Positions 1-64,000 of a stretch of DNA of 64,000 nucleotides are shown piece by piece. The stretch comes from Propioniciclava sp. MC1595 (GTDB taxonomy: Bacteria; Actinomycetota; Actinomycetes; Propionibacteriales; Propionibacteriaceae). Made by a program: the position numbers and the translations under genes. How positions within the stretch are numbered: position 1 is the stretch's first letter; every line of letters starts with the position of its first letter. A model generated the notes under the pieces. That model saw only the letters and a program-made list of their open reading frames with translations. It searched no databases and was not told where the DNA came from. The stretch is taken from contig NZ_CP071870.1 in the NCBI RefSeq assembly GCF_017569205.1, forward strand, positions 1,178,001-1,242,000, given 5' to 3'.

Positions 1-50
1 CTTGTCCCACGCCCGTCGACCCGGGTCCAGTCCCAGAGAAGGGAGGCGCG

Positions 51-401
51 ATGGCACTGTCCGACAAGGAGCAACGTCTGCTCGAGCAGCTCGAGGCTGC
101 CCTCGCGGCTGAGGATCCGAAGCTGGCCAACACCCTGCGCGGCACCACCACCCGCACGTTGCACCGGCGCCGCGCCGCGATCGCCGGCCTGGGCTTCGTG
201 ATCGGCCTGGCCGCCCTCATCGGTGGCATGCAGCTCTCGATCTTCGTCAGCGTGATCGGTTTCGTGGTCATGCTCGTCTCGACCGTCGTCGCGCTCAGCT
301 CGTGGCGCGTCGTCGAGACCGAGGCCCAGTCCCGGGGCCGGGCTCCCGACTCGGCGCTCACCGACCTCGACGACCGGTGGCGGCGCGACGAGGGCTTCTG
401 A
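51..401 (+). CDS. DUF3040 family small membrane protein
   Basis: This 116-residue protein starts at an ATG preceded by a GGGAGG ribosome site. The N-terminal part (about 1-40) is charged and begins ALSDKEQRLLEQLE, typical of the actinobacterial DUF3040 family. Two hydrophobic segments follow (about 43-60 and 63-83), then a polar, acidic C-terminus. The family is a small two-helix membrane protein of unknown role, often found next to the dcw cluster. The gene converges with the transglutaminase operon, and only 21 bp separate the two stop codons. The family call is secure; no function can be given. Confidence 0.85.
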   Translation: MALSDKEQRLLEQLEAALAAEDPKLANTLRGTTTRTLHRRRAAIAGLGFVIGLAALIGGMQLSIFVSVIGFVVMLVSTVVALSSWRVVETEAQSRGRAPDSALTDLDDRWRRDEGF

Positions 402-422
402 CCAGCTCCTCCGAACAACCAG

Positions 423-2570
423 TCAGGAACGCGCGGCCCTCCGGGGGCGCGCGTTCCGCCGTTGGTGGCTCTGTGCCTGGGCGCGGGCCTGTGCCGTCAG
501 GGCGGCGGTGACGGCCGCCACCTCGTCGGCCCACGTGCCCGGCAGGTCGTAGTTCTCGCTGCGGTCGAACAGGGCGCGCTCGGACGCCGCGGCGAGACCG
601 CGCAGGGCCTCGGCCGCGCGCTCGTCCCCGCCCAGCGACGGGACCAGGCGCTCGGCCGCGAAGCGCGGGGAGCCGTCGGGCCAGGACAGCCGCAGGTCGC
701 CCACGACCTCGCGGACCTCCTCCCACGCCGAGAGGGTGTCGACCCGGGCGTCGCCCGTGCCGGCCAGCCGCTGGGTGCGGCGGCGCGCTCGCAGCACCCG
801 GGGGGCCAGGAGGGCGCTGAGGCCCAGCAGCCCGACGACGAGGGCCACGACGAGCCACGGCAGCAGGGTGGTCACGACCTCCTGCGCGGGCGGGACCGGG
901 GTGGCCGTCGGCTCGGGAACCTCGGGCTCCTCGGGCACGGTGGGGTCGATGGTCGGCTCCTCGACGCCGGGTTCCGGCGCCGCGCTCTCGGGGGGCGCCT
1001 CCGCCCCACCCGTCCCCGGGGCGCCGTCGCCGCGCGACGGCGTCGGCTCGAACGCGACCCAGCCCAGGCCCTCGAGCCACAGCTCGGGCCAGGTGTGCAG
1101 GTCGCGGGCCGTCACCGCCCAGGCGTCGCCCTCCTGCACACCGGGCACGAAGCCGACGGCCATGCGGGTCGGGATGCCCAGCTCGCGGGCCATGATCGCC
1201 ATCGCACCCGCGTACTGCTCGCAGTACCCGGTGCGGGAGTCGAAGAGGAAGTCGTCGATGGTGGCCAGGCCGTCGCCCGTGCCCGTGCTCGGGGCGGTGG
1301 AGTAGGTGAAGCGGTCCGAGCGGAGGAAGGCCTCCAGCGCCTGGGCCTTGGCGCCCGGCGTCGGGGCTGCCTCGGTCACCTCGTGGGCCAGCTCGCGCAC
1401 CCGCATCGGCAGGTCGTTGGGCAGCGAGGTCGTGAGCTCCCGGTCGGGGGCCCCGCCGGAACCCGCCTGCCCGATCGTGGCGGCGTCCGGTCGCACCTCG
1501 AGGCTGGTCACCTCGTAGCTGATGCCCTCGGTGGCGGTCCCACGCTCGGGCCCGGCCATCGCCATGACGTCGAGGGTGTCGAGGGCGAACCCCCACTCGC
1601 CGGGCGCGTCGAACGAGGTCGGGGCGTACGGCACCGGCAGCCACTCGCTGGCGAACTCGCCCACCTCGATGCGGGTGGTGCGGCGCTCGCCCGGCGGTGA
1701 ACCGGGCGGGGCGGGCATCCGGCCGGTGGCGACCCGCACGTCGGACAGCGCGAAGCCGCCGGCCGAGAGGGCCGGCAGGGACGCGAGCTTGAGGTAGGTG
1801 CCCCCCGGGCTGTCGGTGGTGTAGCGGATCACCACGTCGTCGGACCCCTGCACCAGGTTGCGCTTCAGGTCCAGCGACGGGTCGCTCATCTGCAGCGGCT
1901 CGGACGCGCTGCGCGGCTCGAAGGTCGGCACGAACCGCGCGGTGACCCAGGTCAGGCCGATCGCGCCGGCGGTCAGGGCGAGCACGACGAGCCAGGCAGT
2001 GGCCCGCCGGCCGGGGCGGGCGTTGGCGCCCCAGGGGCTCGCCGCCGCCAGGACCAGGGCGATGCCGGCGGCCAGCAGCACGAACTCGCTGAAGATCGTG
2101 GGCGTGGTCAGCCCCAGCGCCACGACCAGGTGCAGCGCGACGAGCGGCGCGATCGCCCACGCGGGCCGCTCCCAGGTGATGGCGAGCCAGTCCGCCAGGA
2201 CGGCGACCAGGGCCACGCCGGCCACGATGAGCAGGGACGCCCCCGGGTTGGGGAACAGCGGCGCCGCGCTGTCGCGGAAGAAGTCGAGGCCCTGGCCGGG
2301 GAGCTCCGGGAGCCGGCGCACCTGCTCGCGGCCGTGCAGGAGCCACACCCCGGCCCAGGTCGCCGCGGCCACGGCCACGAGTTGGGCCGCGAGCACCACG
2401 TAGGGCGGCAGCCGGAAGCGCCGGGCCGCCCAGCCGATGGCCAGCACGGCGACGATCGCGAGGGCCGACCACTGGAGGACGGCGTGGTGCCGGGTCATCT
2501 GCGCCCACGGCAGCAGCTGCAGGGGGAGGGCGACGGCGAGCGCGAGGCCCACCCGGGTGTCGAAGCTCAT
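423..2570 (-). CDS. TgpA-like membrane transglutaminase-domain protein
   Basis: This 715-residue protein starts at an ATG that overlaps the stop of the upstream DUF58 gene (ATGA), so translation is probably coupled. The N-terminal third has several hydrophobic helices. A periplasmic-type transglutaminase core follows, with the nucleophile in GYCEQYA (Cys450) and the histidine in DLHTWPELW (His492), ending in FEPTPS. After a Pro/Glu-rich linker there is one more membrane helix (LLPWLVVALVVGLLGLSAL) and a cytoplasmic DUF4129-like tail. TgpA-type proteins are normally found with MoxR ATPases and DUF58 proteins, as here. The substrate is unknown. In actinobacteria this trio is assumed to act at the cell envelope. 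Confidence 0.85.
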   Translation of the reverse strand: MSFDTRVGLALAVALPLQLLPWAQMTRHHAVLQWSALAIVAVLAIGWAARRFRLPPYVVLAAQLVAVAAATWAGVWLLHGREQVRRLPELPGQGLDFFRDSAAPLFPNPGASLLIVAGVALVAVLADWLAITWERPAWAIAPLVALHLVVALGLTTPTIFSEFVLLAAGIALVLAAASPWGANARPGRRATAWLVVLALTAGAIGLTWVTARFVPTFEPRSASEPLQMSDPSLDLKRNLVQGSDDVVIRYTTDSPGGTYLKLASLPALSAGGFALSDVRVATGRMPAPPGSPPGERRTTRIEVGEFASEWLPVPYAPTSFDAPGEWGFALDTLDVMAMAGPERGTATEGISYEVTSLEVRPDAATIGQAGSGGAPDRELTTSLPNDLPMRVRELAHEVTEAAPTPGAKAQALEAFLRSDRFTYSTAPSTGTGDGLATIDDFLFDSRTGYCEQYAGAMAIMARELGIPTRMAVGFVPGVQEGDAWAVTARDLHTWPELWLEGLGWVAFEPTPSRGDGAPGTGGAEAPPESAAPEPGVEEPTIDPTVPEEPEVPEPTATPVPPAQEVVTTLLPWLVVALVVGLLGLSALLAPRVLRARRRTQRLAGTGDARVDTLSAWEEVREVVGDLRLSWPDGSPRFAAERLVPSLGGDERAAEALRGLAAASERALFDRSENYDLPGTWADEVAAVTAALTAQARAQAQSHQRRNARPRRAARS
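426..457. terminator. Bidirectional hairpin at the DUF3040/transglutaminase convergence
   Basis: GGAACGCGCG pairs with CGCGCGTTCC, extended by a GC-rich inner stem with a one-base bulge. It sits between two convergent genes but lies inside the last eleven codons of the leftward transglutaminase gene. It has no T-tract. A terminator role is inferred from position and stability. Confidence 0.5.
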
Positions 2571-3787
2571 GCGACACCCCCCGACGCCGACTCCCAGACC
2601 CCGGCGAGGTCGGCGTCGACCGACACCTCGTGCACGGTCCAGCCGTGGTCGACCAGGATGGCCCGCCCGTCCTCGAAGGCCGGACGCGCCGCGGGTCGGG
2701 GGGCCACCACCAGCACCAGCCGGCGCTGGCGGGAGGCAGTCGTGGCGGCGAGCAGGTCGGCGGTCCCGCGGTCGAGCAGGCCGACCAGCGCGACGAAGAG
2801 ATGCTCGGACGTGGCCTGCGCCATGCGCACGGTGGCCTCGTGCAGGTCGAGCGCGGCGCTCACCTGCACGTCGACCAGCGGGTCGAGCCACTCGGCGCGG
2901 GCCGCGGGTCGGTCGGCCGCGACGTCGTGGCGGGTCCCGCTCGCGTCGACGAGCGTGACCGTGTAGCCGTCGGCGAGCAGGCGCAGGCCCACGGACGCCA
3001 CCGCGGACACCAGCCACTCGAAGGTCGGGCGCTCCCCGCGCTCCTCGTCGTGGACGCCGGCGCGCGAGTCGAGCATCACCCAGGCCGTCGGGTCCCAGGC
3101 CGCCTCCTCGCGGCGCACCATGAGCGTGCCGCTGCGGGCCGTGGACGGCCAGTGGATGCGCCGGACGTCATCGCGCGGCTGGTACTCGCGGACCATGGCG
3201 TCGTCGGGGCCGGAGATGGCCGTCTGCGGGATCGGCGTCTCGCCGGTCGCGCCGTAGGCGCTGGCGCGCGCCGGGGGCAGCGGCACCACGGCGGGCGTGA
3301 CCACGAAGGGCGTGGGCTGCGGCAGGCGCACGGTGTGCACCCAGAAGCCGAGGAGGTCGCTGAACCGGATCCGGAACCCGTCCAGCGTGTACCGCCCGCG
3401 GTGACGCCCGCGGATCGGGTACGTGGTGCCGGTGGCCTGCCCCGCCCTCGAGGCCTCCAGGCGCGCGTGGTGGGGGGTGCCGAGGCGGTGGCCCGGGTCG
3501 TCCTCGGCGACGACCGTGCCCGCCGGGCTCGGGCGCGTGACCCGCGCGACCGTGTGCACGGTGGCGGGCTCGCCGGCGCCGACGACCGGCGGGGTGATGG
3601 TGCGCTCGACGGTGAAGTGGGGCCGCAGCACCAGCACCGTCAGCAGCGCGAGCAGGGGGAGCAGGACGAGGAACAGGGCCGGCCACACGACGTCCTGGTT
3701 GCCCAGGGCGACGCCGAGGGTCATCAGCAGCGCACCGCCCACCCAGAGGGCGAGCGTGCGCGGGGTGGGCGTCGGCAGGGACCTCAT
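2567..3787 (-). CDS. DUF58 domain-containing protein
   Basis: This 406-residue protein is the middle gene of the leftward operon, 8 bp after moxR and overlapping the transglutaminase gene by 4 bp. Two adjacent hydrophobic helices lie near the N-terminus (LALWVGGALLMTLGVALG and the next segment). The DUF58 signature is REYQPRDDVRRIHWPSTARS, near residues 195-220. A von Willebrand-like fold follows, with WVMLDSRAG resembling the start of a MIDAS-type domain. The family is membrane-anchored with its domain outside the helices and is thought to work with MoxR ATPases. Its biochemical role is not established. Confidence 0.85.
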   Translation of the reverse strand: MRSLPTPTPRTLALWVGGALLMTLGVALGNQDVVWPALFLVLLPLLALLTVLVLRPHFTVERTITPPVVGAGEPATVHTVARVTRPSPAGTVVAEDDPGHRLGTPHHARLEASRAGQATGTTYPIRGRHRGRYTLDGFRIRFSDLLGFWVHTVRLPQPTPFVVTPAVVPLPPARASAYGATGETPIPQTAISGPDDAMVREYQPRDDVRRIHWPSTARSGTLMVRREEAAWDPTAWVMLDSRAGVHDEERGERPTFEWLVSAVASVGLRLLADGYTVTLVDASGTRHDVAADRPAARAEWLDPLVDVQVSAALDLHEATVRMAQATSEHLFVALVGLLDRGTADLLAATTASRQRRLVLVVAPRPAARPAFEDGRAILVDHGWTVHEVSVDADLAGVWESASGGVA

Positions 3788-3795
3788 GCGCTCCC

Positions 3796-4764
<969 letters not shown>

Positions 4765-4832
4765 CCACGCCACCCTACCGGCCGCCCGATCCCGTCACAG
4801 GGGCTGCCGACACCGAAAAAGGGGGCGTGCCG

Positions 4833-4863
4833 TTGCCTCGGGTGGGGGAGAGTGGGTTAGAGT
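4833..4863 (+). promoter_or_regulatory. Candidate mraZ/dcw promoter
   Basis: A TTGCCT -35-like element (4833-4838) is followed after 19 bp by TAGAGT (4858-4863). The -10 box lies inside the array of GTGG boxes, so a bound repressor would block it. The spacing is slightly long, so the -35 assignment is tentative. Confidence 0.5.
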
Positions 4864-4880
4864 GGGGCGAAGTGGAGGAA
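4842..4880 (+). promoter_or_regulatory. MraZ-box array: four GTGG repeats at 10-bp spacing
   Basis: GTGG begins at 4842, 4852, 4862 and 4872, exactly one DNA turn apart, just upstream of mraZ. In E. coli and Mycoplasma MraZ binds short TGG-containing direct repeats with the same period and regulates its own operon. The architecture here is therefore read as the autoregulatory MraZ operator of the dcw operon. Confidence 0.8.
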
Positions 4881-4906
4881 CAAGGCGGCCGAAGGGAGGG
4901 GTCCCG

Positions 4907-5353
4907 ATGTTCTTGGGCACCCATTTCCCCAAGGTGGACGACAAGAACCGCTTCGTCCTCCCGGCGAAGTTCCGTGAGGAACTCCGTGGCGGACTGGTGA
5001 TCGCCAAGGGGCAGGAGCGCTGCCTGGCGATCTACACCGTCGAGGAGTTCCAGCGGCAGGCGCAGGCGGCGATGAGCGGTCCCTCGACCCTGAGGGGGAT
5101 CCGTGACTTCCAGCGCATGTTCGCCGCGGGTGCCTCACAGGAGGTGCTCGACAGCCAGGGGCGCGTGACGATCCCGCCGGTCCTCAGGGGCTACGCGGGG
5201 CTGGACAAGGAGATCGCCGTGATCGGTGCGTTCAACCGGGTTGAGGTCTGGGACCTCGCCGCCTGGGAGGCGTACCAGGCCGCGCAGGACGAGGAGTTCG
5301 CGCGGATGGACGAGGAGATCTTCCCGGGCGGGGCGACCCGCCTGCAGGACTGA
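4907..5353 (+). CDS. mraZ: Transcriptional regulator MraZ
   Basis: This 148-residue protein opens the dcw cluster. It contains two AbrB/SpoVT-like half-domains, each with the family DxxxR pattern: VDDKNRFVLPAKFRE near residues 10-24 and LDSQGRVTIPP near 81-90. MraZ is a ring-forming DNA-binding protein that represses its own operon. The ATG at 4907 follows GGGAGGGG and gives the canonical MFLGTHFPK start. Four GTGG boxes lie 27-65 bp upstream of the start, which fits autoregulation. The next gene, rsmH, starts 115 bp downstream. Confidence 0.95.
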   Translation: MFLGTHFPKVDDKNRFVLPAKFREELRGGLVIAKGQERCLAIYTVEEFQRQAQAAMSGPSTLRGIRDFQRMFAAGASQEVLDSQGRVTIPPVLRGYAGLDKEIAVIGAFNRVEVWDLAAWEAYQAAQDEEFARMDEEIFPGGATRLQD

Positions 5354-5468
5354 GGCAGGAGCCCTGCCGTGAGGCTTCGACCCGGTCGGACCCCCTGACA
5401 CCACTTCCCCGGTGCCAGGTGGTCCTCCCGGATCGAAACCCCTCAGCAGGGACGAAGGAGGAGCAGGC

Positions 5469-6431
5469 ATGGTGCAGGCCGTCGAGGCGGGACACGTTCC
5501 CGTCATGGCCGCGCGCATCGTCGAACTGCTCTCCCCGGCGCTGGCCGACGGGGGCACCTACGTCGACTGCACCCTGGGCCTCGCCGGCCACGCACGGATG
5601 ATCCTCTCCACTTCCCCCCACGCCCGCCTGGTCGGCATCGACCGGGACGCCGACGCGCTGGCCATCGCCCGCGAGCGCCTCGCCGAGTTCGGCGACCGCG
5701 TCGCCCTCTACGAGGCCGTCTACGACGAGCTCCCCGACGTCCTGGCCGAGGACGGGACGCCGAAGGTGCAGGCGATCCTGGCCGACCTCGGGCTCTCCAG
5801 CCTCCAGATCGACCGGCGCGAGCGCGGCTTCGCCTACTCCGTCGACGCCCCGCTCGACATGCGCATGACGCAGGCCTCCGGCCCCACCGCCGCCGACGTC
5901 GTGAACACGTACGGCGAGCGCGAGCTGACCCGCATCCTGCGCACCTACGGCGAGGAGCGCTTCGCCGACCGCATCGCCCGGGCCCTGGTCCGCGAGCGCG
6001 CGGCGACCCCGTTCACCACGTCGGCGCGCATGGTGCAGGTGATCTCGGACGCCATCCCCGCGGCCGCCCGCCACACGGGTGGCCACCCGGCCAAGCGCAC
6101 CTTCCAGGCGCTGCGGATCGAGGTCAACCGCGAGCTCGAGGCCCTGGAGGGCCTCCTGCCGGCGGCGTTGGACGCACTCGCGCCCGGCGGCCGCCTCGCC
6201 GTGCTGTCCTACCACTCCCTGGAGGACCGCCTGGTGAAGCAGTCGTTCGCCGCGGCGTCCACCGACACCGCCCCGCGCGGCCTGCCCGTCGTCCCGGTCG
6301 AGCACCGGGCCGCCTTCCGCCTGCTCACCCGCGGTGCCGAACGTCCCAGCCCCGAGGAAGAGGCCGACAACCCCCGCGCGGCGTCCGCACGCCTGCGCGC
6401 GACCGAACGACTCCAGGAGGTGGCGGCGTGA
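5469..6431 (+). CDS. rsmH: 16S rRNA (cytosine(1402)-N(4))-methyltransferase
   Basis: RsmH (MraW) methylates N4 of C1402 in the decoding centre of 16S rRNA. The 320-residue product starts at an ATG after AAGGAGGA. It carries the [15 protein letters not shown]-terminus, the SAM-binding segment [16 protein letters not shown] and the motif [11 protein letters not shown]. The C-terminal [13 protein letters not shown] is also typical. Length matches the family. It overlaps ftsL by four bases (GTGA), so the two are probably translationally coupled. Confidence 0.95.
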
Positions 6432-7072
6432 CCGCGTGGCAGACCATCCGTGAGACCCCCCGGCGGATCGGTGAGGCGGCCAGCCAGGCCCGCCCGCAGC
6501 TGCGGGGCATCATCAGCCCGCCCCGGCGCCTGTCGCCGGTCACCTTCGCCGTGCTCGTGGTCGGCATCGTCGTCTCCGGCATGGTGGGCATGCTCGTGCT
6601 CACCACCGTGCTGCAGAACCAGGCCTTCGAGGTGCGCGACGCCCAGCGGACCGCGAGCGAGCTCGGCTACCGGGCCTCCGACCTCGAGGCGCAGGTCAAC
6701 CGCGTGAAGGCCCCCGAGTCGCTCGGCCTGCGCGCGACCGAGCTGGGCATGGTGCCCAACCCGCACGCGGTGTTCATCGACGTCAGCTCCGGCGAGGTGC
6801 TCGGCGAGCCCATCGCGGCCCGCGGCGACGAGATGCCCTCGCTGAAGGTCCGCCCGGGCAGGGTGGCCCCCGTCGAGCCGGCCGAGGGTGAGGCTGCGCC
6901 CGTGGATGGCGCCGCCCCGGCGGAGGGCACCACCCCCGAGGAGGGTGCCGCCGCGCCGGTCGACCCGGCCCAGGCCGAGGCCCCCGCCGAGGGCGTGCCC
7001 GCCGACCAGCCGCCGGCCGGTGAAGCGCCGGCCGAGCCGATCCCCGCCGACGCCACGGGAGGCCAGGGATGA
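6428..7072 (+). CDS. ftsL: FtsL-like divisome protein with Pro/Ala/Glu-rich tail
   Basis: This 214-residue protein sits between rsmH and ftsI, the normal position of FtsL, and overlaps both. It has a short cytoplasmic N-terminus, one membrane helix (about residues 37-60, within [19 protein letters not shown]) and then a short extracytoplasmic coiled coil ([18 protein letters not shown]), as expected for the FtsL/DivIC family that bridges FtsQ and the FtsWI synthase. From about residue 145 it continues into a long Pro/Ala/Glu-rich, low-complexity tail. The start is GTG. The symbol rests on position and topology, since this family diverges quickly. Confidence 0.8.
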
Positions 7073-8919
7073 GCCGTCCGACCCCGCGCCGCAAGCCGGC
7101 CCGCGTCTCGGGCCGTGCCCGCATGGCGGCGACAGCGTTCCGCCTGCGCGTGCTCGTCCTCGCCGTCGCGATCCTGTTCTCGGTCGCGGCGGCCCGCGCC
7201 GTGCAGATCCAGGTGGTCAGCGCGGAGGCCATGGCCTCCGAGGCCGCCCAGCGCATGACCGTCGCCCGCGACGTCCCCGCCCAGCGGGGCACGATCACCG
7301 GCCGCGACGGCCAGGTGCTCGCCCTGACCGAGGCCACCGTGAACGTGATCGCCGACCCGTCGATGATCTCGACCAACGGCAAGGAGCCCGAGGCGATGCG
7401 CGAGTCCGACCGCGCGAAGGCGGCGGTCGCCCCGACGGAGATGGCCGCGATCATCGCCGCCCACACGGGTGTCCCGGCCGAGGAGGTCGAGGCGAAGCTG
7501 CGCACGGCGACGACGTCGAACGCCAAGGGCGAGACCGTCCCGGTGAAGTACACGATCCTGGCCCGCCAGGTGCGCTCCAGCGTGTGGGTCGAGTTGAACG
7601 CCGCGCTCAACGAGGGCAAGTACGTCGGCGTGTTCCGCGAGTCCAACCCCAAGCGCGTGTACCCGATGGGCAGCGTGGCCAGCAACATCGTCGGCTTCAT
7701 GAGCGAGGGCAAGGGCCGCACCGGCCTCGAGTCCGCGCAGGAGGACGCGCTGGCCGGCACGAAGGGCCGCGAGCAGTTCGAGACCTCGCCGAACGGCCGT
7801 ATCCCGCTGGGCAACCAGACGCTGACGCCCGCGGTCGACGGCAAGGACTTCCAACTGACCATCGACGCCGACCTCCAGTGGATGGTCGAGCGCCGGCTGG
7901 CCGAGCGCGTCGACGAGGTCGGCGGCAACTGGGGCGTCGCGATCGTGCAGGACGTCGAGACCGGCGAGCTGCTGTCCCTGGCCAACTACCCCTCCTACGA
8001 CTCCAGCAAGCCGGGGGACGCCGAGCCCGGCGACACCGGCAACCGCGCGGTCACCGCCATGTACGAGCCCGGTTCGGTGCAGAAGGTGCTCACCCTCGCC
8101 TCGCTGCTGGACGCCGGCCTCACCACCCCCGACCGCACCTACGCGATCAAGGACACCGTCAAGGTGGGCGAGCACACCGTGCGGGACGCGTTCAAGCACG
8201 GCGACATCGACATCACCACGCGCGGCATCCTGGTCAAGTCGTCCAACATCGGCGCGATCACCGCGGCCCGCGAACTCGAGCCCGCCCAGCTGCGCGACTA
8301 CATGGCCGGCTTCGGCCTCGGCCAGAAGACGACGCTCGGCCTGCCCGGCGAGCAGCCCGGCAGCCTGCCCGGCGCCGGCATGCCGCAGTTCCAGGCCGAC
8401 TCCATCGCCTACGGCTACGGCTTGTCGGTGACATCGTTGCAGATGGCCTCGGCCATCTCCGCGGTCGCCAACGACGGCGTCTACACCGCCCCCTCGATCA
8501 TCAAGGCGACCGGTGACCACGGGGGTCCGCTCGTCCCGGTGGCCGCGCCCGAGACGCACCGTGTGGTCTCGGAGGAGGCCGCCCGCGCGACCGTCGAGAT
8601 GATGGAGCAGCGCACGCTCGACAGCGAGGCGCAGCTGAAGATCCCCGGCTACCGGACCGGCACCAAGACCGGCACCGCCCGCCTGCAGGCGGCCACCGGC
8701 GGCTACGCCGGCCAGGTGGCCTCGATCGTCGGCGTGGCACCCGTCGAGGACCCGCAGATCCTGGTCTACGTGCTGATCGCCCGCCCCGACACCCTCGGCG
8801 CCGGCCTCGGCATGGCGGGCCCGGTCTACCGGGACATCATGTCGCTGGCCCTGCCACGCTACGGCGTGCAGCCGAGCAACGACGTCGACCAGGCGAAGCT
8901 GCCCCTCTTCAAGGAATGA
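7069..8919 (+). CDS. ftsI: Septal peptidoglycan transpeptidase FtsI (class B PBP)
   Basis: This class B penicillin-binding protein of 616 residues cross-links septal peptidoglycan. A membrane anchor (about residues 25-45) is followed by the PBP dimer domain. The transpeptidase domain carries all three active-site motifs: SVQK with Ser336 and Lys339, SSN at 391-393, and KTGT at 533-536. It starts at an ATG overlapping the ftsL stop (ATGA) and its own stop overlaps the murE start. Actinobacterial literature often calls it PbpB. It probably works as a complex with FtsW, encoded 5.5 kb downstream in the same cluster. Confidence 0.95.
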   Translation: MSRPTPRRKPARVSGRARMAATAFRLRVLVLAVAILFSVAAARAVQIQVVSAEAMASEAAQRMTVARDVPAQRGTITGRDGQVLALTEATVNVIADPSMISTNGKEPEAMRESDRAKAAVAPTEMAAIIAAHTGVPAEEVEAKLRTATTSNAKGETVPVKYTILARQVRSSVWVELNAALNEGKYVGVFRESNPKRVYPMGSVASNIVGFMSEGKGRTGLESAQEDALAGTKGREQFETSPNGRIPLGNQTLTPAVDGKDFQLTIDADLQWMVERRLAERVDEVGGNWGVAIVQDVETGELLSLANYPSYDSSKPGDAEPGDTGNRAVTAMYEPGSVQKVLTLASLLDAGLTTPDRTYAIKDTVKVGEHTVRDAFKHGDIDITTRGILVKSSNIGAITAARELEPAQLRDYMAGFGLGQKTTLGLPGEQPGSLPGAGMPQFQADSIAYGYGLSVTSLQMASAISAVANDGVYTAPSIIKATGDHGGPLVPVAAPETHRVVSEEAARATVEMMEQRTLDSEAQLKIPGYRTGTKTGTARLQAATGGYAGQVASIVGVAPVEDPQILVYVLIARPDTLGAGLGMAGPVYRDIMSLALPRYGVQPSNDVDQAKLPLFKE

Positions 8920-10418
8920 TGCCTTCCGTGACGTCCGACCCGAGCGCCCTGCGGCCCTCCGCCGCACCCGGACTGCCCCTGGCACACCTGCTGCCGGGGG
9001 CATCAGGTGTCCTCACCGGCGTGGCCTTCGACTCCCGTGCGGTGGCCCCGGGCGACCTCTACGTCGGGCTGCCGGGGGCGCGGGCGCACGGCGCCTCCTT
9101 CGCCGCCCAGGCCGCGGCCGCCGGGGCGCTGGCCGTGCTCACGGACGCCGCAGGTGCAGCCCTCGCCGAGCCCGCCGGCCTGCCCGTCCTGACCGTCGAC
9201 GACCCGCGGGCCGCGATGGCGCCGCTGGCCGCCGACGTGTACGGGCGTCCGGGGGAGGCCCTCGACCTGTTCGCCGTGACCGGCACCAACGGCAAGACCT
9301 CCACCGTGTTCCTCCTCGAGGCCGCGCTGGCCGCCCTCGGCCGCACGGTGGCCACGATCGGGACCATCGGGTTCCGGGTGGCCGGGCGGCCCCTCGAGGT
9401 GGCCCGCACCACCGTCACCACACCCGAGGCGCCCGACCTCCAGGCCCTCCTCGCGGTCCTGCGCGAGCGGGGGGCCGACACCGTCGCCATGGAGGTCAGC
9501 AGCCACGCGCTGGCCCTCCACCGCGCGGACGCCCTCACCTTCGACGCCGCCGGCTTCACCATGCTGGGCCAGGACCACCTCGAGTTCCACCACACGCTCG
9601 AGGAGTACTTCGCGGCGAAGGCCCGCCTGTTCGTCGACGGGCGCACCCGCGCCGCCGTCGTGAACACCGACGATCCCTGGGGGCGTCGCCTCGCCGCCCT
9701 CGCCCGCGCCGACGGCACCCGGGTGGTCACCACGCTGGCCGCCGACGCCGACCTGCGCGTGGTGGTGGCCGAGCCGCTGCCCGATGGCGGATCCCGCGTC
9801 CGCCTCGCCCACCCGGGCGGCGAGACGGTCTTCGACCTCTCCATGCTGGGCAGCTTCAACGTCGCGAACGCCGTCACCGCGCTCGGCCTCGTGCACGCGG
9901 CCGGCCTCGACGTGGACGCCGCGGCCGCCGGGCTCGCCGCGGCCCAGGTCCCGGGCCGGATGCAGCGCGTCGACCTGGGGCCGGACGCCCCGCACGCCGT
10001 GGTCGACTTCGCCCACACCCCGCAGGCCGTGGCCGCCGCCCTGGCGGCGCTGCCGCGCACCGGACGCCGCATCGCCGTGCTCGGCGCCGGCGGCGACCGC
10101 GACCCGAGCAAGCGCGGCCCGATGGGGCGCGCCGCCGCGGAGGCGGCCGACCTGGTCGTCGTCACCGACGACAACCCGCGCAGCGAGGAACCGGCCGCGA
10201 TCCGGGCCGCCGTGCTGGCCGGTGCCCGGGAGGCCGGAGGCGCCGAGGTCGTCGACGGCGGCGACCGCCGCGCCGCGATCGCGCGGGCCCTGCGCCTGGC
10301 CCGGCCCGCCGACTGGGTGGCGGTGCTCGGCAAGGGCCACGAGACGGGGCAGGACGTCGCCGGCGTCATCAGCCCGTTCGACGACGTCGCGGTGATCCGC
10401 GAGACCTGGGGGGAGTGA
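8916..10418 (+). CDS. murE: UDP-MurNAc-tripeptide ligase MurE
   Basis: MurE adds the third amino acid to UDP-MurNAc-L-Ala-D-Glu. The 500-residue protein has the ATP-binding GTNGKT at 123-128 and the substrate motif DNPR at 419-422. DNPR is the signature of ligases that add diaminopimelate, whereas lysine-adding enzymes differ there. This does not separate meso- from LL-diaminopimelate. The start ATG overlaps the ftsI stop. A second ATG follows at once, so the true start could be one codon later. murF begins after one intervening base. Confidence 0.95.
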   Translation: MMPSVTSDPSALRPSAAPGLPLAHLLPGASGVLTGVAFDSRAVAPGDLYVGLPGARAHGASFAAQAAAAGALAVLTDAAGAALAEPAGLPVLTVDDPRAAMAPLAADVYGRPGEALDLFAVTGTNGKTSTVFLLEAALAALGRTVATIGTIGFRVAGRPLEVARTTVTTPEAPDLQALLAVLRERGADTVAMEVSSHALALHRADALTFDAAGFTMLGQDHLEFHHTLEEYFAAKARLFVDGRTRAAVVNTDDPWGRRLAALARADGTRVVTTLAADADLRVVVAEPLPDGGSRVRLAHPGGETVFDLSMLGSFNVANAVTALGLVHAAGLDVDAAAAGLAAAQVPGRMQRVDLGPDAPHAVVDFAHTPQAVAAALAALPRTGRRIAVLGAGGDRDPSKRGPMGRAAAEAADLVVVTDDNPRSEEPAAIRAAVLAGAREAGGAEVVDGGDRRAAIARALRLARPADWVAVLGKGHETGQDVAGVISPFDDVAVIRETWGE

Positions 10419-10419
10419 C

Positions 10420-11853
10420 GTGGAACCCATCACGCTCGACGAGCTGGCCCGCGCGACGGGCGGGCGCCTGGTCCGCGCCGCCGACCCCGGTGCCCGCGTG
10501 GGGCCCGACGTCGTCATCGACTCCCGCCGGGCCACGCCCGGCTCGGTCTTCGTCGCCATCCCGGGCGAGCGCGTCGACGGCCACGACTACCTGGACGCCG
10601 CGGCGTCCGGGGGTGCGGCCGCCGCGCTGACCGCCCGCGAGGTGGACGCCGACCTGGCCCAGGTGGTCGTCGACGACCCGGTCGCCGCCCTGCAGCGCCT
10701 GGCGCGGCACACCGTCGACGCCGGCCACGCCGGTGGCCTCGTGGTCGTCGGGGTGACCGGTTCCTCGGGCAAGACCTCGACCAAGGACCTCATCGGGCAG
10801 GTGCTCGGCCGCTTCGGCGCGACCGTGGTGCCGCCCGGCTCGTTCAACAACGAGATCGGGGCGCCGCTGACCGCCTGCCGCGTGGACGGCGCCACCCGCT
10901 TCCTCGTCGCCGAGATGGGCGCGCGCGGCATCGGCCACGTGCGCGCGCTCACGGAGGTCACCCCGCCCGACATCGGCGCGGTCCTCAACGTCGGCCACGC
11001 CCACGTGGGGGAGTTCGGCTCCGTGGAGGGCATCGCGCAGGCCAAGGGCGAGCTCGTCGAGGCGCTGGACGCCGACGGCTGGGCCGTCCTCAACGCCGCC
11101 GACCCCCTCGTCGCCGCCATGGCGTCGCGGAGGCGCGCCCGCGTCGCCTGGTTCGCCGACGCCGGCGAGCCGGAGGGGGGCGACCTGCGCGTGTGGGCGT
11201 CCGATGTCGTCGCCGACGACCTGCAGCGCTTCTCGTTCACCCTCCACGCCGACGGCGCCGTCACCGGCAGCGAGCCGGTGGCCCTGGGCGTCCTCGGTCG
11301 CCACAACGTGGCCAACGCGCTGGCCGCCGCCGCGGTTGCGCTGGCGGCCGGCTGCGACCTGCCGGGCGTGGCGGAGGCCCTCACCAGCGCGCGCCCACAG
11401 TCGCGCTGGCGCATGGAGCTGGTCACCCGCGCCGACGGCCTGGCCATCCTCAACGACGCCTACAACGCCAACCCCGACTCCATGGCCGCCGCCCTGACCA
11501 GCCTCGCCGGCCTGCGCCGCGACGGCGGCCGGGTCGTCGCCGCGGTGGGGGACATGCTGGAGCTCGGCGACACCTCCGCACAGGCACACCGCGCGGTGGG
11601 GGAGCTCGCCGCGCGCCTGGGGGTCGACGAGGTCCTGGCGATCGGCGCGTTTGGCAACCACGTCATCGACGGAGTTGCCGCCGGGGGCGGTCGCGGCCAG
11701 TATCTAGAGGGCAAGGACGAGCTCACGCGCCACCTGCGCGCGAGCCTGGGTCCTCGCGATGTGGTGCTGGTCAAGGCGTCCCGCGGCCTCGCACTCGAGA
11801 CCGTGGCGGAGGCCCTGGCGGGCGCCGACGACGAAGGAGAATCCCACCGATGA
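10420..11853 (+). CDS. murF: UDP-MurNAc-tripeptide:D-Ala-D-Ala ligase MurF
   Basis: MurF completes the UDP-MurNAc-pentapeptide by adding D-Ala-D-Ala in the cytoplasm. The 477-residue protein has the Mur-ligase P-loop GSSGKT at 114-119, the segment FNNEIGAPLT and the C-terminal VLVKASRGLALE. It starts at a GTG one base after the murE stop and overlaps mraY by four bases (ATGA). Length and order are standard for the dcw cluster. Confidence 0.95.
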   Translation: MEPITLDELARATGGRLVRAADPGARVGPDVVIDSRRATPGSVFVAIPGERVDGHDYLDAAASGGAAAALTAREVDADLAQVVVDDPVAALQRLARHTVDAGHAGGLVVVGVTGSSGKTSTKDLIGQVLGRFGATVVPPGSFNNEIGAPLTACRVDGATRFLVAEMGARGIGHVRALTEVTPPDIGAVLNVGHAHVGEFGSVEGIAQAKGELVEALDADGWAVLNAADPLVAAMASRRRARVAWFADAGEPEGGDLRVWASDVVADDLQRFSFTLHADGAVTGSEPVALGVLGRHNVANALAAAAVALAAGCDLPGVAEALTSARPQSRWRMELVTRADGLAILNDAYNANPDSMAAALTSLAGLRRDGGRVVAAVGDMLELGDTSAQAHRAVGELAARLGVDEVLAIGAFGNHVIDGVAAGGGRGQYLEGKDELTRHLRASLGPRDVVLVKASRGLALETVAEALAGADDEGESHR

Positions 11854-12920
11854 TCATGATGCTGCTGGCCGGCGCGCTCGGCCTCGTCGGGACACTCGTG
11901 GGCACCCGTCTGGCCATCCACGTCCTGGTGAGCCGCGGGTACGGGCAGTACGTCCGTGACGACGGCCCCAAGGAGCACCTGAAGAAGGCGGGCACGCCCA
12001 CGATGGGCGGCATCGCGATCATCCTCAGCGTCCTGCTGGCCTACACGCTCGCGCACCTGATCCTGTGGCGGCCCCCGACCGTGTCCGGCCTGCTCCTGCT
12101 CGGGCTGTTCACCGGCCTGGGCTTCGTGGGCTTCCTCGACGACTGGATCAAGATCTCCCGCGCCCGCAGCCTCGGCCTCAACAGCAAGGCCAAGCTGATC
12201 CTGCAGACGCTGATCGCGGTGGCGTTCGGTTATGCGGCCTTCCAGTTCCCCAACGAGCGCGGCCTCACGCCCGCCTCGACCTACGTGTCGTTCCTGCGCG
12301 ACATCCAGTGGCTCGACCTGGGGCCGTGGCTCGGCCTGGCCTGGATCGTCTTCATCATCGCGGCGCTCTCCAACGGCGTGAACCTCTCCGACGGCCTCGA
12401 CGGCCTCGCCACCGGCCTGTCCACCATGGTGTTCGCCGCCTTCGCGCTGGTGAACCTGTGGCAGTACAACCAGTGGTGCGCGACCCTGTCGACCACCGGC
12501 CCGCTGTGCTACGAGGTGCGCGACCCCAACGACCTGGCCGCCATCTCCATGGCGCTGGCCGGCGCCTGCTTCGGCTTCCTGTGGTGGAACGCCTCCCCGG
12601 CCAAGATCTTCATGGGCGACTCGGGCTCGCTGGCCCTCGGCGGTGCCGTCGCCGGCCTGGCGATCCTCACCCGCACCGAGCTGCTCGTCGTCATCCTCGG
12701 CGGCATGTTCGTGCTCATCACCCTGTCGGTGGTCCTCCAGGTGGGCTTCTTCAAGCTGTCCAAGGGCAAGCGCCTGTTCAAGATGGCGCCCCTGCACCAC
12801 CACTTCGAGATGGTCGGCTGGGCCGAGCAGACCGTCGTCGTCCGCTTCTGGATCATCTGCGGCATCTTCGTCGCGCTCGGCACCGGCATCTTCTACGCCG
12901 AATGGGTGGTGAACCTGTGA
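11850..12920 (+). CDS. mraY: Phospho-MurNAc-pentapeptide translocase MraY
   Basis: MraY transfers phospho-MurNAc-pentapeptide to undecaprenyl phosphate, making lipid I at the membrane. The 356-residue product is polytopic, with about ten hydrophobic helices. It carries the family signatures [30 protein letters not shown] and the cytoplasmic HHHFEMVGW. The ATG overlaps the murF stop and an AAGGAGA site precedes it. The next gene, murD, overlaps its stop (GTGA). Confidence 0.96.
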
Positions 12921-14380
12921 CCCTCGACTGGATCGCGTCCGCCGACCGCCTCTCCCCGTGGCGCGAGGCCACGGTCGTGGTGGCAGGCCTCGGCACCTCC
13001 GGCTACGCGGCCGCCGACGGGCTCATGGCCCTGGGCGCCGGCCGGATCGTCGTGCTCGACGAGGCCGACACCCCCGCCAACCGCGACAAGGCCGAGCTGC
13101 TGCGCGCGCTCGACGTCGAGGTCACCCTCGGCGCCGGAGCGACGGGCACCCTGCCCGAGGGCGTCCACCTCGTCGTCACCTCGCCCGGGTGGCGCCCGAC
13201 CGCGCCGCTGCTGGTGCAGGCGGCCGAGCGGGGCGTCCCGGTGTGGGGCGAGGTCGAGCTGGCCTGGCGCATGATGCAGCCCGACCGCGTGGTGCCGTGG
13301 CTCGGCATCACCGGCACCAACGGCAAGACCACGACCACGAACATGCTCGAGTCGATGCTGCTGGCCGCCGGCCTCAAAGCCGCCGCCGTGGGCAACGTCG
13401 GACGCCCCATCATCGAGGCGATCCTCGACGAGGTCGACTACGACGTGTTCGCCGTGGAGCTGTCGAGCTTCCAGCTGCACTGGTCCGACACGCTGGCCCT
13501 GCACTCGGCCGCCGTCCTCAACCTGCAGGCCGACCACCTGGAGTGGTACGCCCACGAGGACGACCCCTACGCGGCCTACGCCGCCGACAAGGCGAAGATC
13601 TACGAGCGGGTGACGCACTCCTGCGTCTACAACGTCGCCGACCCGGCCACCGAGAAGATGGTCGAGGAGGCCGACGTCACCGAGGGCGCCCGGGCGATCG
13701 GGTTCCGCCTCGAGGTGCCGGCCCCGTCGATGCTCGGCGTCGTCGACGACCTCCTGGTCGACCGCGCGTTCGTCGAGCAGCGCCGCGACTCGGCGATGCC
13801 GCTGGCCGAGCTCTCCGACGTCCGCCCGTTCGCGCCGCACAACGTGGAGAACGCGCTGGCCGCGGCCGCGCTGGCCCGCAGCTTCGGCGTCCCGCCCCAA
13901 GCGGTCGCGCAGGGGCTGCGCGACCTCGAGATCGGCGACCACCGGATCCAGACCGTGGCCGAGGGCGGCGGTGTGCGCTGGGTCGACGACTCCAAGGCGA
14001 CCAACCCGCACGCCGCGGCGTCCTCGATGCGCGCGTTCGACTCGATCGTGTGGATCGCCGGCGGACAGGCCAAGGGCACCTCCTTCGACCATCTCGTCAC
14101 CACCTACGGCCCCAAGCTGAAGGGCGCGGTGCTGCTTGGCGTCGACCGCGCGGTGATCGCCGGCGCGCTTGCCCGACACGCGCCCGACGTCCCGGTGATC
14201 GTGATCGACAACGGCGAGACTGGGGCCATGGCCGAGGCAGTCGCTGCCGCGGCGGGCCTGGCTTCCCCGGGCGACACGGTCCTCCTGGCGCCCGGATGTG
14301 CCAGCAGGGACATGTGGACCGGGTACGACGCCCGCGGGCGCGACTTCACCGAGGCGGCCCGGGCCCGGGCACAGGACTAG
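12917..14380 (+). CDS. murD: UDP-MurNAc-L-alanine:D-glutamate ligase MurD
   Basis: MurD adds D-glutamate to UDP-MurNAc-L-Ala. The 487-residue protein has an N-terminal Rossmann-like UDP-binding domain ([16 protein letters not shown]), the ATP-binding GTNGKT at 133-138, and the C-terminal domain containing [12 protein letters not shown] and [12 protein letters not shown]. The GTG start overlaps the mraY stop by four bases. In-frame translation runs further upstream, but that extension is antisense-like sequence within mraY and was discarded. Confidence 0.95.
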
Positions 14381-14402
14381 ACGAGCAGACAGGAGGACGG
14401 CG

Positions 14403-15689
14403 GTGGCGATCCTGACCCCCAGCAGGCCCCCCAAGCCGTCGAGCGCCCGCCGCAAGGGTCGCGAGAACACCATCGCCGACACGGCCTCGGGCTGGCTGTC
14501 GCACCCGATGGCCGACGTGGTCCTGGTCACCGTGCCCACCGCCATCCTGCTCGGCCTCGGCGCCCTCATGGTGTGGTCGGCGTCCACGGTCTTCGCGTAC
14601 CGCCAGTTCGGGGACGCCTTCTACTTCATGGAGCGCCACCTGGTCTTCCTGGTCGTGGCGCTGATCGCCGGCTTCGTGGCCTCGCGGGTGCCGCCCGAGA
14701 AGCTCCGCGCCCTGGGTTGGGTGGCCTTCGGGCTCGCCGCGTTGTTGCTGTGCCTTACCTTCGTGCCCGGCCTGGGCTACGGCGTCGGCGGCAACAAGAA
14801 CTGGCTCAACTTCGGCGGCCCCGGCCAGATGCTCCGGCTGCAGCCCGCCGAGCTGGCCAAGCTGGCCCTGGTGGTGTGGGGCAGCGCGGTGCTGGCCAAC
14901 AAGCGGAAGCTGCTCAACGAACCCAAGCACCTGCTGGTGCCGTTCGTCCCGTTCTCCCTGCTGCTCATCGGCCTCGTCGTCCTCCAGCGCGACCTCGGCA
15001 CCGCGATCATCCTCGGCGCCCTCATGCTCGCGATCCTGTGGTGCGTGGGCGCACCGCTGAAGGTGCTGGGCGGCATGATGGCCATGATCGTCGTGGCCGC
15101 GGGCGTGCTCGTCACCTTCAACGAGTCACGCGTCGCCCGCATCCTGGGCTTCCTCGACCCGACGTCCGACCCGACCGGCATCAACCACCAGCCGCTGCAG
15201 GCCCTCTACGGGCTGGCTAGCGGCGGCTGGCTGGGCGTGGGCCTCGGGCGCAGCCGCCAGAAGTGGGGCAGCCTGGCCGAGGCTCACACCGACTACGTGC
15301 TCGCGATCATCGGCGAGGAGCTCGGCCTCATCGGCACCCTCCTCGTGCTCGGCCTGTTCGTCATGCTCGCCTGGGCCGGCGTCCGGATCGCCCTGCGCGG
15401 CTCCACCTTCTTCACCCGCTGGGTCGCGGCCGGCATCACCGCCTGGCTGCTCATGCAGGCCTCGATCAACATCCTCGTGGTGCTGGGCCTGCTGCCCGTG
15501 CTGGGCGTCCCGCTGCCGTTCCTGTCGTACGGTGGGTCGGCGCTGCTGGCCAACGTCATGGCCGTCGGCATTCTCGTGGCCTGCGCGCGCGACGAGCCCG
15601 AGGCGAAGGCCTGGCTGCGGCGACGCGCCAAGGCGAAGGCACCCCGGCGCAGGCTGTCGGCGATCCTGCCGGCCCGCCGCCCGTCCTGA
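14403..15689 (+). CDS. ftsW: Septal peptidoglycan polymerase FtsW (SEDS family)
   Basis: FtsW is the SEDS-family glycosyltransferase that polymerises septal glycan with FtsI. This 428-residue protein has about ten membrane helices, a basic N-terminus (RPPKPSSARRKGREN) and the signatures LQRDLGTAIILG, TGINHQPLQALYGLASGG and LPFLSYGGSALL. The GTG at 14403 was chosen because AGGAGG lies 7 nt upstream. Earlier in-frame starts fall inside murD. Twelve bases separate it from murG. Confidence 0.94.
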   Translation: MAILTPSRPPKPSSARRKGRENTIADTASGWLSHPMADVVLVTVPTAILLGLGALMVWSASTVFAYRQFGDAFYFMERHLVFLVVALIAGFVASRVPPEKLRALGWVAFGLAALLLCLTFVPGLGYGVGGNKNWLNFGGPGQMLRLQPAELAKLALVVWGSAVLANKRKLLNEPKHLLVPFVPFSLLLIGLVVLQRDLGTAIILGALMLAILWCVGAPLKVLGGMMAMIVVAAGVLVTFNESRVARILGFLDPTSDPTGINHQPLQALYGLASGGWLGVGLGRSRQKWGSLAEAHTDYVLAIIGEELGLIGTLLVLGLFVMLAWAGVRIALRGSTFFTRWVAAGITAWLLMQASINILVVLGLLPVLGVPLPFLSYGGSALLANVMAVGILVACARDEPEAKAWLRRRAKAKAPRRRLSAILPARRPS

Positions 15690-15701
15690 TGGAGGAGACC
15701 C

Positions 15702-16796
15702 ATGGTTTCGATCGTCCTGGCCGGCGGGGGCACCGCCGGCCACACCTCGCCGCTCATCGCGACGGCCGAGCGGCTGCGTGAGGCGCACCCCGGCGTCCGG
15801 CTGACCTGTGTCGGCACGCCGAAGGGCCTGGAGTCCCGGGTGATCCCGGCCGCCGGCCTCGAACTGCGGATGATCCCGCCGGTCCCGCTCCCGCGGAAGG
15901 CGACCCCCGAGCTGCTCCGCGTCCCCGGACGCCTCGCGGGTGCCGTCCAGCAGGCCATCGGCATCCTCGATGACGTGGACGCGGACGCCGTCGTCGGCTT
16001 CGGCGGTTACGTCTCCCTGCCGGTGTACCTCGCCGCCCTCGCGCGGCGCGTCCCGGTCGTGCTCCACGAGCAGAACGCGGTGCCCGGGCTGGCCAACAAG
16101 ATCGCGGCGCGCTTCGCCAAGGTGGTCGCGGTCTCCTTCCCGAAGACGCCCCTGCCGCACGCCCGCTTCGTCGGCCTGCCCGTCCGGGCCGCCATCACCG
16201 ACCTCGACCCGGTCGCCGACCGCGCGGCCGCCCGCGAGGCGCTGGGCTTCGGCAGCGACCGCCCGCTTCTGCTCGTCTCGGGCGGTTCGCAGGGCGCGGT
16301 GGCGATCAACAAGGCCACCGAGGCGGCGCGCGCCGAGCTCCTGGCCGCGGGGGTCGACATCCTGCACGTGCTCGGCCCGAAGAACCTCACCGACGCGCAC
16401 ACCACGATCGAGGACCCGGGCACGGGCGCCCGCTACGTACCGGTCGGCTACGTCGATGCCATGGAGCAGGCCTACGCCGCCGCCGACCTGATGGTCGGGC
16501 GCTCGGGGGCCGGCACGGTGGTCGAGACCGCGACGGTCGGACTCCCGGTCGTGTTCGTCCCCCTCCCGCACGGCAACGGGGAGCAGGCGCGCAACGCCGA
16601 CTTCATCGTCGAGGCCGACGCCGGGGTCGTGGTGCCGAACAGCGAGTTCGACGGCCCGCGCCTGCTGGCCGAGGCGCTGCCGCTGCTGACCGACCCCCAG
16701 CGGCTCACCGGGATGCGCGAGCGCCTGGCCGGGCTCGTCCCGCGCGACGCCGCCGCCGACCTGGCCCGCCTCGTCCTCGAGCAGGCGGGTGCCTGA
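15702..16796 (+). CDS. murG: Lipid II synthase MurG (GlcNAc transferase)
   Basis: MurG transfers GlcNAc from UDP-GlcNAc to lipid I, producing lipid II on the inner face of the membrane. The 364-residue protein shows the GT-B pattern: N-terminal GGGTAGHTSPLI, a central GGSQGAVAIN loop and the C-terminal donor-site segments GRSGAGTVVE and PLPHGNGEQARNA. The ATG follows GGAGGAG. The stop lies just before the murC start. Confidence 0.95.
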   Translation: MVSIVLAGGGTAGHTSPLIATAERLREAHPGVRLTCVGTPKGLESRVIPAAGLELRMIPPVPLPRKATPELLRVPGRLAGAVQQAIGILDDVDADAVVGFGGYVSLPVYLAALARRVPVVLHEQNAVPGLANKIAARFAKVVAVSFPKTPLPHARFVGLPVRAAITDLDPVADRAAAREALGFGSDRPLLLVSGGSQGAVAINKATEAARAELLAAGVDILHVLGPKNLTDAHTTIEDPGTGARYVPVGYVDAMEQAYAAADLMVGRSGAGTVVETATVGLPVVFVPLPHGNGEQARNADFIVEADAGVVVPNSEFDGPRLLAEALPLLTDPQRLTGMRERLAGLVPRDAAADLARLVLEQAGA

Positions 16797-16797
16797 C

Positions 16798-18216
16798 ATG
16801 CCCCTGGTGCAGCCCGTCGACCTGGTCCCGGCCGCCGAGGTCGGGCCCGTCCACTTCATCGCCATCGGCGGCGCCGGCATGAGCGGCATCGCCCAGGCCT
16901 ACGCCGACCTGGGGCTCGAGGTCTCCGGCTCGGACCGCGACGACTCCGCCGCGCTCCGCAAGCTGGCCGCGGCCGGCGTCCGCACCCATGTCGGCCACGA
17001 CGCCGCCCAACTGGGGGACGCGCGCACCGTCGTGGTGTCGTCGGCGATCAAGCCCGGCAACCCCGAGCTGGACGAGGCCCACCGCCGCGGCCTGCGCGTC
17101 TGGCACCGGTCCGCGGCCCTCGGGGCCCTCATGCTCGGACGCCGCGGCGTCGCCATCACCGGGACCCACGGCAAGACCACGACCACCGGGATGGTGGCCA
17201 CCATGCTGACCCGACTCGGGACCGACCCCGGCTACGTGATCGGCTCGCCCCTGGCCACGACGGGGGAGAGCGCGGCGCTCGGCACCGGCGAGGCCTTCGT
17301 GGTCGAGGCCGACGAGTCCGACGGCTCCTTCCTGCAGTACCCGGCCCAGGTCGTGGTGATCACCAACATCGAGGCCGACCACCTCGACAACTGGGGCACG
17401 CCCGCCGCCTACGTCGACGGCTTCGTGCGGCTCGGCTCGGCCGAGGGCGTCGAGGTCGTCGTGATGACCGCCGACGAACCCGTCTCCCGGGAGGTGGCCG
17501 ACACCCTGCGCGGGCTCGGCCGCACCGTGGTGACCTACGGCGAGTCCGCCGACGCCGACGTGCGCCTGACCCAGCTCGAGCTCACCCCCGACGTGACGGC
17601 GGCCACGCTGACCGCCGCCGACGACACCGGACGCCTCGCGCTGGCCGTCCCCGGCCGCTACAACCTGCACAACGCGACGGCCGCCTACGCCGTGGGCCGC
17701 GCGCTCGCCCTGCCCGGTCCCGCCCTGCGCGAGGCGCTGGGCACCTTCACCGGCACCCACCGCCGCTTCGAGGCCAAGGGCGAGGTCGGCGGCGTGCGCG
17801 TCTTCGACGACTACGCCCACCACCCGACCGAGGTCGCCGCGCTGCTGCGGGCGGCCCGGCCCCGGGTCGTCGAGGGTGGACGCCTCGTGGCCTGCTTCCA
17901 GCCCCACCTGTTCAGCCGCACGCGCGACTTCCTGGACGAGTTCGCCGCGGCGCTGTCCCTGGCCGACGAGGTCGTCGTCTGCGGCATCTACCCCGCCCGC
18001 GAGGAGGCGGCCGACTTCCCGGGCGTCACGGCGACCGCGCTCGCCGACCGCGTGCGCGCGCTGGGGCACGACGCCACCGTGGTCGAGGATCTCGCCGACG
18101 TCGCCCCGATTCTGGCCGACCTCGTCCGACCGGGTGACCTCGTGCTGACCATCGGCGCGGGCAGCATCACCACGGCCGGTCCGGCCCTGGTCGCCCTGCT
18201 GGAGGAGCGGGCGTGA
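16798..18216 (+). CDS. murC: UDP-MurNAc:L-alanine ligase MurC
   Basis: MurC adds L-alanine to UDP-MurNAc, the first step of stem-peptide assembly. The 472-residue protein has the N-terminal HFIAIGGAGMSGIA nucleotide fold, GTHGKT at 122-127 and the C-terminal HHPTEVAALLRAA, FQPHLFSRT and GAGSI segments. I chose the ATG one base after the murG stop. A GTG at 16789, inside murG, would add three residues and cannot be excluded because neither start has a good ribosome site. ftsQ overlaps its stop by four bases. Confidence 0.93.
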   Translation: MPLVQPVDLVPAAEVGPVHFIAIGGAGMSGIAQAYADLGLEVSGSDRDDSAALRKLAAAGVRTHVGHDAAQLGDARTVVVSSAIKPGNPELDEAHRRGLRVWHRSAALGALMLGRRGVAITGTHGKTTTTGMVATMLTRLGTDPGYVIGSPLATTGESAALGTGEAFVVEADESDGSFLQYPAQVVVITNIEADHLDNWGTPAAYVDGFVRLGSAEGVEVVVMTADEPVSREVADTLRGLGRTVVTYGESADADVRLTQLELTPDVTAATLTAADDTGRLALAVPGRYNLHNATAAYAVGRALALPGPALREALGTFTGTHRRFEAKGEVGGVRVFDDYAHHPTEVAALLRAARPRVVEGGRLVACFQPHLFSRTRDFLDEFAAALSLADEVVVCGIYPAREEAADFPGVTATALADRVRALGHDATVVEDLADVAPILADLVRPGDLVLTIGAGSITTAGPALVALLEERA

Positions 18217-18935
18217 CTGAACCGCTGGTCGACGTCACCGGGGCCCGCCGCCGGCGCGCCCGGGCGAGGCTGAGGCGCCGCCTCGTCGTCGCCGGGATCG
18301 TGGCGGGGGTCCTTGCCGTCATCGGCGGCGTGGCGTGGGTCGTGCTGGGCTCGCCGTGGCTGGCCGTGCGCGAGGTGCGCGTCGAGGGCGCGACGCTGGT
18401 CCCGGTCGACCAGGTCGTGGCCGCGGCTGCCGTCCCGCTGGGGACGCCGCTGGCGCGGGTGAACGCCGCGGCCGCCGAGGCGCGGGTGACCGGCACGCTG
18501 CCCGCGGTCGCGTCCGTCCACGCCACGCGGGCCTGGCCCGACGCCGTCCTGCTCACGGTCACCGAATGGACGCCGCAGCTCGTGCTGGAGCTGCCCGGCA
18601 CGTGGGTGTGGGTCTCCGGGGAGGGCCGGTCGTTCCACACGAGCGAGGAGCGCCCGGAGGGCGTCATGGTCGCCCGGGGCGGGCTGGCCGACGAGAACGT
18701 CCTCGCGACGCTGGCCGCCGTGGCGACGAGCCTGCCCGGCGAGGTGCGGTCCCAGGCCGAGTACATCCAGGCCGACACCGTGGACTCGGTGACGATCACC
18801 CTCGAGGACGGACGCAGGATCCTGTGGGGAAGCGCCGAGGAGGCCGAGCTCAAGGCGGACGTCGTCGTGCCGCTGCTGAAGGTGGAGGCCAAGGAGTACG
18901 ACGTCTCCGCGCCCACCCACCCGACCACCCGGTGA
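18213..18935 (+). CDS. ftsQ: Cell division protein FtsQ/DivIB
   Basis: FtsQ is the bitopic divisome scaffold that binds FtsL/FtsB-like partners. This 240-residue protein has a basic cytoplasmic N-terminus, one membrane helix at about residues 25-45 and a POTRA domain beginning at VREVRVEGATLVPVDQVVAA. The FtsQ beta domain follows, with PDAVLLTVTEWTP. The GTG start overlaps murC (GTGA) and is preceded by GGAGGAGCGG. Position before ftsZ supports the call. Confidence 0.92.
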   Translation: MTEPLVDVTGARRRRARARLRRRLVVAGIVAGVLAVIGGVAWVVLGSPWLAVREVRVEGATLVPVDQVVAAAAVPLGTPLARVNAAAAEARVTGTLPAVASVHATRAWPDAVLLTVTEWTPQLVLELPGTWVWVSGEGRSFHTSEERPEGVMVARGGLADENVLATLAAVATSLPGEVRSQAEYIQADTVDSVTITLEDGRRILWGSAEEAELKADVVVPLLKVEAKEYDVSAPTHPTTR

Positions 18936-18976
18936 GGTCGAGGGTTCGACCTCAACCCTCAACCACAGGTTGAGGG
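18934..18976 (+). promoter_or_regulatory. Two tandem perfect hairpins between ftsQ and ftsZ
   Basis: The first hairpin is GAGGTCGA-GGGT-TCGACCTC (18934-18953) and begins in the ftsQ stop codon. The second is CCCTCAACC-ACA-GGTTGAGGG (18956-18976). Both stems are perfect and only two bases separate them. No T-tract follows. They could terminate or attenuate the dcw transcript, or protect the 5' end of ftsZ mRNA. The remaining 156 bp before ftsZ hold no clear -10/-35 pair. Confidence 0.7.
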
Positions 18977-19132
18977 GCGCGCCCGCCGACCCCCCGGTGA
19001 TGGACTCCGCACGCCGCGGGTCAATAACCTGATCTGCAGCCCCGTACCGCGCCGTTTGCCTTCCCACTCGGAACGCCGAGGTGGGGCTCACCGAAGCATT
19101 GGCGGCAAGACGACAGAAGACAGGTACCCAAC

Positions 19133-20308
19133 GTGGTGAGTGCATCCCAGAACTACCTGGCGATCATCAAGGTCGTGGGCGTGGGTGGGGGCGGCGTGAA
19201 CGCCGTCAACCGGATGATCGAGGCGGGGCTCCGCGGTGTCGAGTTCATCGCGGTGAACACCGACGCGCAGGCGCTGCTGATGAGCGACGCCGACGTGAAG
19301 CTCGACATCGGTCGCGACCTGACCCGCGGTCTCGGGGCGGGTGCCGACCCCGACAAGGGTCGCCAGGCCGCCGAGGACCACGCGGACGAGATCGAGGAGG
19401 TCCTCAAGGGGGCCGACATGGTCTTCGTGACCGCCGGCGAGGGTGGCGGCACCGGCACGGGCGGCGCCCCGGTCGTGGCCCGCATCGCCCGCTCGCTCGG
19501 CGCGCTGACCATCGGTGTCGTGACGCGCCCGTTCAGCTTCGAGGGCCGCCGCCGCTCGACCCAGGCCGAGGACGGCATCACGCGCCTCCGCGAGGAGGTC
19601 GACACCCTCATCGTCATCCCGAACGACAAGCTGCTCGAGATGACCGACCACCACGTCGCGATCCTGGACGCCTTCAAGCAGGCCGACCAGGTGCTCATGC
19701 AGGGCGTCTCGGGCATCACCGACCTGATCACCACGCCCGGCCTGATCAACCTCGACTTCGCCGACGTCAAGGCCGTCATGAGCAACGCCGGCTCGGCACT
19801 CATGGGCATCGGTTCGGCCCGCGGTGAGGACCGCGCCCGCGCCGCCGCCGAGATGGCCGTGTCCAGCCCGCTGCTGGAGACCTCGATCGACGGCGCGCAC
19901 GGCATCCTGCTGGCGATCGCCGGTGGCTCCGACCTGGGCCTGTTCGAGGTCTCGGCCGCGGCCAACCTGATCGAGGAGGCCGCGCACGAGGACGCGAACA
20001 TCATCTTCGGCACGGTCATCGACGACAGCCTCGGCGACGAGGTGCGCGTCACGGTCATCGCCGCCGGGTTCGACGGGGGGCAGCCGCCGCGCCGCCAGCC
20101 CGGCGTGACCCGCAAGCCCGACCTGCGCCAGCCGCCGCCCCAGCCGCCGGTGCGCCAGCCCGAGGCGTCCCCGCAGCCGTCCCCGGTCGAGGAGCGTCCC
20201 GCCGCCCCCGCGCAGCAGCAGGCTCCCGTCCAGCAGCAGTCCCGGCCGGCGCCGCGCCCCGAGCCCATCGCCGACGACGAGCTGGACGTCCCCGACTTCC
20301 TGAAGTAG
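19133..20308 (+). CDS. ftsZ: Cell division GTPase FtsZ
   Basis: FtsZ is the tubulin-like GTPase that forms the division ring. The 391-residue protein has the GTP signature GGGTGTG at 104-110, the N-terminal [16 protein letters not shown] and the synergy-loop region ([21 protein letters not shown]). After about residue 318 there is a Pro/Gln-rich linker, then the conserved C-terminal peptide [11 protein letters not shown] that binds SepF and other partners. Two GTG codons in a row (19133, 19136) are possible starts. It has its own 197-bp upstream region with paired hairpins. Confidence 0.97.
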
Positions 20309-20311
20309 CCC

Positions 20312-21019
20312 GTGTTCGTCTTCCGTCGCGACCCCGACGCCGACCTCGGCGTCGGGGTCGCGTTCACGTCCGCCGACCTCGACCTGTCCGACGGGCAGGG
20401 CGAGACCGGCCGTGAGGCCGCCTACGCCGCGCTGGCGGCGAGCCTGGGCGTGCCCGTCGCCGTGACCACGCAGGTGCACTCCGACGGGGTGCTGGCCGTG
20501 GGGGAGCAGACCGCGCCCGCGGCGTCCGGGCTGGTCGACCTGACCGGGCAGCAGGCGGACGCGCTCGTGACGACCCGGCCCGGCGTCGCGCTCGCGGTGC
20601 GGGTCGCCGACTGTGTTCCGATCTGCATCGCCGCGGCCGACGGATCGGCGGTGGCCGCCGTCCATGCCGGCCGCAGCGGGCTGATGCAGGGGGTCATCGC
20701 TGCGGCGGTCGACCGGCTGCGCGCCGACACCGACGCCGACCTCGTGGGGTGGGTCGGCCCGCACGTCTGCGGCGCGTGCTACGAGGTGCCCGCCGCGATG
20801 GCCGAGGACGCCGTCGCCCGGCTCGGCATCGCCCCCACCACCACGAGCTGGGGCACCCCCTCCATCGACCTGGGGGCCGCGGCGCTGGCCCAGCTGGGCG
20901 AGGCCGGGGTCGACGCCACCGCCGTGGGCGGCTGCACGCTGCACGGCACCGGGCTGCACTCCCACCGGGGCGGGGACGCCGGCCGGCAGGTCGGCCTCGT
21001 CTGGATCGCGCCGCGCTGA
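20312..21019 (+). CDS. pgeF: Peptidoglycan editing factor PgeF-like (laccase-domain, DUF152)
   Basis: This 235-residue protein follows ftsZ by three bases. It belongs to the multicopper-oxidase-like YfiH/DUF152 family. In E. coli PgeF removes mis-incorporated serine-containing muropeptide precursors, and related proteins have purine-nucleoside activity. The metal-site segments are visible: TQVHSDGV, RVADCVPICIA, AAVHAGRSGL and the C-terminal CTLHGTGLHSHR. The usual HAGWRG block reads HAGRSG here. The start is GTG. The function within this operon is inferred from the family. Confidence 0.82.
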   Translation: MFVFRRDPDADLGVGVAFTSADLDLSDGQGETGREAAYAALAASLGVPVAVTTQVHSDGVLAVGEQTAPAASGLVDLTGQQADALVTTRPGVALAVRVADCVPICIAAADGSAVAAVHAGRSGLMQGVIAAAVDRLRADTDADLVGWVGPHVCGACYEVPAAMAEDAVARLGIAPTTTSWGTPSIDLGAAALAQLGEAGVDATAVGGCTLHGTGLHSHRGGDAGRQVGLVWIAPR

Positions 21020-21070
21020 ACCGTTGCCGAACCCCGGGCGTGCCGCGTCGGGGGCGCGGGTGCCTCGCGC

Positions 21071-21076
21071 TAGTGT
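21071..21076 (+). promoter_or_regulatory. sepF promoter -10 box
   Basis: TAGTGT lies 27 nt upstream of the sepF ATG, in an 84-bp gap after pgeF. The leader carries a GGAGG ribosome site, so unlike many genes here this one is not leaderless. No convincing -35 box is visible. Confidence 0.5.
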
Positions 21077-21103
21077 GATGGTCGATCCCTGAACGGAGGA
21101 ACC

Positions 21104-21610
21104 ATGGCAGAAGGTTTCAAGAAGGCTGCCGTCTGGCTGGGCCTCATGTCGGACGCACCCTATGACGAGCGTGACGACGAGCTCACCGAGGCCGTCGAGC
21201 CCGTGCGCCACGACCGGGACCGTGAGCGTGAGCGCCACGACCAGGTCCGCGAGGACCGCGCGCTGGCGCCCGCCGAGGCGAGCGTGACCGCCCTCGAGGA
21301 GCGGCGTCCCGCCCCCGTGCCCCGCACCGCGGACCTCAGCCGCATCGTCACCGTGCACCCGCGCACCTACAACGAGGCGCGCACGATCGGCGAGAACTAC
21401 CGCGACGGCATCCCCGTGATCATGAACCTGTCCGACATGGAGGACGCCGACGCCAAGCGCCTGGTGGACTTCGCGGCCGGCCTGATCTTCGGCCTGCGCG
21501 GCACGATCGAACGCGTCACCAGCAAGGTGTTCCTGCTGTCGCCGGCCGGCGTGAACGTCACCGCCGAGGACAAGGAGCGCATCGTCGGGGGCTTCTTCAA
21601 CCAGAGCTGA
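21104..21610 (+). CDS. sepF: Cell division protein SepF
   Basis: SepF tethers FtsZ to the membrane in Gram-positive bacteria that lack FtsA, as this cluster does. The 168-residue protein starts with the amphipathic membrane-targeting helix ([13 protein letters not shown]). A charged Asp/Glu/Arg linker follows, then the DUF552 domain from about residue 80 ([38 protein letters not shown]). The ATG has a GGAGG site. Its partner is the C-terminal FtsZ peptide encoded 0.8 kb upstream. The yggS and yggT genes that often flank sepF are absent. Confidence 0.93.
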
Positions 21611-21637
21611 CGCTCACCTTGGCGGTCCTCGTCTGGC

Positions 21638-21643
21638 TACACT
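21638..21643 (+). promoter_or_regulatory. divIVA promoter -10 box
   Basis: TACACT lies 72 nt before the divIVA ATG, in the 105-bp gap after sepF. It implies that divIVA has its own promoter and a leader of about 65 nt. A -35 element at standard spacing is not obvious. Confidence 0.5.
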
Positions 21644-21715
21644 AGCCTGAGGTTTCGGCGCGCCCCGTCGCGCCTCGGCAAGCCCGACACACTGTCCATC
21701 ACGTGAGGTTGAACG

Positions 21716-23041
21716 ATGACCCTGACCATCGAACAGGTGCGCGACACGCGTTTCCACCTGGCCCGCCGCAACGGCTACGACCCGGCCGACGTCGACACGT
21801 TCGTCGACAAGGTCGAGACGACGCTGGTGGCGCTGGCGGAGGAGAACGCGACGCTGCAGCAGCAGGTCGCGACCCTCTCGTCCGGTGGGGGCGCCGACGA
21901 CGGTGAGCTCCAGCGCGCGCTGGAGGAGCGTGACGCCGAGCTCGAGCGCGTGCGCGCCGAGCTCGAGGAGGCGCGTGCGCAGCTCGAGGCCAAGGACGAG
22001 CAGCTCCGCTCCGCGGCCGAGGCCGGTGGCCAGGACGCCGATCTCCGCGCCGCCCTCGAGGCGAAGGACGCCGAGCTCCGTGCTCGCGACGAGGAGCTGG
22101 GCCGCAAGAACGAGGAGATCCAGAACCTTAACAACTCGCTGTCCGGTGGCGGCGACGAGGCGGCGCACCTGCGCGGCGAGCTGGAGAACCGCGACAACGA
22201 GCTCAACCACCTGCGTGGCGAGCTGGGCGACCGCGACGGAAACCTCGAGCAGCTGCGCGCCGAGGCCGAGTCCCTGCGCGAGCAGCTCGCCCAGCGCGAC
22301 GACGAGCTGAACGGCCTCCGTGGCGAGGTCGAGTCGCTGCGCACCGCAGCCCCCGCGGCCGCCCCGGTCGCCTTCGGTGCGGTCGGCGACGGCCCCCAGG
22401 AGATCGTGGTCCGCACCGCAGCCGAGGCCTCCCCGGCCGTCACCCGCCTGCTGCAGATGGCCACCGAGCAGGCCGAGCGCCTGGTCGCCGAGGCGCAGGA
22501 GGAGGCCACCCGGCTCACCACCGAGGCCAACGAGACCGCCGCGCGTGTGACCGCCGAGGCCAACGAGACCGCTGAGCGTGTGACCGCCGAGGCCAACGAG
22601 ACCGCCGAGCGTGTGACCACTGAGGCCAACGAGACCGCCGAGCGCGTGACCACCGAGGCCGAGCAGAAGGCCAAGGAGATCGTCGCCGACGCCCAGACCC
22701 GCGGCGAGCGCGTCGAGTCCGAGGCCCGGGTCAACGCCGAGAAGCTCACCGGTGACGCCGAGGCCCGTGCCGCCCAGGTCGACGCAGACGCCGTCGCCCG
22801 CCGCGCCGAGCTGTTCTCGACGCTGGAGGCGGAGCGCGACGACCTGTCGACGCGCGTCGACCACCTGCGTGAGTTCGAGGGTCGCTTCCGCCAGTCCTTC
22901 GTGGGCAACCTCGAGCAGCAGCTCGAGGCCCTGCGCAGCGGCAGCTTCGCCCCCGAGCAGCTGCCCGAGCTGCTGGGTGAGGGCCTCCGCGGCCAGTCCG
23001 CGACCCCGCGCCTCGACGCGCTGCTCAACAAGGACAACTGA
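21716..23041 (+). CDS. divIVA: DivIVA/Wag31-type polar growth scaffold
   Basis: This 441-residue protein begins with the DivIVA lipid-binding domain (TIEQVRDTRFHLARRNGYDP, then VDTFVDKVE). Nearly everything after that is charged coiled coil: a first region at about 35-190, an Ala/Pro-rich break near 205-215, a second region with 11-residue repeats (268-311) and a third up to about 405. The actinobacterial homologue Wag31 marks cell poles and recruits wall synthesis. The protein is longer than a typical 260-residue Wag31 because the coiled coil is expanded. A strong hairpin ends the gene. Confidence 0.9.
   Translation: MTLTIEQVRDTRFHLARRNGYDPADVDTFVDKVETTLVALAEENATLQQQVATLSSGGGADDGELQRALEERDAELERVRAELEEARAQLEAKDEQLRSAAEAGGQDADLRAALEAKDAELRARDEELGRKNEEIQNLNNSLSGGGDEAAHLRGELENRDNELNHLRGELGDRDGNLEQLRAEAESLREQLAQRDDELNGLRGEVESLRTAAPAAAPVAFGAVGDGPQEIVVRTAAEASPAVTRLLQMATEQAERLVAEAQEEATRLTTEANETAARVTAEANETAERVTAEANETAERVTTEANETAERVTTEAEQKAKEIVADAQTRGERVESEARVNAEKLTGDAEARAAQVDADAVARRAELFSTLEAERDDLSTRVDHLREFEGRFRQSFVGNLEQQLEALRSGSFAPEQLPELLGEGLRGQSATPRLDALLNKDN
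22517..22666 (+). repeat. 33-bp tandem repeats inside divIVA (11-residue units)
   Basis: Four full units starting at 22517, 22550, 22583 and 22616, and a partial fifth from 22649, encode variants of TxEANETAERV. The DNA copies are nearly identical, pointing to recent slippage or recombination. An 11-residue period is typical of hendecad coiled coils that lie on membranes or form nearly straight bundles. Confidence 0.85.
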
Positions 23042-23056
23042 GCAACCACCACGTGT

Positions 23057-23087
23057 GACGCCCCCGACCGGACCGGTCGGGGGCGTC
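23057..23087 (+). terminator. Terminator after divIVA
   Basis: A 13-bp perfect stem, GACGCCCCCGACC with GGTCGGGGGCGTC, around a 5-nt loop begins 15 bp after the divIVA stop. It has no T-tract, as is common in actinobacteria. Confidence 0.8.
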
Positions 23088-23098
23088 GCGCATTCGCT

Positions 23099-23129
23099 TT
23101 GCGCGGAGCCACCGTGCGGGTGGTACTGT
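23099..23129 (+). promoter_or_regulatory. Promoter of the DksA-type gene operon
   Basis: TTGCGC (23099-23104) and TACTGT (23124-23129) are separated by 19 bp. They lie directly after the divIVA terminator and 43 bp before the next start, so a new transcription unit begins here. Confidence 0.55.
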
Positions 23130-23172
23130 CTGCGCTCACAACGCAGCGTGAAGCACCTGGAGGGGGTGGCGC

Positions 23173-23589
23173 ATGGCCAAGCCGGCCGACGGTGACGTCC
23201 GGGTTCCCGTCCTCGACGGGGAGGACCCGTGGACCGACGAGGAACTCGAGGAGATCCGCGAGGACCTGGTCTTCGACATCGCGCGCATGGAGCGGGCGAT
23301 CCGGACCGCGGAGAAGGCGCTGGAGAAGCTCTTCGACGAGGGGACCGAGGGCGCCGGTCGCGACCCCGCCGACGTGGGGTCGACCAACTTCGAACGCGAC
23401 CAGGAGATGTCGCTGGTCCAGAACGCCCGCGACATGCTCGACCAGGCCCAGACCGCCCTACGGCTGTTCGACACCGGCGGCTACGGCTGGTGCGACGCCT
23501 GCGGCCAGCCGATCGGCAAGGACCGGCTGATGGTCTTCCCGCGCGCCACGATGTGCGTGACCTGCAAGCAGCGGGAGGAACGGCGCTGA
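23173..23589 (+). CDS. TraR/DksA-type zinc-finger protein
   Basis: This 138-residue protein has an N-terminal helical coiled-coil part (about 15-100) rich in Glu and Asp. It ends in a four-cysteine zinc finger with Cys107, Cys110, Cys128 and Cys131 (CDACGQPIG and MCVTCKQ). DksA-family proteins insert into the RNA polymerase secondary channel, but the actinobacterial members next to lspA are uncharacterised. The gene starts after a GGAGGGGG site. Its stop codon overlaps a possible CTG start of lspA. I assign the family only. Confidence 0.85.
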
Positions 23590-23603
23590 CCTCCCCCCAT
23601 CCC

Positions 23604-24134
23604 GTGCGCGGGGTCCTGTCCGGCCGGGCCGCCTGGGCCCTGGGCCTCGGCATCGCCGTCCTCGGCTACGGCGTCGACCTGCTGACCAAGCAGCTGGCGC
23701 TGGCCTACCTCGACCCCGCCAACCCGCCCGTCCTGCTGGGCGGGCTGCTGCGGCTGCAGCTGATCTTCAACCCCGGCGCCGCGTTCAGCATGGGGGAAGA
23801 CTTCACGATCGTCCTGACCCTGATCGCGATCGCGGCCCTCGTCGGCGTCCTGGCCTTCCTGCTGCCGCGTGCGCGGCACCGCGGCTGGGTGGTCGCGAGC
23901 GGCCTGATCCTGGCCGGCATCCTGGGCAACCTGACCGACCGCCTGTTCCGCCCGCCGGCCCCCCTGCACGGGCACGTCATCGACTTCCTGCAGCTGCCCA
24001 ACTTCGCCATCTTCAACGTGGCCGACATGTGCATCACCTTCGCGGCCGTGCTGATCATCTGGCTCGTCGCGATCAAGCAGGTCGACCTCGACGGGGCCAG
24101 CACCAAGGAGTCCCCGAAGACCGAGGCCGCGTGA
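23604..24134 (+). CDS. lspA: Lipoprotein signal peptidase LspA
   Basis: LspA cleaves lipoprotein signal peptides after diacylglyceryl transfer. The protein has four membrane helices. The aspartate dyad lies in [10 protein letters not shown] and [10 protein letters not shown], with the family's FNPGAAFSM segment also present. The start is uncertain. GTG 23604 gives 176 residues but lacks a ribosome site. An in-frame CTG at 23586 forms a CTGA overlap with the upstream stop, sits 7 nt after GGGAGG and would give 182 residues. rluD overlaps the 3' end (GTGA). Its likely substrates in this window are the SGNH, ModA and Rieske lipoproteins. Confidence 0.92.
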
Positions 24135-25051
24135 GCGTCCACCTCGTGCCCGACGGGCTCGCCGGCGAGCGGGTCGACGCCGCGGCGTCCCGGATGACGG
24201 GCGTCAGCCGCAGTCGGGTGGCCGAGCTGGTGGCCGAGGGGTTGGTCCGGCTGAACGGCGAGGTCGTCTCCAAGTCCGCGCGCGTGGGTGCCGGTGACCT
24301 GCTGGAGCTCGAGATCCCCGCCCCGCGGGTCGCGACCGTGACCCCGCGCGAGGTCGAGGGCATCCGCATCGTCCACGACGACGCCGACATCGTCGTCGTC
24401 GACAAGCCGGCCGGCGTCGCCGCCCACCCGTCGCTCGGCTGGGACGGTCCCGACGTGGTCGCCCACCTGGCCGCCGCCGGGTTCCGGATCTCGACGTCGG
24501 GGGCGTCCGAGCGGCAGGGCATCGTGCAGCGCCTCGACGTGGGCACCTCGGGGCTGATGGTGGTCGCGAAGAGCGAGCCGGCCTACACAGCCCTGAAGCG
24601 CGCCTTCCGCAACCGCGAGGTCAGCAAGGTCTACCACACGCTGGTGCAGGGCCACCCCGACCCCTTCACCGGCACGATCGACGCCCCCATCGCGCGGCAC
24701 CCCGGGCACGACTGGAAGATGGCGGTCGTCGACGGGGGCCGGCACTCGGTCACCCACTACGACACCCTCGAGGCCTTCCGGGCCGCGACGCTGCTCGAGG
24801 TCCAGCTCGAGACCGGCCGCACCCACCAGATCCGGGTGCACATGGCGGCGATCAAGCACCCCTGCGTCGGCGACCCACTCTACGGGTCCGACCCCAACCT
24901 CGCCGCACGCCTCGGGCTCGAGCGCCAGTGGCTGCACGCGGTCGAGCTGGGCTTCACCCACCCGGGCACGGGGGAGTGGGTGGTGTTCGAGTCGGGCTAC
25001 CCCGAGGACCTCGCCCACGCGCTCCGGCGGGTGGCCGACCCGGCCGACTGA
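24131..25051 (+). CDS. RluD-family 23S rRNA pseudouridine synthase
   Basis: This 306-residue enzyme has an N-terminal S4 RNA-binding domain (about 13-60, [20 protein letters not shown]). The pseudouridine synthase domain follows, with the catalytic aspartate in QRLDVGTSG (Asp136) and the C-terminal [20 protein letters not shown]. The family modifies uridines in 23S rRNA, and the E. coli RluD sites are in helix 69. The exact target here is not shown by sequence. Translation is probably coupled to lspA, an arrangement conserved in many bacteria. Confidence 0.9.
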
Positions 25052-25119
25052 GGGTTGCCGCCCGGTTGCCACCTGAGCGTCACCTCCGCGCAAACACACC
25101 GTGCGCTAAGGTCGAGCGC

Positions 25120-26556
25120 GTGGTGAACCTGAAGAACGACGGACTGCCGAACCGCCGCGCGAAGATCGTCTGCACGCTGGGCCCCGCGACCGACTCGCTC
25201 GAGCGGGTCATCGAGCTCGTCGAGGCGGGCATGAACGTCGCCCGGCTCAACATGAGCCACGGCGACCATGACACCCATCTGCGCCGCCTGCGCTGGGTCC
25301 GCCAGGCCTCCGAGAGCGTCGGACGCCCCATCGGCGTCTTCGCCGACCTGCAGGGCCCGAAGATCCGGCTGGGCAAGTTCCCCGACGGGCCGCAGGACCT
25401 CGAGGTCGGTGACCGGTTCACGATCACGACCGACGACGTGCCGGGCACGAAGGAGCGGGCAGGGACCACCCTGCAGACCCTGACCAACGACGTGAGCCCC
25501 GGCGACCAGATCCTGATCAACGACGGCGCCATCGAGCTGCTCGCCCTGGAGGTGACCGACACCGACGTCGTGACCGAGGTCGTGATCGGCGGCCGGGTCA
25601 GCGACCACAAGGGCATCAACCTGCCGGGCGTGGCGGTCTCCGTCCCGGCCCTCACCGAGAAGGACGCCGAGGACCTCGTCTGGGCGCTGGAGCACGGCGT
25701 CGACATGGTCGCCCTGTCGTTCGTCCGCTCGGCGCGCGACGTGGAGGACGTCCACCGGATCATGGACGAGCACGGCCGGCGCATCCCCGTCATCGCGAAG
25801 ATCGAGAAGCCGCAGGCCGTCGCCGCGCTCGACGACATCGTCCGCGCCTTCGACGCGATCATGGTCGCCCGCGGCGACCTGGGCGTGGAGCTGCCGCTGG
25901 AGGACGTCCCCGGCGTGCAGAAGCGCATCATCACCGCGGCCCGCCTGGTCGCCAAGCCGGTGATCGTGGCCACGCAGATGCTCGAGTCGATGATCTCGGC
26001 CCCGCGGCCGACGCGGGCCGAGGCGTCCGACGTCGCCAACGCGGTGCTGGACGGCGCCGACGCGGTCATGCTGTCGGGGGAGACGGCCGTCGGCGCGTGG
26101 CCGATCGTGACCGTCGACACGATGGGGAGGATCATCCGCAAGATCGAGTCGCTGGGGCTCAACAAGATCGCGCCGATCGACTGGGACCCGCACACCACCT
26201 CGGGCATCATCGCCAAGGCGGCCGTCGAGGTGGCCGAGCGCGTGGGCGCCACGTACCTGGTCGCGTTCACCAAGAGCGGCGACACCGCGCTGCGCCTGAC
26301 GCGGCTGCGCTCCCAGATCCAGGTCTGCTCGTTCAGCCCCTACGTCGAGACCGCCCAGCGGATGTCGATTGCGTGGGGCATCAAGTCGTTCACGACGCCC
26401 GAGTTCTACTCGATGGACGCCATGGTCGAGGCCGTGCAGAACTCCCTCAAGGGGTCCGGCATGGTCGAGGCCGGCGACAAGATCGTGATCGTGGCCGGCA
26501 ACCCCAAGCACACCTCCGGCAAGACCAACTCGCTCCGGGTCGCCGAGATCCCGTGA
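25120..26556 (+). CDS. pyk: Pyruvate kinase
   Basis: Pyruvate kinase converts phosphoenolpyruvate and ADP to pyruvate and ATP. The 478-residue product shows KIVCTLGPATDSLE, NVARLNMSHGDHDTH, the active-site IAKIEKPQAV and MVARGDLGVELP, and the C-terminal allosteric domain. A TAAGGT -10 box (25107-25112) ends 7 nt before the GTG at 25120 and no ribosome site is present, so the mRNA is predicted to be leaderless. A second GTG follows immediately. A strong hairpin ends the gene. Confidence 0.95.
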   Translation: MVNLKNDGLPNRRAKIVCTLGPATDSLERVIELVEAGMNVARLNMSHGDHDTHLRRLRWVRQASESVGRPIGVFADLQGPKIRLGKFPDGPQDLEVGDRFTITTDDVPGTKERAGTTLQTLTNDVSPGDQILINDGAIELLALEVTDTDVVTEVVIGGRVSDHKGINLPGVAVSVPALTEKDAEDLVWALEHGVDMVALSFVRSARDVEDVHRIMDEHGRRIPVIAKIEKPQAVAALDDIVRAFDAIMVARGDLGVELPLEDVPGVQKRIITAARLVAKPVIVATQMLESMISAPRPTRAEASDVANAVLDGADAVMLSGETAVGAWPIVTVDTMGRIIRKIESLGLNKIAPIDWDPHTTSGIIAKAAVEVAERVGATYLVAFTKSGDTALRLTRLRSQIQVCSFSPYVETAQRMSIAWGIKSFTTPEFYSMDAMVEAVQNSLKGSGMVEAGDKIVIVAGNPKHTSGKTNSLRVAEIP

Positions 26557-26564
26557 CCGACGCG

Positions 26565-26596
26565 ACAGGCCCCCTCCCGTGCGGGAGGGGGCCTGT
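26565..26596. terminator. Bidirectional terminator between pyk and tRNA-Leu
   Basis: ACAGGCCCCCTCCCG and CGGGAGGGGGCCTGT form a near-perfect 15-bp stem, with only TG between the arms. It lies just after pyk and 4 bp from the 3' end of the oppositely oriented tRNA, so it can serve both. Confidence 0.85.
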
Positions 26597-26600
26597 GTCG

Positions 26601-26683
26601 TACCGGGAAGGGGATTCGAACCCCTACGGGCCAGAGCCCAGACGGGTTTGAGCCGTCCGCGTATACCATTCCGCCACCCCGGC
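26601..26683 (-). tRNA. tRNA-Leu(CAA)
   Basis: On the minus strand the sequence begins GCCGGGGTGGCGGAATGG and contains GGGGTTCGAATCCCC as the T arm. The anticodon stem GACGG/CCGTC encloses CTCAAAC, giving anticodon CAA. A long variable arm, as in class II tRNAs, confirms leucine. The acceptor stem closes with two G-U pairs. The 3' CCA is not encoded. Confidence 0.93.
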
Positions 26684-26744
26684 AAGTCGCGTGCAACATA
26701 GTGCCACATGCGGCCAACTCCGGGTCGTCCCGGCTCGACCGACC

Positions 26745-26750
26745 TAGTGT
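26745..26750 (+). promoter_or_regulatory. pdtaR promoter -10 box
   Basis: TAGTGT lies 64 nt before the pdtaR start, giving a leader of roughly 57 nt. It is directed away from the divergent tRNA gene. Confidence 0.5.
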
Positions 26751-26814
26751 TGTGGGGTGTAGGGTCCGAATCGTTGTGACCAGGTCGTCATCAAGCAGGA
26801 AGCGGTGATCCAAG

Positions 26815-27471
26815 GTGAGCTCGAACGTGCCGTCGGCAGACCGTCCCCGGGTTCTCGTCGCGGAGGACGAGGCCCTCATCCGCCTCGACCTGGTCGAGTT
26901 GCTGACCGGCGAGGGGTACGACGTGGTCGGCGAGGCCGGTGACGGCGAGGAGGCCGTGAAGCTGGCCCGCGAGCTCGAGCCCGACCTGGTCGTCATGGAC
27001 GTGAAGATGCCGACGATGGACGGCATCACCGCCGCCACCGCCATCGCCGAGGAGCGGATCGCCCCCGTGGTGATGCTGACCGCGTTCAGCCAGCGCGAGC
27101 TCGTCGATCGCGCCCGCGAGGCCGGCGCGATGGCCTACGTCGTGAAGCCGTTCGACGCCTCTGACGTCGTGCCCGCGATCGAGTTGGCGATGGCCCGCTA
27201 CGCCGAGATCCGCGCCCTGGACGACGAGGTCGCCGACCTCGAGGACCGGCTGGCCTCCCGCAAGGCCGTGGACCAGGCCAAGGGCCTGCTGCAGGAGGGG
27301 CTCGGCCTGTCCGAGGCCGAGGCGTTCCGCTGGATCCAGAAGACCGCCATGGACCTGCGCAAGTCGATGCGCGAGGTCGCCGAGGGCGTCATCGACCACA
27401 GCAAGTCGGGCAAGGGCCCCAAGGGCAAGAAGAAGGCCAAGCCGGTCGAGGAGTTCGACGACGAGGCCTGA
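26815..27471 (+). CDS. pdtaR: ANTAR-domain response regulator PdtaR
   Basis: This 218-residue protein has a receiver domain with phospho-acceptor Asp62 (VVMDVKMPTMDG) and Lys111 (VVKPFD). A short coiled linker and an ANTAR RNA-binding domain follow (about 150-205, SRKAVDQAKGLLQEGLGLSE). A Lys-rich tail closes the protein. In mycobacteria PdtaR is activated by the kinase PdtaS and controls transcription antitermination. No kinase gene lies nearby. The GTG start has only a weak ribosome site. The stop is 10 bp from the CTAG site holding the IS1182-type element. Confidence 0.9.
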   Translation: MSSNVPSADRPRVLVAEDEALIRLDLVELLTGEGYDVVGEAGDGEEAVKLARELEPDLVVMDVKMPTMDGITAATAIAEERIAPVVMLTAFSQRELVDRAREAGAMAYVVKPFDASDVVPAIELAMARYAEIRALDDEVADLEDRLASRKAVDQAKGLLQEGLGLSEAEAFRWIQKTAMDLRKSMREVAEGVIDHSKSGKGPKGKKKAKPVEEFDDEA

Positions 27472-27485
27472 GGCCTGAGGCCTAG

Positions 27486-29320
27486 GAGCCTGCTGAACAA
27501 GGCGTCTATCTGACGGCGGGTTGGACGTGGGTGGCGGGTGGGACGCCGCCGCGGCTGTCGAGCCGCGAGTGTGAGTCAGCGCAGTTGAGTGCGACAGCGG
27601 GGTCGTCGCGCTTGTCTGAGGGTCGTGGTGGACCCGTGTGGTTGGTGTTCAAGCTCGTTCCGGGGCTGGTCAGGCGATCGCCCAGCCGGTGTTGCCGAAG
27701 CTGAGGCCGAGGTTCAGGAGGCGGCGGAGGTTGATCGCCGCGACTCGTTGGTGGAGCCAGTTGTCGTTCTTCGTGACGCCTCGGTAGGGCACTTTGCGGT
27801 TGCCTCGGGCCAGCCACGCGATCGTGCGTTCGACCATGGGCCGGTACCGGCGGTAGGTGGCTTGGAAGCCCTCGCCGGCGGCCCGTTGGCGGTGTGCGCG
27901 TTGCAGCAGGTCGTGGGGGTGCAGCTGGATGGTGCGGCCTTTCGCGGCGGTCGTGCATCGCTGCCTGAACGGGCAGGCCCGGCAGGCGATGCCGAACACC
28001 GCCTTGCGGGTCTTGGTGATGGTCTTCGTTACTCCTGCTGGGCAGGTCAGGGTGCCGGCGGCAGGGTCGTGGGTGAAGTCGTCGATGGTGAACCCGTCCT
28101 CGACGGCCGGCCGGATCGGCCAGGGTTTGACCAGCGGCACCCACCTCTTGGCCTCAAGGACGGCGAGCATGTCGCCGGTGGCGTAGGCCGAATCGCCCAG
28201 CACCTCGACCGGGCTGTCGATGGTCGGATCAGCCACCACCAGCCTGGCACCGACGGTGGCGTCGCTGTTGTCCGGCCCGGCGGCCTTGGTCAACTCGACC
28301 ATGGTCGCGAGGCCGGTGTCGGGCTCGATCACCACGTGGGCCTTGAACCCGTCCTGGCGGCGCTCCACGGTCTTGTGCGCATGCCGCGCATCAGGGTCGA
28401 CCGTTGAGATGACCCGGTCCGGGGCGACCCGGCGGGCGATCCGCCACCGGCCATCCGTGCCGACGGAACCCTCGGCTGGTTCAACATCCTGACCGGCCAC
28501 CAAGGCGAGCAACGCGACCGCCTCGGCCGGCTTGCCGCCAGCAGCCGTGATCGCTTCGGCGTCCAGGCCGGCGAGCAGGGCGAGCGCGTCGTTGACCAGC
28601 GCCGTGACCAGTTCGTCGCGGGCCTGGCGGTCGTCCCACGCGATCCGCGGCTTGCCGGTGCTGTCGTACCCCTGGCCGGTCAGCGCGGCCAGCCGGGTGC
28701 AGCGCTGCTCGATTACCTGCTGGGCGCCGGGCACCTCCCGGCCCACCCGGCGCACCTGCGCGATCAGCTGGGTGACCGTGTCCTGCCTTGCCACCGCGTC
28801 ATCCAGGATCGTCGAGTCCAGGGCACGCCGCGTCCGGCCCTTCACCGCACCCGTGGCGTCAATCACGTCCCGGACCACCTCGAAGATCCGCTGCGGCCGC
28901 TCCGACGCTGCCAGCCGAGCCCGCCACACCGTCAACGACGACGCATCAAACGCCTTCTTGTCGACCGGGTAGCCACACGCCGCCTTCCACCGCAGGTCGA
29001 ACGTGAGCGCTTCGACGGCTTCCCGATCGGACAAACCGTTCAACGCCTGCAGCACGATCACCGAGGCGATCACCTCGCCCGGGATCGATGGCCGGCCCCG
29101 CCCCGACGGGAACAGGTCGGCGAACAACGCGTCCGGGAACAGGCGGTGCCGGTGCTCGGCCAAGAACCGGAACACGCTGCCAGCCGGCAACAAATGCCCC
29201 GCCAGCGACTCCACGTCCAACACATCCCGCTGCGGACTCGACTCACCCTGCACAACCCAACAATTCCAGCCAGCTGCCGGTCAGTCCCGTGGGCACGCGG
29301 ACAGATTGTTCAGCAGGCTC
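27486..29320 (-). mobile_element. IS1182-family insertion sequence, complete
   Basis: The 1835-bp element has perfect 15-bp terminal inverted repeats, GAGCCTGCTGAACAA at the left end and its complement at the right end. It is flanked by CTAG on both sides (27482-27485 and 29321-29324), which I read as the target duplication. It encodes one intact transposase on the minus strand. The 184 bp between the left end and the transposase stop hold no gene. The element sits between the pdtaR and thioesterase stop codons and disrupts neither gene. Confidence 0.92.
27670..29253 (-). CDS. IS1182-family transposase
   Basis: This 527-residue DDE transposase has an N-terminal helix-turn-helix-like region (RPSIPGEVIASVIVLQALNG, SDREAVEALTFDLRWKAACG). 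Its catalytic region has DSTILDDAV, VLGDSAYATGD and RPMVERTIAWLARG as candidate D, D and E blocks. A cysteine pair in ACRACPFRQRC is also seen in relatives. The GTG start at 29253 is the first in frame after the right inverted repeat. The frame is intact, so the element may be active. It fills most of the insertion sequence. Confidence 0.9.
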   Translation of the reverse strand: MQGESSPQRDVLDVESLAGHLLPAGSVFRFLAEHRHRLFPDALFADLFPSGRGRPSIPGEVIASVIVLQALNGLSDREAVEALTFDLRWKAACGYPVDKKAFDASSLTVWRARLAASERPQRIFEVVRDVIDATGAVKGRTRRALDSTILDDAVARQDTVTQLIAQVRRVGREVPGAQQVIEQRCTRLAALTGQGYDSTGKPRIAWDDRQARDELVTALVNDALALLAGLDAEAITAAGGKPAEAVALLALVAGQDVEPAEGSVGTDGRWRIARRVAPDRVISTVDPDARHAHKTVERRQDGFKAHVVIEPDTGLATMVELTKAAGPDNSDATVGARLVVADPTIDSPVEVLGDSAYATGDMLAVLEAKRWVPLVKPWPIRPAVEDGFTIDDFTHDPAAGTLTCPAGVTKTITKTRKAVFGIACRACPFRQRCTTAAKGRTIQLHPHDLLQRAHRQRAAGEGFQATYRRYRPMVERTIAWLARGNRKVPYRGVTKNDNWLHQRVAAINLRRLLNLGLSFGNTGWAIA

Positions 29321-29722
29321 CTAGGGCTTCGGCCGCTTCAGCGCGCACGTCACGCGCGCCGTGCAGACCCGCTCGCCGGCGTCGTCGGTGAGCACGACCT
29401 CCCACGTGCCGAGCGTGCCCCCGATGCGGATCGCGCGCGCCTCGCCGGTCACCCAGCCCGAGCGCACGGGCGCGTGGTGGGTGGCGTTGAGGTCCACGCC
29501 GAAGGCTTGCCCGCCGCGCCCGACCGCGCTCGCCGCCGCGATCGAGGCCAGCGACTCGGCCATGACGCAGGACGCCCCGCCATGCCACAGCCCGAACGGC
29601 TGGGTGTTGCCCGCCACGGGCATCCGCCCGCGGGTGCGCTCGGGGGACACCTCGAGCACCTCCATCCCCATCCGCTCGTCGAGCCCGCCGGTCATGAGTG
29701 CTGCCAGGTCGGTGAGATCCAT
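29321..29722 (-). CDS. PaaI-type hotdog-fold thioesterase
   Basis: This 133-residue protein has the hotdog pattern of the PaaI/YdiI group. GLWHGGASCVMAESLASIA contains the active-site region, and GVDLNATHHAPVRSGWV is the second family block. Such enzymes hydrolyse acyl- or aryl-CoA thioesters; the substrate is unknown. I chose the ATG at 29722 because CACGAT ends 7 nt upstream on the minus strand, implying a leaderless mRNA. An ATG at 29731 is the alternative. The promoter region is shared back to back with polA. The stop codon TAG lies inside the duplicated CTAG of the insertion sequence. Confidence 0.85.
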   Translation of the reverse strand: MDLTDLAALMTGGLDERMGMEVLEVSPERTRGRMPVAGNTQPFGLWHGGASCVMAESLASIAAASAVGRGGQAFGVDLNATHHAPVRSGWVTGEARAIRIGGTLGTWEVVLTDDAGERVCTARVTCALKRPKP

Positions 29723-29732
29723 GCAGGCCATC

Positions 29733-29755
29733 GTGTCAGAGCGAGCCACTAGGCT
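29733..29755 (+). promoter_or_regulatory. PafBC-type DNA-damage promoter of polA
   Basis: GTGTCAGAG (29733-29741), 8 bp, then TAGGCT (29750-29755). The arrangement is the same upstream of uvrA, uvrB and uvrC in this window. It matches the mycobacterial LexA-independent damage promoter, recalled as TTGTCRGTG-N8-TANNNT. The polA start codon is 7 nt after the -10 box. Confidence 0.75.
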
Positions 29756-29762
29756 GCGGTGG

Positions 29763-32462
29763 GTGACCAGCCAGACCCCTGCACCCGCGGCGTCCGACGC
29801 CCGCCTGCTGCTCATCGACGGGCACTCGGTGGCCTACCGCGCGTTCTTCGCGCTGCCGGTGGAGAACTTCGCCACCAGCACCGGGCAGCACACCAACGCG
29901 GTGTACGGGTTCACGTCGATGCTGATCAACGTGCTGCGCGACGAGCAGCCCACCCACGTGGCGGTGGCGTTCGACGTGAGCCGGCAGACGTTCCGCACCG
30001 AGGCGTACCCCGAGTACAAGGCCAACCGGTCCACCTCGCCCGAGGAGTTCAAGGGCCAGGTCGCGCTGGTGAAGGAGGTGCTGGACGCGCTCAACATCGT
30101 GCACCTCGAGCTCGACGGCTACGAGGCCGACGACATCATCGGCACCCTCTCGCTGCAGGCCCAGCAGGCGGGCTGGCAGACGCTGATCTGCACCGGCGAC
30201 CGCGACGCGATGCAGCTCGTCGACGAGCGCACCACCGTGCTCTACCCGCGCAAGGGCGTCTCCGACCTGGCCCGCATGACCCCGGCGGCGGTGGAGGAGA
30301 AGTACCTCGTTGCGCCCACGCGCTACCCCGAGCTGGCGGCGCTGGTGGGCGAGACCTCCGACAACCTGCCCGGCGTCCCCGGCGTGGGCCCCAAGACCGC
30401 AGCCAAGTGGCTGGGTGAGTACGACGGCCTGGAGAACCTGCTCGCGCACGCCGAGGGCCTGCGCGGCAAGGCGGGGGAGTCGCTGCGGGAGCGCATCGAG
30501 GACGTGCGCCGCAACCGGCAGCTGAACGCGCTGGTGCGCACGCTCGACCTGCCGGTCGCCTTGGCGGGTCTCGAGCGGCGGGACTGGGACCGCGAGGCCG
30601 TCCACACCCTGTTCGACTCGCTCGAGTTCCGGGTGCTGCGCGAGCGGCTGCTCGAGACCCTGCCCGCCGAGGCGGCCGAGCCCGAGGGTGGGTTCGAGGT
30701 GGCCGGCGAGGTGCTCGCGCCCGGCGCCCTGCCGGGGTGGCTGGACGCCCACGCCTCCGGCCTGGTCGGGGTGCAGCCCGAGGGCTCGTGGAAGGGCGGC
30801 CAGGGGGACCTGGTCGGCCTGGCTCTGGCGTCCCTCGACGGCGCGGCCGCCTGGGTGCGCGTCACCGACCTGACTCCCGCCGACGACGCGGCGCTGGCCG
30901 CGTGGCTCGCCGACCCGGCCCGGCCCAAGGCCATGCACGACGCCAAGGGCCCCCTGCAGGCGATCTGGTCGCGGGGGTGGGACCTGGCGGGGCTGGCGTC
31001 CGACACCCACCTGGCCGCCTACCTGCTGCGGCCCGACCAGCGCACCTACGACCTGGGCGACCTGACGGTCCGCCACCTCAAGCGCGAGCTCGCGGCCGAG
31101 GGCGGCGGGTCCAGCGCGACCGACCAGCTGGCCTTCGACTTCGAGGACCCGGACGAGGGCCACGACGCCATGGTCCGCGCCCGCGCGGTCGCCGAGCTGG
31201 CCGGCGCCCTCGAGGTCGAGCTGGCTGCGGCCGGCGGCTCATCGCTGCTGGAGGAGGTCGAGCTGCCCCTGCAGCGCACCCTCGCCACCATGGAGCGGTA
31301 CGGCATCGCGCTCGACACCGGCGCGCTGGAGTCGCTGTGGACCGAGTTCGACGTCGAGGTGCGCCGCGCCGAGCAGGAGGCCTACGACGCCATCGGCAAG
31401 CCCATCAACCTCGGCTCGCCCAAGCAGCTGCAGGTGGTGCTGTTCGACGAGCTCGGCATGCCGAAGACCCGCCGCACCCGCACGGGGTGGACGACGGACG
31501 CCGACGCCCTCGAGGGCCTCTACGCCAAGACCGAGCACCCCTTCCTCGCCGCGCTGCTGCGCCACCGCGACCAGATCAAGCTGCGCCAGACCGTCGAGGG
31601 GCTGCAGAAGTCGGTCGCCGACGACGGGCGCGTGCACACCACCTACCTGCAGACCGTCGCGGCCACCGGGCGGCTCAGCTCGACCGACCCGAACCTGCAG
31701 AACATCCCGATCCGCACCGAGGCGGGCCGGCGCATCCGCGAGGCGTTCGTCGTCGGCGAGGGCTACGAGTCGCTGATGACGGCCGACTACAGCCAGATCG
31801 AGATGCGGATCATGGCGCACGCGTCCGAGGACGCCGGGCTGATCGAGGCGTTCACGTCCGGCGCCGACTTCCACACCGTGATGGCCTCGCGCGTGTTCGG
31901 GGTCGCTCCCGACGAGGTCGGCGGCGGCATGCGCGCCAAGATCAAGGCGATGAACTACGGCCTGGCCTACGGCCTGAGCGCGTTCGGGCTGTCGGGGCAG
32001 CTGAAGATCCCGGTGTCCGAGGCCCGCGGCCTGATGGACGAGTACTTCGAGCGGTTCGGCCACGTCCGCGACTACCTCACCGGCATCGTCGACGACGCCC
32101 GCAAGACCGGCTTCACCGAGACGATCCTGGGCCGGCGCCGCTACCTGCCCGACCTCACCAGCTCGAACCGGCAGCGCCGCGAGATGGCCGAGCGCATGGC
32201 CCTCAACGCCCCGATCCAGGGCTCGGCCGCCGACATCATCAAGGTCGCCATGCTCGACGTCGAGTCAGGCCTGGCCCGCGCCGGGCTGCGCTCGCGCATG
32301 CTGCTCCAGGTGCACGACGAGCTCGTCTTCGAGGTGGCTCCCGGTGAGCGCGAGGCCCTGGAGGAGGTCGTCCGCGAGCGGATGGGCCACGCCGTCGAGA
32401 TGGCGGTGCCGCTCGACGTGTCGGTGGGCGTGGGCCGCTCCTGGCACGAGGCGGCGCACTGA
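29763..32462 (+). CDS. polA: DNA polymerase I
   Basis: This 899-residue repair polymerase has a 5'-3' exonuclease/flap domain (LLIDGHSVAYRAFFALP, TGDRDAMQLVDE, about 1-300). A 3'-5' exonuclease-like domain that has lost the usual catalytic acidic motifs follows. The polymerase domain has motif A ADYSQIEMR (Asp675), the O-helix KAMNYGLAYG with Tyr732 and motif C QVHDELVFEV (Asp852). Tyrosine instead of phenylalanine at this O-helix position is associated with acceptance of dideoxynucleotides. The GTG start lies 7 nt after TAGGCT, so the mRNA is predicted to be leaderless. The promoter looks damage-inducible. Confidence 0.96.
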   Translation: MTSQTPAPAASDARLLLIDGHSVAYRAFFALPVENFATSTGQHTNAVYGFTSMLINVLRDEQPTHVAVAFDVSRQTFRTEAYPEYKANRSTSPEEFKGQVALVKEVLDALNIVHLELDGYEADDIIGTLSLQAQQAGWQTLICTGDRDAMQLVDERTTVLYPRKGVSDLARMTPAAVEEKYLVAPTRYPELAALVGETSDNLPGVPGVGPKTAAKWLGEYDGLENLLAHAEGLRGKAGESLRERIEDVRRNRQLNALVRTLDLPVALAGLERRDWDREAVHTLFDSLEFRVLRERLLETLPAEAAEPEGGFEVAGEVLAPGALPGWLDAHASGLVGVQPEGSWKGGQGDLVGLALASLDGAAAWVRVTDLTPADDAALAAWLADPARPKAMHDAKGPLQAIWSRGWDLAGLASDTHLAAYLLRPDQRTYDLGDLTVRHLKRELAAEGGGSSATDQLAFDFEDPDEGHDAMVRARAVAELAGALEVELAAAGGSSLLEEVELPLQRTLATMERYGIALDTGALESLWTEFDVEVRRAEQEAYDAIGKPINLGSPKQLQVVLFDELGMPKTRRTRTGWTTDADALEGLYAKTEHPFLAALLRHRDQIKLRQTVEGLQKSVADDGRVHTTYLQTVAATGRLSSTDPNLQNIPIRTEAGRRIREAFVVGEGYESLMTADYSQIEMRIMAHASEDAGLIEAFTSGADFHTVMASRVFGVAPDEVGGGMRAKIKAMNYGLAYGLSAFGLSGQLKIPVSEARGLMDEYFERFGHVRDYLTGIVDDARKTGFTETILGRRRYLPDLTSSNRQRREMAERMALNAPIQGSAADIIKVAMLDVESGLARAGLRSRMLLQVHDELVFEVAPGEREALEEVVRERMGHAVEMAVPLDVSVGVGRSWHEAAH

Positions 32463-32515
32463 GCGCCGACGCCGTCCTCGCCCGGGCGCTGGCCGCGGCG
32501 CCTCGTTGCGGCGAC

Positions 32516-33001
32516 GTGGTGGTCGTTGCGATCGACGGGCCCTCCGGGGCGGGCAAGACGACCCTGGCCGACGCCGTGGCGACCGACCTCGACTGCCCGG
32601 TCGTCCGCGTCGAGGACCTCTACCCGGGCTGGGACGGCCTGGCCGAGGGCGTCCGGCTGCTGGTGGAGCAGGTGCTGGAACCGCTGTGCCGGGGCGAGGT
32701 CGCGCGCTACCGCGCGTGGGACTGGCTGGCCTCGGCCTGGGACGGCTGGCGGACGGTCGCGCCGGTGCCCGTCCTCGTGGTGGAGGGGTGCGGCGCCACG
32801 GTAGGCCGAGCGGGTGAGCTCGCCGCCGTCCGCGTCTGGGTGGACGCCCCCACCGACGTGCGCAAGCAGCGCGGCCTCGCCCGTGATGGCGAGGCCTACG
32901 CCCCGTGGTGGGACCGGTGGGCCCAGCAGGAGCGGGCGCTGTTCGGCGCCGACCGCACCCGCGCGAAGGCCGACCTGGTGGTCTCGACGGACCTCGACTG
33001 A
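32516..33001 (+). CDS. Uridine kinase-like P-loop NTPase
   Basis: The product is a small P-loop kinase with Walker A IDGPSGAGKTT, RVEDLYPGWDG and the lid-like VDAPTDVRKQRGLARDGE. It resembles actinobacterial uridine kinase-like proteins of unknown substrate. GTG 32516 gives 161 residues but has no ribosome site. An in-frame CTG at 32459 overlaps the polA stop (CTGA), has GAGG 7 nt upstream and would add 19 residues reading SADAVLARALAAAPRCGDV. That looks like a natural N-terminus for this family. The gene is probably co-transcribed with polA. Confidence 0.75.
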   Translation: MVVVAIDGPSGAGKTTLADAVATDLDCPVVRVEDLYPGWDGLAEGVRLLVEQVLEPLCRGEVARYRAWDWLASAWDGWRTVAPVPVLVVEGCGATVGRAGELAAVRVWVDAPTDVRKQRGLARDGEAYAPWWDRWAQQERALFGADRTRAKADLVVSTDLD

Positions 33002-33014
33002 GCCGGCTGCCGGG

Positions 33015-33593
33015 TCAGCGCAGGACGGCGAGGACGTCCTCGCGCTCGACGCCGTCGTGGGTCCACGTGGCGGTGAGCACGCCGCGGGCGGCGTGGGTGT
33101 CCTCGTGCTCGGCGTCCAGCACCCGGATCAGGCGGACCGCACCCTGGACGTCCACCCCCGGCGTGACGCCGGACCCGGCCACCTCGGCCGTCGCGGGCAG
33201 CGGCTCGCCGGTCTCGACGTTCGTGATGGCCGAGCCGGTGTCGCCCTCGGTGATGACGCGCACGAGCTCGGAGACGTAGACCGGGTCGGTGGTCGCGTCG
33301 TAGCCGTAGCGGGTGCCCAGCTCGGAGTGCTCGAGGGTGCCGATGAGCTCGCCGCCCTCGAGTTCGGACCCCCGCCATGTGACCGGCACGTGGTAGATCG
33401 CGCCGCCCGACGCGATGAGCATCGAGTCGAGGCCCACCTCGCCGTCGGGGTCCACGAATCGGAAGAACGCGACCCGCTCGAGGTCGGCGGCATCGCCCTC
33501 GAACCAGGACTGCTGCACGAGCCAGGGGGCGAGCAGCTCGAGCTTGGAGGGGGACAGGGTGGCCTGCGTGTAGACGTCTGCGGTTCCGCTCAT
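33015..33593 (-). CDS. CG0192-like protein with maltokinase N-cap similarity
   Basis: This 192-residue protein begins with a segment (PSKLELLAPWLVQQSWFEGD) resembling the N-terminal cap of maltokinases, but no kinase domain follows. Relatives in actinobacteria are labelled CG0192-related or, misleadingly, glucan-branching proteins. Other family-like stretches are ELIGTLEHSELGTRYGYDA and TDPVYVSELVRVI. The ATG at 33593 lies 6 nt after TAGCGT on the minus strand, suggesting a leaderless mRNA that diverges from the nitronate monooxygenase remnant. Function is unknown. Confidence 0.65.
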   Translation of the reverse strand: MSGTADVYTQATLSPSKLELLAPWLVQQSWFEGDAADLERVAFFRFVDPDGEVGLDSMLIASGGAIYHVPVTWRGSELEGGELIGTLEHSELGTRYGYDATTDPVYVSELVRVITEGDTGSAITNVETGEPLPATAEVAGSGVTPGVDVQGAVRLIRVLDAEHEDTHAARGVLTATWTHDGVEREDVLAVLR

Positions 33594-33627
33594 GACGACA
33601 CGCTAGTGGAGGGGGCACGATGGCACC

Positions 33628-34339
33628 ATGGTCGACCTCGCAGCCCTGTTCGGCACCCGGTACCCCCTGATCCAGGCCCCCATGGCGGGCGTGCAGGGCA
33701 GCGCGCTCGCGATCGCGGTGGGGCAGGCCGGCGCGCTCGGGTCCCTGCCCGCCGCGATGCTGAGCCCGGACGCCCTCCGCGCCGAGCTGTCCCGCCTCCG
33801 GGAGGCGGGGGTGCCGTACAACGTGAACTTCTTCGCCCACACCCCACCGGCGCCCGACGCCGACGCCGAGGCGCGCTGGCGTGCCGCCTTGGCGCCGTAC
33901 TTCGCCGAGCTCGGGGTGGCCTCCGATGCACCCGCCGGACCTGGGCGGGCGCCGTTCTCGGCCGAGGCGGCCGAGGTGCTGGCCGCGTTCGCCCCGCCCG
34001 TGGTGAGCTTCCACTTCGGCCTGCCCGAGCCCGACCTGCTCTCCCGGGTGCGGGGGTGGGGAGCCGTGGTCATGTCGACCGCCACGACGGTCGCTGAGGC
34101 GCCGCCCCGCACGCGGCCTGGTCAACCGGGCCATCCGCGAGCTGGGCGGCGCCGAGGGCTTGAGTTTTTCGCCCCTCGCGCCGAAGTTCCCGCTGGCCGG
34201 CGGGGCGATGGGCCCGCTGCGGGCAGCGGCCGAGGCGTCCGGGAGTCTGGACTTCACGCCGCTGTGGGTGGGGGAGGGGGCGGCGCCCCGGGCCGAGCCC
34301 GCGGCGTCCATCGTCGCTGCGCTGGTGGGGCAGGAGTAG
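33628..34339 (+). pseudogene. Nitronate monooxygenase, internally deleted and frameshifted
   Basis: The first 155 or so codons read as an FMN-dependent nitronate monooxygenase ([48 protein letters not shown]). Just after this, near 34094, the sequence jumps to the family's C-terminal end in another frame ([17 protein letters not shown], ending at TAG 34337-34339). The FMN-binding middle is missing. About 237 codons remain of a family usually near 330-350. CACGAT 6 nt before the ATG looks like an intact leaderless promoter. The N-terminal frame runs on by chance into nadE. Confidence 0.85.
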
Positions 34340-34373
34340 AGCCCTCGGCGCGCGAAACCCAAGCCCTCGGCGG
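34340..34373 (+). repeat. 22-bp-period repeat, locus 1
   Basis: AGCCCTCGGCG occurs at 34340 and again at 34362, 22 bp apart, with GCGAAACCC between them. The array starts directly after the stop codon of the monooxygenase remnant and ends just before the nadE promoter. The same unit and period recur near 48511 and 63629. Confidence 0.75.
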
Positions 34374-34392
34374 ATGGGCCACAATGGCCACC

Positions 34393-35217
34393 ATGCGTGA
34401 GCTGCAGCAGACCATCGTCGACGAGTTCGGCGTCAAGCCCGAGATCGACCCCGCCGCCGAGGTGGAGGCGCGGGTCCAGTTCCTGGTCGACTACCTGGCC
34501 GAGACGCGCACCAAGGGCTTCGTGCTCGGCATCTCCGGGGGGCTGGACTCCACGCTGGCCGGCCGGCTCGCACAGATGGCCGTCGAGCGGGTGCGCTCAG
34601 GCGGGGGCGAGGCCACCTTCATCGCGATGCGCCTGCCCTACAAGGTGCAGCACGACGAGGCCGACGCGGCAGCCGCCATCGAGTTCGTCGCCCCCGACCG
34701 GGCGATCACGTACAACATCGCCCCGGCCGTGGACGGCTTCGAGTCCGAGTACGACACCGCCGTCGGCGAGGACATGACCGACTTCAACAAGGGCAACGTG
34801 AAGGCCCGCCTGCGCATGGTCGCCCAGTACGCGGTCGCCGGCGACAACGGACTGCTGGTGATCGGCACCGACCACGGGGCCGAGTCCGTGATGGGCTTCT
34901 TCACCAAGTTCGGTGACGGGGCCGCCGACATCCTGCCCCTGTTCGGCCTGAACAAGCGCCAGAACCGCCAGCTCCTGCAGCACCTGGGCGCCCCCGAGCG
35001 CCTGTGGGCCAAGGTGCCCACCGCCGACCTGCTCGACGGCAACGCTGGACGCCCCGACGAGGACGAGCTGGGCATCAGCTACGACCACATCGACGACTAC
35101 CTCGAGGGCCGCGACGTGCCGGACGCCGCCGCCGAGCGCATCGAGACCACGTGGCGCCGCACCCGCCACAAGCGGACGATCCCGGTCACCATCCACGACA
35201 CGTGGTGGCGCTCCTGA
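34393..35217 (+). CDS. nadE: NH3-dependent NAD+ synthetase
   Basis: NadE adenylates nicotinic acid adenine dinucleotide and amidates it with ammonia to form NAD+. The 274-residue protein carries the PP-loop [17 protein letters not shown], the [19 protein letters not shown] segment and the C-terminal [13 protein letters not shown]. It lacks a glutaminase domain, so it uses free ammonia, like E. coli NadE of the same length. I chose the ATG at 34393 because CACAAT (34380-34385) ends 7 nt before it. An ATG at 34384 would overlap that box. Confidence 0.93.
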
Positions 35218-35282
35218 CGCGAGCCCCACACGCCGGTTGCCTCGGTTGCCGGACGGTTCTCGACGCCCACCCCGCGTGGGCG

Positions 35283-35288
35283 TATGGT
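35283..35288 (+). promoter_or_regulatory. -10 box of the leader-peptide/symporter transcript
   Basis: TATGGT lies 33 nt before the leader-peptide ATG. TCGACG (35260-35265), 17 bp upstream, is a possible weak -35. This would give a symporter leader of about 255 nt, one of the longest in the window. Confidence 0.5.
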
Positions 35289-35320
35289 TCACGGGTCAAC
35301 TTCTTCTGAGGGGGTGCAGC

Positions 35321-35389
35321 ATGACGGGCTTCTGGCGTCGACTCGACGTCGACCTCTGCCTGCGCAGCACCTGTGGTTGTCGGGGCTGA
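35321..35389 (+). CDS. Cysteine-containing leader peptide (22 residues)
   Basis: A 22-codon reading frame with ATG after GAGGGGG begins MTGFWRRLDVDLC and ends LCLRSTCGCRG. It has three cysteine codons near its stop, at positions 13, 18 and 20. It lies 160 bp upstream of a DAACS symporter in an otherwise gene-free 331-bp gap. Short actinobacterial upstream frames with a VDLC-like core and clustered cysteines are known before sulfur and cysteine genes in mycobacteria, where ribosome stalling couples cysteine supply to expression. A regulatory role is inferred. Confidence 0.65.
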   Translation: MTGFWRRLDVDLCLRSTCGCRG

Positions 35390-35459
35390 GCCTTCGCCCC
35401 CAGCGTCCCACCGCGCCTCTTGGCGCCCCGTCGGCCTGCTCGCTCGTCCTGCTCTCGAC

Positions 35460-35508
35460 ATGTGCTCCTTGAACGTGGTGCACGTGTCCTCAGGTCGAGG
35501 GAGCACAT
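35460..35508 (+). promoter_or_regulatory. Structured leader between leader peptide and symporter
   Basis: ATGTGCTCC (35460-35468) pairs perfectly with GGAGCACAT (35500-35508). The loop contains a second small hairpin, ACGTG-GTG-CACGT. The outer stem ends 40 nt before the symporter ATG. It could be one of two alternative structures in an attenuator governed by translation of the upstream leader peptide. Confidence 0.55.
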
Positions 35509-35548
35509 TCGGCGGACACCCACTGAACCACCCGTGAAAGGCACCACC

Positions 35549-36910
35549 ATGTCCACCGCACCCGCGGCGTCCGACGCCGCCCCCACCGCCCGGCGCAAGC
35601 CGGCCTTCCCCTTCTGGGCCCAGGTCCTGGCCGGCCTCGTCGTCGGCGTCCTGCTCGGCTGGGTCGCGCGCACCTTCGACGTCGCCTGGCTCAAGGAGCT
35701 GCTCTCGACCGTCGGCACGATCTTCGTGCAGCTGCTGCGCGTCATCGTCGTCCCGCTCGTCCTGACCGCGCTCATCGTCTCCATCACCCAGCTGCGCCAC
35801 GTCGCGAACGCGGCCAAGCTGGCCGTCCAGACGCTCGTCTGGTTCGCGATCACCGCGTTCATCTCGGTGCTGATCGGCATCGGCCTGGGCGTGCTGACCA
35901 ACCCGGGCGCCTCGGCGTCCATCGGCACCGAGGGCGCGAAGGCCGTCGCGACTCAGGGCACCTGGCTCGACTTCATCAAGGGCCTCGTCCCGGCCAACGT
36001 GTTCGGGCTCGAGGCGTCCAGCCGCTTCAACGCCGAGGCCGCCACGGTGGCGACCAGCCTCAACTTCAACGTGCTGCAGCTCGTCGTGCTCGGCATCGTG
36101 CTCGGCGCCGCCGCGCTCGCGGTGGGGGAGAAGGCCGCCCCGTTCATCAACGTCGCGGAGTCGCTGCTGGCGATCTTCCAGAAGCTCGTGTGGTGGATCA
36201 TCCTCCTCGCCCCGATCGGCACCGCCGGCCTCATCGGCCGCGCCGTCGCCACCTACGGCTGGGACCTCATCGCGCCGCTGGGCATCTTCACCCTCGACGT
36301 GTACCTCGGCTGCGCCCTGGTGGTGTTCGGGCTCTACCCGCTCCTGCTGAAGGCGCACGGCCTGTCGGTGCGCCGCTGGTTCGCCGGCGCCTGGGAGTCC
36401 ATCACCCTCGCCTTCGTCACCCGCAGCTCGCTGGGCACGCTGCCCGTCACCCAGAGCAACACGGTCTACAAGCTGGGCGTCCCGCGCAGCTACGCCAGCT
36501 TCGCGGTGCCGTTGGGCGCCACCACCAAGATGGACGGCTGCGCCGCCATCTACCCGGCCCTCGCCGCGATCACCGTCGCGCAGCTGTTCGACATCCAGCT
36601 CGGCCTGCAGCACTACGTGCTGATCGCGTTCGTCGCCGTGGTCGGCTCGGCGGCCACCGCCGGCCTCACCGGCGCCATCGTCATGCTGACGCTGACCCTG
36701 TCGACGCTCGGCCTGCCCCTGGAGGGCGTCGGCCTGCTGCTGGCGATCGACCCGATCCTCGACATGGCCCGCACCGCCACCAACGTGGCCGGCCAGTCGC
36801 TGATCCCGACGATCGTGGCCAAGCGCAACGGCATCCTCGACGAGGACGTCTACAACGGCCACAAGGTCATCGCGGACGCCGAGCCCGAGTTGGCCGGCGC
36901 CCACGCCTGA
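35549..36910 (+). CDS. DAACS-family symporter (dicarboxylate or cystine type)
   Basis: This 453-residue polytopic protein belongs to the dicarboxylate/amino acid:cation symporter family. The re-entrant loop motif reads TRSSLGTLPVT, the middle signature GATTKMDGCAAIY and the late signature DMARTATNVAGQ, all at typical places. The family includes glutamate/aspartate (GltP) and cystine (TcyP) carriers, and sequence alone does not settle the substrate. The cysteine-containing leader peptide upstream makes cystine or another sulfur compound a reasonable hypothesis. The ATG has AAAGG upstream. A strong terminator follows, so the gene is monocistronic. Confidence 0.88.
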   Translation: MSTAPAASDAAPTARRKPAFPFWAQVLAGLVVGVLLGWVARTFDVAWLKELLSTVGTIFVQLLRVIVVPLVLTALIVSITQLRHVANAAKLAVQTLVWFAITAFISVLIGIGLGVLTNPGASASIGTEGAKAVATQGTWLDFIKGLVPANVFGLEASSRFNAEAATVATSLNFNVLQLVVLGIVLGAAALAVGEKAAPFINVAESLLAIFQKLVWWIILLAPIGTAGLIGRAVATYGWDLIAPLGIFTLDVYLGCALVVFGLYPLLLKAHGLSVRRWFAGAWESITLAFVTRSSLGTLPVTQSNTVYKLGVPRSYASFAVPLGATTKMDGCAAIYPALAAITVAQLFDIQLGLQHYVLIAFVAVVGSAATAGLTGAIVMLTLTLSTLGLPLEGVGLLLAIDPILDMARTATNVAGQSLIPTIVAKRNGILDEDVYNGHKVIADAEPELAGAHA

Positions 36911-36922
36911 GCACAATTCCAC

Positions 36923-36957
36923 GGACGCCCCGTACCCGACCCGGGTGCGGGGCGTCC
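36923..36957 (+). terminator. Terminator after the DAACS symporter
   Basis: GGACGCCCCG (36923-36932) pairs with CGGGGCGTCC (36948-36957), and CCC/GGG inner pairs extend the stem. It starts 13 bp after the stop codon. Confidence 0.8.
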
Positions 36958-36985
36958 CACGTACCGGCAACCTGGCGCGGGCCTT

Positions 36986-37015
36986 TTGCGCGCGCACGGT
37001 CCCGGCAAGTAAGCT
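36986..37015 (+). promoter_or_regulatory. rpsA promoter
   Basis: TTGCGC (36986-36991) and TAAGCT (37010-37015) are separated by 18 bp. The start codon is 102 bp downstream, leaving a leader of about 95 nt with no strong ribosome site close to the ATG. Confidence 0.6.
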
Positions 37016-37116
37016 GGCGAACCGGTGCGTTCTGCCCTCCTCCGGACCGAGTGGGGTCGGCGCCACAGGAACACACCACCACGTCCAGATCCATACAGTC
37101 ATCGGAGCCCTACTAC

Positions 37117-38577
37117 ATGACCTCCACTCCTGAGGCCGCTCAGGTCGCAGTCGACGATTTCGCCACCGCCGAGGAATTCGCCCAGGCCGTCGACGCCACT
37201 ATCAAGTACTTCAACGACGGTGACATCGTCACCGGCACCGTCGTCAAGGTCGACCGGGACGAGGTCCTGCTCGACATCGGCTACAAGACCGAAGGTGTCA
37301 TCCCTTCCAAGGAACTCTCCATCAAGCACGATGTGGACCCCTTCGACGTCGTCTCCGTGGGCGACGAGATCGAGGCCCTCGTCCAGCAGAAGGAGGACAA
37401 GGAAGGCCGCCTGATCCTGTCCAAGAAGCGCGCCCAGTACGAGCGCGCCTGGGGCACGATCGAGAAGGTCAAGGAGGAGGACGGGGTCGTCACCGGCCGC
37501 GTCATCGAGGTCGTCAAGGGTGGTCTCATCGTCGACATCGGCCTGCGCGGCTTCCTGCCCGCGTCGCTGGTGGAGATGCGTCGCGTCCGCGACCTGCAGC
37601 CCTACGTGGGCCAGGAGCTCGAGGCGAAGATCATCGAGCTGGACAAGAACCGCAACAACGTGGTGCTGTCCCGCCGCGCTTGGCTGGAGCAGACCCAGTC
37701 CGAGGTGCGCCACACCTTCCTCAACCAGCTGGCCAAGGGCCAGATCCGCAAGGGTGTCGTCTCGAGCATCGTCAACTTCGGTGCGTTCGTCGACCTCGGC
37801 GGTGTGGACGGCCTCGTGCACGTCTCCGAGTTGTCCTGGAAGCACATCGACCACCCGTCCGAGGTCGTCGAGGTGGGCCAGGAGGTCACGGTCGAGGTGC
37901 TCGACGTCGACATGGACCGCGAGCGCGTCTCCCTGTCGCTGAAGGCCACCCAGGAAGACCCGTGGCAGACCTTCGCCCGCACCCACCAGATCGGCCACAT
38001 CGTGCCCGGCAAGGTCACGAAGCTGGTTCCGTTCGGTGCGTTCGTCCGCGTGGGCGAGGGCATCGAGGGCCTGGTGCACGTCTCCGAGCTGGCCGAGCGC
38101 CACGTGGAGATCCCCGAGCAGGTCGTCGCCGTCAACGACGAGGTCATGGTCAAGATCATCGACATCGACCTCGAGCGTCGCCGCATCTCGCTGAGCCTCA
38201 AGCAGGCCAACGAGGGTGTCGACGTCGCCGCTGACGACTTCGACCCGTCGCTGTACGGCATGACCGCCAGCTACGACGACCAGGGCAACTACATCTACCC
38301 CGAGGGCTTCGACCCGGAGACCCAGGAGTGGAAGCCCGGCTACGAGGAGCAGCAGCGCGCCTGGGAGCAGCAGTACGCCGAGGCGCAGGCCCGTTGGCTG
38401 GCCCACAAGAAGCAGGTCGAGGAGGCGGAGGCCGCCGAGTCGCAGGCCGCCGTGGAGGCCGCGTCCGCCGCGTCCTACTCCGCCGGTTCCGTGTCGACCA
38501 GCGCCCCCGAGGGTTCGCTGGCCTCCGACGAGGCCCTGCAGGCCCTGCGCGACAAGCTGACCGGTGGCGCCAACTGA
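37117..38577 (+). CDS. rpsA: 30S ribosomal protein S1
   Basis: S1 helps mRNA bind the 30S subunit. The 486-residue protein carries four S1 (OB-fold) domains, the usual actinobacterial number: about residues 33-105 (GDIVTGTVVKVDRDEVLLDIG), 120-190 (GVVTGRVIEVVKGGLIVDIG), 207-275 (RKGVVSSIVNFGAFVDLG) and 292-362 (GHIVPGKVTKLVPFGAFVRVG). The C-terminal 120 residues form an acidic, Ala/Gln/Ser-rich tail (EQQRAWEQQYAEAQARW). The ATG gives MTSTPEAAQVAVDD. It has its own promoter and a strong terminator. Confidence 0.95.
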   Translation: MTSTPEAAQVAVDDFATAEEFAQAVDATIKYFNDGDIVTGTVVKVDRDEVLLDIGYKTEGVIPSKELSIKHDVDPFDVVSVGDEIEALVQQKEDKEGRLILSKKRAQYERAWGTIEKVKEEDGVVTGRVIEVVKGGLIVDIGLRGFLPASLVEMRRVRDLQPYVGQELEAKIIELDKNRNNVVLSRRAWLEQTQSEVRHTFLNQLAKGQIRKGVVSSIVNFGAFVDLGGVDGLVHVSELSWKHIDHPSEVVEVGQEVTVEVLDVDMDRERVSLSLKATQEDPWQTFARTHQIGHIVPGKVTKLVPFGAFVRVGEGIEGLVHVSELAERHVEIPEQVVAVNDEVMVKIIDIDLERRRISLSLKQANEGVDVAADDFDPSLYGMTASYDDQGNYIYPEGFDPETQEWKPGYEEQQRAWEQQYAEAQARWLAHKKQVEEAEAAESQAAVEAASAASYSAGSVSTSAPEGSLASDEALQALRDKLTGGAN

Positions 38578-38598
38578 CGCCACCCGTCATCTGACGAA

Positions 38599-38633
38599 AC
38601 GGTGCCCCGCTCCCTCGTGGAGCGGGGCACCGT
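38599..38633. terminator. Terminator between rpsA and the SGNH lipoprotein gene
   Basis: A perfect 15-bp stem, ACGGTGCCCCGCTCC with GGAGCGGGGCACCGT, and a CTCGT loop lies between two convergent genes. It can stop transcription from both sides. Confidence 0.85.
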
Positions 38634-38644
38634 CGCGTTCGGGG

Positions 38645-39448
38645 TCAGGGGTGCGAGGCGGCCAGTGCCTCGCCGATGACCCGGATGCCCTCCGCGTTGG
38701 GGTGCAGGCCGTCGTCGGAGATCAGCGCGGCCACGTCGCCGGAGGCCGCGAACGCCGAGGCCAGGTCGACGTAGTCCATCCCGCTGTCCTCGGCGGCGGC
38801 GCGCAGGGCCTCGTTGACCGCGGCCGTGGTCGCGGCGCTCTCGGGCGTCGACCGGCCCGACGGGGCGAGGATGTCCCAGTAGCCGGCGACGAGGTAGGTG
38901 TCCGGGCCGTCGCCAGCAACCTCGCGGATGGCCTGGAGGGCGGCGCCCACCCCGGCGTGCAGCAGGAGGACCTTCCGCGGCAGCGTCGTGGCCCGGGCCG
39001 TGTCCGAGGGCCCACCCATGCGGAACAGGTCGTTGGCCCCGATGACCACCACCACGGTGTCGGCCCCGGCCAGCGCGGCCCGGGCGTCGGGGTCGGTGAG
39101 CACGAAGCTGCGCAGGTCCTGGCTCGTCCAGCCGGCGACCCCCAGGTTGGTGACTTCCGGACGCGCGCCCCCCGCGCGCTCGACGGCGTCGGCGTACGCG
39201 GCCAGCGGCCCGGCGCAGGCGCAGTTGGTGCCCGCCATGATCGAGTCGCCCAGCCCCACGACCGTGGGTGCGGACGCCGGGGCGGGTTCGGGCGTGGACG
39301 CGGCCGTCGTCGCCCCCGCCGTCGGGGAGGGCGCGGACGTTATTGGCGACGGGGAGGGGGCCGGGGCGAGGCTGCACGCGGTCAGGGTGAGGGCGACGAG
39401 GGCGGACGCGAGGACGCGGCGGGGGCGTGCCAGGGGCGACGACGGCAT
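38645..39448 (-). CDS. SGNH/GDSL-type esterase lipoprotein
   Basis: This 267-residue protein starts with a lipoprotein signal peptide (lipobox LTAC near residue 25). A Pro/Ser/Thr-rich spacer and a GDSL-hydrolase domain follow: block I VVGLGDSIMAG with the serine, block III VIGANDLF and block V DGLHPNAEG with the Asp/His pair. It is expected to be an extracellular, membrane-tethered esterase or lipase. The ATG at 39448 lies 7 nt after TACCGT on the minus strand, so I read it as a separate leaderless gene, even though the frame stays open upstream into an MFS-like sequence. Confidence 0.83.
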   Translation of the reverse strand: MPSSPLARPRRVLASALVALTLTACSLAPAPSPSPITSAPSPTAGATTAASTPEPAPASAPTVVGLGDSIMAGTNCACAGPLAAYADAVERAGGARPEVTNLGVAGWTSQDLRSFVLTDPDARAALAGADTVVVVIGANDLFRMGGPSDTARATTLPRKVLLLHAGVGAALQAIREVAGDGPDTYLVAGYWDILAPSGRSTPESAATTAAVNEALRAAAEDSGMDYVDLASAFAASGDVAALISDDGLHPNAEGIRVIGEALAASHP

Positions 39449-39538
39449 GGGACCCACGGTACCCACGCGGAGGGTCAGTCCGGCCGACGCGGGGAGCGGC
39501 CGGGGAGGCGGGTCCACGGCGCGACCACGACCGTCCAC

Positions 39539-39829
39539 ACCGAGCCGGCCAGCCAGCGCCACCACGGCCAGCAGGATCGAGCCGTCGGCCGCGGCCGTGG
39601 CGATCGCCATGGCCCGTCGGTCGCCGACGCGGTCGATGAACACCCCGACGGGAACCGTCACGGCCAGCGCCGTCGCCCCGGCCATCGCAACGATCCCGGC
39701 CGCCAGCGCGGGGGAAGCGCCCAAGGCCAGCGCGCCCAGCACGAGCACCGGAACCATGGCCCCGCTCGCCACGCCGAGCAGGAACGAGGGCGCGAGGACG
39801 GGCCAGAAGATCAACCGGTACACGCGCAC
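39539..39829 (-). pseudogene. N-terminal fragment of an MFS transporter
   Basis: About 97 codons read as the first helices of a major facilitator: RLIFWPVLAPSFLLGVASGA, then VGVFIDRVGDRRAMAIA, which contains the loop signature between helices 2 and 3. After about three helices the homology stops, and the frame runs openly into the SGNH lipoprotein gene. A functional MFS protein needs about 12 helices, so this is a remnant. In-frame fusion to the hydrolase is possible on paper but would place the lipoprotein signal in mid-protein. Confidence 0.7.
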
Positions 39830-39901
39830 CCCCTCCCGAACGTCTCGACATCAAGATACCTGTCGCCGGGGAAGGTCCACCCGCCGTGGCAGGATGGCCG
39901 C

Positions 39902-40495
39902 GTGACCAAGCGCATCGCGTTGACCGGGGGGATCGCCTCGGGCAAGTCCTCCGTGGCCGATCTGCTCGCCGAGCGCGGGGCGGTGATCATCGACTCCGAC
40001 GTCAGCGCCCGTGAGGTCGTCGAGCCCGGGACCCCCGGGCTCGCCGCGATCGTCGAGCGATTCGGCGAGGGCGTCCTGCGTGACGACGGCGCCCTTGACC
40101 GGCCCGCCCTGGGGGCCATCGTCTTCGCCGACCCCGCCGCCCGCGCCGACCTCGAGGCGATCACCCACCCCCGCATCCGGGCCCGGGCCGACGCCCTGCG
40201 CGTCGCGGCCCCCGAGGGTGCCGTCGTCATCGACGTGATCCCGCTGCTGGTCGAGGTCGGGTTGGCCGGCCGGTTCGACGAGGTCATCGTGGTCGACGTC
40301 CCCGAGGAGGTGCAGGTCGAGCGCCTGCGCCGCCGGGACGGCTTCACGCGCGACGAGGCGATGGCCCGCCTGGCCGCCCAGGCGTCCCGCGACGACCGGC
40401 TCGCCGTGGCCGACCACGTGGTCGACAACACCGGCACCCGGGCCGAGCTCGAGGCGTCCGTCGACGCGCTGTGGCGCCGCCTCACCGCCGCCTGA
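39902..40495 (+). CDS. coaE: Dephospho-CoA kinase
   Basis: CoaE phosphorylates dephospho-CoA, the last step of coenzyme A synthesis. The 197-residue protein has the P-loop LTGGIASGKSSVADLLAERG, the CoA-binding DSDVSAREVVEPG segment, ITHPRIRARAD and the lid VQVERLRRRDG. The GTG start is 6 nt after a CAGGAT -10-like box with no ribosome site, consistent with a leaderless mRNA. Length is typical for the core enzyme without the C-terminal extension seen in mycobacteria. Confidence 0.93.
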   Translation: MTKRIALTGGIASGKSSVADLLAERGAVIIDSDVSAREVVEPGTPGLAAIVERFGEGVLRDDGALDRPALGAIVFADPAARADLEAITHPRIRARADALRVAAPEGAVVIDVIPLLVEVGLAGRFDEVIVVDVPEEVQVERLRRRDGFTRDEAMARLAAQASRDDRLAVADHVVDNTGTRAELEASVDALWRRLTAA

Positions 40496-40499
40496 CGCG

Positions 40500-40829
40500 T
40501 CAGGCGTTCTCGCGCAGCACGATCTCCACGCGGCGGTTCTTGGCCTTGCCGGCGTCGTCGGCGTTCGACGCCACCGGCCGGTCGAACCCGAAGCCCTCCA
40601 CGGTCATGCGCGACGACGCGACGCCCTGGCCGGACAGCGCGTCCGCGACCGCCTGGGCACGGCGCTGGGACAGGTCCTGGTTGTGCTCGGCGCTGCCGTC
40701 GGTGTCGGTGTGGCCTTGGACGGCGACTTGCGCCCGGTCGAAGTAGGCCAGCAGCTCCGCGACCTCGGTGAGCTTGGTCGCCGCGGCGGGCTTGACACGT
40801 TCGAGGTGCAGGTCTGAGGGGATCTCGGC
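40500..40829 (-). pseudogene. OmpA/MotB C-terminal domain remnant
   Basis: The minus strand encodes an OmpA-type peptidoglycan-binding domain with VQGHTDTDGSAEHNQDLSQR, RAQAVADAL, VEGFGFDRPVASN and the terminal KNRRVEIVLREN. It follows the stop codon of the zinc-finger gene directly, in the same frame, with no ATG, GTG or TTG before the domain. The N-terminal part and any signal peptide are missing. I treat it as the 3' remnant of a lost envelope-protein gene. Confidence 0.75.
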
Positions 40830-41141
40830 TCAGGCGACCGGCTTGCAGGTGCAGGTCGGGCACTGGCAGTCGCGGCACTCACAATCGCCGCCGGTGTGGC
40901 AGCCGCAGATGTGCGCCTCGCTGGCGTTGATGAGCATCGCCGTCAGGTCCGGCGGGCGGAGGCTGTCGCGGCGCAGTTCCGGCGACAGGCGGCGCGCCTG
41001 GGCCAGCCAGGCCCGGCAGTCCACGCAGGCCGCGAGGTGGGCGTCCAGCTTCTCGCGCGGGACGGGCAGGGGTTCGCCGTCCAGCAGCGCCGACGCGGCC
41101 AGCCGCCAACGGCGGGGCTGCGGGCAGGTGGGCTGGGGCAC
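40830..41141 (-). CDS. Putative zinc-finger anti-sigma factor with Cys-rich tail
   Basis: This 103-residue protein has a zf-HC2-type motif (HLAACVDCRAWL) of the kind found in ZAS anti-sigma factors. It also has a striking C-terminal tail with eight cysteines in about 25 residues (ICGCHTGGDCECRDCQC, then PTCTC). The tail looks metal-binding. The gene is divergent from an ECF sigma gene 29 bp away. Its GTG start is 6 nt after a minus-strand TAGGCT box that overlaps the sigma promoter. A partnership with that sigma factor is inferred from position, although such pairs are usually co-directional. Confidence 0.7.
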   Translation of the reverse strand: MPQPTCPQPRRWRLAASALLDGEPLPVPREKLDAHLAACVDCRAWLAQARRLSPELRRDSLRPPDLTAMLINASEAHICGCHTGGDCECRDCQCPTCTCKPVA

Positions 41142-41147
41142 GGGTCG

Positions 41148-41163
41148 AGCCTAGCGTTAGGGT
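41148..41163. promoter_or_regulatory. Abutting divergent -10 boxes of sigma and anti-sigma genes
   Basis: The minus-strand TAGGCT (plus 41148-41153) drives the zinc-finger gene and the plus-strand TAGGGT (41158-41163) drives the sigma gene. Only 4 bp separate the boxes. The two polymerases could not bind together, so the genes should compete. Confidence 0.55.
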
Positions 41164-41170
41164 GCTGGGC

Positions 41171-41743
41171 GTGCCCATGTCACCCCGCACCGCCCTCGAC
41201 GCCGAGGTCACCGGCCTCGCGCTGGCGGCCGGCCGGGGCGACCGCGTGGCGCTGGGGGAGTTCATCCGCCTGACGCAGGCGGACGTGTGGCGCTTCCTGG
41301 CCCACCTCGCCGACGCCGATGCCGCCGACGACCTCACCCAGGAGACCTACCTGCGGGCCATGGACGCCCTGCCCAGCTTCCGCGGCGAGGCGCCCGCCCG
41401 CTCGTGGCTGCTGACGATCGCCCGCCGCACGGCGGCCGACCGCGTCCGCTACGAGGTCGCCCGCCCCTCCGTTCCGCGTGCCCCCGGCGACTGCGGCTCG
41501 GGCGCCGTGGGCGACGACACCGACCGCGTCGAGCTCGTCGCCATGCTCGCCTGGCTGGACGCCGACCGCCGCGAGGCCCTCGTGCTCACCCAGGTGTTCG
41601 GCTACTCCTACGCCGAGGCCGCCACGATCGCCGGGGTGGCGGTCGGCACGATCCGCTCGCGGGTCGCCCGCGCCCGCGCGGACCTGCTTGCCCGGTGGTC
41701 CGACGCAGCCGCCGAACTGGACGCCTTGCGCCTGGCCGGCTGA
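41171..41743 (+). CDS. ECF-type RNA polymerase sigma factor
   Basis: This 190-residue sigma factor has region 2 (VWRFLAHLADADAADDLTQE, TYLRAMDALPSFRGEAPARS) and region 4 (DRREALVLTQVFGYSYAEAA, GVAVGTIRSRVARARADLL). The GTG at 41171 was chosen because TAGGGT ends 7 nt before it. GTG 41162 and ATG 41177 are alternatives. A GGGAACTT...CGACT element downstream, before modA, has the layout of an ECF promoter, so modA may be a target. The signal sensed is unknown. The cysteine-rich protein opposite hints at metal or redox. Confidence 0.88.
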   Translation: MPMSPRTALDAEVTGLALAAGRGDRVALGEFIRLTQADVWRFLAHLADADAADDLTQETYLRAMDALPSFRGEAPARSWLLTIARRTAADRVRYEVARPSVPRAPGDCGSGAVGDDTDRVELVAMLAWLDADRREALVLTQVFGYSYAEAATIAGVAVGTIRSRVARARADLLARWSDAAAELDALRLAG

Positions 41744-41772
41744 CCCGGCCTCCTGATCCGGCTGGAATCGCC

Positions 41773-41800
41773 GGGAACTTTCCGGCGCCCCGGGACGACT
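41773..41800 (+). promoter_or_regulatory. Candidate ECF-sigma promoter before modA
   Basis: GGAAC (41774-41778), inside GGGAACTT, and CGACT (41796-41800) are 17 bp apart. This matches the usual GGAAC-N16/17-CGTC-like layout of ECF promoters. It lies 26 bp before the modA start and directly after an ECF sigma gene. Confidence 0.5.
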
Positions 41801-41825
41801 CCTGAGGTGAACAAGGAGGAGTCCC

Positions 41826-42656
41826 GTGTCCCTGTCCCGTCGTCGCGTCCTCGCCGCGCTCGCCCTCGTCCCGCTGGCGGCGTGCGCCGGCCCCACCCCC
41901 GCGGCACCGGCGCCCGCGGCGTCCGCCCACGCCACCGGAACCACCCCGGCCGCACCCGCGGCGTCCGAGGTCACGGTCTTCGTGCCCGGCGCGATGGCCG
42001 CGCACGCGAAAGGGCTGGCGGCCGCCTTCGACGTGGGCGGGGCGCACACGGTGGTCGAGGTGGGGCACACGCCGATCCAGCGCGAGCAGTTGGCCAAGGG
42101 CGCCACGCCGGACGTGTGGATCGCCGCCAACCCCGCCGACATCACCTCGGCCGCCGAGGCCGGCCTGGTGGTCGCCGACCGGGTGCAGCAGCTCGCGCGG
42201 ACCAAGCTGGTCGTCGTGGTCGCTCCCGGCAACCCGGCCGGTATCACCGGCATCGAGGACCTCGCCAAACCAGGTGTGAAGGTGCTCCTCGGCGCCGAGA
42301 CGCTGCCGATCTGGAAGGTGACCGAGCGCGGGTTCACCAAGGTCGAGGCGGCCCACCCGGGCTTCACCGCGGCCGTCACGGCCAACACGGTGAGCCGGGA
42401 GATGGGCGTCCAGCCGATCGTGACCAAGGTCACCAAGGGCGAGGCCGACGCCGGGGTGGTGTTCGTCACCGACGTGCCGGCCGACGCCGAGATCGTCCAG
42501 GTGCCGGACACGTTCAACGCCGAGCTGCCGCTGTCGATCGCGCCGGTCACGGCCGGGAAGAACCCGGCGGGCGCTGCGGCGTTCATCGCGTTCATGACCG
42601 CGGGTGAGGGCAGGGAGATCCTCACGGAGGCCGGCTACCTGCCGCCCGCCGCGTGA
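41826..42656 (+). CDS. modA: Molybdate ABC transporter substrate-binding lipoprotein
   Basis: This 276-residue lipoprotein has a signal peptide with an arginine pair ([14 protein letters not shown]) and lipobox LAAC. An Ala/Pro/Thr-rich spacer follows, then a type 2 periplasmic-binding fold of the ModA family ([60 protein letters not shown]). ModA captures molybdate or tungstate outside the cell. The GTG has a strong AAGGAGGA site. Its stop overlaps the modB start. A candidate ECF promoter precedes it. Confidence 0.87.
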
Positions 42657-43441
42657 GGACTCGGGCGCGCGACGTCCTCGGCTTCGCGATCCCGGCCGGC
42701 AGCCTCGTGGGGCTGCTCGCCGTGCCGGTCGCGGGCCTGGTCTGGATCGCCCTGAGCAGCGACCTCGCAACCTACCTGGCCGACCCCGCGGTGCACGCGG
42801 CGGTGAAGCTGTCGCTGGGCACGTCGGCGTTCAGCGCCCTGGTGATCATCGCCACCGGGACGCCGCTGGCCTATGCGCTGGCCCGCTGGCGGTTCCCGGG
42901 GCGGACGCTGGTGCAGCTGCTGGTCGACCTGCCGATCGTGCTGCCGCCCATGGTGGCCGGCATCGCCCTGCTCGAGGTGTTCGGACGCCGGGGCTGGCTG
43001 GGCGAGCCGCTCGCGTTCCTGGGCATCTCGCTGCCGTTCACCACGGCCGCCGTCGTGCTGTCTCAGGTGTTCGTCGCGGGCCCGTTCTACGTGCGGGCCG
43101 CCCGGGTGGGGTTCGCGTCGATCGACCCGGCCGTGCCCGAGGCCGCGCACGTCGACGGGGCCTCGGAGGGCCAGTTGTTCCGCCACATCATGGTGCCGGT
43201 CGCCAAGCGGGCGTTGTTGAGCGGGCTGGTGCTCGCGTGGGCCAGGGCGCTGGGCGAGTTCGGGGCGACGATCTTCTTCGCGGGGAACCGCGAGGGCGTG
43301 ACCCAGACGATGCCGCTGGCGATCTTCATCGGGTTCGAGTCCAACATGGCGCTCGCCGTCGGCCTGTCGTTCGTGCTGCTCGTCGCCAGCGTCGCGGTGC
43401 TGCTGTTCGCGTGGCTGCTCGGCGACCGGGTGGAACTGTAG
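42653..43441 (+). CDS. modB: Molybdate ABC transporter permease
   Basis: This 262-residue permease has about five or six membrane helices and the inner-membrane component EAA loop ([20 protein letters not shown]) that docks on the ATPase. [20 protein letters not shown] and [14 protein letters not shown] are characteristic of ModB/CysT permeases. It is translationally coupled to modA by a GTGA overlap. No modC ATPase gene follows. The next gene, uvrB, has its own promoter, so the ATPase must be encoded elsewhere or shared. Confidence 0.87.
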
Positions 43442-43509
43442 GACCCGACGCCCCCTGCCGCAGGGGACGACGCCAGCGGCTGCTCGTCCCCGTCCTCCGG
43501 GCCGGGAAA

Positions 43510-43532
43510 GTGTCAGAGGTGCCGCCTACGCT
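43510..43532 (+). promoter_or_regulatory. PafBC-type DNA-damage promoter of uvrB
   Basis: GTGTCAGAG (43510-43518), 8 bp, then TACGCT (43527-43532). The uvrB ATG is 7 nt after the -10 box, so the transcript should be leaderless. The flank GGGAAAGTGTCAG closely resembles the uvrA one. Confidence 0.75.
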
Positions 43533-43539
43533 GGACACC

Positions 43540-45615
<2,076 letters not shown>

Positions 45616-45650
45616 CGGGGCGGCGCGCCGGCGTCCGGGGGTGTGTGCCC

Positions 45651-45656
45651 TAGTGT
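45651..45656 (+). promoter_or_regulatory. -10 box of the AGCS symporter gene
   Basis: TAGTGT lies 30 nt before the symporter ATG, whose leader has a GGAGAG ribosome site. The -35 region is not clear. Confidence 0.5.
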
Positions 45657-45686
45657 GCTGCCACCCGAACCGAACGGAGAGAACGC

Positions 45687-47141
45687 ATGGACGCCGTCAT
45701 CGCCTTCCTCAACGACAACCTCACGTGGGTGTTGATCTTCTTCCTGATCGCCGCCGGTATCGCCTTCACCGTGATGACGAGGGGCGTCCAGTTCCGTCTG
45801 TTCGGCACGATGTGGAAGGTCATCTTCAACTCCCGCGCCCACGTGAGCGGGGGGATCTCGTCGTTCCAGGCGTTCGCGATCTCGCTGGCCTCGCGGGTGG
45901 GCGTCGGCAACATCGTCGGTGTCGCGGTCGCGTTGACCCTGGGCGGACCGGGCGCCATCTTCTGGATGTGGCTGATGGCCCTGCTGGGCATGGCGACCGC
46001 GTTCGTCGAGGCGACGCTGGCGCAGCTGTACAAGATCCCGCACGAGGACGGCACCTTCCGCGGCGGCCCGGCGTACTACATCCAACGCGGGCTCGGCTCG
46101 CGGGCCTTCGGCATCGTGTTCGCCTGCGCGCTGATCTTCACCTTCGGCTTCGCGTTCGAGATGATCCAGGCCGGCACCATCGCCAGTGTGTTCCAGTCCA
46201 CGTGGGGCATCGACCCGATCTGGACGGCCATCGGCCTGGGTGTGCTGACCGCGCTCATCGTCTTCGGCGGAATCAAGTCGGTGGCCCGGGTGTCGGAGAT
46301 CCTCGCGCCCGGCATGGCTCTGGTCTACGTGCTGCTCGCCCTGGTCGTGATCGTGACGAACCTGCCCGCGGTGCCCGGCATCATCGGGTCCATCTTCGCG
46401 GGCGCGTTCGGGTTGAACCCGGCGCTGTCCGGGACAGCGGGTGGCATCCTGGCGTCGATGCTGAACGGCGTGAAGCGCGGCATGTACTCCAACGAGGCGG
46501 GCATGGGCTCGGCGCCCAACGCGGCCGCGACCGCGACGACCTCGCACCCGGTGCACCAGGGGCTCATCCAGTCGGCGGGCGTGTTCGTCGACACCATGAT
46601 CGTCTGCACGGCGACCGCGATCGTGATCCTGCTGTCCTCGCCCGAGGTCTACACCCCCGGCGTGACCAGCGCGGACGCCGCGGCCACCATCACCCAGCAG
46701 TCGCTGGCCGGTGAGTTGGGCGCGTGGACGGCCCCCGTCATGGCGATCCTAATCTTCGTGTTCGCCTACTCCACGATCCTGGGCAACTACTCCTACGCCG
46801 AGGTGAACCAGGACTTCCTGGGCGGCGGCCGTATCGGCAACCTGCTGGTCCGGCTGCTGGTCGTGGGCTCCACCGCGTGGGGCGCGCTCCAGGGCCTCGA
46901 CCTGCTGTTCGCGATCGCCGACGTGTTCATGTCGGTCATGGCCGTGATCAACCTGATCGCGCTGTTCCTGCTGGGCAAGAAGGCGGTCGGCGCGCTGCGC
47001 GACTTCCAGGCCCAGAAGGACACCCCGGTCATGGAGCGTGTGTTCGACTTGAACGAGAACCCCCACGTGTCCGGGATCCCGGGCGAGGTGTGGACGTCCG
47101 ACGCCGGGCGCCGCAACGTCGGGGTCAGCGTCCAGCCGTAG
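45687..47141 (+). CDS. Sodium:alanine symporter family protein (AGCS)
   Basis: This 484-residue polytopic carrier belongs to the alanine/glycine:cation symporter family. Family blocks are GGISSFQAFAISLASRVGVGN, FRGGPAYYIQRGLG, and GMYSNEAGMGSAPNAAATA with the substrate-site region. It has roughly ten to eleven helices and a cytoplasmic tail of about 55 residues. It should import alanine, glycine or glutamine with sodium; the substrate is not determined by sequence. Its 3' end overlaps the end of the convergent nucleotidyltransferase gene by 17 bp. Confidence 0.92.
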   Translation: MDAVIAFLNDNLTWVLIFFLIAAGIAFTVMTRGVQFRLFGTMWKVIFNSRAHVSGGISSFQAFAISLASRVGVGNIVGVAVALTLGGPGAIFWMWLMALLGMATAFVEATLAQLYKIPHEDGTFRGGPAYYIQRGLGSRAFGIVFACALIFTFGFAFEMIQAGTIASVFQSTWGIDPIWTAIGLGVLTALIVFGGIKSVARVSEILAPGMALVYVLLALVVIVTNLPAVPGIIGSIFAGAFGLNPALSGTAGGILASMLNGVKRGMYSNEAGMGSAPNAAATATTSHPVHQGLIQSAGVFVDTMIVCTATAIVILLSSPEVYTPGVTSADAAATITQQSLAGELGAWTAPVMAILIFVFAYSTILGNYSYAEVNQDFLGGGRIGNLLVRLLVVGSTAWGALQGLDLLFAIADVFMSVMAVINLIALFLLGKKAVGALRDFQAQKDTPVMERVFDLNENPHVSGIPGEVWTSDAGRRNVGVSVQP

Positions 47142-47871
47142 CTGCCTGCAGGAGGGAGCTGAGTGGGTCCGCGAGGTGCGGGTCCATCCAGCGCCCTTCG
47201 GCGCGTGCGAGCAGGGCCTCGCTGACGGCGTCCGCGAACTCGGGGTGGCGGGCGATGAGGGCCGCGGCCCCGGCCTGCTTGCTGAGCCACGTGCCGTCCT
47301 CGACGAGGACGAGCAACCGGGCCAGGTTGAGCACCCGGTTGGGGGAGCCCGCGTCGGGGCCGTCGTGCCAGGCGAGCGACTCCCGGATCGCCTGGGCGAC
47401 CCGGTGGTCGGGGAGTGCTGGGAGGGCGTCCTCGGGTGGTGGGGAGTCGCCGAGCGGGACGCCGACCCGCAGCGCCGCTGCGAGGTCGAGGACGGCCCAG
47501 TAGTTCGGGCCCTCGGGGGCGAGCTGGATGACCGACGGGCGGGCGAGGCCGCCGTTGACGTTGAGCTGGAACTGGACGGGGTCGCCGAGGGGATCGAGGT
47601 CGGGGAGGGCGTACCAGACGAACTCCAGCCCCACCGTCGGGCAGGGGAGTGCGGGGTGGACGATGCGCTCGCCGAGGGTGACCCGGTCGTGCTCGGGGTG
47701 TCGGGAGCGCGTGACGGCGAACACGTCGACGTCGCTGACCCCGTGCTCGTACGCCTCCTGTGCGGCGCTGCCGATGAGCCAGATGCCGACGAGGTCGGGG
47801 CCGACGGCGTCCCGGACCATCGCGGTGAGGTCGGCGAGGTAGGGCGCGAGCTGGTGGGGGATGGGTGTCAC
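47125..47871 (-). CDS. AadA-type nucleotidyltransferase (DUF4111 domain)
   Basis: This 248-residue protein has a nucleotidyltransferase motif with GSAAQEAYEHGVSDVDVFAV (Gly34-Ser35, Asp47, Asp49). A C-terminal helical domain resembles the adenylyltransferase (DUF4111) domain of aminoglycoside 3''/9-adenylyltransferases. Chromosomal relatives are not necessarily resistance enzymes, and the substrate is unknown. The GTG at 47871 overlaps the stop of the metallo-hydrolase gene upstream (GTGA), so I preferred it to a GTG 18 bp earlier. The two genes form a leftward operon. Confidence 0.78.
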   Translation of the reverse strand: MTPIPHQLAPYLADLTAMVRDAVGPDLVGIWLIGSAAQEAYEHGVSDVDVFAVTRSRHPEHDRVTLGERIVHPALPCPTVGLEFVWYALPDLDPLGDPVQFQLNVNGGLARPSVIQLAPEGPNYWAVLDLAAALRVGVPLGDSPPPEDALPALPDHRVAQAIRESLAWHDGPDAGSPNRVLNLARLLVLVEDGTWLSKQAGAAALIARHPEFADAVSEALLARAEGRWMDPHLADPLSSLLQAATAGR

Positions 47872-48467
47872 CAGCCACGCTCCCGCCACGCGTCCAGCTG
47901 CGGGCGCTCGTGGCCGAGCGTCGTCGGGTCGCCGTGGCCGGGGTGGATGACCGTGTCGTCGGGGAGTTGGTCGAAGAGTTTGGTGGTGACGCCCTCGTAC
48001 AGGGAGGTGAATTCATCGGGGGTGTGCGTCTTCCCGACCCCGCCGGGGAAGAGCGAATCGCCGCTGAAGACGTGGGCGGGGCCTTCATCGGGGGTGTGGA
48101 TGAGGCCAATCGAGCCGGGGGTGTGGCCGACGAGGCCGACGACGGCCAGCTCGGTGTTGCCCACGCGGAGAGTGTCGCCGTCCCACACGCGCTGGCCGAG
48201 GGTGACCCCGGTGGCGGACTCGATGGCGTCGGCGTCCGGTTCACCGGCGATGAGGCGGGCACCGGTGTGGGCGGCGACGGCGGCCAGGGCGCGGAGGTGG
48301 TCCTGGTGGCGGTGGGTCGTGACGATCGCGGTGAGCGGGGTGTCGCCGATCAGGGCCAGCAGCGCGACAGGGTCGTCGGCTGCATCGATCAGCAGTCCCT
48401 CGCCCGCATCGGTGAGCAGGTAGGCGTTGTTCCCCATGGTTCCGACGACGGCGCTGGCGATGTCCAT
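47868..48467 (-). CDS. MBL-fold metallo-hydrolase (glyoxalase II-like)
   Basis: This 199-residue protein carries the metallo-beta-lactamase metal motif THRHQDHL, then GHTPGSIGL, FSGDSLFPGG and the C-terminal HPGHGDPTTLG, all metal ligands of the dinuclear zinc site. Such proteins hydrolyse thioesters, for example hydroxyacylglutathione or its mycothiol equivalent. The substrate is open. Lying next to an MDMPI-type mycothiol protein gene makes a thiol-linked role attractive but unproven. The ATG is preceded by TAGGAA 6 nt upstream on its strand. Confidence 0.86.
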   Translation of the reverse strand: MDIASAVVGTMGNNAYLLTDAGEGLLIDAADDPVALLALIGDTPLTAIVTTHRHQDHLRALAAVAAHTGARLIAGEPDADAIESATGVTLGQRVWDGDTLRVGNTELAVVGLVGHTPGSIGLIHTPDEGPAHVFSGDSLFPGGVGKTHTPDEFTSLYEGVTTKLFDQLPDDTVIHPGHGDPTTLGHERPQLDAWRERGW

Positions 48468-48510
48468 GGGTTGTTCCTACGCGAGGAGTGGCACGGTGGC
48501 AAGGGTTGTC

Positions 48511-48566
48511 GGGCTCTCGGCGCTGGGAACACGGGCTCTCGGCGCTGGGAACACGGGCTCTCGGCG
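48511..48566 (+). repeat. 22-bp-period repeat, locus 2 (two and a half copies)
   Basis: GGGCTCTCGGCG begins at 48511, 48533 and 48555, with CTGGGAACAC completing the first two units. The copies are identical. The array ends one base before the stop codon of the leftward MDMPI-domain gene and fills most of the gap to the hydrolase start. It is related to repeats at 34340 and 63629. Confidence 0.85.
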
Positions 48567-48567
48567 A

Positions 48568-49281
48568 TCAGCCGGCGAGGGGGAAGGTGATGCCCTCGGC
48601 GTCGGTGACGCCCTCGCCCGCGGTGCGGCCGGTCAGCCAGGCCCAGAGGGCGGCGTCGGGGCCGGTGACCGTGCGGCGCTCACCCACGGTGCCCAACGAC
48701 GCCGTGACCCCCGCGTCGGACACGATGTCGATCGCGGGCAGGGACGCGTCGTCACGCAGGAGCAGGAGCATCCACTCCAGCATCCAGCGGGCGGGGACGA
48801 GGTCGACCTCCTCCCACGTGTAGCCGGTGTCGAGGTCGAGGTGGTGCAGCGTCAGCTCGTGGAGGCGGATCAGGGCGACGACCGACAGCGGGAACTCCCC
48901 GCCGAGCAGGCGTACCGGCACCATCCAGTCCTCGACGCGCTCGCACAGGTTGGCGAGCTCGCCCGCCGAGGTGTCGAGGTCGACGTGGAGCTCCAGGCCG
49001 CTGCGTTCCGAGCCGCGCTCGATGTCGTTGAACTTCGCCGCCGACGAGGGGTAGAGAGGCGCCGGTTCGCCGTCGCGGGCGGCCGCGATGACGCGACGTA
49101 GGGCGTCCGCGTTGCGGCTGATGTGCGACGCGACGTGGGCGCGCGACCAGCCCGGGAGGAGGGACGGGGCGCGCCAGTCGTCCTCCTCGAGGTCGAGGGT
49201 GTGGCGCAGCAGCGCCTGGGTCGCGGTCGCGATGCGACGGAGGGCAGGCTCCACCTGCCCCTGGTTCAGGATCGCGAGCAT
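48568..49281 (-). CDS. MDMPI-domain protein (mycothiol-dependent enzyme family)
   Basis: This 237-residue protein has the DinB-like four-helix N-terminal domain of mycothiol-dependent maleylpyruvate isomerase relatives. [20 protein letters not shown] carries a candidate metal histidine pair and [15 protein letters not shown] a third. A small C-terminal domain follows. Members use mycothiol as cofactor or act as thiol transferases; the substrate is unknown. The ATG at 49281 lies 7 nt after a minus-strand TAGGGT (plus 49289-49294), implying a leaderless mRNA. It diverges from uvrA. Confidence 0.82.
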
Positions 49282-49333
49282 GAACGTCACCCTAGCCTTA
49301 TCTGGCTCACCGCCGTGGAGGGCGGTACGGAAA

Positions 49334-49356
49334 CTGTCAGGGGCCGCGCCTAACAT
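49334..49356 (+). promoter_or_regulatory. PafBC-type DNA-damage promoter of uvrA
   Basis: CTGTCAGGG (49334-49342), 8 bp, then TAACAT (49351-49356), with the start GTG 7 nt later. Upstream bases GGAAA are shared with the uvrB promoter. Confidence 0.75.
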
Positions 49357-49363
49357 GGTGCGG

Positions 49364-52197
<2,834 letters not shown>

Positions 52198-52201
<4 letters not shown>

Positions 52202-53052
52202 GGCGTGTCGCGTAACTGGTCTCGTAGGCAGATGATGGTGCTGGCCAGGACGAGGCCGGCGCGGTAGTTGCGAGCGAGTTTGTCGTAGCGGGTGGCGATG
52301 GCGCGGAACTCCTTGATCCGGTTGAAGAAGCGTTCCACCACGTTCCTGCCCTTGTAGATGGTGGGATCGAAGGCAGGTGGGCGACCGCCGCGGCTGCCCT
52401 TGGCCTTGCGACGGGCGATCTGGTCGGAGCGTTCGGGGATGGTCACCTTGATCCTTCGCCGCCGGAGCTCGGTTCGGGTCGAGGGATGGGAGTAGGCCTT
52501 GTCCGCGACCACCCGGACAACCCGGTGAGGGGCAAGATCGATCACATCCAACAGGCGGGGGTTCTCACCGGCCTGACCCGGGGTGACCACCAGCGAGCAC
52601 AGGTGACCGGAGGCGTCGACCAGGGCGTGGGACTTCGTCGTCCACCCGCCACGGAGTGCCCCAAGGCGTGATCAGCTGGTTCGGCCCGAGGATTCTTGTA
52701 GTTCGGTGGATCCCCCTTTTCGGGCGCCGGCAGCGTGCTTGTGGGCCCGCACGATCGTGCCGTCCACCACCGCGACCAGACCTTCTGCCTCCGGTGAACC
52801 GGCGATGGCGGTGAGGATCTTGTCCCAGGTACCGTCCTGGGCCCACGCGTTGAAGCGGCGCCACAAGCTCGACCACGATCCGAACTCGGCCGGCACGTCC
52901 CGCCACGGCGACCCCGTCCGCAACCGCCAACAGATGCCCTCCACCGTCCGCCGGTGGTCATTCCACGGACGGCCGCCCTTCGCGCCCCCACGCGGCATCA
53001 ACGGCTCAATCCGCGCCCACATCTCGTCACTGAACTGAGGACTCCTGGTCAC
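52198..53052 (-). pseudogene. IS5-family transposase, frameshifted
   Basis: The N-terminal part (VTRSPQFSDEMWARIEPLMP, DGTIVRAHKHAAGARK) and C-terminal part (TPGQAGENPRLLDVIDLAP, NVVERFFNRIKEFRAIATRY) are in different frames. A first frame change is needed at the slippery A4G5 run (plus 52712-52720), which may be programmed as in related elements. A second is needed near 52655, where one base seems lost: reading GHSRGGWTTK needs one more C. The last codons read RDTP from the inverted repeat, and the stop TAG comes from the target CTAG, outside the element. Confidence 0.85.
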
Positions 53053-53099
53053 AAAGACAACCCTGACCCCCACCACCCAAATCAGTTACGCGACACGCC
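52202..53099 (-). mobile_element. IS5-family insertion sequence (IS427-like), degenerate transposase
   Basis: The 898-bp element has perfect terminal repeats, GGCGTGTCGCGTAACTG at the left and its complement at the right. It is flanked by CTAG on both sides (52198-52201 and 53100-53103). If the duplication is taken as TA only, the ends extend by one base. It lies exactly between the stop codons of the convergent uvrA and Rieske genes. Both stops are provided by the two CTAG copies, so neither gene is damaged. Confidence 0.88.
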
Positions 53100-53513
53100 C
53101 TAGGCGGAGACCTTCACCTGGTCGCCGTCGAGCTCGGCCTTGGCGGCCTTCAGCGGCTTGGTGGCCGGGCCGTTGGTGACCGAGCCGTCGGCGATCGAGA
53201 ACTTCGCACCGTGGCACTTGCAGTGGATGTCGGTGCCCTGGATGTCGCTGACGGGGCAGCCCTGGTGGGTGCACATCTTGTTGAAGGCCTTGAACTCGCC
53301 CTCGGTCGGCTGGGTCACGACGAAGTTGGCCTCGTCGAGGATCACGCCGCCCCCGACGGGGATGCGGCTGGCCGGGATCGAGAGGGTGTTGCCGGCCGGC
53401 GGGGCGCCGGGGGAGGTGCGCGTGGGGGCGGAGCAGCCGGCGAGGGCGCCGGTGCCCACCGCGAGCGCAGCCAGACCGGCCTGGGACAGCAACGTACGAC
53501 GGTCGGGTGTCAT
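53100..53513 (-). CDS. Rieske-type [2Fe-2S] lipoprotein
   Basis: This 137-residue protein starts with a twin-arginine-like signal ([17 protein letters not shown]) containing a lipobox (LAGC), so it is likely exported and lipidated. The Rieske domain has both cluster motifs, CTHQGC and CKCHGAKF, supplying two Cys and two His. Soluble actinobacterial Rieske lipoproteins of this size have no settled partner. It is not in a cytochrome bc operon. The ATG lies 6 nt after TAGGGT on the minus strand and is divergent from uvrC. The stop TAG lies in the right CTAG copy of the insertion sequence. Confidence 0.88.
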
Positions 53514-53533
53514 GCCCGAACCCTACCGAGCCT

Positions 53534-53556
53534 GTGTCGGCGCCGCCGCCTAAGCT
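53534..53556 (+). promoter_or_regulatory. PafBC-type DNA-damage promoter of uvrC
   Basis: GTGTCGGCG (53534-53542), 8 bp, then TAAGCT (53551-53556), with the uvrC ATG 7 nt later. The R position of the TGTCRG core is G here and A at the other three genes. Confidence 0.72.
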
Positions 53557-53563
53557 GACCGCC

Positions 53564-55522
53564 ATGGCTGACCCGGCGTCCTACCGCCCGGCGCCGGGCA
53601 CGATCCCCACCCAGCCCGGCGTCTACCGGTTCAGCGACCCCGCGGGCACGGTCATCTACGTCGGCAAGGCCAAGAACCTGCGCCAGCGGCTGAACTCGTA
53701 CTTCGCCGACCCGCACTCGCTGCACTTCCGCACCCAGACGATGGTGCGCACCGCCGCCAAGGTGGAGTGGACCGTGGTGCAGAACGAGCTGGAGTCCCTG
53801 CAACTCGAGTACACGTGGATCAAGCAGTTCGACCCGCGGTTCAACATCAAGTACCGCGACGACAAGTCCTACCCGTGGGTGTGCGTGACGTGGGGCGACG
53901 AGTTCCCGCGCGTGTTCGTGGGCCGCGGCGCCAAGCGCAAGGGCAACCGCTACTACGGGCCCTACGCGCAGGCGTGGGCGATCCGCGAGACGATCGACTC
54001 CCTGCTGCGCGTCTTCCCGATGCGTTCGTGCACCAACGGCGTGTTCCGCAACGCGAAGGCGTCCGGGCGCCCCTGCCTGCTCGCCCACATCGGCAAGTGC
54101 TCCGCCCCGTGCGTCGACTGGATCGACGCCGACGCCCACCGCGAGCTCGTCAGCGACGTCAGCGACTTCCTGGCCGGCAACACCAACCACCTGACCCGCC
54201 GCATCCGGCAGGCCATGCAGCAGGCCTCCGACGAGCTCGAGTTCGAGCGCGCCGCGGTGCTGCGCGACCAGCTCGCCGCCCTCACCTCCGCCACCGAGCG
54301 CAACGCCATCGTGCTCGGGGATGCGACCGACGCCGACGTCATCGCCCTGGCCGCCGACGAGCTCGAGGTCGCGATCCAGGTCTTCCACGTCCGCCACGGG
54401 CGCGTGCGCGGCGAGCGGGGCTGGGTGGCCGACCGCGCCGACGACTCCACGCTGGAGGAGCTGGTCGAGAACTTCTGCCTCCAGCTGTACGCCGACCCCG
54501 ACCTGGCCGGCATCTCGGGCGGCATCCCCCGCGAGGTGCTGGTGCCGGTGAAGCCTGCCTCCGGCAAGGCCCTCGCCGACCTGCTCAGCGACGTCCGGGG
54601 CAGCCGCGTCACGGTGAACGTGCCCCAGCGCGGCGACAAGCGCGTCCTCATGGACACCGTCGCCCGCAACGCCGGCGAGGCGCTCGCCCTGCACAAGACC
54701 AAGCGGGCCTCCGACATCTCCACCCGCAACCGCGCTCTGGAGGAGCTGCAGGACGCCCTCGGCCTCGATGCCCCGCCCCTGCGCATCGAGTGCTACGACA
54801 TCTCCCACCTGCAGGGCACCGAGGTCGTCGGGTCGATGGTCGTGTTCGAGGACGGGCTGGCCCGCAAGTCGGAGTACCGCCGGTTCATCATCCGCACGGT
54901 CGAGGGCTCCGACGACGTCGGCAGCATCCACGAGGTCATCACCCGCCGCTTCCGCCGCTACCTGGAGGACCAGGAGTCGCTGACGGGGGAGGACGCCGTC
55001 CTCGTCGACGCCACCACCGGCGTCGCCCGCCGCTTCGCCTACAAGCCGAGCCTCGTGGTCGTCGACGGCGGTGCGCCTCAGGTCGCCGCCGCCAAGGCGG
55101 CCATGGACGCCCTCGGCATCACCGACGTGCCCCTCATCGGCCTGGCCAAGCGCCTGGAGGAGGTGTGGCTGCCCGGCGAGGAGTTCCCGCTGATCCTGCC
55201 GCGGGCGTCCGAGGGCCTGTACCTGCTGCAGCGCGCCCGCGACGAGGCGCACCGCTTCGCCATCGCGCACCACCGCGGCCGGCGCAGCAAGTCGATGGTC
55301 GACTCGCTGCTCGACGGGGTCCCCGGGCTGGGGGAGCTGCGCCGCAAGGCGCTCGTGAAGCACTTCGGCAGCCTCAAGAAGCTTCGGGAGGCCGAGGTGG
55401 GCGACATCGCGCTCGTGCCGGGCATCGGCGCCAAGACCGCGGCCGCGGTCAAGGCGGCACTGGCCGCCCAGGAGCCGGGTGAGGCCATCAACACCGCCAC
55501 GGGCGAGGTCCACCCGACATAA
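53564..55522 (+). CDS. uvrC: Excinuclease ABC subunit UvrC
   Basis: UvrC makes the two incisions flanking a lesion. The 652-residue protein has an N-terminal GIY-YIG nuclease domain ([20 protein letters not shown]), a four-cysteine-like patch, a UVR domain for UvrB contact (about 225-255, [17 protein letters not shown]), an RNase H-like nuclease domain ([34 protein letters not shown]) and a C-terminal helix-hairpin-helix pair ([29 protein letters not shown]). The ATG follows a damage-type leaderless promoter. Confidence 0.97.
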
Positions 55523-55529
55523 TGGCCCC

Positions 55530-56393
55530 ATGAGCGCTCGTTCGACCCGGTTCGTCGCCGTCACCGGCCTGTCGGGGGCGGGTCGCCGCACCGCGGCCCA
55601 CGTCCTGGAGGACCTGGGCTGGTACGTCGTCGACAACCTGCCGCCCACGCTGCTGCCCGACCTGCTGCAGACCGTGCGCGAGGCCGGCTTCGACAAGCTG
55701 GCCGTCGTCCTCGACGTCCGCACCCGCTCGGAGTTCGACGAGATCCCGCGCGCCTTCGAGCAGCTCAACACCATGGGCATCTGGCCGCAGATCCTGTTCC
55801 TTGAGGCGTCCGACCAGGTGATCGTGCGCCGCCAGGAGCACGTGCGCCGGCCGCACCCGCTGCAGGGCGATGGCCCGCTGCTTGACGGCGTGGCCCGCGA
55901 GCGCGAGATGCTGGCGGCCCTGCGCGCGGCCGCCGACATGGTGATCGACACCTCCAACCTCAACGTGCACCAGCTCTCCAGCCGGGTGGCGCACGCCTTC
56001 AACACCTCCGACGACCGCGAGCTGCGGCTGACCCTGATGTCGTTCGGGTTCAAGAACGGCGTGCCCATCGACGCCGACTACGTGCTCGACGTCCGCTTCC
56101 TGCCCAACCCGCACTGGGTGCCCGAGCTGCGCCCGCAGACCGGCCTGTCGAAGCCGGTGTCGGGCTACGTCCTCGGCCACGACGCCGCGCAGGAGTGGCT
56201 CGGCCACGTGCAGGCCATGCTGACGACGGTGATGCCCGGCTACGAGCGCGAGGGCAAGCGCCTGGCGACCGTCGCGATCGGGTGCACGGGCGGCAAGCAC
56301 CGCTCCACGTCCATGGCCGAGGAGCTGGCAGAGCGCCTGCGCCTGACCGGCCTCGGCGTCCACGTCGTGCACCGCGACCTGGGCCTGGAATGA
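55530..56393 (+). CDS. rapZ: RapZ/YvcJ-family nucleotide-binding protein
   Basis: This 287-residue protein has an N-terminal P-loop domain and the C-terminal RapZ domain (MSFGFKNGVPIDADYVLDVR, GCTGGKHRSTSMAEEL). In E. coli RapZ is an RNA-binding adaptor that signals glucosamine-6-phosphate levels. The role in actinobacteria is unclear. The P-loop reads GLSGAGRRTA, so the invariant Walker lysine is Arg19 here. CATAAT lies 6 nt before the ATG, implying a leaderless transcript that continues through yvcK. The ATGA overlap couples it to yvcK. Confidence 0.92.
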   Translation: MSARSTRFVAVTGLSGAGRRTAAHVLEDLGWYVVDNLPPTLLPDLLQTVREAGFDKLAVVLDVRTRSEFDEIPRAFEQLNTMGIWPQILFLEASDQVIVRRQEHVRRPHPLQGDGPLLDGVAREREMLAALRAAADMVIDTSNLNVHQLSSRVAHAFNTSDDRELRLTLMSFGFKNGVPIDADYVLDVRFLPNPHWVPELRPQTGLSKPVSGYVLGHDAAQEWLGHVQAMLTTVMPGYEREGKRLATVAIGCTGGKHRSTSMAEELAERLRLTGLGVHVVHRDLGLE

Positions 56394-57343
56394 CCCCCAC
56401 GCTCGACCGGGGGCCCGCCGTCGTCGCGCTCGGCGGCGGCCATGGCCTCGCCGCCTCGCTGCGCGCGCTGCGCCGTGTCACCAGCGACCTCACCGCCGTG
56501 GTGACGGTCGCCGACGACGGCGGCTCGTCCGGACGCCTCCGGGCCCAGTTCGACATCCTCCCGCCCGGCGACCTGCGGATGGCGTTGGCCGCCCTGTGCG
56601 GCGACGACCGGGAGGGCCGGCAGTGGGCCGACGTGCTGCAGTCCCGCTTCGGCGGCGACGGGCCGCTCGCCGGGCACGCCATCGGCAACCTGCTCATCGC
56701 CGGCATCTGGGAGCGCCTGGGCGACCCCGTCTCGGGCCTCGACATGGTCGGCAAGCTGCTCGGCGTGCAGGGGCGGGTGCTCCCCATGGCCGCGGTGCCC
56801 CTGGACATCGAGGCCGACGTCATCGGCGTCGACCCGCTCCACCCCGACGAGGTGACCCGCGTGCGCGGCCAGGCCCGCGTCGCCAAGTGCCCCGGCGTGG
56901 TGCGGCAGGTGCGCCTGCTCCCCGACGCGCCCCCCGCCTGCACCGAGACGGTCGAGGCGATCCGGGCCGCCGACCACATCGTCCTCGGGCCCGGGTCGTG
57001 GTTCACCTCGGTGCTGGTGCACCTGCTCGTGCCCGAGGTGGCCGACGCGATCCTGACGACGGACGCCAAGCGCATCCTGACCATGAACCTCGTCCCCGCC
57101 GACGAGACGGCCGGGTTCTCGGCGTCCGCGCACCTGGAGGTGCTCGCGGAGCACGCCCCGACCCTGCGCCTGGACACGATCGTGTGCGACCCGACCTACG
57201 CCGAGGGTGACCCGCACCTCGCGAACTACGCCGCCTCGCTGGGCGCCGAGCTCATCGTCACGCCCGTGCGGGCGTCCGACGGCAGCCCGCGCCACGACGT
57301 GAACCGCCTGGCCTCGGTGTATGCCGACTTGATGGCCCATTAG
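56390..57343 (+). CDS. yvcK: YvcK/CofD-like protein (CuvA homologue)
   Basis: This 317-residue protein has the CofD-like Rossmann fold with [47 protein letters not shown] and [12 protein letters not shown]. YvcK-family proteins bind UDP-sugars and are needed for cell shape on gluconeogenic carbon sources; the mycobacterial homologue CuvA localises to poles. It lies in the conserved rapZ-yvcK-whiA trio. Its stop codon TAG is also the first half of the TAGGCT -10 box of whiA. Confidence 0.92.
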
Positions 57344-57353
57344 GCTGGCCCGC

Positions 57354-58337
57354 ATGGCATTGACGGCTGAGGTGAAGGCAGAACTTGCGAACGTCCCGGT
57401 GACCAAGCCGGCCGTCCGCAAGGCGGAGGTCGCGGCGTTGCTGCGCTTCGCCGGCAGCCTGCACCTGGCCGGCGGCAAGATCATGGTCGAGGTCGACCTC
57501 GACACCGGCGCCGCCGCCCGCCGCCTGCGCACCGCGATCGCCGACTTGTTCGGCTTCACCTGCGAGTTCGTGGTTGTCACGCCCAGCGGCCTGCGCCGCG
57601 GCACCCGATACGTCGTGCGCCTGTTGCGCAACGGCGACTCGCTGGCCCGGCAGACCGGCCTCATCGACTCCCGTGGACGCCCCGTGCGCGGCCTGCCCGC
57701 CGCCGTGGTCTCCGGCGGTCTGGACGTCGCGACCGCCGTCTGGCGCGGTGCGTTCCTGGCCCATGGCTCGCTCACCGAGCCCGGCCGCTCGATGTCGATG
57801 GAGGTCACCTGCCCCGGCTCCGAGGCCGCGCTGGCCCTCGTCGGGGCGGCCCGCCGCCTCGGCATCCAGGCCAAGGCACGCGAGGTGCGCGGCGTCGACC
57901 GCGTCGTCATCCGCGACGGGGACGCCATCTCGGCCATGCTCACCCGCCTGGGCGCCCACGAGACCCTCCTGAAGTGGGAGGACCGCCGGATGCGCCGCGA
58001 GATCAAGGCCTCGGCGAACCGCCTGGCGAACTTCGACGACGCGAACCTGCGCCGCTCCGCGCAGGCGGCCGTGGCCGCTGGGGCACGGGTCGAGCGAGCG
58101 CTGGAGATCCTGGGCGACGAGGTGCCTGACCACCTCAAGGACGCCGGCATGCTGCGCCTGGCGCACAAGCAGGCCAGCCTCGAGGAGCTCGGCCAGCTGC
58201 ACCAGCCCCCGCTGACCAAGGACGCGATCGCCGGCCGGATCCGCCGCTTGCTCTCGACCGCCGACAAGCGTGCGGCCGAGCTGGGCATCCCCGGCACCGA
58301 GGCGTCCCTCACGCCCGAGATGCTCGACCGCGACTGA
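57354..58337 (+). CDS. whiA: Sporulation/division transcription regulator WhiA
   Basis: WhiA has a homing-endonuclease-like N-terminal domain (about 1-220, [20 protein letters not shown]) and a C-terminal helix-turn-helix domain (about 235-310, [33 protein letters not shown]). In Streptomyces it activates division genes including ftsZ during sporulation. In non-sporulating relatives it affects division and growth. The 327-residue length is normal. TAGGCT (57341-57346) ends 7 nt before the ATG, so the mRNA is predicted to be leaderless and independent of yvcK. Confidence 0.95.
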
Positions 58338-58417
58338 TCACTACCACAGGTAGTTCAAGCGCGCACGCGAGGGTTGCCAACGGTCCGCTCAGGTCGGCCC
58401 GGCGCGGGATTTTTGGG

Positions 58418-59488
<1,071 letters not shown>

Positions 59489-59527
59489 TCGTCCGCAACC
59501 CAACCGCATCCTGAAAGGCGAACCCAG

Positions 59528-60730
59528 GTGAAGTCCATCAACGATCTCGGGGATCTCAAGGGCAAGCGCGTCCTGATCCGCTGCGATTTCAATGTCCCGC
59601 TGGACGGCGAGACCATCACCGACGACGGCCGTATCAAGGCGGCCCTCCCGACGCTGAAGCAGCTGACGGAGGCCGGTGCCAAGGTCGTGATCATGGCCCA
59701 CCTGGGTCGCCCGAAGGGTGAGGTGAACCCGAAGTACTCGCTCGCCCCGGCCGCCAAGCGGCTGGGTGAGCTGATCGACGCCGAGGTCACCCTGGCCGGC
59801 GACGTGGTGGGCGACTCCGCCAAGTCCGCCGTCGCCGGGATGGCCGAGGGCTCGATCGTCATGCTCGAGAACGTCCGCTACGAGCCGGCCGAGGAGTCGA
59901 AGGTGGACGCCGAGCGCGAGGCACTCGCCGCCAAGTACGCCGAGTTCGGTGACGTCTTCGTCTCCGACGGCTTCGGCGTCGTGCACCGCAAGCAGGCCTC
60001 GGTCTACGACGTGGCCAAGATGCTGCCGAACGCGGCCGGCCACCTCGTCGCAAAGGAGGTCGAGGTCCTCAAGAAGCTGACCGAGACCCCCGAGCGCCCC
60101 TACGTCGTCGTCCTCGGCGGCGCCAAGGTCGCCGACAAGCTCTCGGTCATCGACAACCTGCTCAAGGTCGCCGACACCCTGATCATCGGTGGCGGCATGG
60201 GCTACACCTTCCTCAAGGCCAAGGGCTACGAGGTCGGCACGTCCCTGCTGGACGCCGAGAAGGTCGAGACCGTCGACGGCTACATGAAGGACGCCGAGGC
60301 CGCCGGCAAGCAGCTGCTCGTGCCGACCGACGCCGTCGTGTCCCCGAGCTTCCCCTCCGGTGACGGGCCGTTCGAGAAGTCGGTCGTCGCGGCCGACGGC
60401 ATCCCGGCCGACCAGATGGGCCTCGACATCGGCCCCGAGACCGCCAAGGCGTACGCCGACGCGATCAAGGGCGCGAAGACCGTGTTCTGGAACGGCCCGA
60501 TGGGCGTGTTCGAGGTCGAGGACTTCTCCGCCGGCACCAAGGCCGTCGCCCAGGCGCTGGCCGACACCGACGCCTTCACGGTCGTCGGTGGTGGCGACTC
60601 CGCCGCGGCCGTCCGCGTCCTCGGGTTCCCCGACGACGCCTTCGGCCACATCTCCACCGGTGGCGGCGCCTCGCTGGAGTACCTGGAGGGCAAGACGCTC
60701 CCGGGCCTCGACGTCCTCGAAGGGAACTGA
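59528..60730 (+). CDS. pgk: Phosphoglycerate kinase
   Basis: Phosphoglycerate kinase makes ATP and 3-phosphoglycerate from 1,3-bisphosphoglycerate. The 400-residue protein shows the N-domain [21 protein letters not shown], the hinge region [14 protein letters not shown], and the nucleotide-site GGGDSAAAV and [16 protein letters not shown]. It starts at a GTG 39 bp after gap and ends 6 bp before tpiA, so the three genes are probably one operon. Confidence 0.97.
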
Positions 60731-60736
60731 TCACCC

Positions 60737-61519
60737 GTGACGAACCGTGTCCCGCTCATGGCGGGCAACTGGAAGATGAACCTCAACCACGTCGAGGCGG
60801 CTGGCGTCGTCCAGAAGCTGGCGTGGTCGCTCAAGGATGCCAAGTACGAGGCCGAGCAGGCCGAGGCGGCGGTGATCGTCCCGTTCACCGACATCCGCAC
60901 GGTCCAGACGCTGGTGGAGGGCGACAAGCTGCCCCTCGCCTACGGCGCGCAGGACGTCTCGGTGCACGCTTCCGGTGCCTACACCGGTGAGATCTCGGCC
61001 GACATGCTGGCCAAGCTCAAGTGCGCCTACGTGGTCGTCGGGCACTCCGAGCGCCGCGACTACCACGCCGAGAGCGACGAGCTCATCAATGAGAAGGCCA
61101 AGGTCGTCCTCGCGGCCGGCATGACCCCGATCATCTGCGTGGGGGAGAAGCTCGACGTCCGCAAGGCCGGCGAGCAGGTCCCCTTCGTCCTGGCCCAGGT
61201 CGACAAGGTCCTCGCGGACCTGACGGCCGAGCAGGTCGGCTCCCTCGTCATCGCCTACGAGCCCGTGTGGGCCATCGGCACCGGCGAGGTCGCCACCCCC
61301 GAGGACGCGCAGGAGGTCTGCGGCGCGATCCGCGGCCGCGTGGCCGAGCTCGTCGGTCAGGAGGCGGCCGACAAGGTCCGCATCCAGTACGGCGGTTCGG
61401 TCAAGTCGGGCAACATCGTCGACATCATGGCCCAGGCCGACGTCGACGGTGCCCTCGTCGGGGGCGCCTCGCTCGACCCGGAGGAGTTCGCCAAGATCGT
61501 GCTGTTCTACCAGCGCTGA
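60737..61519 (+). CDS. tpiA: Triosephosphate isomerase
   Basis: Triosephosphate isomerase interconverts dihydroxyacetone phosphate and glyceraldehyde 3-phosphate. The 260-residue TIM barrel has [13 protein letters not shown] with the catalytic lysine, [10 protein letters not shown] with the histidine and [11 protein letters not shown] with the glutamate. The phosphate loop YGGSVKSGN and GGASLD follow. The start is GTG. It is the last gene of the glycolytic cluster before a hairpin. Confidence 0.97.
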
Positions 61520-61538
61520 TCCCGCTTTTCCAGGAGCG

Positions 61539-61565
61539 CGCGTCGGGTCCGTCCCGGCGCGCGTT
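61539..61565 (+). terminator. Terminator after tpiA
   Basis: CGCGCGTCGGG pairs with CCCGGCGCGCG (one G-U pair) around TCCGT, 20 bp after the tpiA stop. It separates the glycolytic operon from secG, which has its own -10 box. Confidence 0.7.
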
Positions 61566-61641
61566 CCGCGTTCTCGGGGGCCGGGGGCGCCACGGGGCAG
61601 GCCGGGTCAGAGCCACGGCAAAGGTGGGTTAGAATCGTCCG

Positions 61642-61920
61642 GTGACTGTTTTGCCCCTGATGACCTGGCCCATCCTGACCGTGTCGATCCTGCTGGTCAT
61701 CACGAGCCTGGCCCTGTCGATGTTCGTGCTGCTGCACAAGAACCGCGGTGGCGGCATGTCCGACCTGTTCGGCGGCGGCATGTCGTCGACGATGGGGGGC
61801 AGCTCGGTCGCCGAGCGGAACCTCGACCGGCTGACGATCATCGTGGGCCTGGTGTGGCTGGCCTGCATCCTGCTGCTGCTGGCGCTGTACCGCTGGTTCC
61901 GCGACGTCGGCACGATCTGA
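61642..61920 (+). CDS. secG: Preprotein translocase subunit SecG
   Basis: SecG assists SecYE during protein export. The 92-residue protein has two membrane helices (about 11-30 and 65-84) joined by a Gly/Met-rich loop (KNRGGGMSDLFGGGMSSTMG). The GTG at 61642 lies 6 nt after TAGAAT (61630-61635) with no ribosome site, so a leaderless mRNA is likely. This position after tpiA is conserved in actinobacteria. Confidence 0.92.
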   Translation: MTVLPLMTWPILTVSILLVITSLALSMFVLLHKNRGGGMSDLFGGGMSSTMGGSSVAERNLDRLTIIVGLVWLACILLLLALYRWFRDVGTI

Positions 61921-61970
61921 GCGCCGCCCGGCATCCCAACACCTTCTGAGTCCTGAGGAGAAACAACAAA

Positions 61971-62327
61971 GTGGTCGGTGGTAGCGCGATCCGTGGCAGC
62001 CGCGTCGGTGCGGGTCCCATGGGCGAGGCGGAGCGTGGCGATTCCGCCCCCCGCACGTACGTTTCGTTCTTCTGCAGCAACGGGCACGAGACGCGTCCTG
62101 CCTTCGCCGCGGACGCCGTGCTGCCGGAGGAGTGGGACTGCCCCCGCTGCGGCCTGCCGGCGAACCTGGACTCCGAGAACCCGCCGCCCCCGCCGAAGAT
62201 CACGCCCTACAAGACCCACCTGGCCTACGTGAAGGAGCGCCGCTCCGACGCCGAGGCCGAGGCGATCCTCGCGGAGGCCCTCGCGGGCCTGCGCGCCCGC
62301 CGCGCCGCGGGCGAGGTCATCTACTGA
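61971..62327 (+). CDS. rbpA: RNA polymerase-binding protein RbpA
   Basis: RbpA is an actinobacterial factor that binds the principal sigma and stabilises the open promoter complex. The 118-residue protein has the N-terminal tail, a zinc-binding core with FFCSNGHETRPAFA and EWDCPRCGLPANLD, and the C-terminal basic-linker/sigma-interaction region (KTHLAYVKERRSDAEAEAIL). The GTG follows a GAGGAG site. It is probably co-transcribed with secG. Confidence 0.95.
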   Translation: MVGGSAIRGSRVGAGPMGEAERGDSAPRTYVSFFCSNGHETRPAFAADAVLPEEWDCPRCGLPANLDSENPPPPPKITPYKTHLAYVKERRSDAEAEAILAEALAGLRARRAAGEVIY

Positions 62328-62340
62328 TCCTCACGTGACG

Positions 62341-62367
62341 TCCGGCGACCGCCCTGCGGTCGCCGGA
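62341..62367 (+). terminator. Terminator after rbpA
   Basis: A perfect 12-bp stem, TCCGGCGACCGC with GCGGTCGCCGGA, closes a 3-nt loop and is followed by TGTTTGT. It starts 13 bp after the rbpA stop. Confidence 0.8.
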
Positions 62368-62386
62368 TGTTTGTCGTCCGGACGCC

Positions 62387-62421
62387 TTGCGCACTCGTTG
62401 TGTATTGGTACAGTTGATACA
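62387..62421 (+). promoter_or_regulatory. Promoter and GntR/YtrA-type operator
   Basis: TTGCGC (62387-62392) and TACAGT (62409-62414) are 16 bp apart. The inverted repeat TGTAT-N11-ATACA (62401-62421) spans the -10 box. An additional ATACAC at 62429-62434 extends the symmetry. The regulator is most likely the short GntR protein encoded by the second gene, giving autorepression. Confidence 0.75.
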
Positions 62422-62445
62422 AAGACTGATACACGAAGGAGACTC

Positions 62446-63279
62446 ATGGACATCGGCCTGTTCATCTTCGGCCTCGTCCAGGCGGGCGTGGCCTTCCTGC
62501 TCGCCAACGGGCGGGCCCTGCTGCCCGAGGAGACGCTGCGGGAGCGGTTCGTCCGCAACGGCATCTTCAAGGCCCTGGGCACCCCCGACGCCGACGCGCC
62601 CGAGGGGTTCGTCCGCCGCCTGCGCGACCGCGAGGGGCGGGCGAGCGTGGTCAGCGCGCTCGCGATGCTGCCGGGGTTGACGACGTTGGGTGCGCTGCCC
62701 AACCCGTCCGCTGCGTTCCCGATCCTGGTCAGCCTGGCCTTCGCCGGCCGCCTGCTCGCCCTCGCCGTCCTCGGCGCACGCGAGGCGTCCGCCGCCGCCG
62801 ACGGCCCACGCGTCTCCCGGGGCCGCGTCGTCACGCTGGCCGACCATGTGCCGGCCTGGGCCATCGGCGTCATCGTGGCCCTCCAGGTCGCGTTCGTCGT
62901 GGCCGCCGCCTGGCTGGTCACGGGCCCGGGATGGCACCCGTGGGCCCTGTTCGCCAGCCTCGTGCTCACCGCGGCCTGCGTGGCGGGGGCCGCTTGGCTC
63001 GCCCGCCAGCCCCAGCGCGCTGAGGACGCCACCGAGCTCGCCTGGTCGGACTCGGTGCGCCGCGAGGACGTCGTGGCCCTGCTCACACTCGGGCCCATCG
63101 CCACGATGGTGCTGGGGTCGCTGCTGCTGGGTGGCGACACGGCGCAGGGGCCGGTGGGCATCCTCGTCTGGGCCAACTTCGTCGTGGTGATGGTCGCGGT
63201 GCTGGTGGTCGAGACCGCCTCCCGTCGGCGCGCGACGGCACGCCTCGGGGCAGGGGAGGTCTCCGGTGCTCGTCGTTGA
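62446..63279 (+). CDS. Multi-pass membrane protein of the GntR operon
   Basis: I do not recognise a named family. The 277-residue protein has about six or seven hydrophobic helices, two before residue 100, two or three in the middle and two near the C-terminus. A conserved-looking soluble segment near residues 28-60 reads PEETLRERFVRNGIFKALG. YtrA-type GntR regulators are usually encoded with membrane proteins or ABC transporters that respond to wall-active compounds, so an envelope-stress role is possible. The ATG has an AAGGAGA site, and the gntR start lies inside its last codons. Confidence 0.7.
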   Translation: MDIGLFIFGLVQAGVAFLLANGRALLPEETLRERFVRNGIFKALGTPDADAPEGFVRRLRDREGRASVVSALAMLPGLTTLGALPNPSAAFPILVSLAFAGRLLALAVLGAREASAAADGPRVSRGRVVTLADHVPAWAIGVIVALQVAFVVAAAWLVTGPGWHPWALFASLVLTAACVAGAAWLARQPQRAEDATELAWSDSVRREDVVALLTLGPIATMVLGSLLLGGDTAQGPVGILVWANFVVVMVAVLVVETASRRRATARLGAGEVSGARR

Positions 63280-63622
63280 CCCCTCGCTGGCCACCCCGCC
63301 GTTCGAGCAGATCAAGCAGCAGATCGTCGCCGCCCGCGAGTCGGGGGAGTTCCCGGCCAACCATCGCCTCCCACCCGTGCGTCACCTCGCCCTGGAGCTG
63401 GGGATCGCGCCCAACACCGTGGCCCGTGCGTACCGGGAGCTCGAGGCGTCCGGGGTGATCGTGACGCGCGGCCGCGCGGGCAGCTTCGTGACCGGCACGG
63501 TCGAGTCCGCCGAGAAGGCTGGCGCCGCGGCCGCGCGCGACTACGTCGCTGTCATCGAGCGGCTGGGGCTCACGGCGTCCGATGCGGTGCGGTTGGTGCG
63601 CGAGGCGGTCGGGCAGGCCTGA
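63266..63622 (+). CDS. Short GntR-family regulator (YtrA type)
   Basis: This 118-residue protein has the winged helix-turn-helix of GntR proteins (VRHLALELGIAPNTVARAYR, LEASGVIVTRGRAGSFV) and only a short C-terminal helical tail, typical of the YtrA subfamily that lacks a ligand domain. The GTG overlaps the upstream membrane-protein gene by 14 bp and is preceded by GGGGAGG. It probably represses the operon through the palindrome at 62401-62421. Confidence 0.87.
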   Translation: MLVVDPSLATPPFEQIKQQIVAARESGEFPANHRLPPVRHLALELGIAPNTVARAYRELEASGVIVTRGRAGSFVTGTVESAEKAGAAAARDYVAVIERLGLTASDAVRLVREAVGQA

Positions 63623-63661
63623 AACCCAAGCCCTGGGCGCGGAAAACCCAAGCCCTCGGCG
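63623..63661 (+). repeat. 22-bp-period repeat, locus 3
   Basis: AACCCAAGCCCT begins at 63623 and again at 63645, 22 bp apart. The first copy continues GGGCGCGGAA and the second CGGCGAAT. The array starts at the gntR stop codon and ends just before the leftward pgl stop. It is the same family as the repeats at 34340 and 48511. Confidence 0.75.
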
Positions 63662-63673
63662 AATCCGCCGTGG

Positions 63674-64000
63674 TCAGAAGGTGCACTCGTGGTACGGGAT
63701 GCCGGCGCCGGCGGCGCGGTCGACCAGCCACAGGGTGCGCTCCCGGCCGCGGACGACGCCGCCCGGCAGCTCCGGGTCACCGCGGTAGGCGCGGCCCACC
63801 GCGTCCGCCTTCTCGGCCCCGGCGACGAGGAACCACACCTCGCGGCTGCGGCTGAGCGTCGGCACGGTGAGGCTGATCCGGGACGCCGGCGGCTTGGGGG
63901 AGTCGTTCACCCCGATCACGGTGTGCGTGGTCTCGGCGAACGACGGGTGGCCGGGGAAGATCGAGGCCACGTGGCCGTCCTCGCCCAGGCCGAGCAGGCA
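63674..64000 (-). CDS. pgl: 6-phosphogluconolactonase (3' part; runs off the window)
   Basis: The minus strand encodes the C-terminal 108 residues of a 6-phosphogluconolactonase of the pentose phosphate pathway. The signature CLLGLGEDGHVASIFPGH is at the window edge, followed by SRISLTVPTLSRSREVWFLV and the end TLWLVDRAAGAG. The full protein should be about 240-260 residues, so the 5' half lies beyond 64000. In actinobacteria pgl usually follows zwf and opcA, which would be expected next. Confidence 0.88.
   Translation of the reverse strand, partial: CLLGLGEDGHVASIFPGHPSFAETTHTVIGVNDSPKPPASRISLTVPTLSRSREVWFLVAGAEKADAVGRAYRGDPELPGGVVRGRERTLWLVDRAAGAGIPYHECTF

Follow-up and report, generated by a model that had tools for sequence, protein, structure and literature searches.

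Why does a short frame with three Cys codons stand directly before a transporter gene? We examined this locus of Propioniciclava sp. MC1595 in a window of 64,000 nucleotides (the whole stretch of DNA analyzed; positions 1178001-1242000 of a 3.43 Mb genome). The transporter is a DAACS/SDF-family symporter of 453 aa, encoded from an ATG at 35549 to 36910 on the + strand, as are all features of the locus given below. Comparison with related loci makes it likely that positions 35321-35389 form a cysteine-responsive leader controlling this gene. A stall at its Cys codons would lead to more symporter and to import of a cystine-type substrate.

The original prediction had described a 22-codon frame with a ribosome site and a symporter gene 3′ of it, and both are present. 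The frame, MTGFWRRLDVDLCLRSTCGCRG, runs from ATG 35321 to TGA 35389 and is preceded by a Shine-Dalgarno-like sequence, GAGGGGGTG (35308-35316), recognized from the sequence and from an alignment of six congeneric loci. The downstream protein matched the sodium:dicarboxylate symporter family (Pfam PF00375, SDF) with an E value of 6.6e-97, and its gene has a Shine-Dalgarno-like GAAAGG (35536-35541). The leader was kept in all six aligned loci, while GAAAGG and a promoter-like hexamer each aligned in five. This -10-like hexamer, TATGGT at 35283-35288 (TATGGT or TAAGGT in the five loci), is a possible promoter of a leader-symporter transcript. A sigma-70 consensus scan found no promoter. The gene 5′ of the locus is nadE, and the gene 3′ of the symporter encodes an S1-domain protein, probably ribosomal protein S1 as judged by its repeats.

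Three codons of the frame specify Cys: Cys13 (TGC, 35357-35359), Cys18 (TGT, 35372-35374), and Cys20 (TGT, 35378-35380). Counted from an Asp at residue 11 (position 0), they stand at motif positions +2, +7, and +9. Both strands of the window were surveyed for frames of 12-38 codons preceded by a Shine-Dalgarno-like site. Among 91 such starts, only the leader frame had at least three Cys in its last ten codons. At Rfam gathering thresholds no family covered the leader, and the window as a whole returned just an mraW motif and one tRNA. The mraW motif RNA (RF01746) lies at 5356-5461 and scored 62 bits.

Conservation before symporter homologues was assessed with a profile of 25 leaders taken from non-symporter genes, mostly sulfur genes (the downstream gene was named for 23, in L144, L147, and L155 by eye from likeness to scanned genes; none was nameable for L153 and L154). 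Applied to the regions before 80 homologous symporters of named genomes, this profile found a like frame of at least 8 bits in 38. Three controls (reverse-complement, shuffled, and in-gene) gave 0 of 80 each, with no control reaching 8 bits; the window leader scored 16.9 bits. Conservation of the short frame upstream of homologues had been put forward as a check on its function, and these counts bear it out. When the 80 loci were assigned by hand to phyla, the matches fell in 38 of 51 actinobacterial and 0 of 29 proteobacterial loci. One of the 13 actinobacterial loci without a profile match (L015) has a leader by eye.

A family sample of 97 genomes yielded 31 leader matches, 17 of them directly upstream of a symporter (68-182 bases before the symporter match), a share that is biased because 12 symporter leaders made up the profile used. 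Counted from the symporters, 17 of the 35 found in this sample had a leader match upstream. The sulfur-gene profile matched 19 of 30 regions of the sample, compared with 0 of 30 reverse complements. Seven of the sampled genomes belong to the genus itself; five carried both leader and symporter and two carried neither. In a search across the genus, 6 of 13 genomes had the symporter. Since short frames occur in any GC-rich leader region, the leader might be a chance frame without function. Its conservation against zero in the controls, the fixed codon choice, and the recurrence before sulfur genes (both below) leave this explanation with negligible probability. By these comparisons, the 22-codon frame is a real, conserved leader.

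The leader belongs to a recognizable kind. R7, D11, and C20 were invariant in an alignment of 12 symporter leaders, and C13 was nearly so. With NCBIfam models at E values up to 10, seven of the 12 matched NF042934, five Ms5788A, and five Ms4527A (best E, 1.5e-8). The window peptide itself matched no family at this threshold. From the alignments we drew our own definition, R-[RL]-x-[VI]-D-L-x(7)-C near the stop, and the window frame fits it with R7, L8, V10, D11, L12, and C20. On this likeness we describe the frame as of the NF042934 kind, without placing it as a member of that model.

Sulfur genes were common downstream of like leaders. Ten of the 14 non-symporter matches in the family sample were scanned, revealing genes for sulfite reductase (two), cysteine dioxygenase (two), thiosulfate-sulfurtransferase-like rhodanese (three), TauE (one), a sulfur transporter (one), and carbonic anhydrase (one). 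Two unscanned matches (L108 and L110) look like chance frames. A beta-carbonic-anhydrase-like gene stands behind L096 (scanned) and L097 (by eye); among sulfur genes such a target was not expected. Scanning 10 of 16 Streptomyces matches identified a CysM-like PALP enzyme, sulfite reductase, ABC-transport proteins, luciferase-like monooxygenase, 2OG dioxygenase, molybdopterin oxidoreductase, and rhodanese, not all of which have a certain sulfur role. Across Actinomycetes, a profile search found at least one leader match in 203 of 246 genomes and in 81 of 104 genera.

A second set of 110 leaders from 88 genomes consisted of the 30 best-scoring and 80 picked for spread among the 150 matches listed. 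The downstream gene was taken as the longest ORF starting at most 420 nt away, a choice that can be wrong. These ORFs encoded sulfite reductase domains (26-27), SDF symporters (19), rhodanese (19), DUF4395 (10), 2OG dioxygenase (6), PALP (3), Cys/Met metabolism (2), PAPS reductase (1), and others. As 17 of the 34 rows in the underlying profile were symporter leaders, the 19 symporters are no fair frequency. DUF4395, a domain of unknown function, was scanned singly behind L206, L213, L240, L266, and L272; its recurrence suggests a sulfur role.

The same genome carries a second leader of this kind. MLNRMPKLVGRPHVDFARVRSSQCCRGC (G000:C1:2574458-2574544, outside the window) ends 122 bases before the start of a sulfite reductase gene. 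It reads HVDF...SSQC with TGT at +9, and PAPS-reductase-family genes adjoin the sulfite-reductase operon. Within a single cell, then, leaders of one kind precede both the symporter gene and the genes of sulfate assimilation. Two earlier views were dropped on these data: that the symporter was the only leader-controlled gene of the genome, until inspection of the cys operon showed the second leader, and that the genome lacked sulfate assimilation, since sulfite reductase and PAPS-reductase-family genes are present. Two earlier profile searches of the genome had returned one match each, and a later profile, built with the second leader, returns it by construction. Because this leader kind precedes many sulfur genes, the symporter is probably under cysteine control. 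The leader would thus be of a known but little-studied kind, with the symporter target and the codon signature described next appearing as new. In the literature searched, which covered few subscription papers, we found no mention of this symporter as a target or of a UGU bias; this is weak evidence of absence.

At the terminal Cys the leaders share a codon as well as a residue. The first set contained 75 leader cores from 76 leaders entered (L158 lacks the anchor Arg; its +9 codon is also TGT). Cys stood at +9, nine codons after the Asp, in 70 of the cores and was encoded by TGT in all 70, or in 48 of 48 distinct peptides. In the second set, found by protein profile alone, the +9 codon was TGT in 108 leaders and TGC in two, and TGT alone in 65 of 67 distinct cores. 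Left out of the first set were L083 and L102, which duplicate the loci of L002 and L003, as well as L097, L143, L153, and L154, all six with TGT at +9, and the chance-like L108 and L110, in which this codon was not read. Duplicates include L005 and L088 (one locus) and L149 of the first set, which is L170 of the second; more overlap is possible.

The TGT share of Cys codons was 18% (122/676) in long frames of the same loci, 15% (21/137) in the window's long frames, and 9.5% (32/338) in downstream ORFs of the second set. A fixed UGU where genes mostly use UGC offers a sharp handle on cysteine sensing by the leader. At +2, Cys was TGC in 41 of 43 (first set) and 39 of 41 (second set). TGT at the remaining positions accounted for 14 of 15 and 2 of 4 at +4 (mostly one Streptomyces group in the first set), 5 of 7 and 2 of 10 at +7, and 4 of 21 and 2 of 6 at +10, respectively. 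Cys18 of the window frame is replaced by Ser (AGT) in one congener. In 95 of 110 leaders, two to four codons separate the +9 Cys from the stop. Five of the 75 cores lacked the +9 Cys (L035, L046, L025, L064, and L098; three have a stop codon exactly there, one has Trp, and one has Pro) and kept the rest of the motif, and some Geodermatophilaceae and Kineococcus leaders are without the terminal Cys. We propose UGU at the conserved Cys as a defining feature of the leader kind, shared by the TGT of Cys20 in the window.

These features suggest how the leader could act. We infer that it is translated and that, when charged tRNA-Cys is scarce, the ribosome would slow on reaching the Cys codons toward the 3′ end of the frame. 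The main slowing would occur at UGU of Cys20, the presumed stall codon, with two codons and the stop to follow. The slowed ribosome would alter the fate of the downstream RNA such that more symporter is made, and the symporter would import cystine or a closely related sulfur amino acid.

The choice of UGU could itself contribute to sensing. Among 45 tRNA matches in the genome, one was a tRNA-Cys gene, with anticodon GCA followed by A37 and A38. This context is the usual site of isopentenyl and methylthio modification. This single tRNA must decode UGC and UGU alike, the latter by wobble pairing. UGU may be slower or more sensitive than UGC. We tentatively suggest that many actinobacterial sulfur genes and the symporter are sensed via this one wobble-read codon, whose decoding may report both tRNA-Cys charging and a sulfur-dependent modification. 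If so, a synonymous UGU-to-UGC change alone would weaken the response. ARAGORN also identified a selenocysteine tRNA in the genome (L285:58-149).

Conservation of the leaders extends beyond Cys, and many have a single Cys. In the 110-leader set, R was present at +3 in 109, S at +6 in 79, and A at +7 in 70 (the preceding R and the D at 0 occur in every row because the anchor pattern required them). These residues would fit nascent-peptide arrest, whereby R-[RL]-x-V-D-L-x-R-x-x-S-A, possibly together with a metabolite, halts the ribosome at the Cys codon from within the exit tunnel and tRNA-Cys charging is not the main signal. However, a sensor acting purely through the peptide would not need the fixed third base of the TGT codon. 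The ratio pN/pS over 66 cores was just 0.67, too weak an argument for purely peptide-level selection, and that version was rejected. We regard arrest by the peptide as an unlikely, though substantial, competitor to stalling on scarce tRNA-Cys.

Nucleotides around the Cys codon are also biased. The base after the +9 codon was C in 103 of 110 leaders, across Arg, Pro, and Leu codons alike. Ser at +6 was AGC in 62 of 79 (20% in genes) and Asp was GAT in 35 of 110 (7% in genes). Such preferences would be compatible with a constraint on the RNA itself, a nucleotide motif overlying the reading frame. Its parts might be the UGU, the C after it, and AGC at +6, recognized by a protein or through base pairing, with coding a secondary matter. 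Yet the frame and the identity of the Cys were kept in nearly all leaders. Leader and spacer paired about as well as shuffled sequences do: z averaged -0.26 across 36 rows (one Nigerium locus contributes two) and was -1.32 for the window and -0.52 to -1.44 for three congeners. The enriched spacer words listed were largely Shine-Dalgarno-like, and none was complementary to TGTC. An RNA element in place of a sensed codon is, on this evidence, distinctly improbable. Separately, CATGCAGCGG, present in most of 19 aligned Streptomyces spacers, could pair with the leader Cys region; this candidate was rejected, as the pairing test over all loci gave it no support.

In the original prediction, the stalled ribosome acts on a 9-bp long-range stem with a nested hairpin, which together serve as the attenuator. 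The window does contain both inverted repeats, and the 265-nt region is more stably folded than shuffled versions of it (z -2.7), of which 1 of 200 did as well; conservation of the fold was judged by eye. Neither survived comparison. The 9-bp arms (35288-35296 and 35530-35538, 233 nt apart) were not conserved in the six aligned congeneric loci, and by a rough estimate such a match is about a one-in-four event in a stretch of this kind. The 5′ arm begins at the last base of the -10-like TATGGT and so may not be in the transcript. The nested hairpin (35460-35508) lies mostly inside a private stretch missing from five congeners. The repeats stand as sequence, and their service as an attenuator is very improbable.

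Other forms of read-out were considered. No terminator-like hairpin with a T run was found in the leader region. Release of the symporter ribosome-binding site was modeled by placing a ribosome at the Cys codons and folding only the RNA beyond it. An opening of at least about 2 kcal/mol resulted in only about ten of 32 sequences. In others, among them the window, the opening energy of the start region was unchanged or rose; the window had 5.7 free and 5.1-7.3 with a ribosome on a Cys codon. Sequestration of this site relieved by a ribosome on the Cys codons was set aside as a general feature, since opening was not consistent over the 32 sequences.

The spacer (35390-35548) is C-rich and G-poor, making it a possible Rho-loading region. 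C exceeded G in all 36 rows (C/G of 1.23 to 4.62); the window spacer had 1.55 overall and 36 C against 17 G in its first 70 nt. Control upstream regions in the window (13, one being the symporter's own) had a median C/G of 0.95, and one reached 1.68. In a wider set of 106 spacers, C made up 44% and G 28%; the corresponding shares in the 150 bases preceding the leader core were 33% and 32%. This C-richness is suggestive only, and slightly favors a Rho-dependent read-out. Such control would need neither terminator/antiterminator nor sequestered-site structures. Rho-dependent control has been suggested for cys leaders without terminators, in a study that called its own prediction weak (Seliverstov et al. 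2005, PMC1262725). Rho-dependent termination in the spacer, shielded by the stalled ribosome, is close to an even prospect in our judgment. Release of the symporter ribosome-binding site in mycobacterial style is possible but somewhat doubtful, and some other mechanism is unlikely.

What might the symporter carry? By sequence, its solved relatives are aspartate, glutamate, and neutral amino-acid transporters. Its TM7 reads TKMDGCAAIYPA, a motif shared by 74 of 80 homologues; one further homologue has ...YPS, and the pattern did not resolve the remaining five. The TM7 of Escherichia coli TcyP is NGCAGLYPA, and in an alignment of E. coli proteins the motif of GltP, DctA, and SstT is one residue shorter. 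The window protein fits the TcyP pattern, GCA[AG][IL]YPA with the extra residue. A second one-residue insertion, after HP1, is common to TcyP and the window protein and absent from the Streptomyces homologue L010, and HP2 of the window protein is without one residue found in TcyP. Overall identity was 30% to TcyP, 30% to GltP, and 29% to DctA. As the symporter is no closer overall to TcyP than to GltP or DctA, we did not classify it as TcyP.

The TM8 motif D..RT..N was kept in 79 of 80 homologues, and its Arg corresponds to R397 of GltPh. This Arg would fit a second carboxylate, as in cystine, cysteate, aspartate, and glutamate. Our best guess for the substrate is cystine or another sulfur amino acid, and it is the leader, not the protein alone, that leads us there. 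A cystine-type substrate, as first predicted, is plausible given the TM7 motif common to the window protein and TcyP. A widespread carrier would thereby be placed in an actinobacterial cysteine/sulfur circuit with a testable substrate. Elsewhere in the genome, at G000:C1:872276-874234 outside the window, this symporter family has two partial matches on opposite strands, which may be what is left of a second carrier.

The nearest parallels come from other bacterial leaders. As Canestrari and colleagues are said to have described in 2020, mycobacteria carry polycysteine leaderless short ORFs before cysteine and sulfur genes, with the ribosome at the Cys codons as sensor. The window frame resembles them in being short, in having Cys codons near its end, in its place before a gene with a proposed cysteine/sulfur role, and in the proposed use of the ribosome as sensor. 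In contrast, it has a Shine-Dalgarno-like site, an R-x-V-D-L motif, and no consecutive Cys, and no consistent fold sequestering the ribosome-binding site was found here. The parallel to mycobacterial Cys-rich leaders first drawn for this locus thus holds for the working principle and not for the form, which there includes a leaderless start and runs of Cys. Lacking consecutive Cys and possessing a Shine-Dalgarno-like site, the frame was not grouped with the polycysteine ORFs.

The cys leaders of Seliverstov et al. 2005 (PMC1262725) are likewise actinobacterial, with Cys codons near the stop, no terminator, and Rho suggested. The target here is a symporter, and the main text of that study contains neither "transporter" nor "symporter". 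uORFC-8-2, upstream of cysS in Rhodobacterales, is also a Cys-codon leader and a proposed ribosome-mediated attenuator (PMC8632094). There, UGC is dominant, a tandem Cys pair is present, and an intrinsic terminator follows, whereas the kind described here has UGU at one fixed Cys and no terminator. For the transporter, the comparison is with E. coli TcyP (YdjN), annotated as a cystine/sulfocysteine symporter. It shares with the window protein the Pfam family and the extra TM7 residue, and is set apart by the low overall identity and the one-residue difference in HP2 given above. From the NCBIfam leader models the window peptide differs by L-R at +3/+4 (the commonest residue at +3 being R) and by Cys at +7. 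The symporter leaders as a group have the consensus motif and small size in common with NF042934 (cis_reg_atten, "putative leader peptide") and with the Cys-rich leader models NF042933 (leader_Ms5788A) and NF042936 (leader_Ms4527A).
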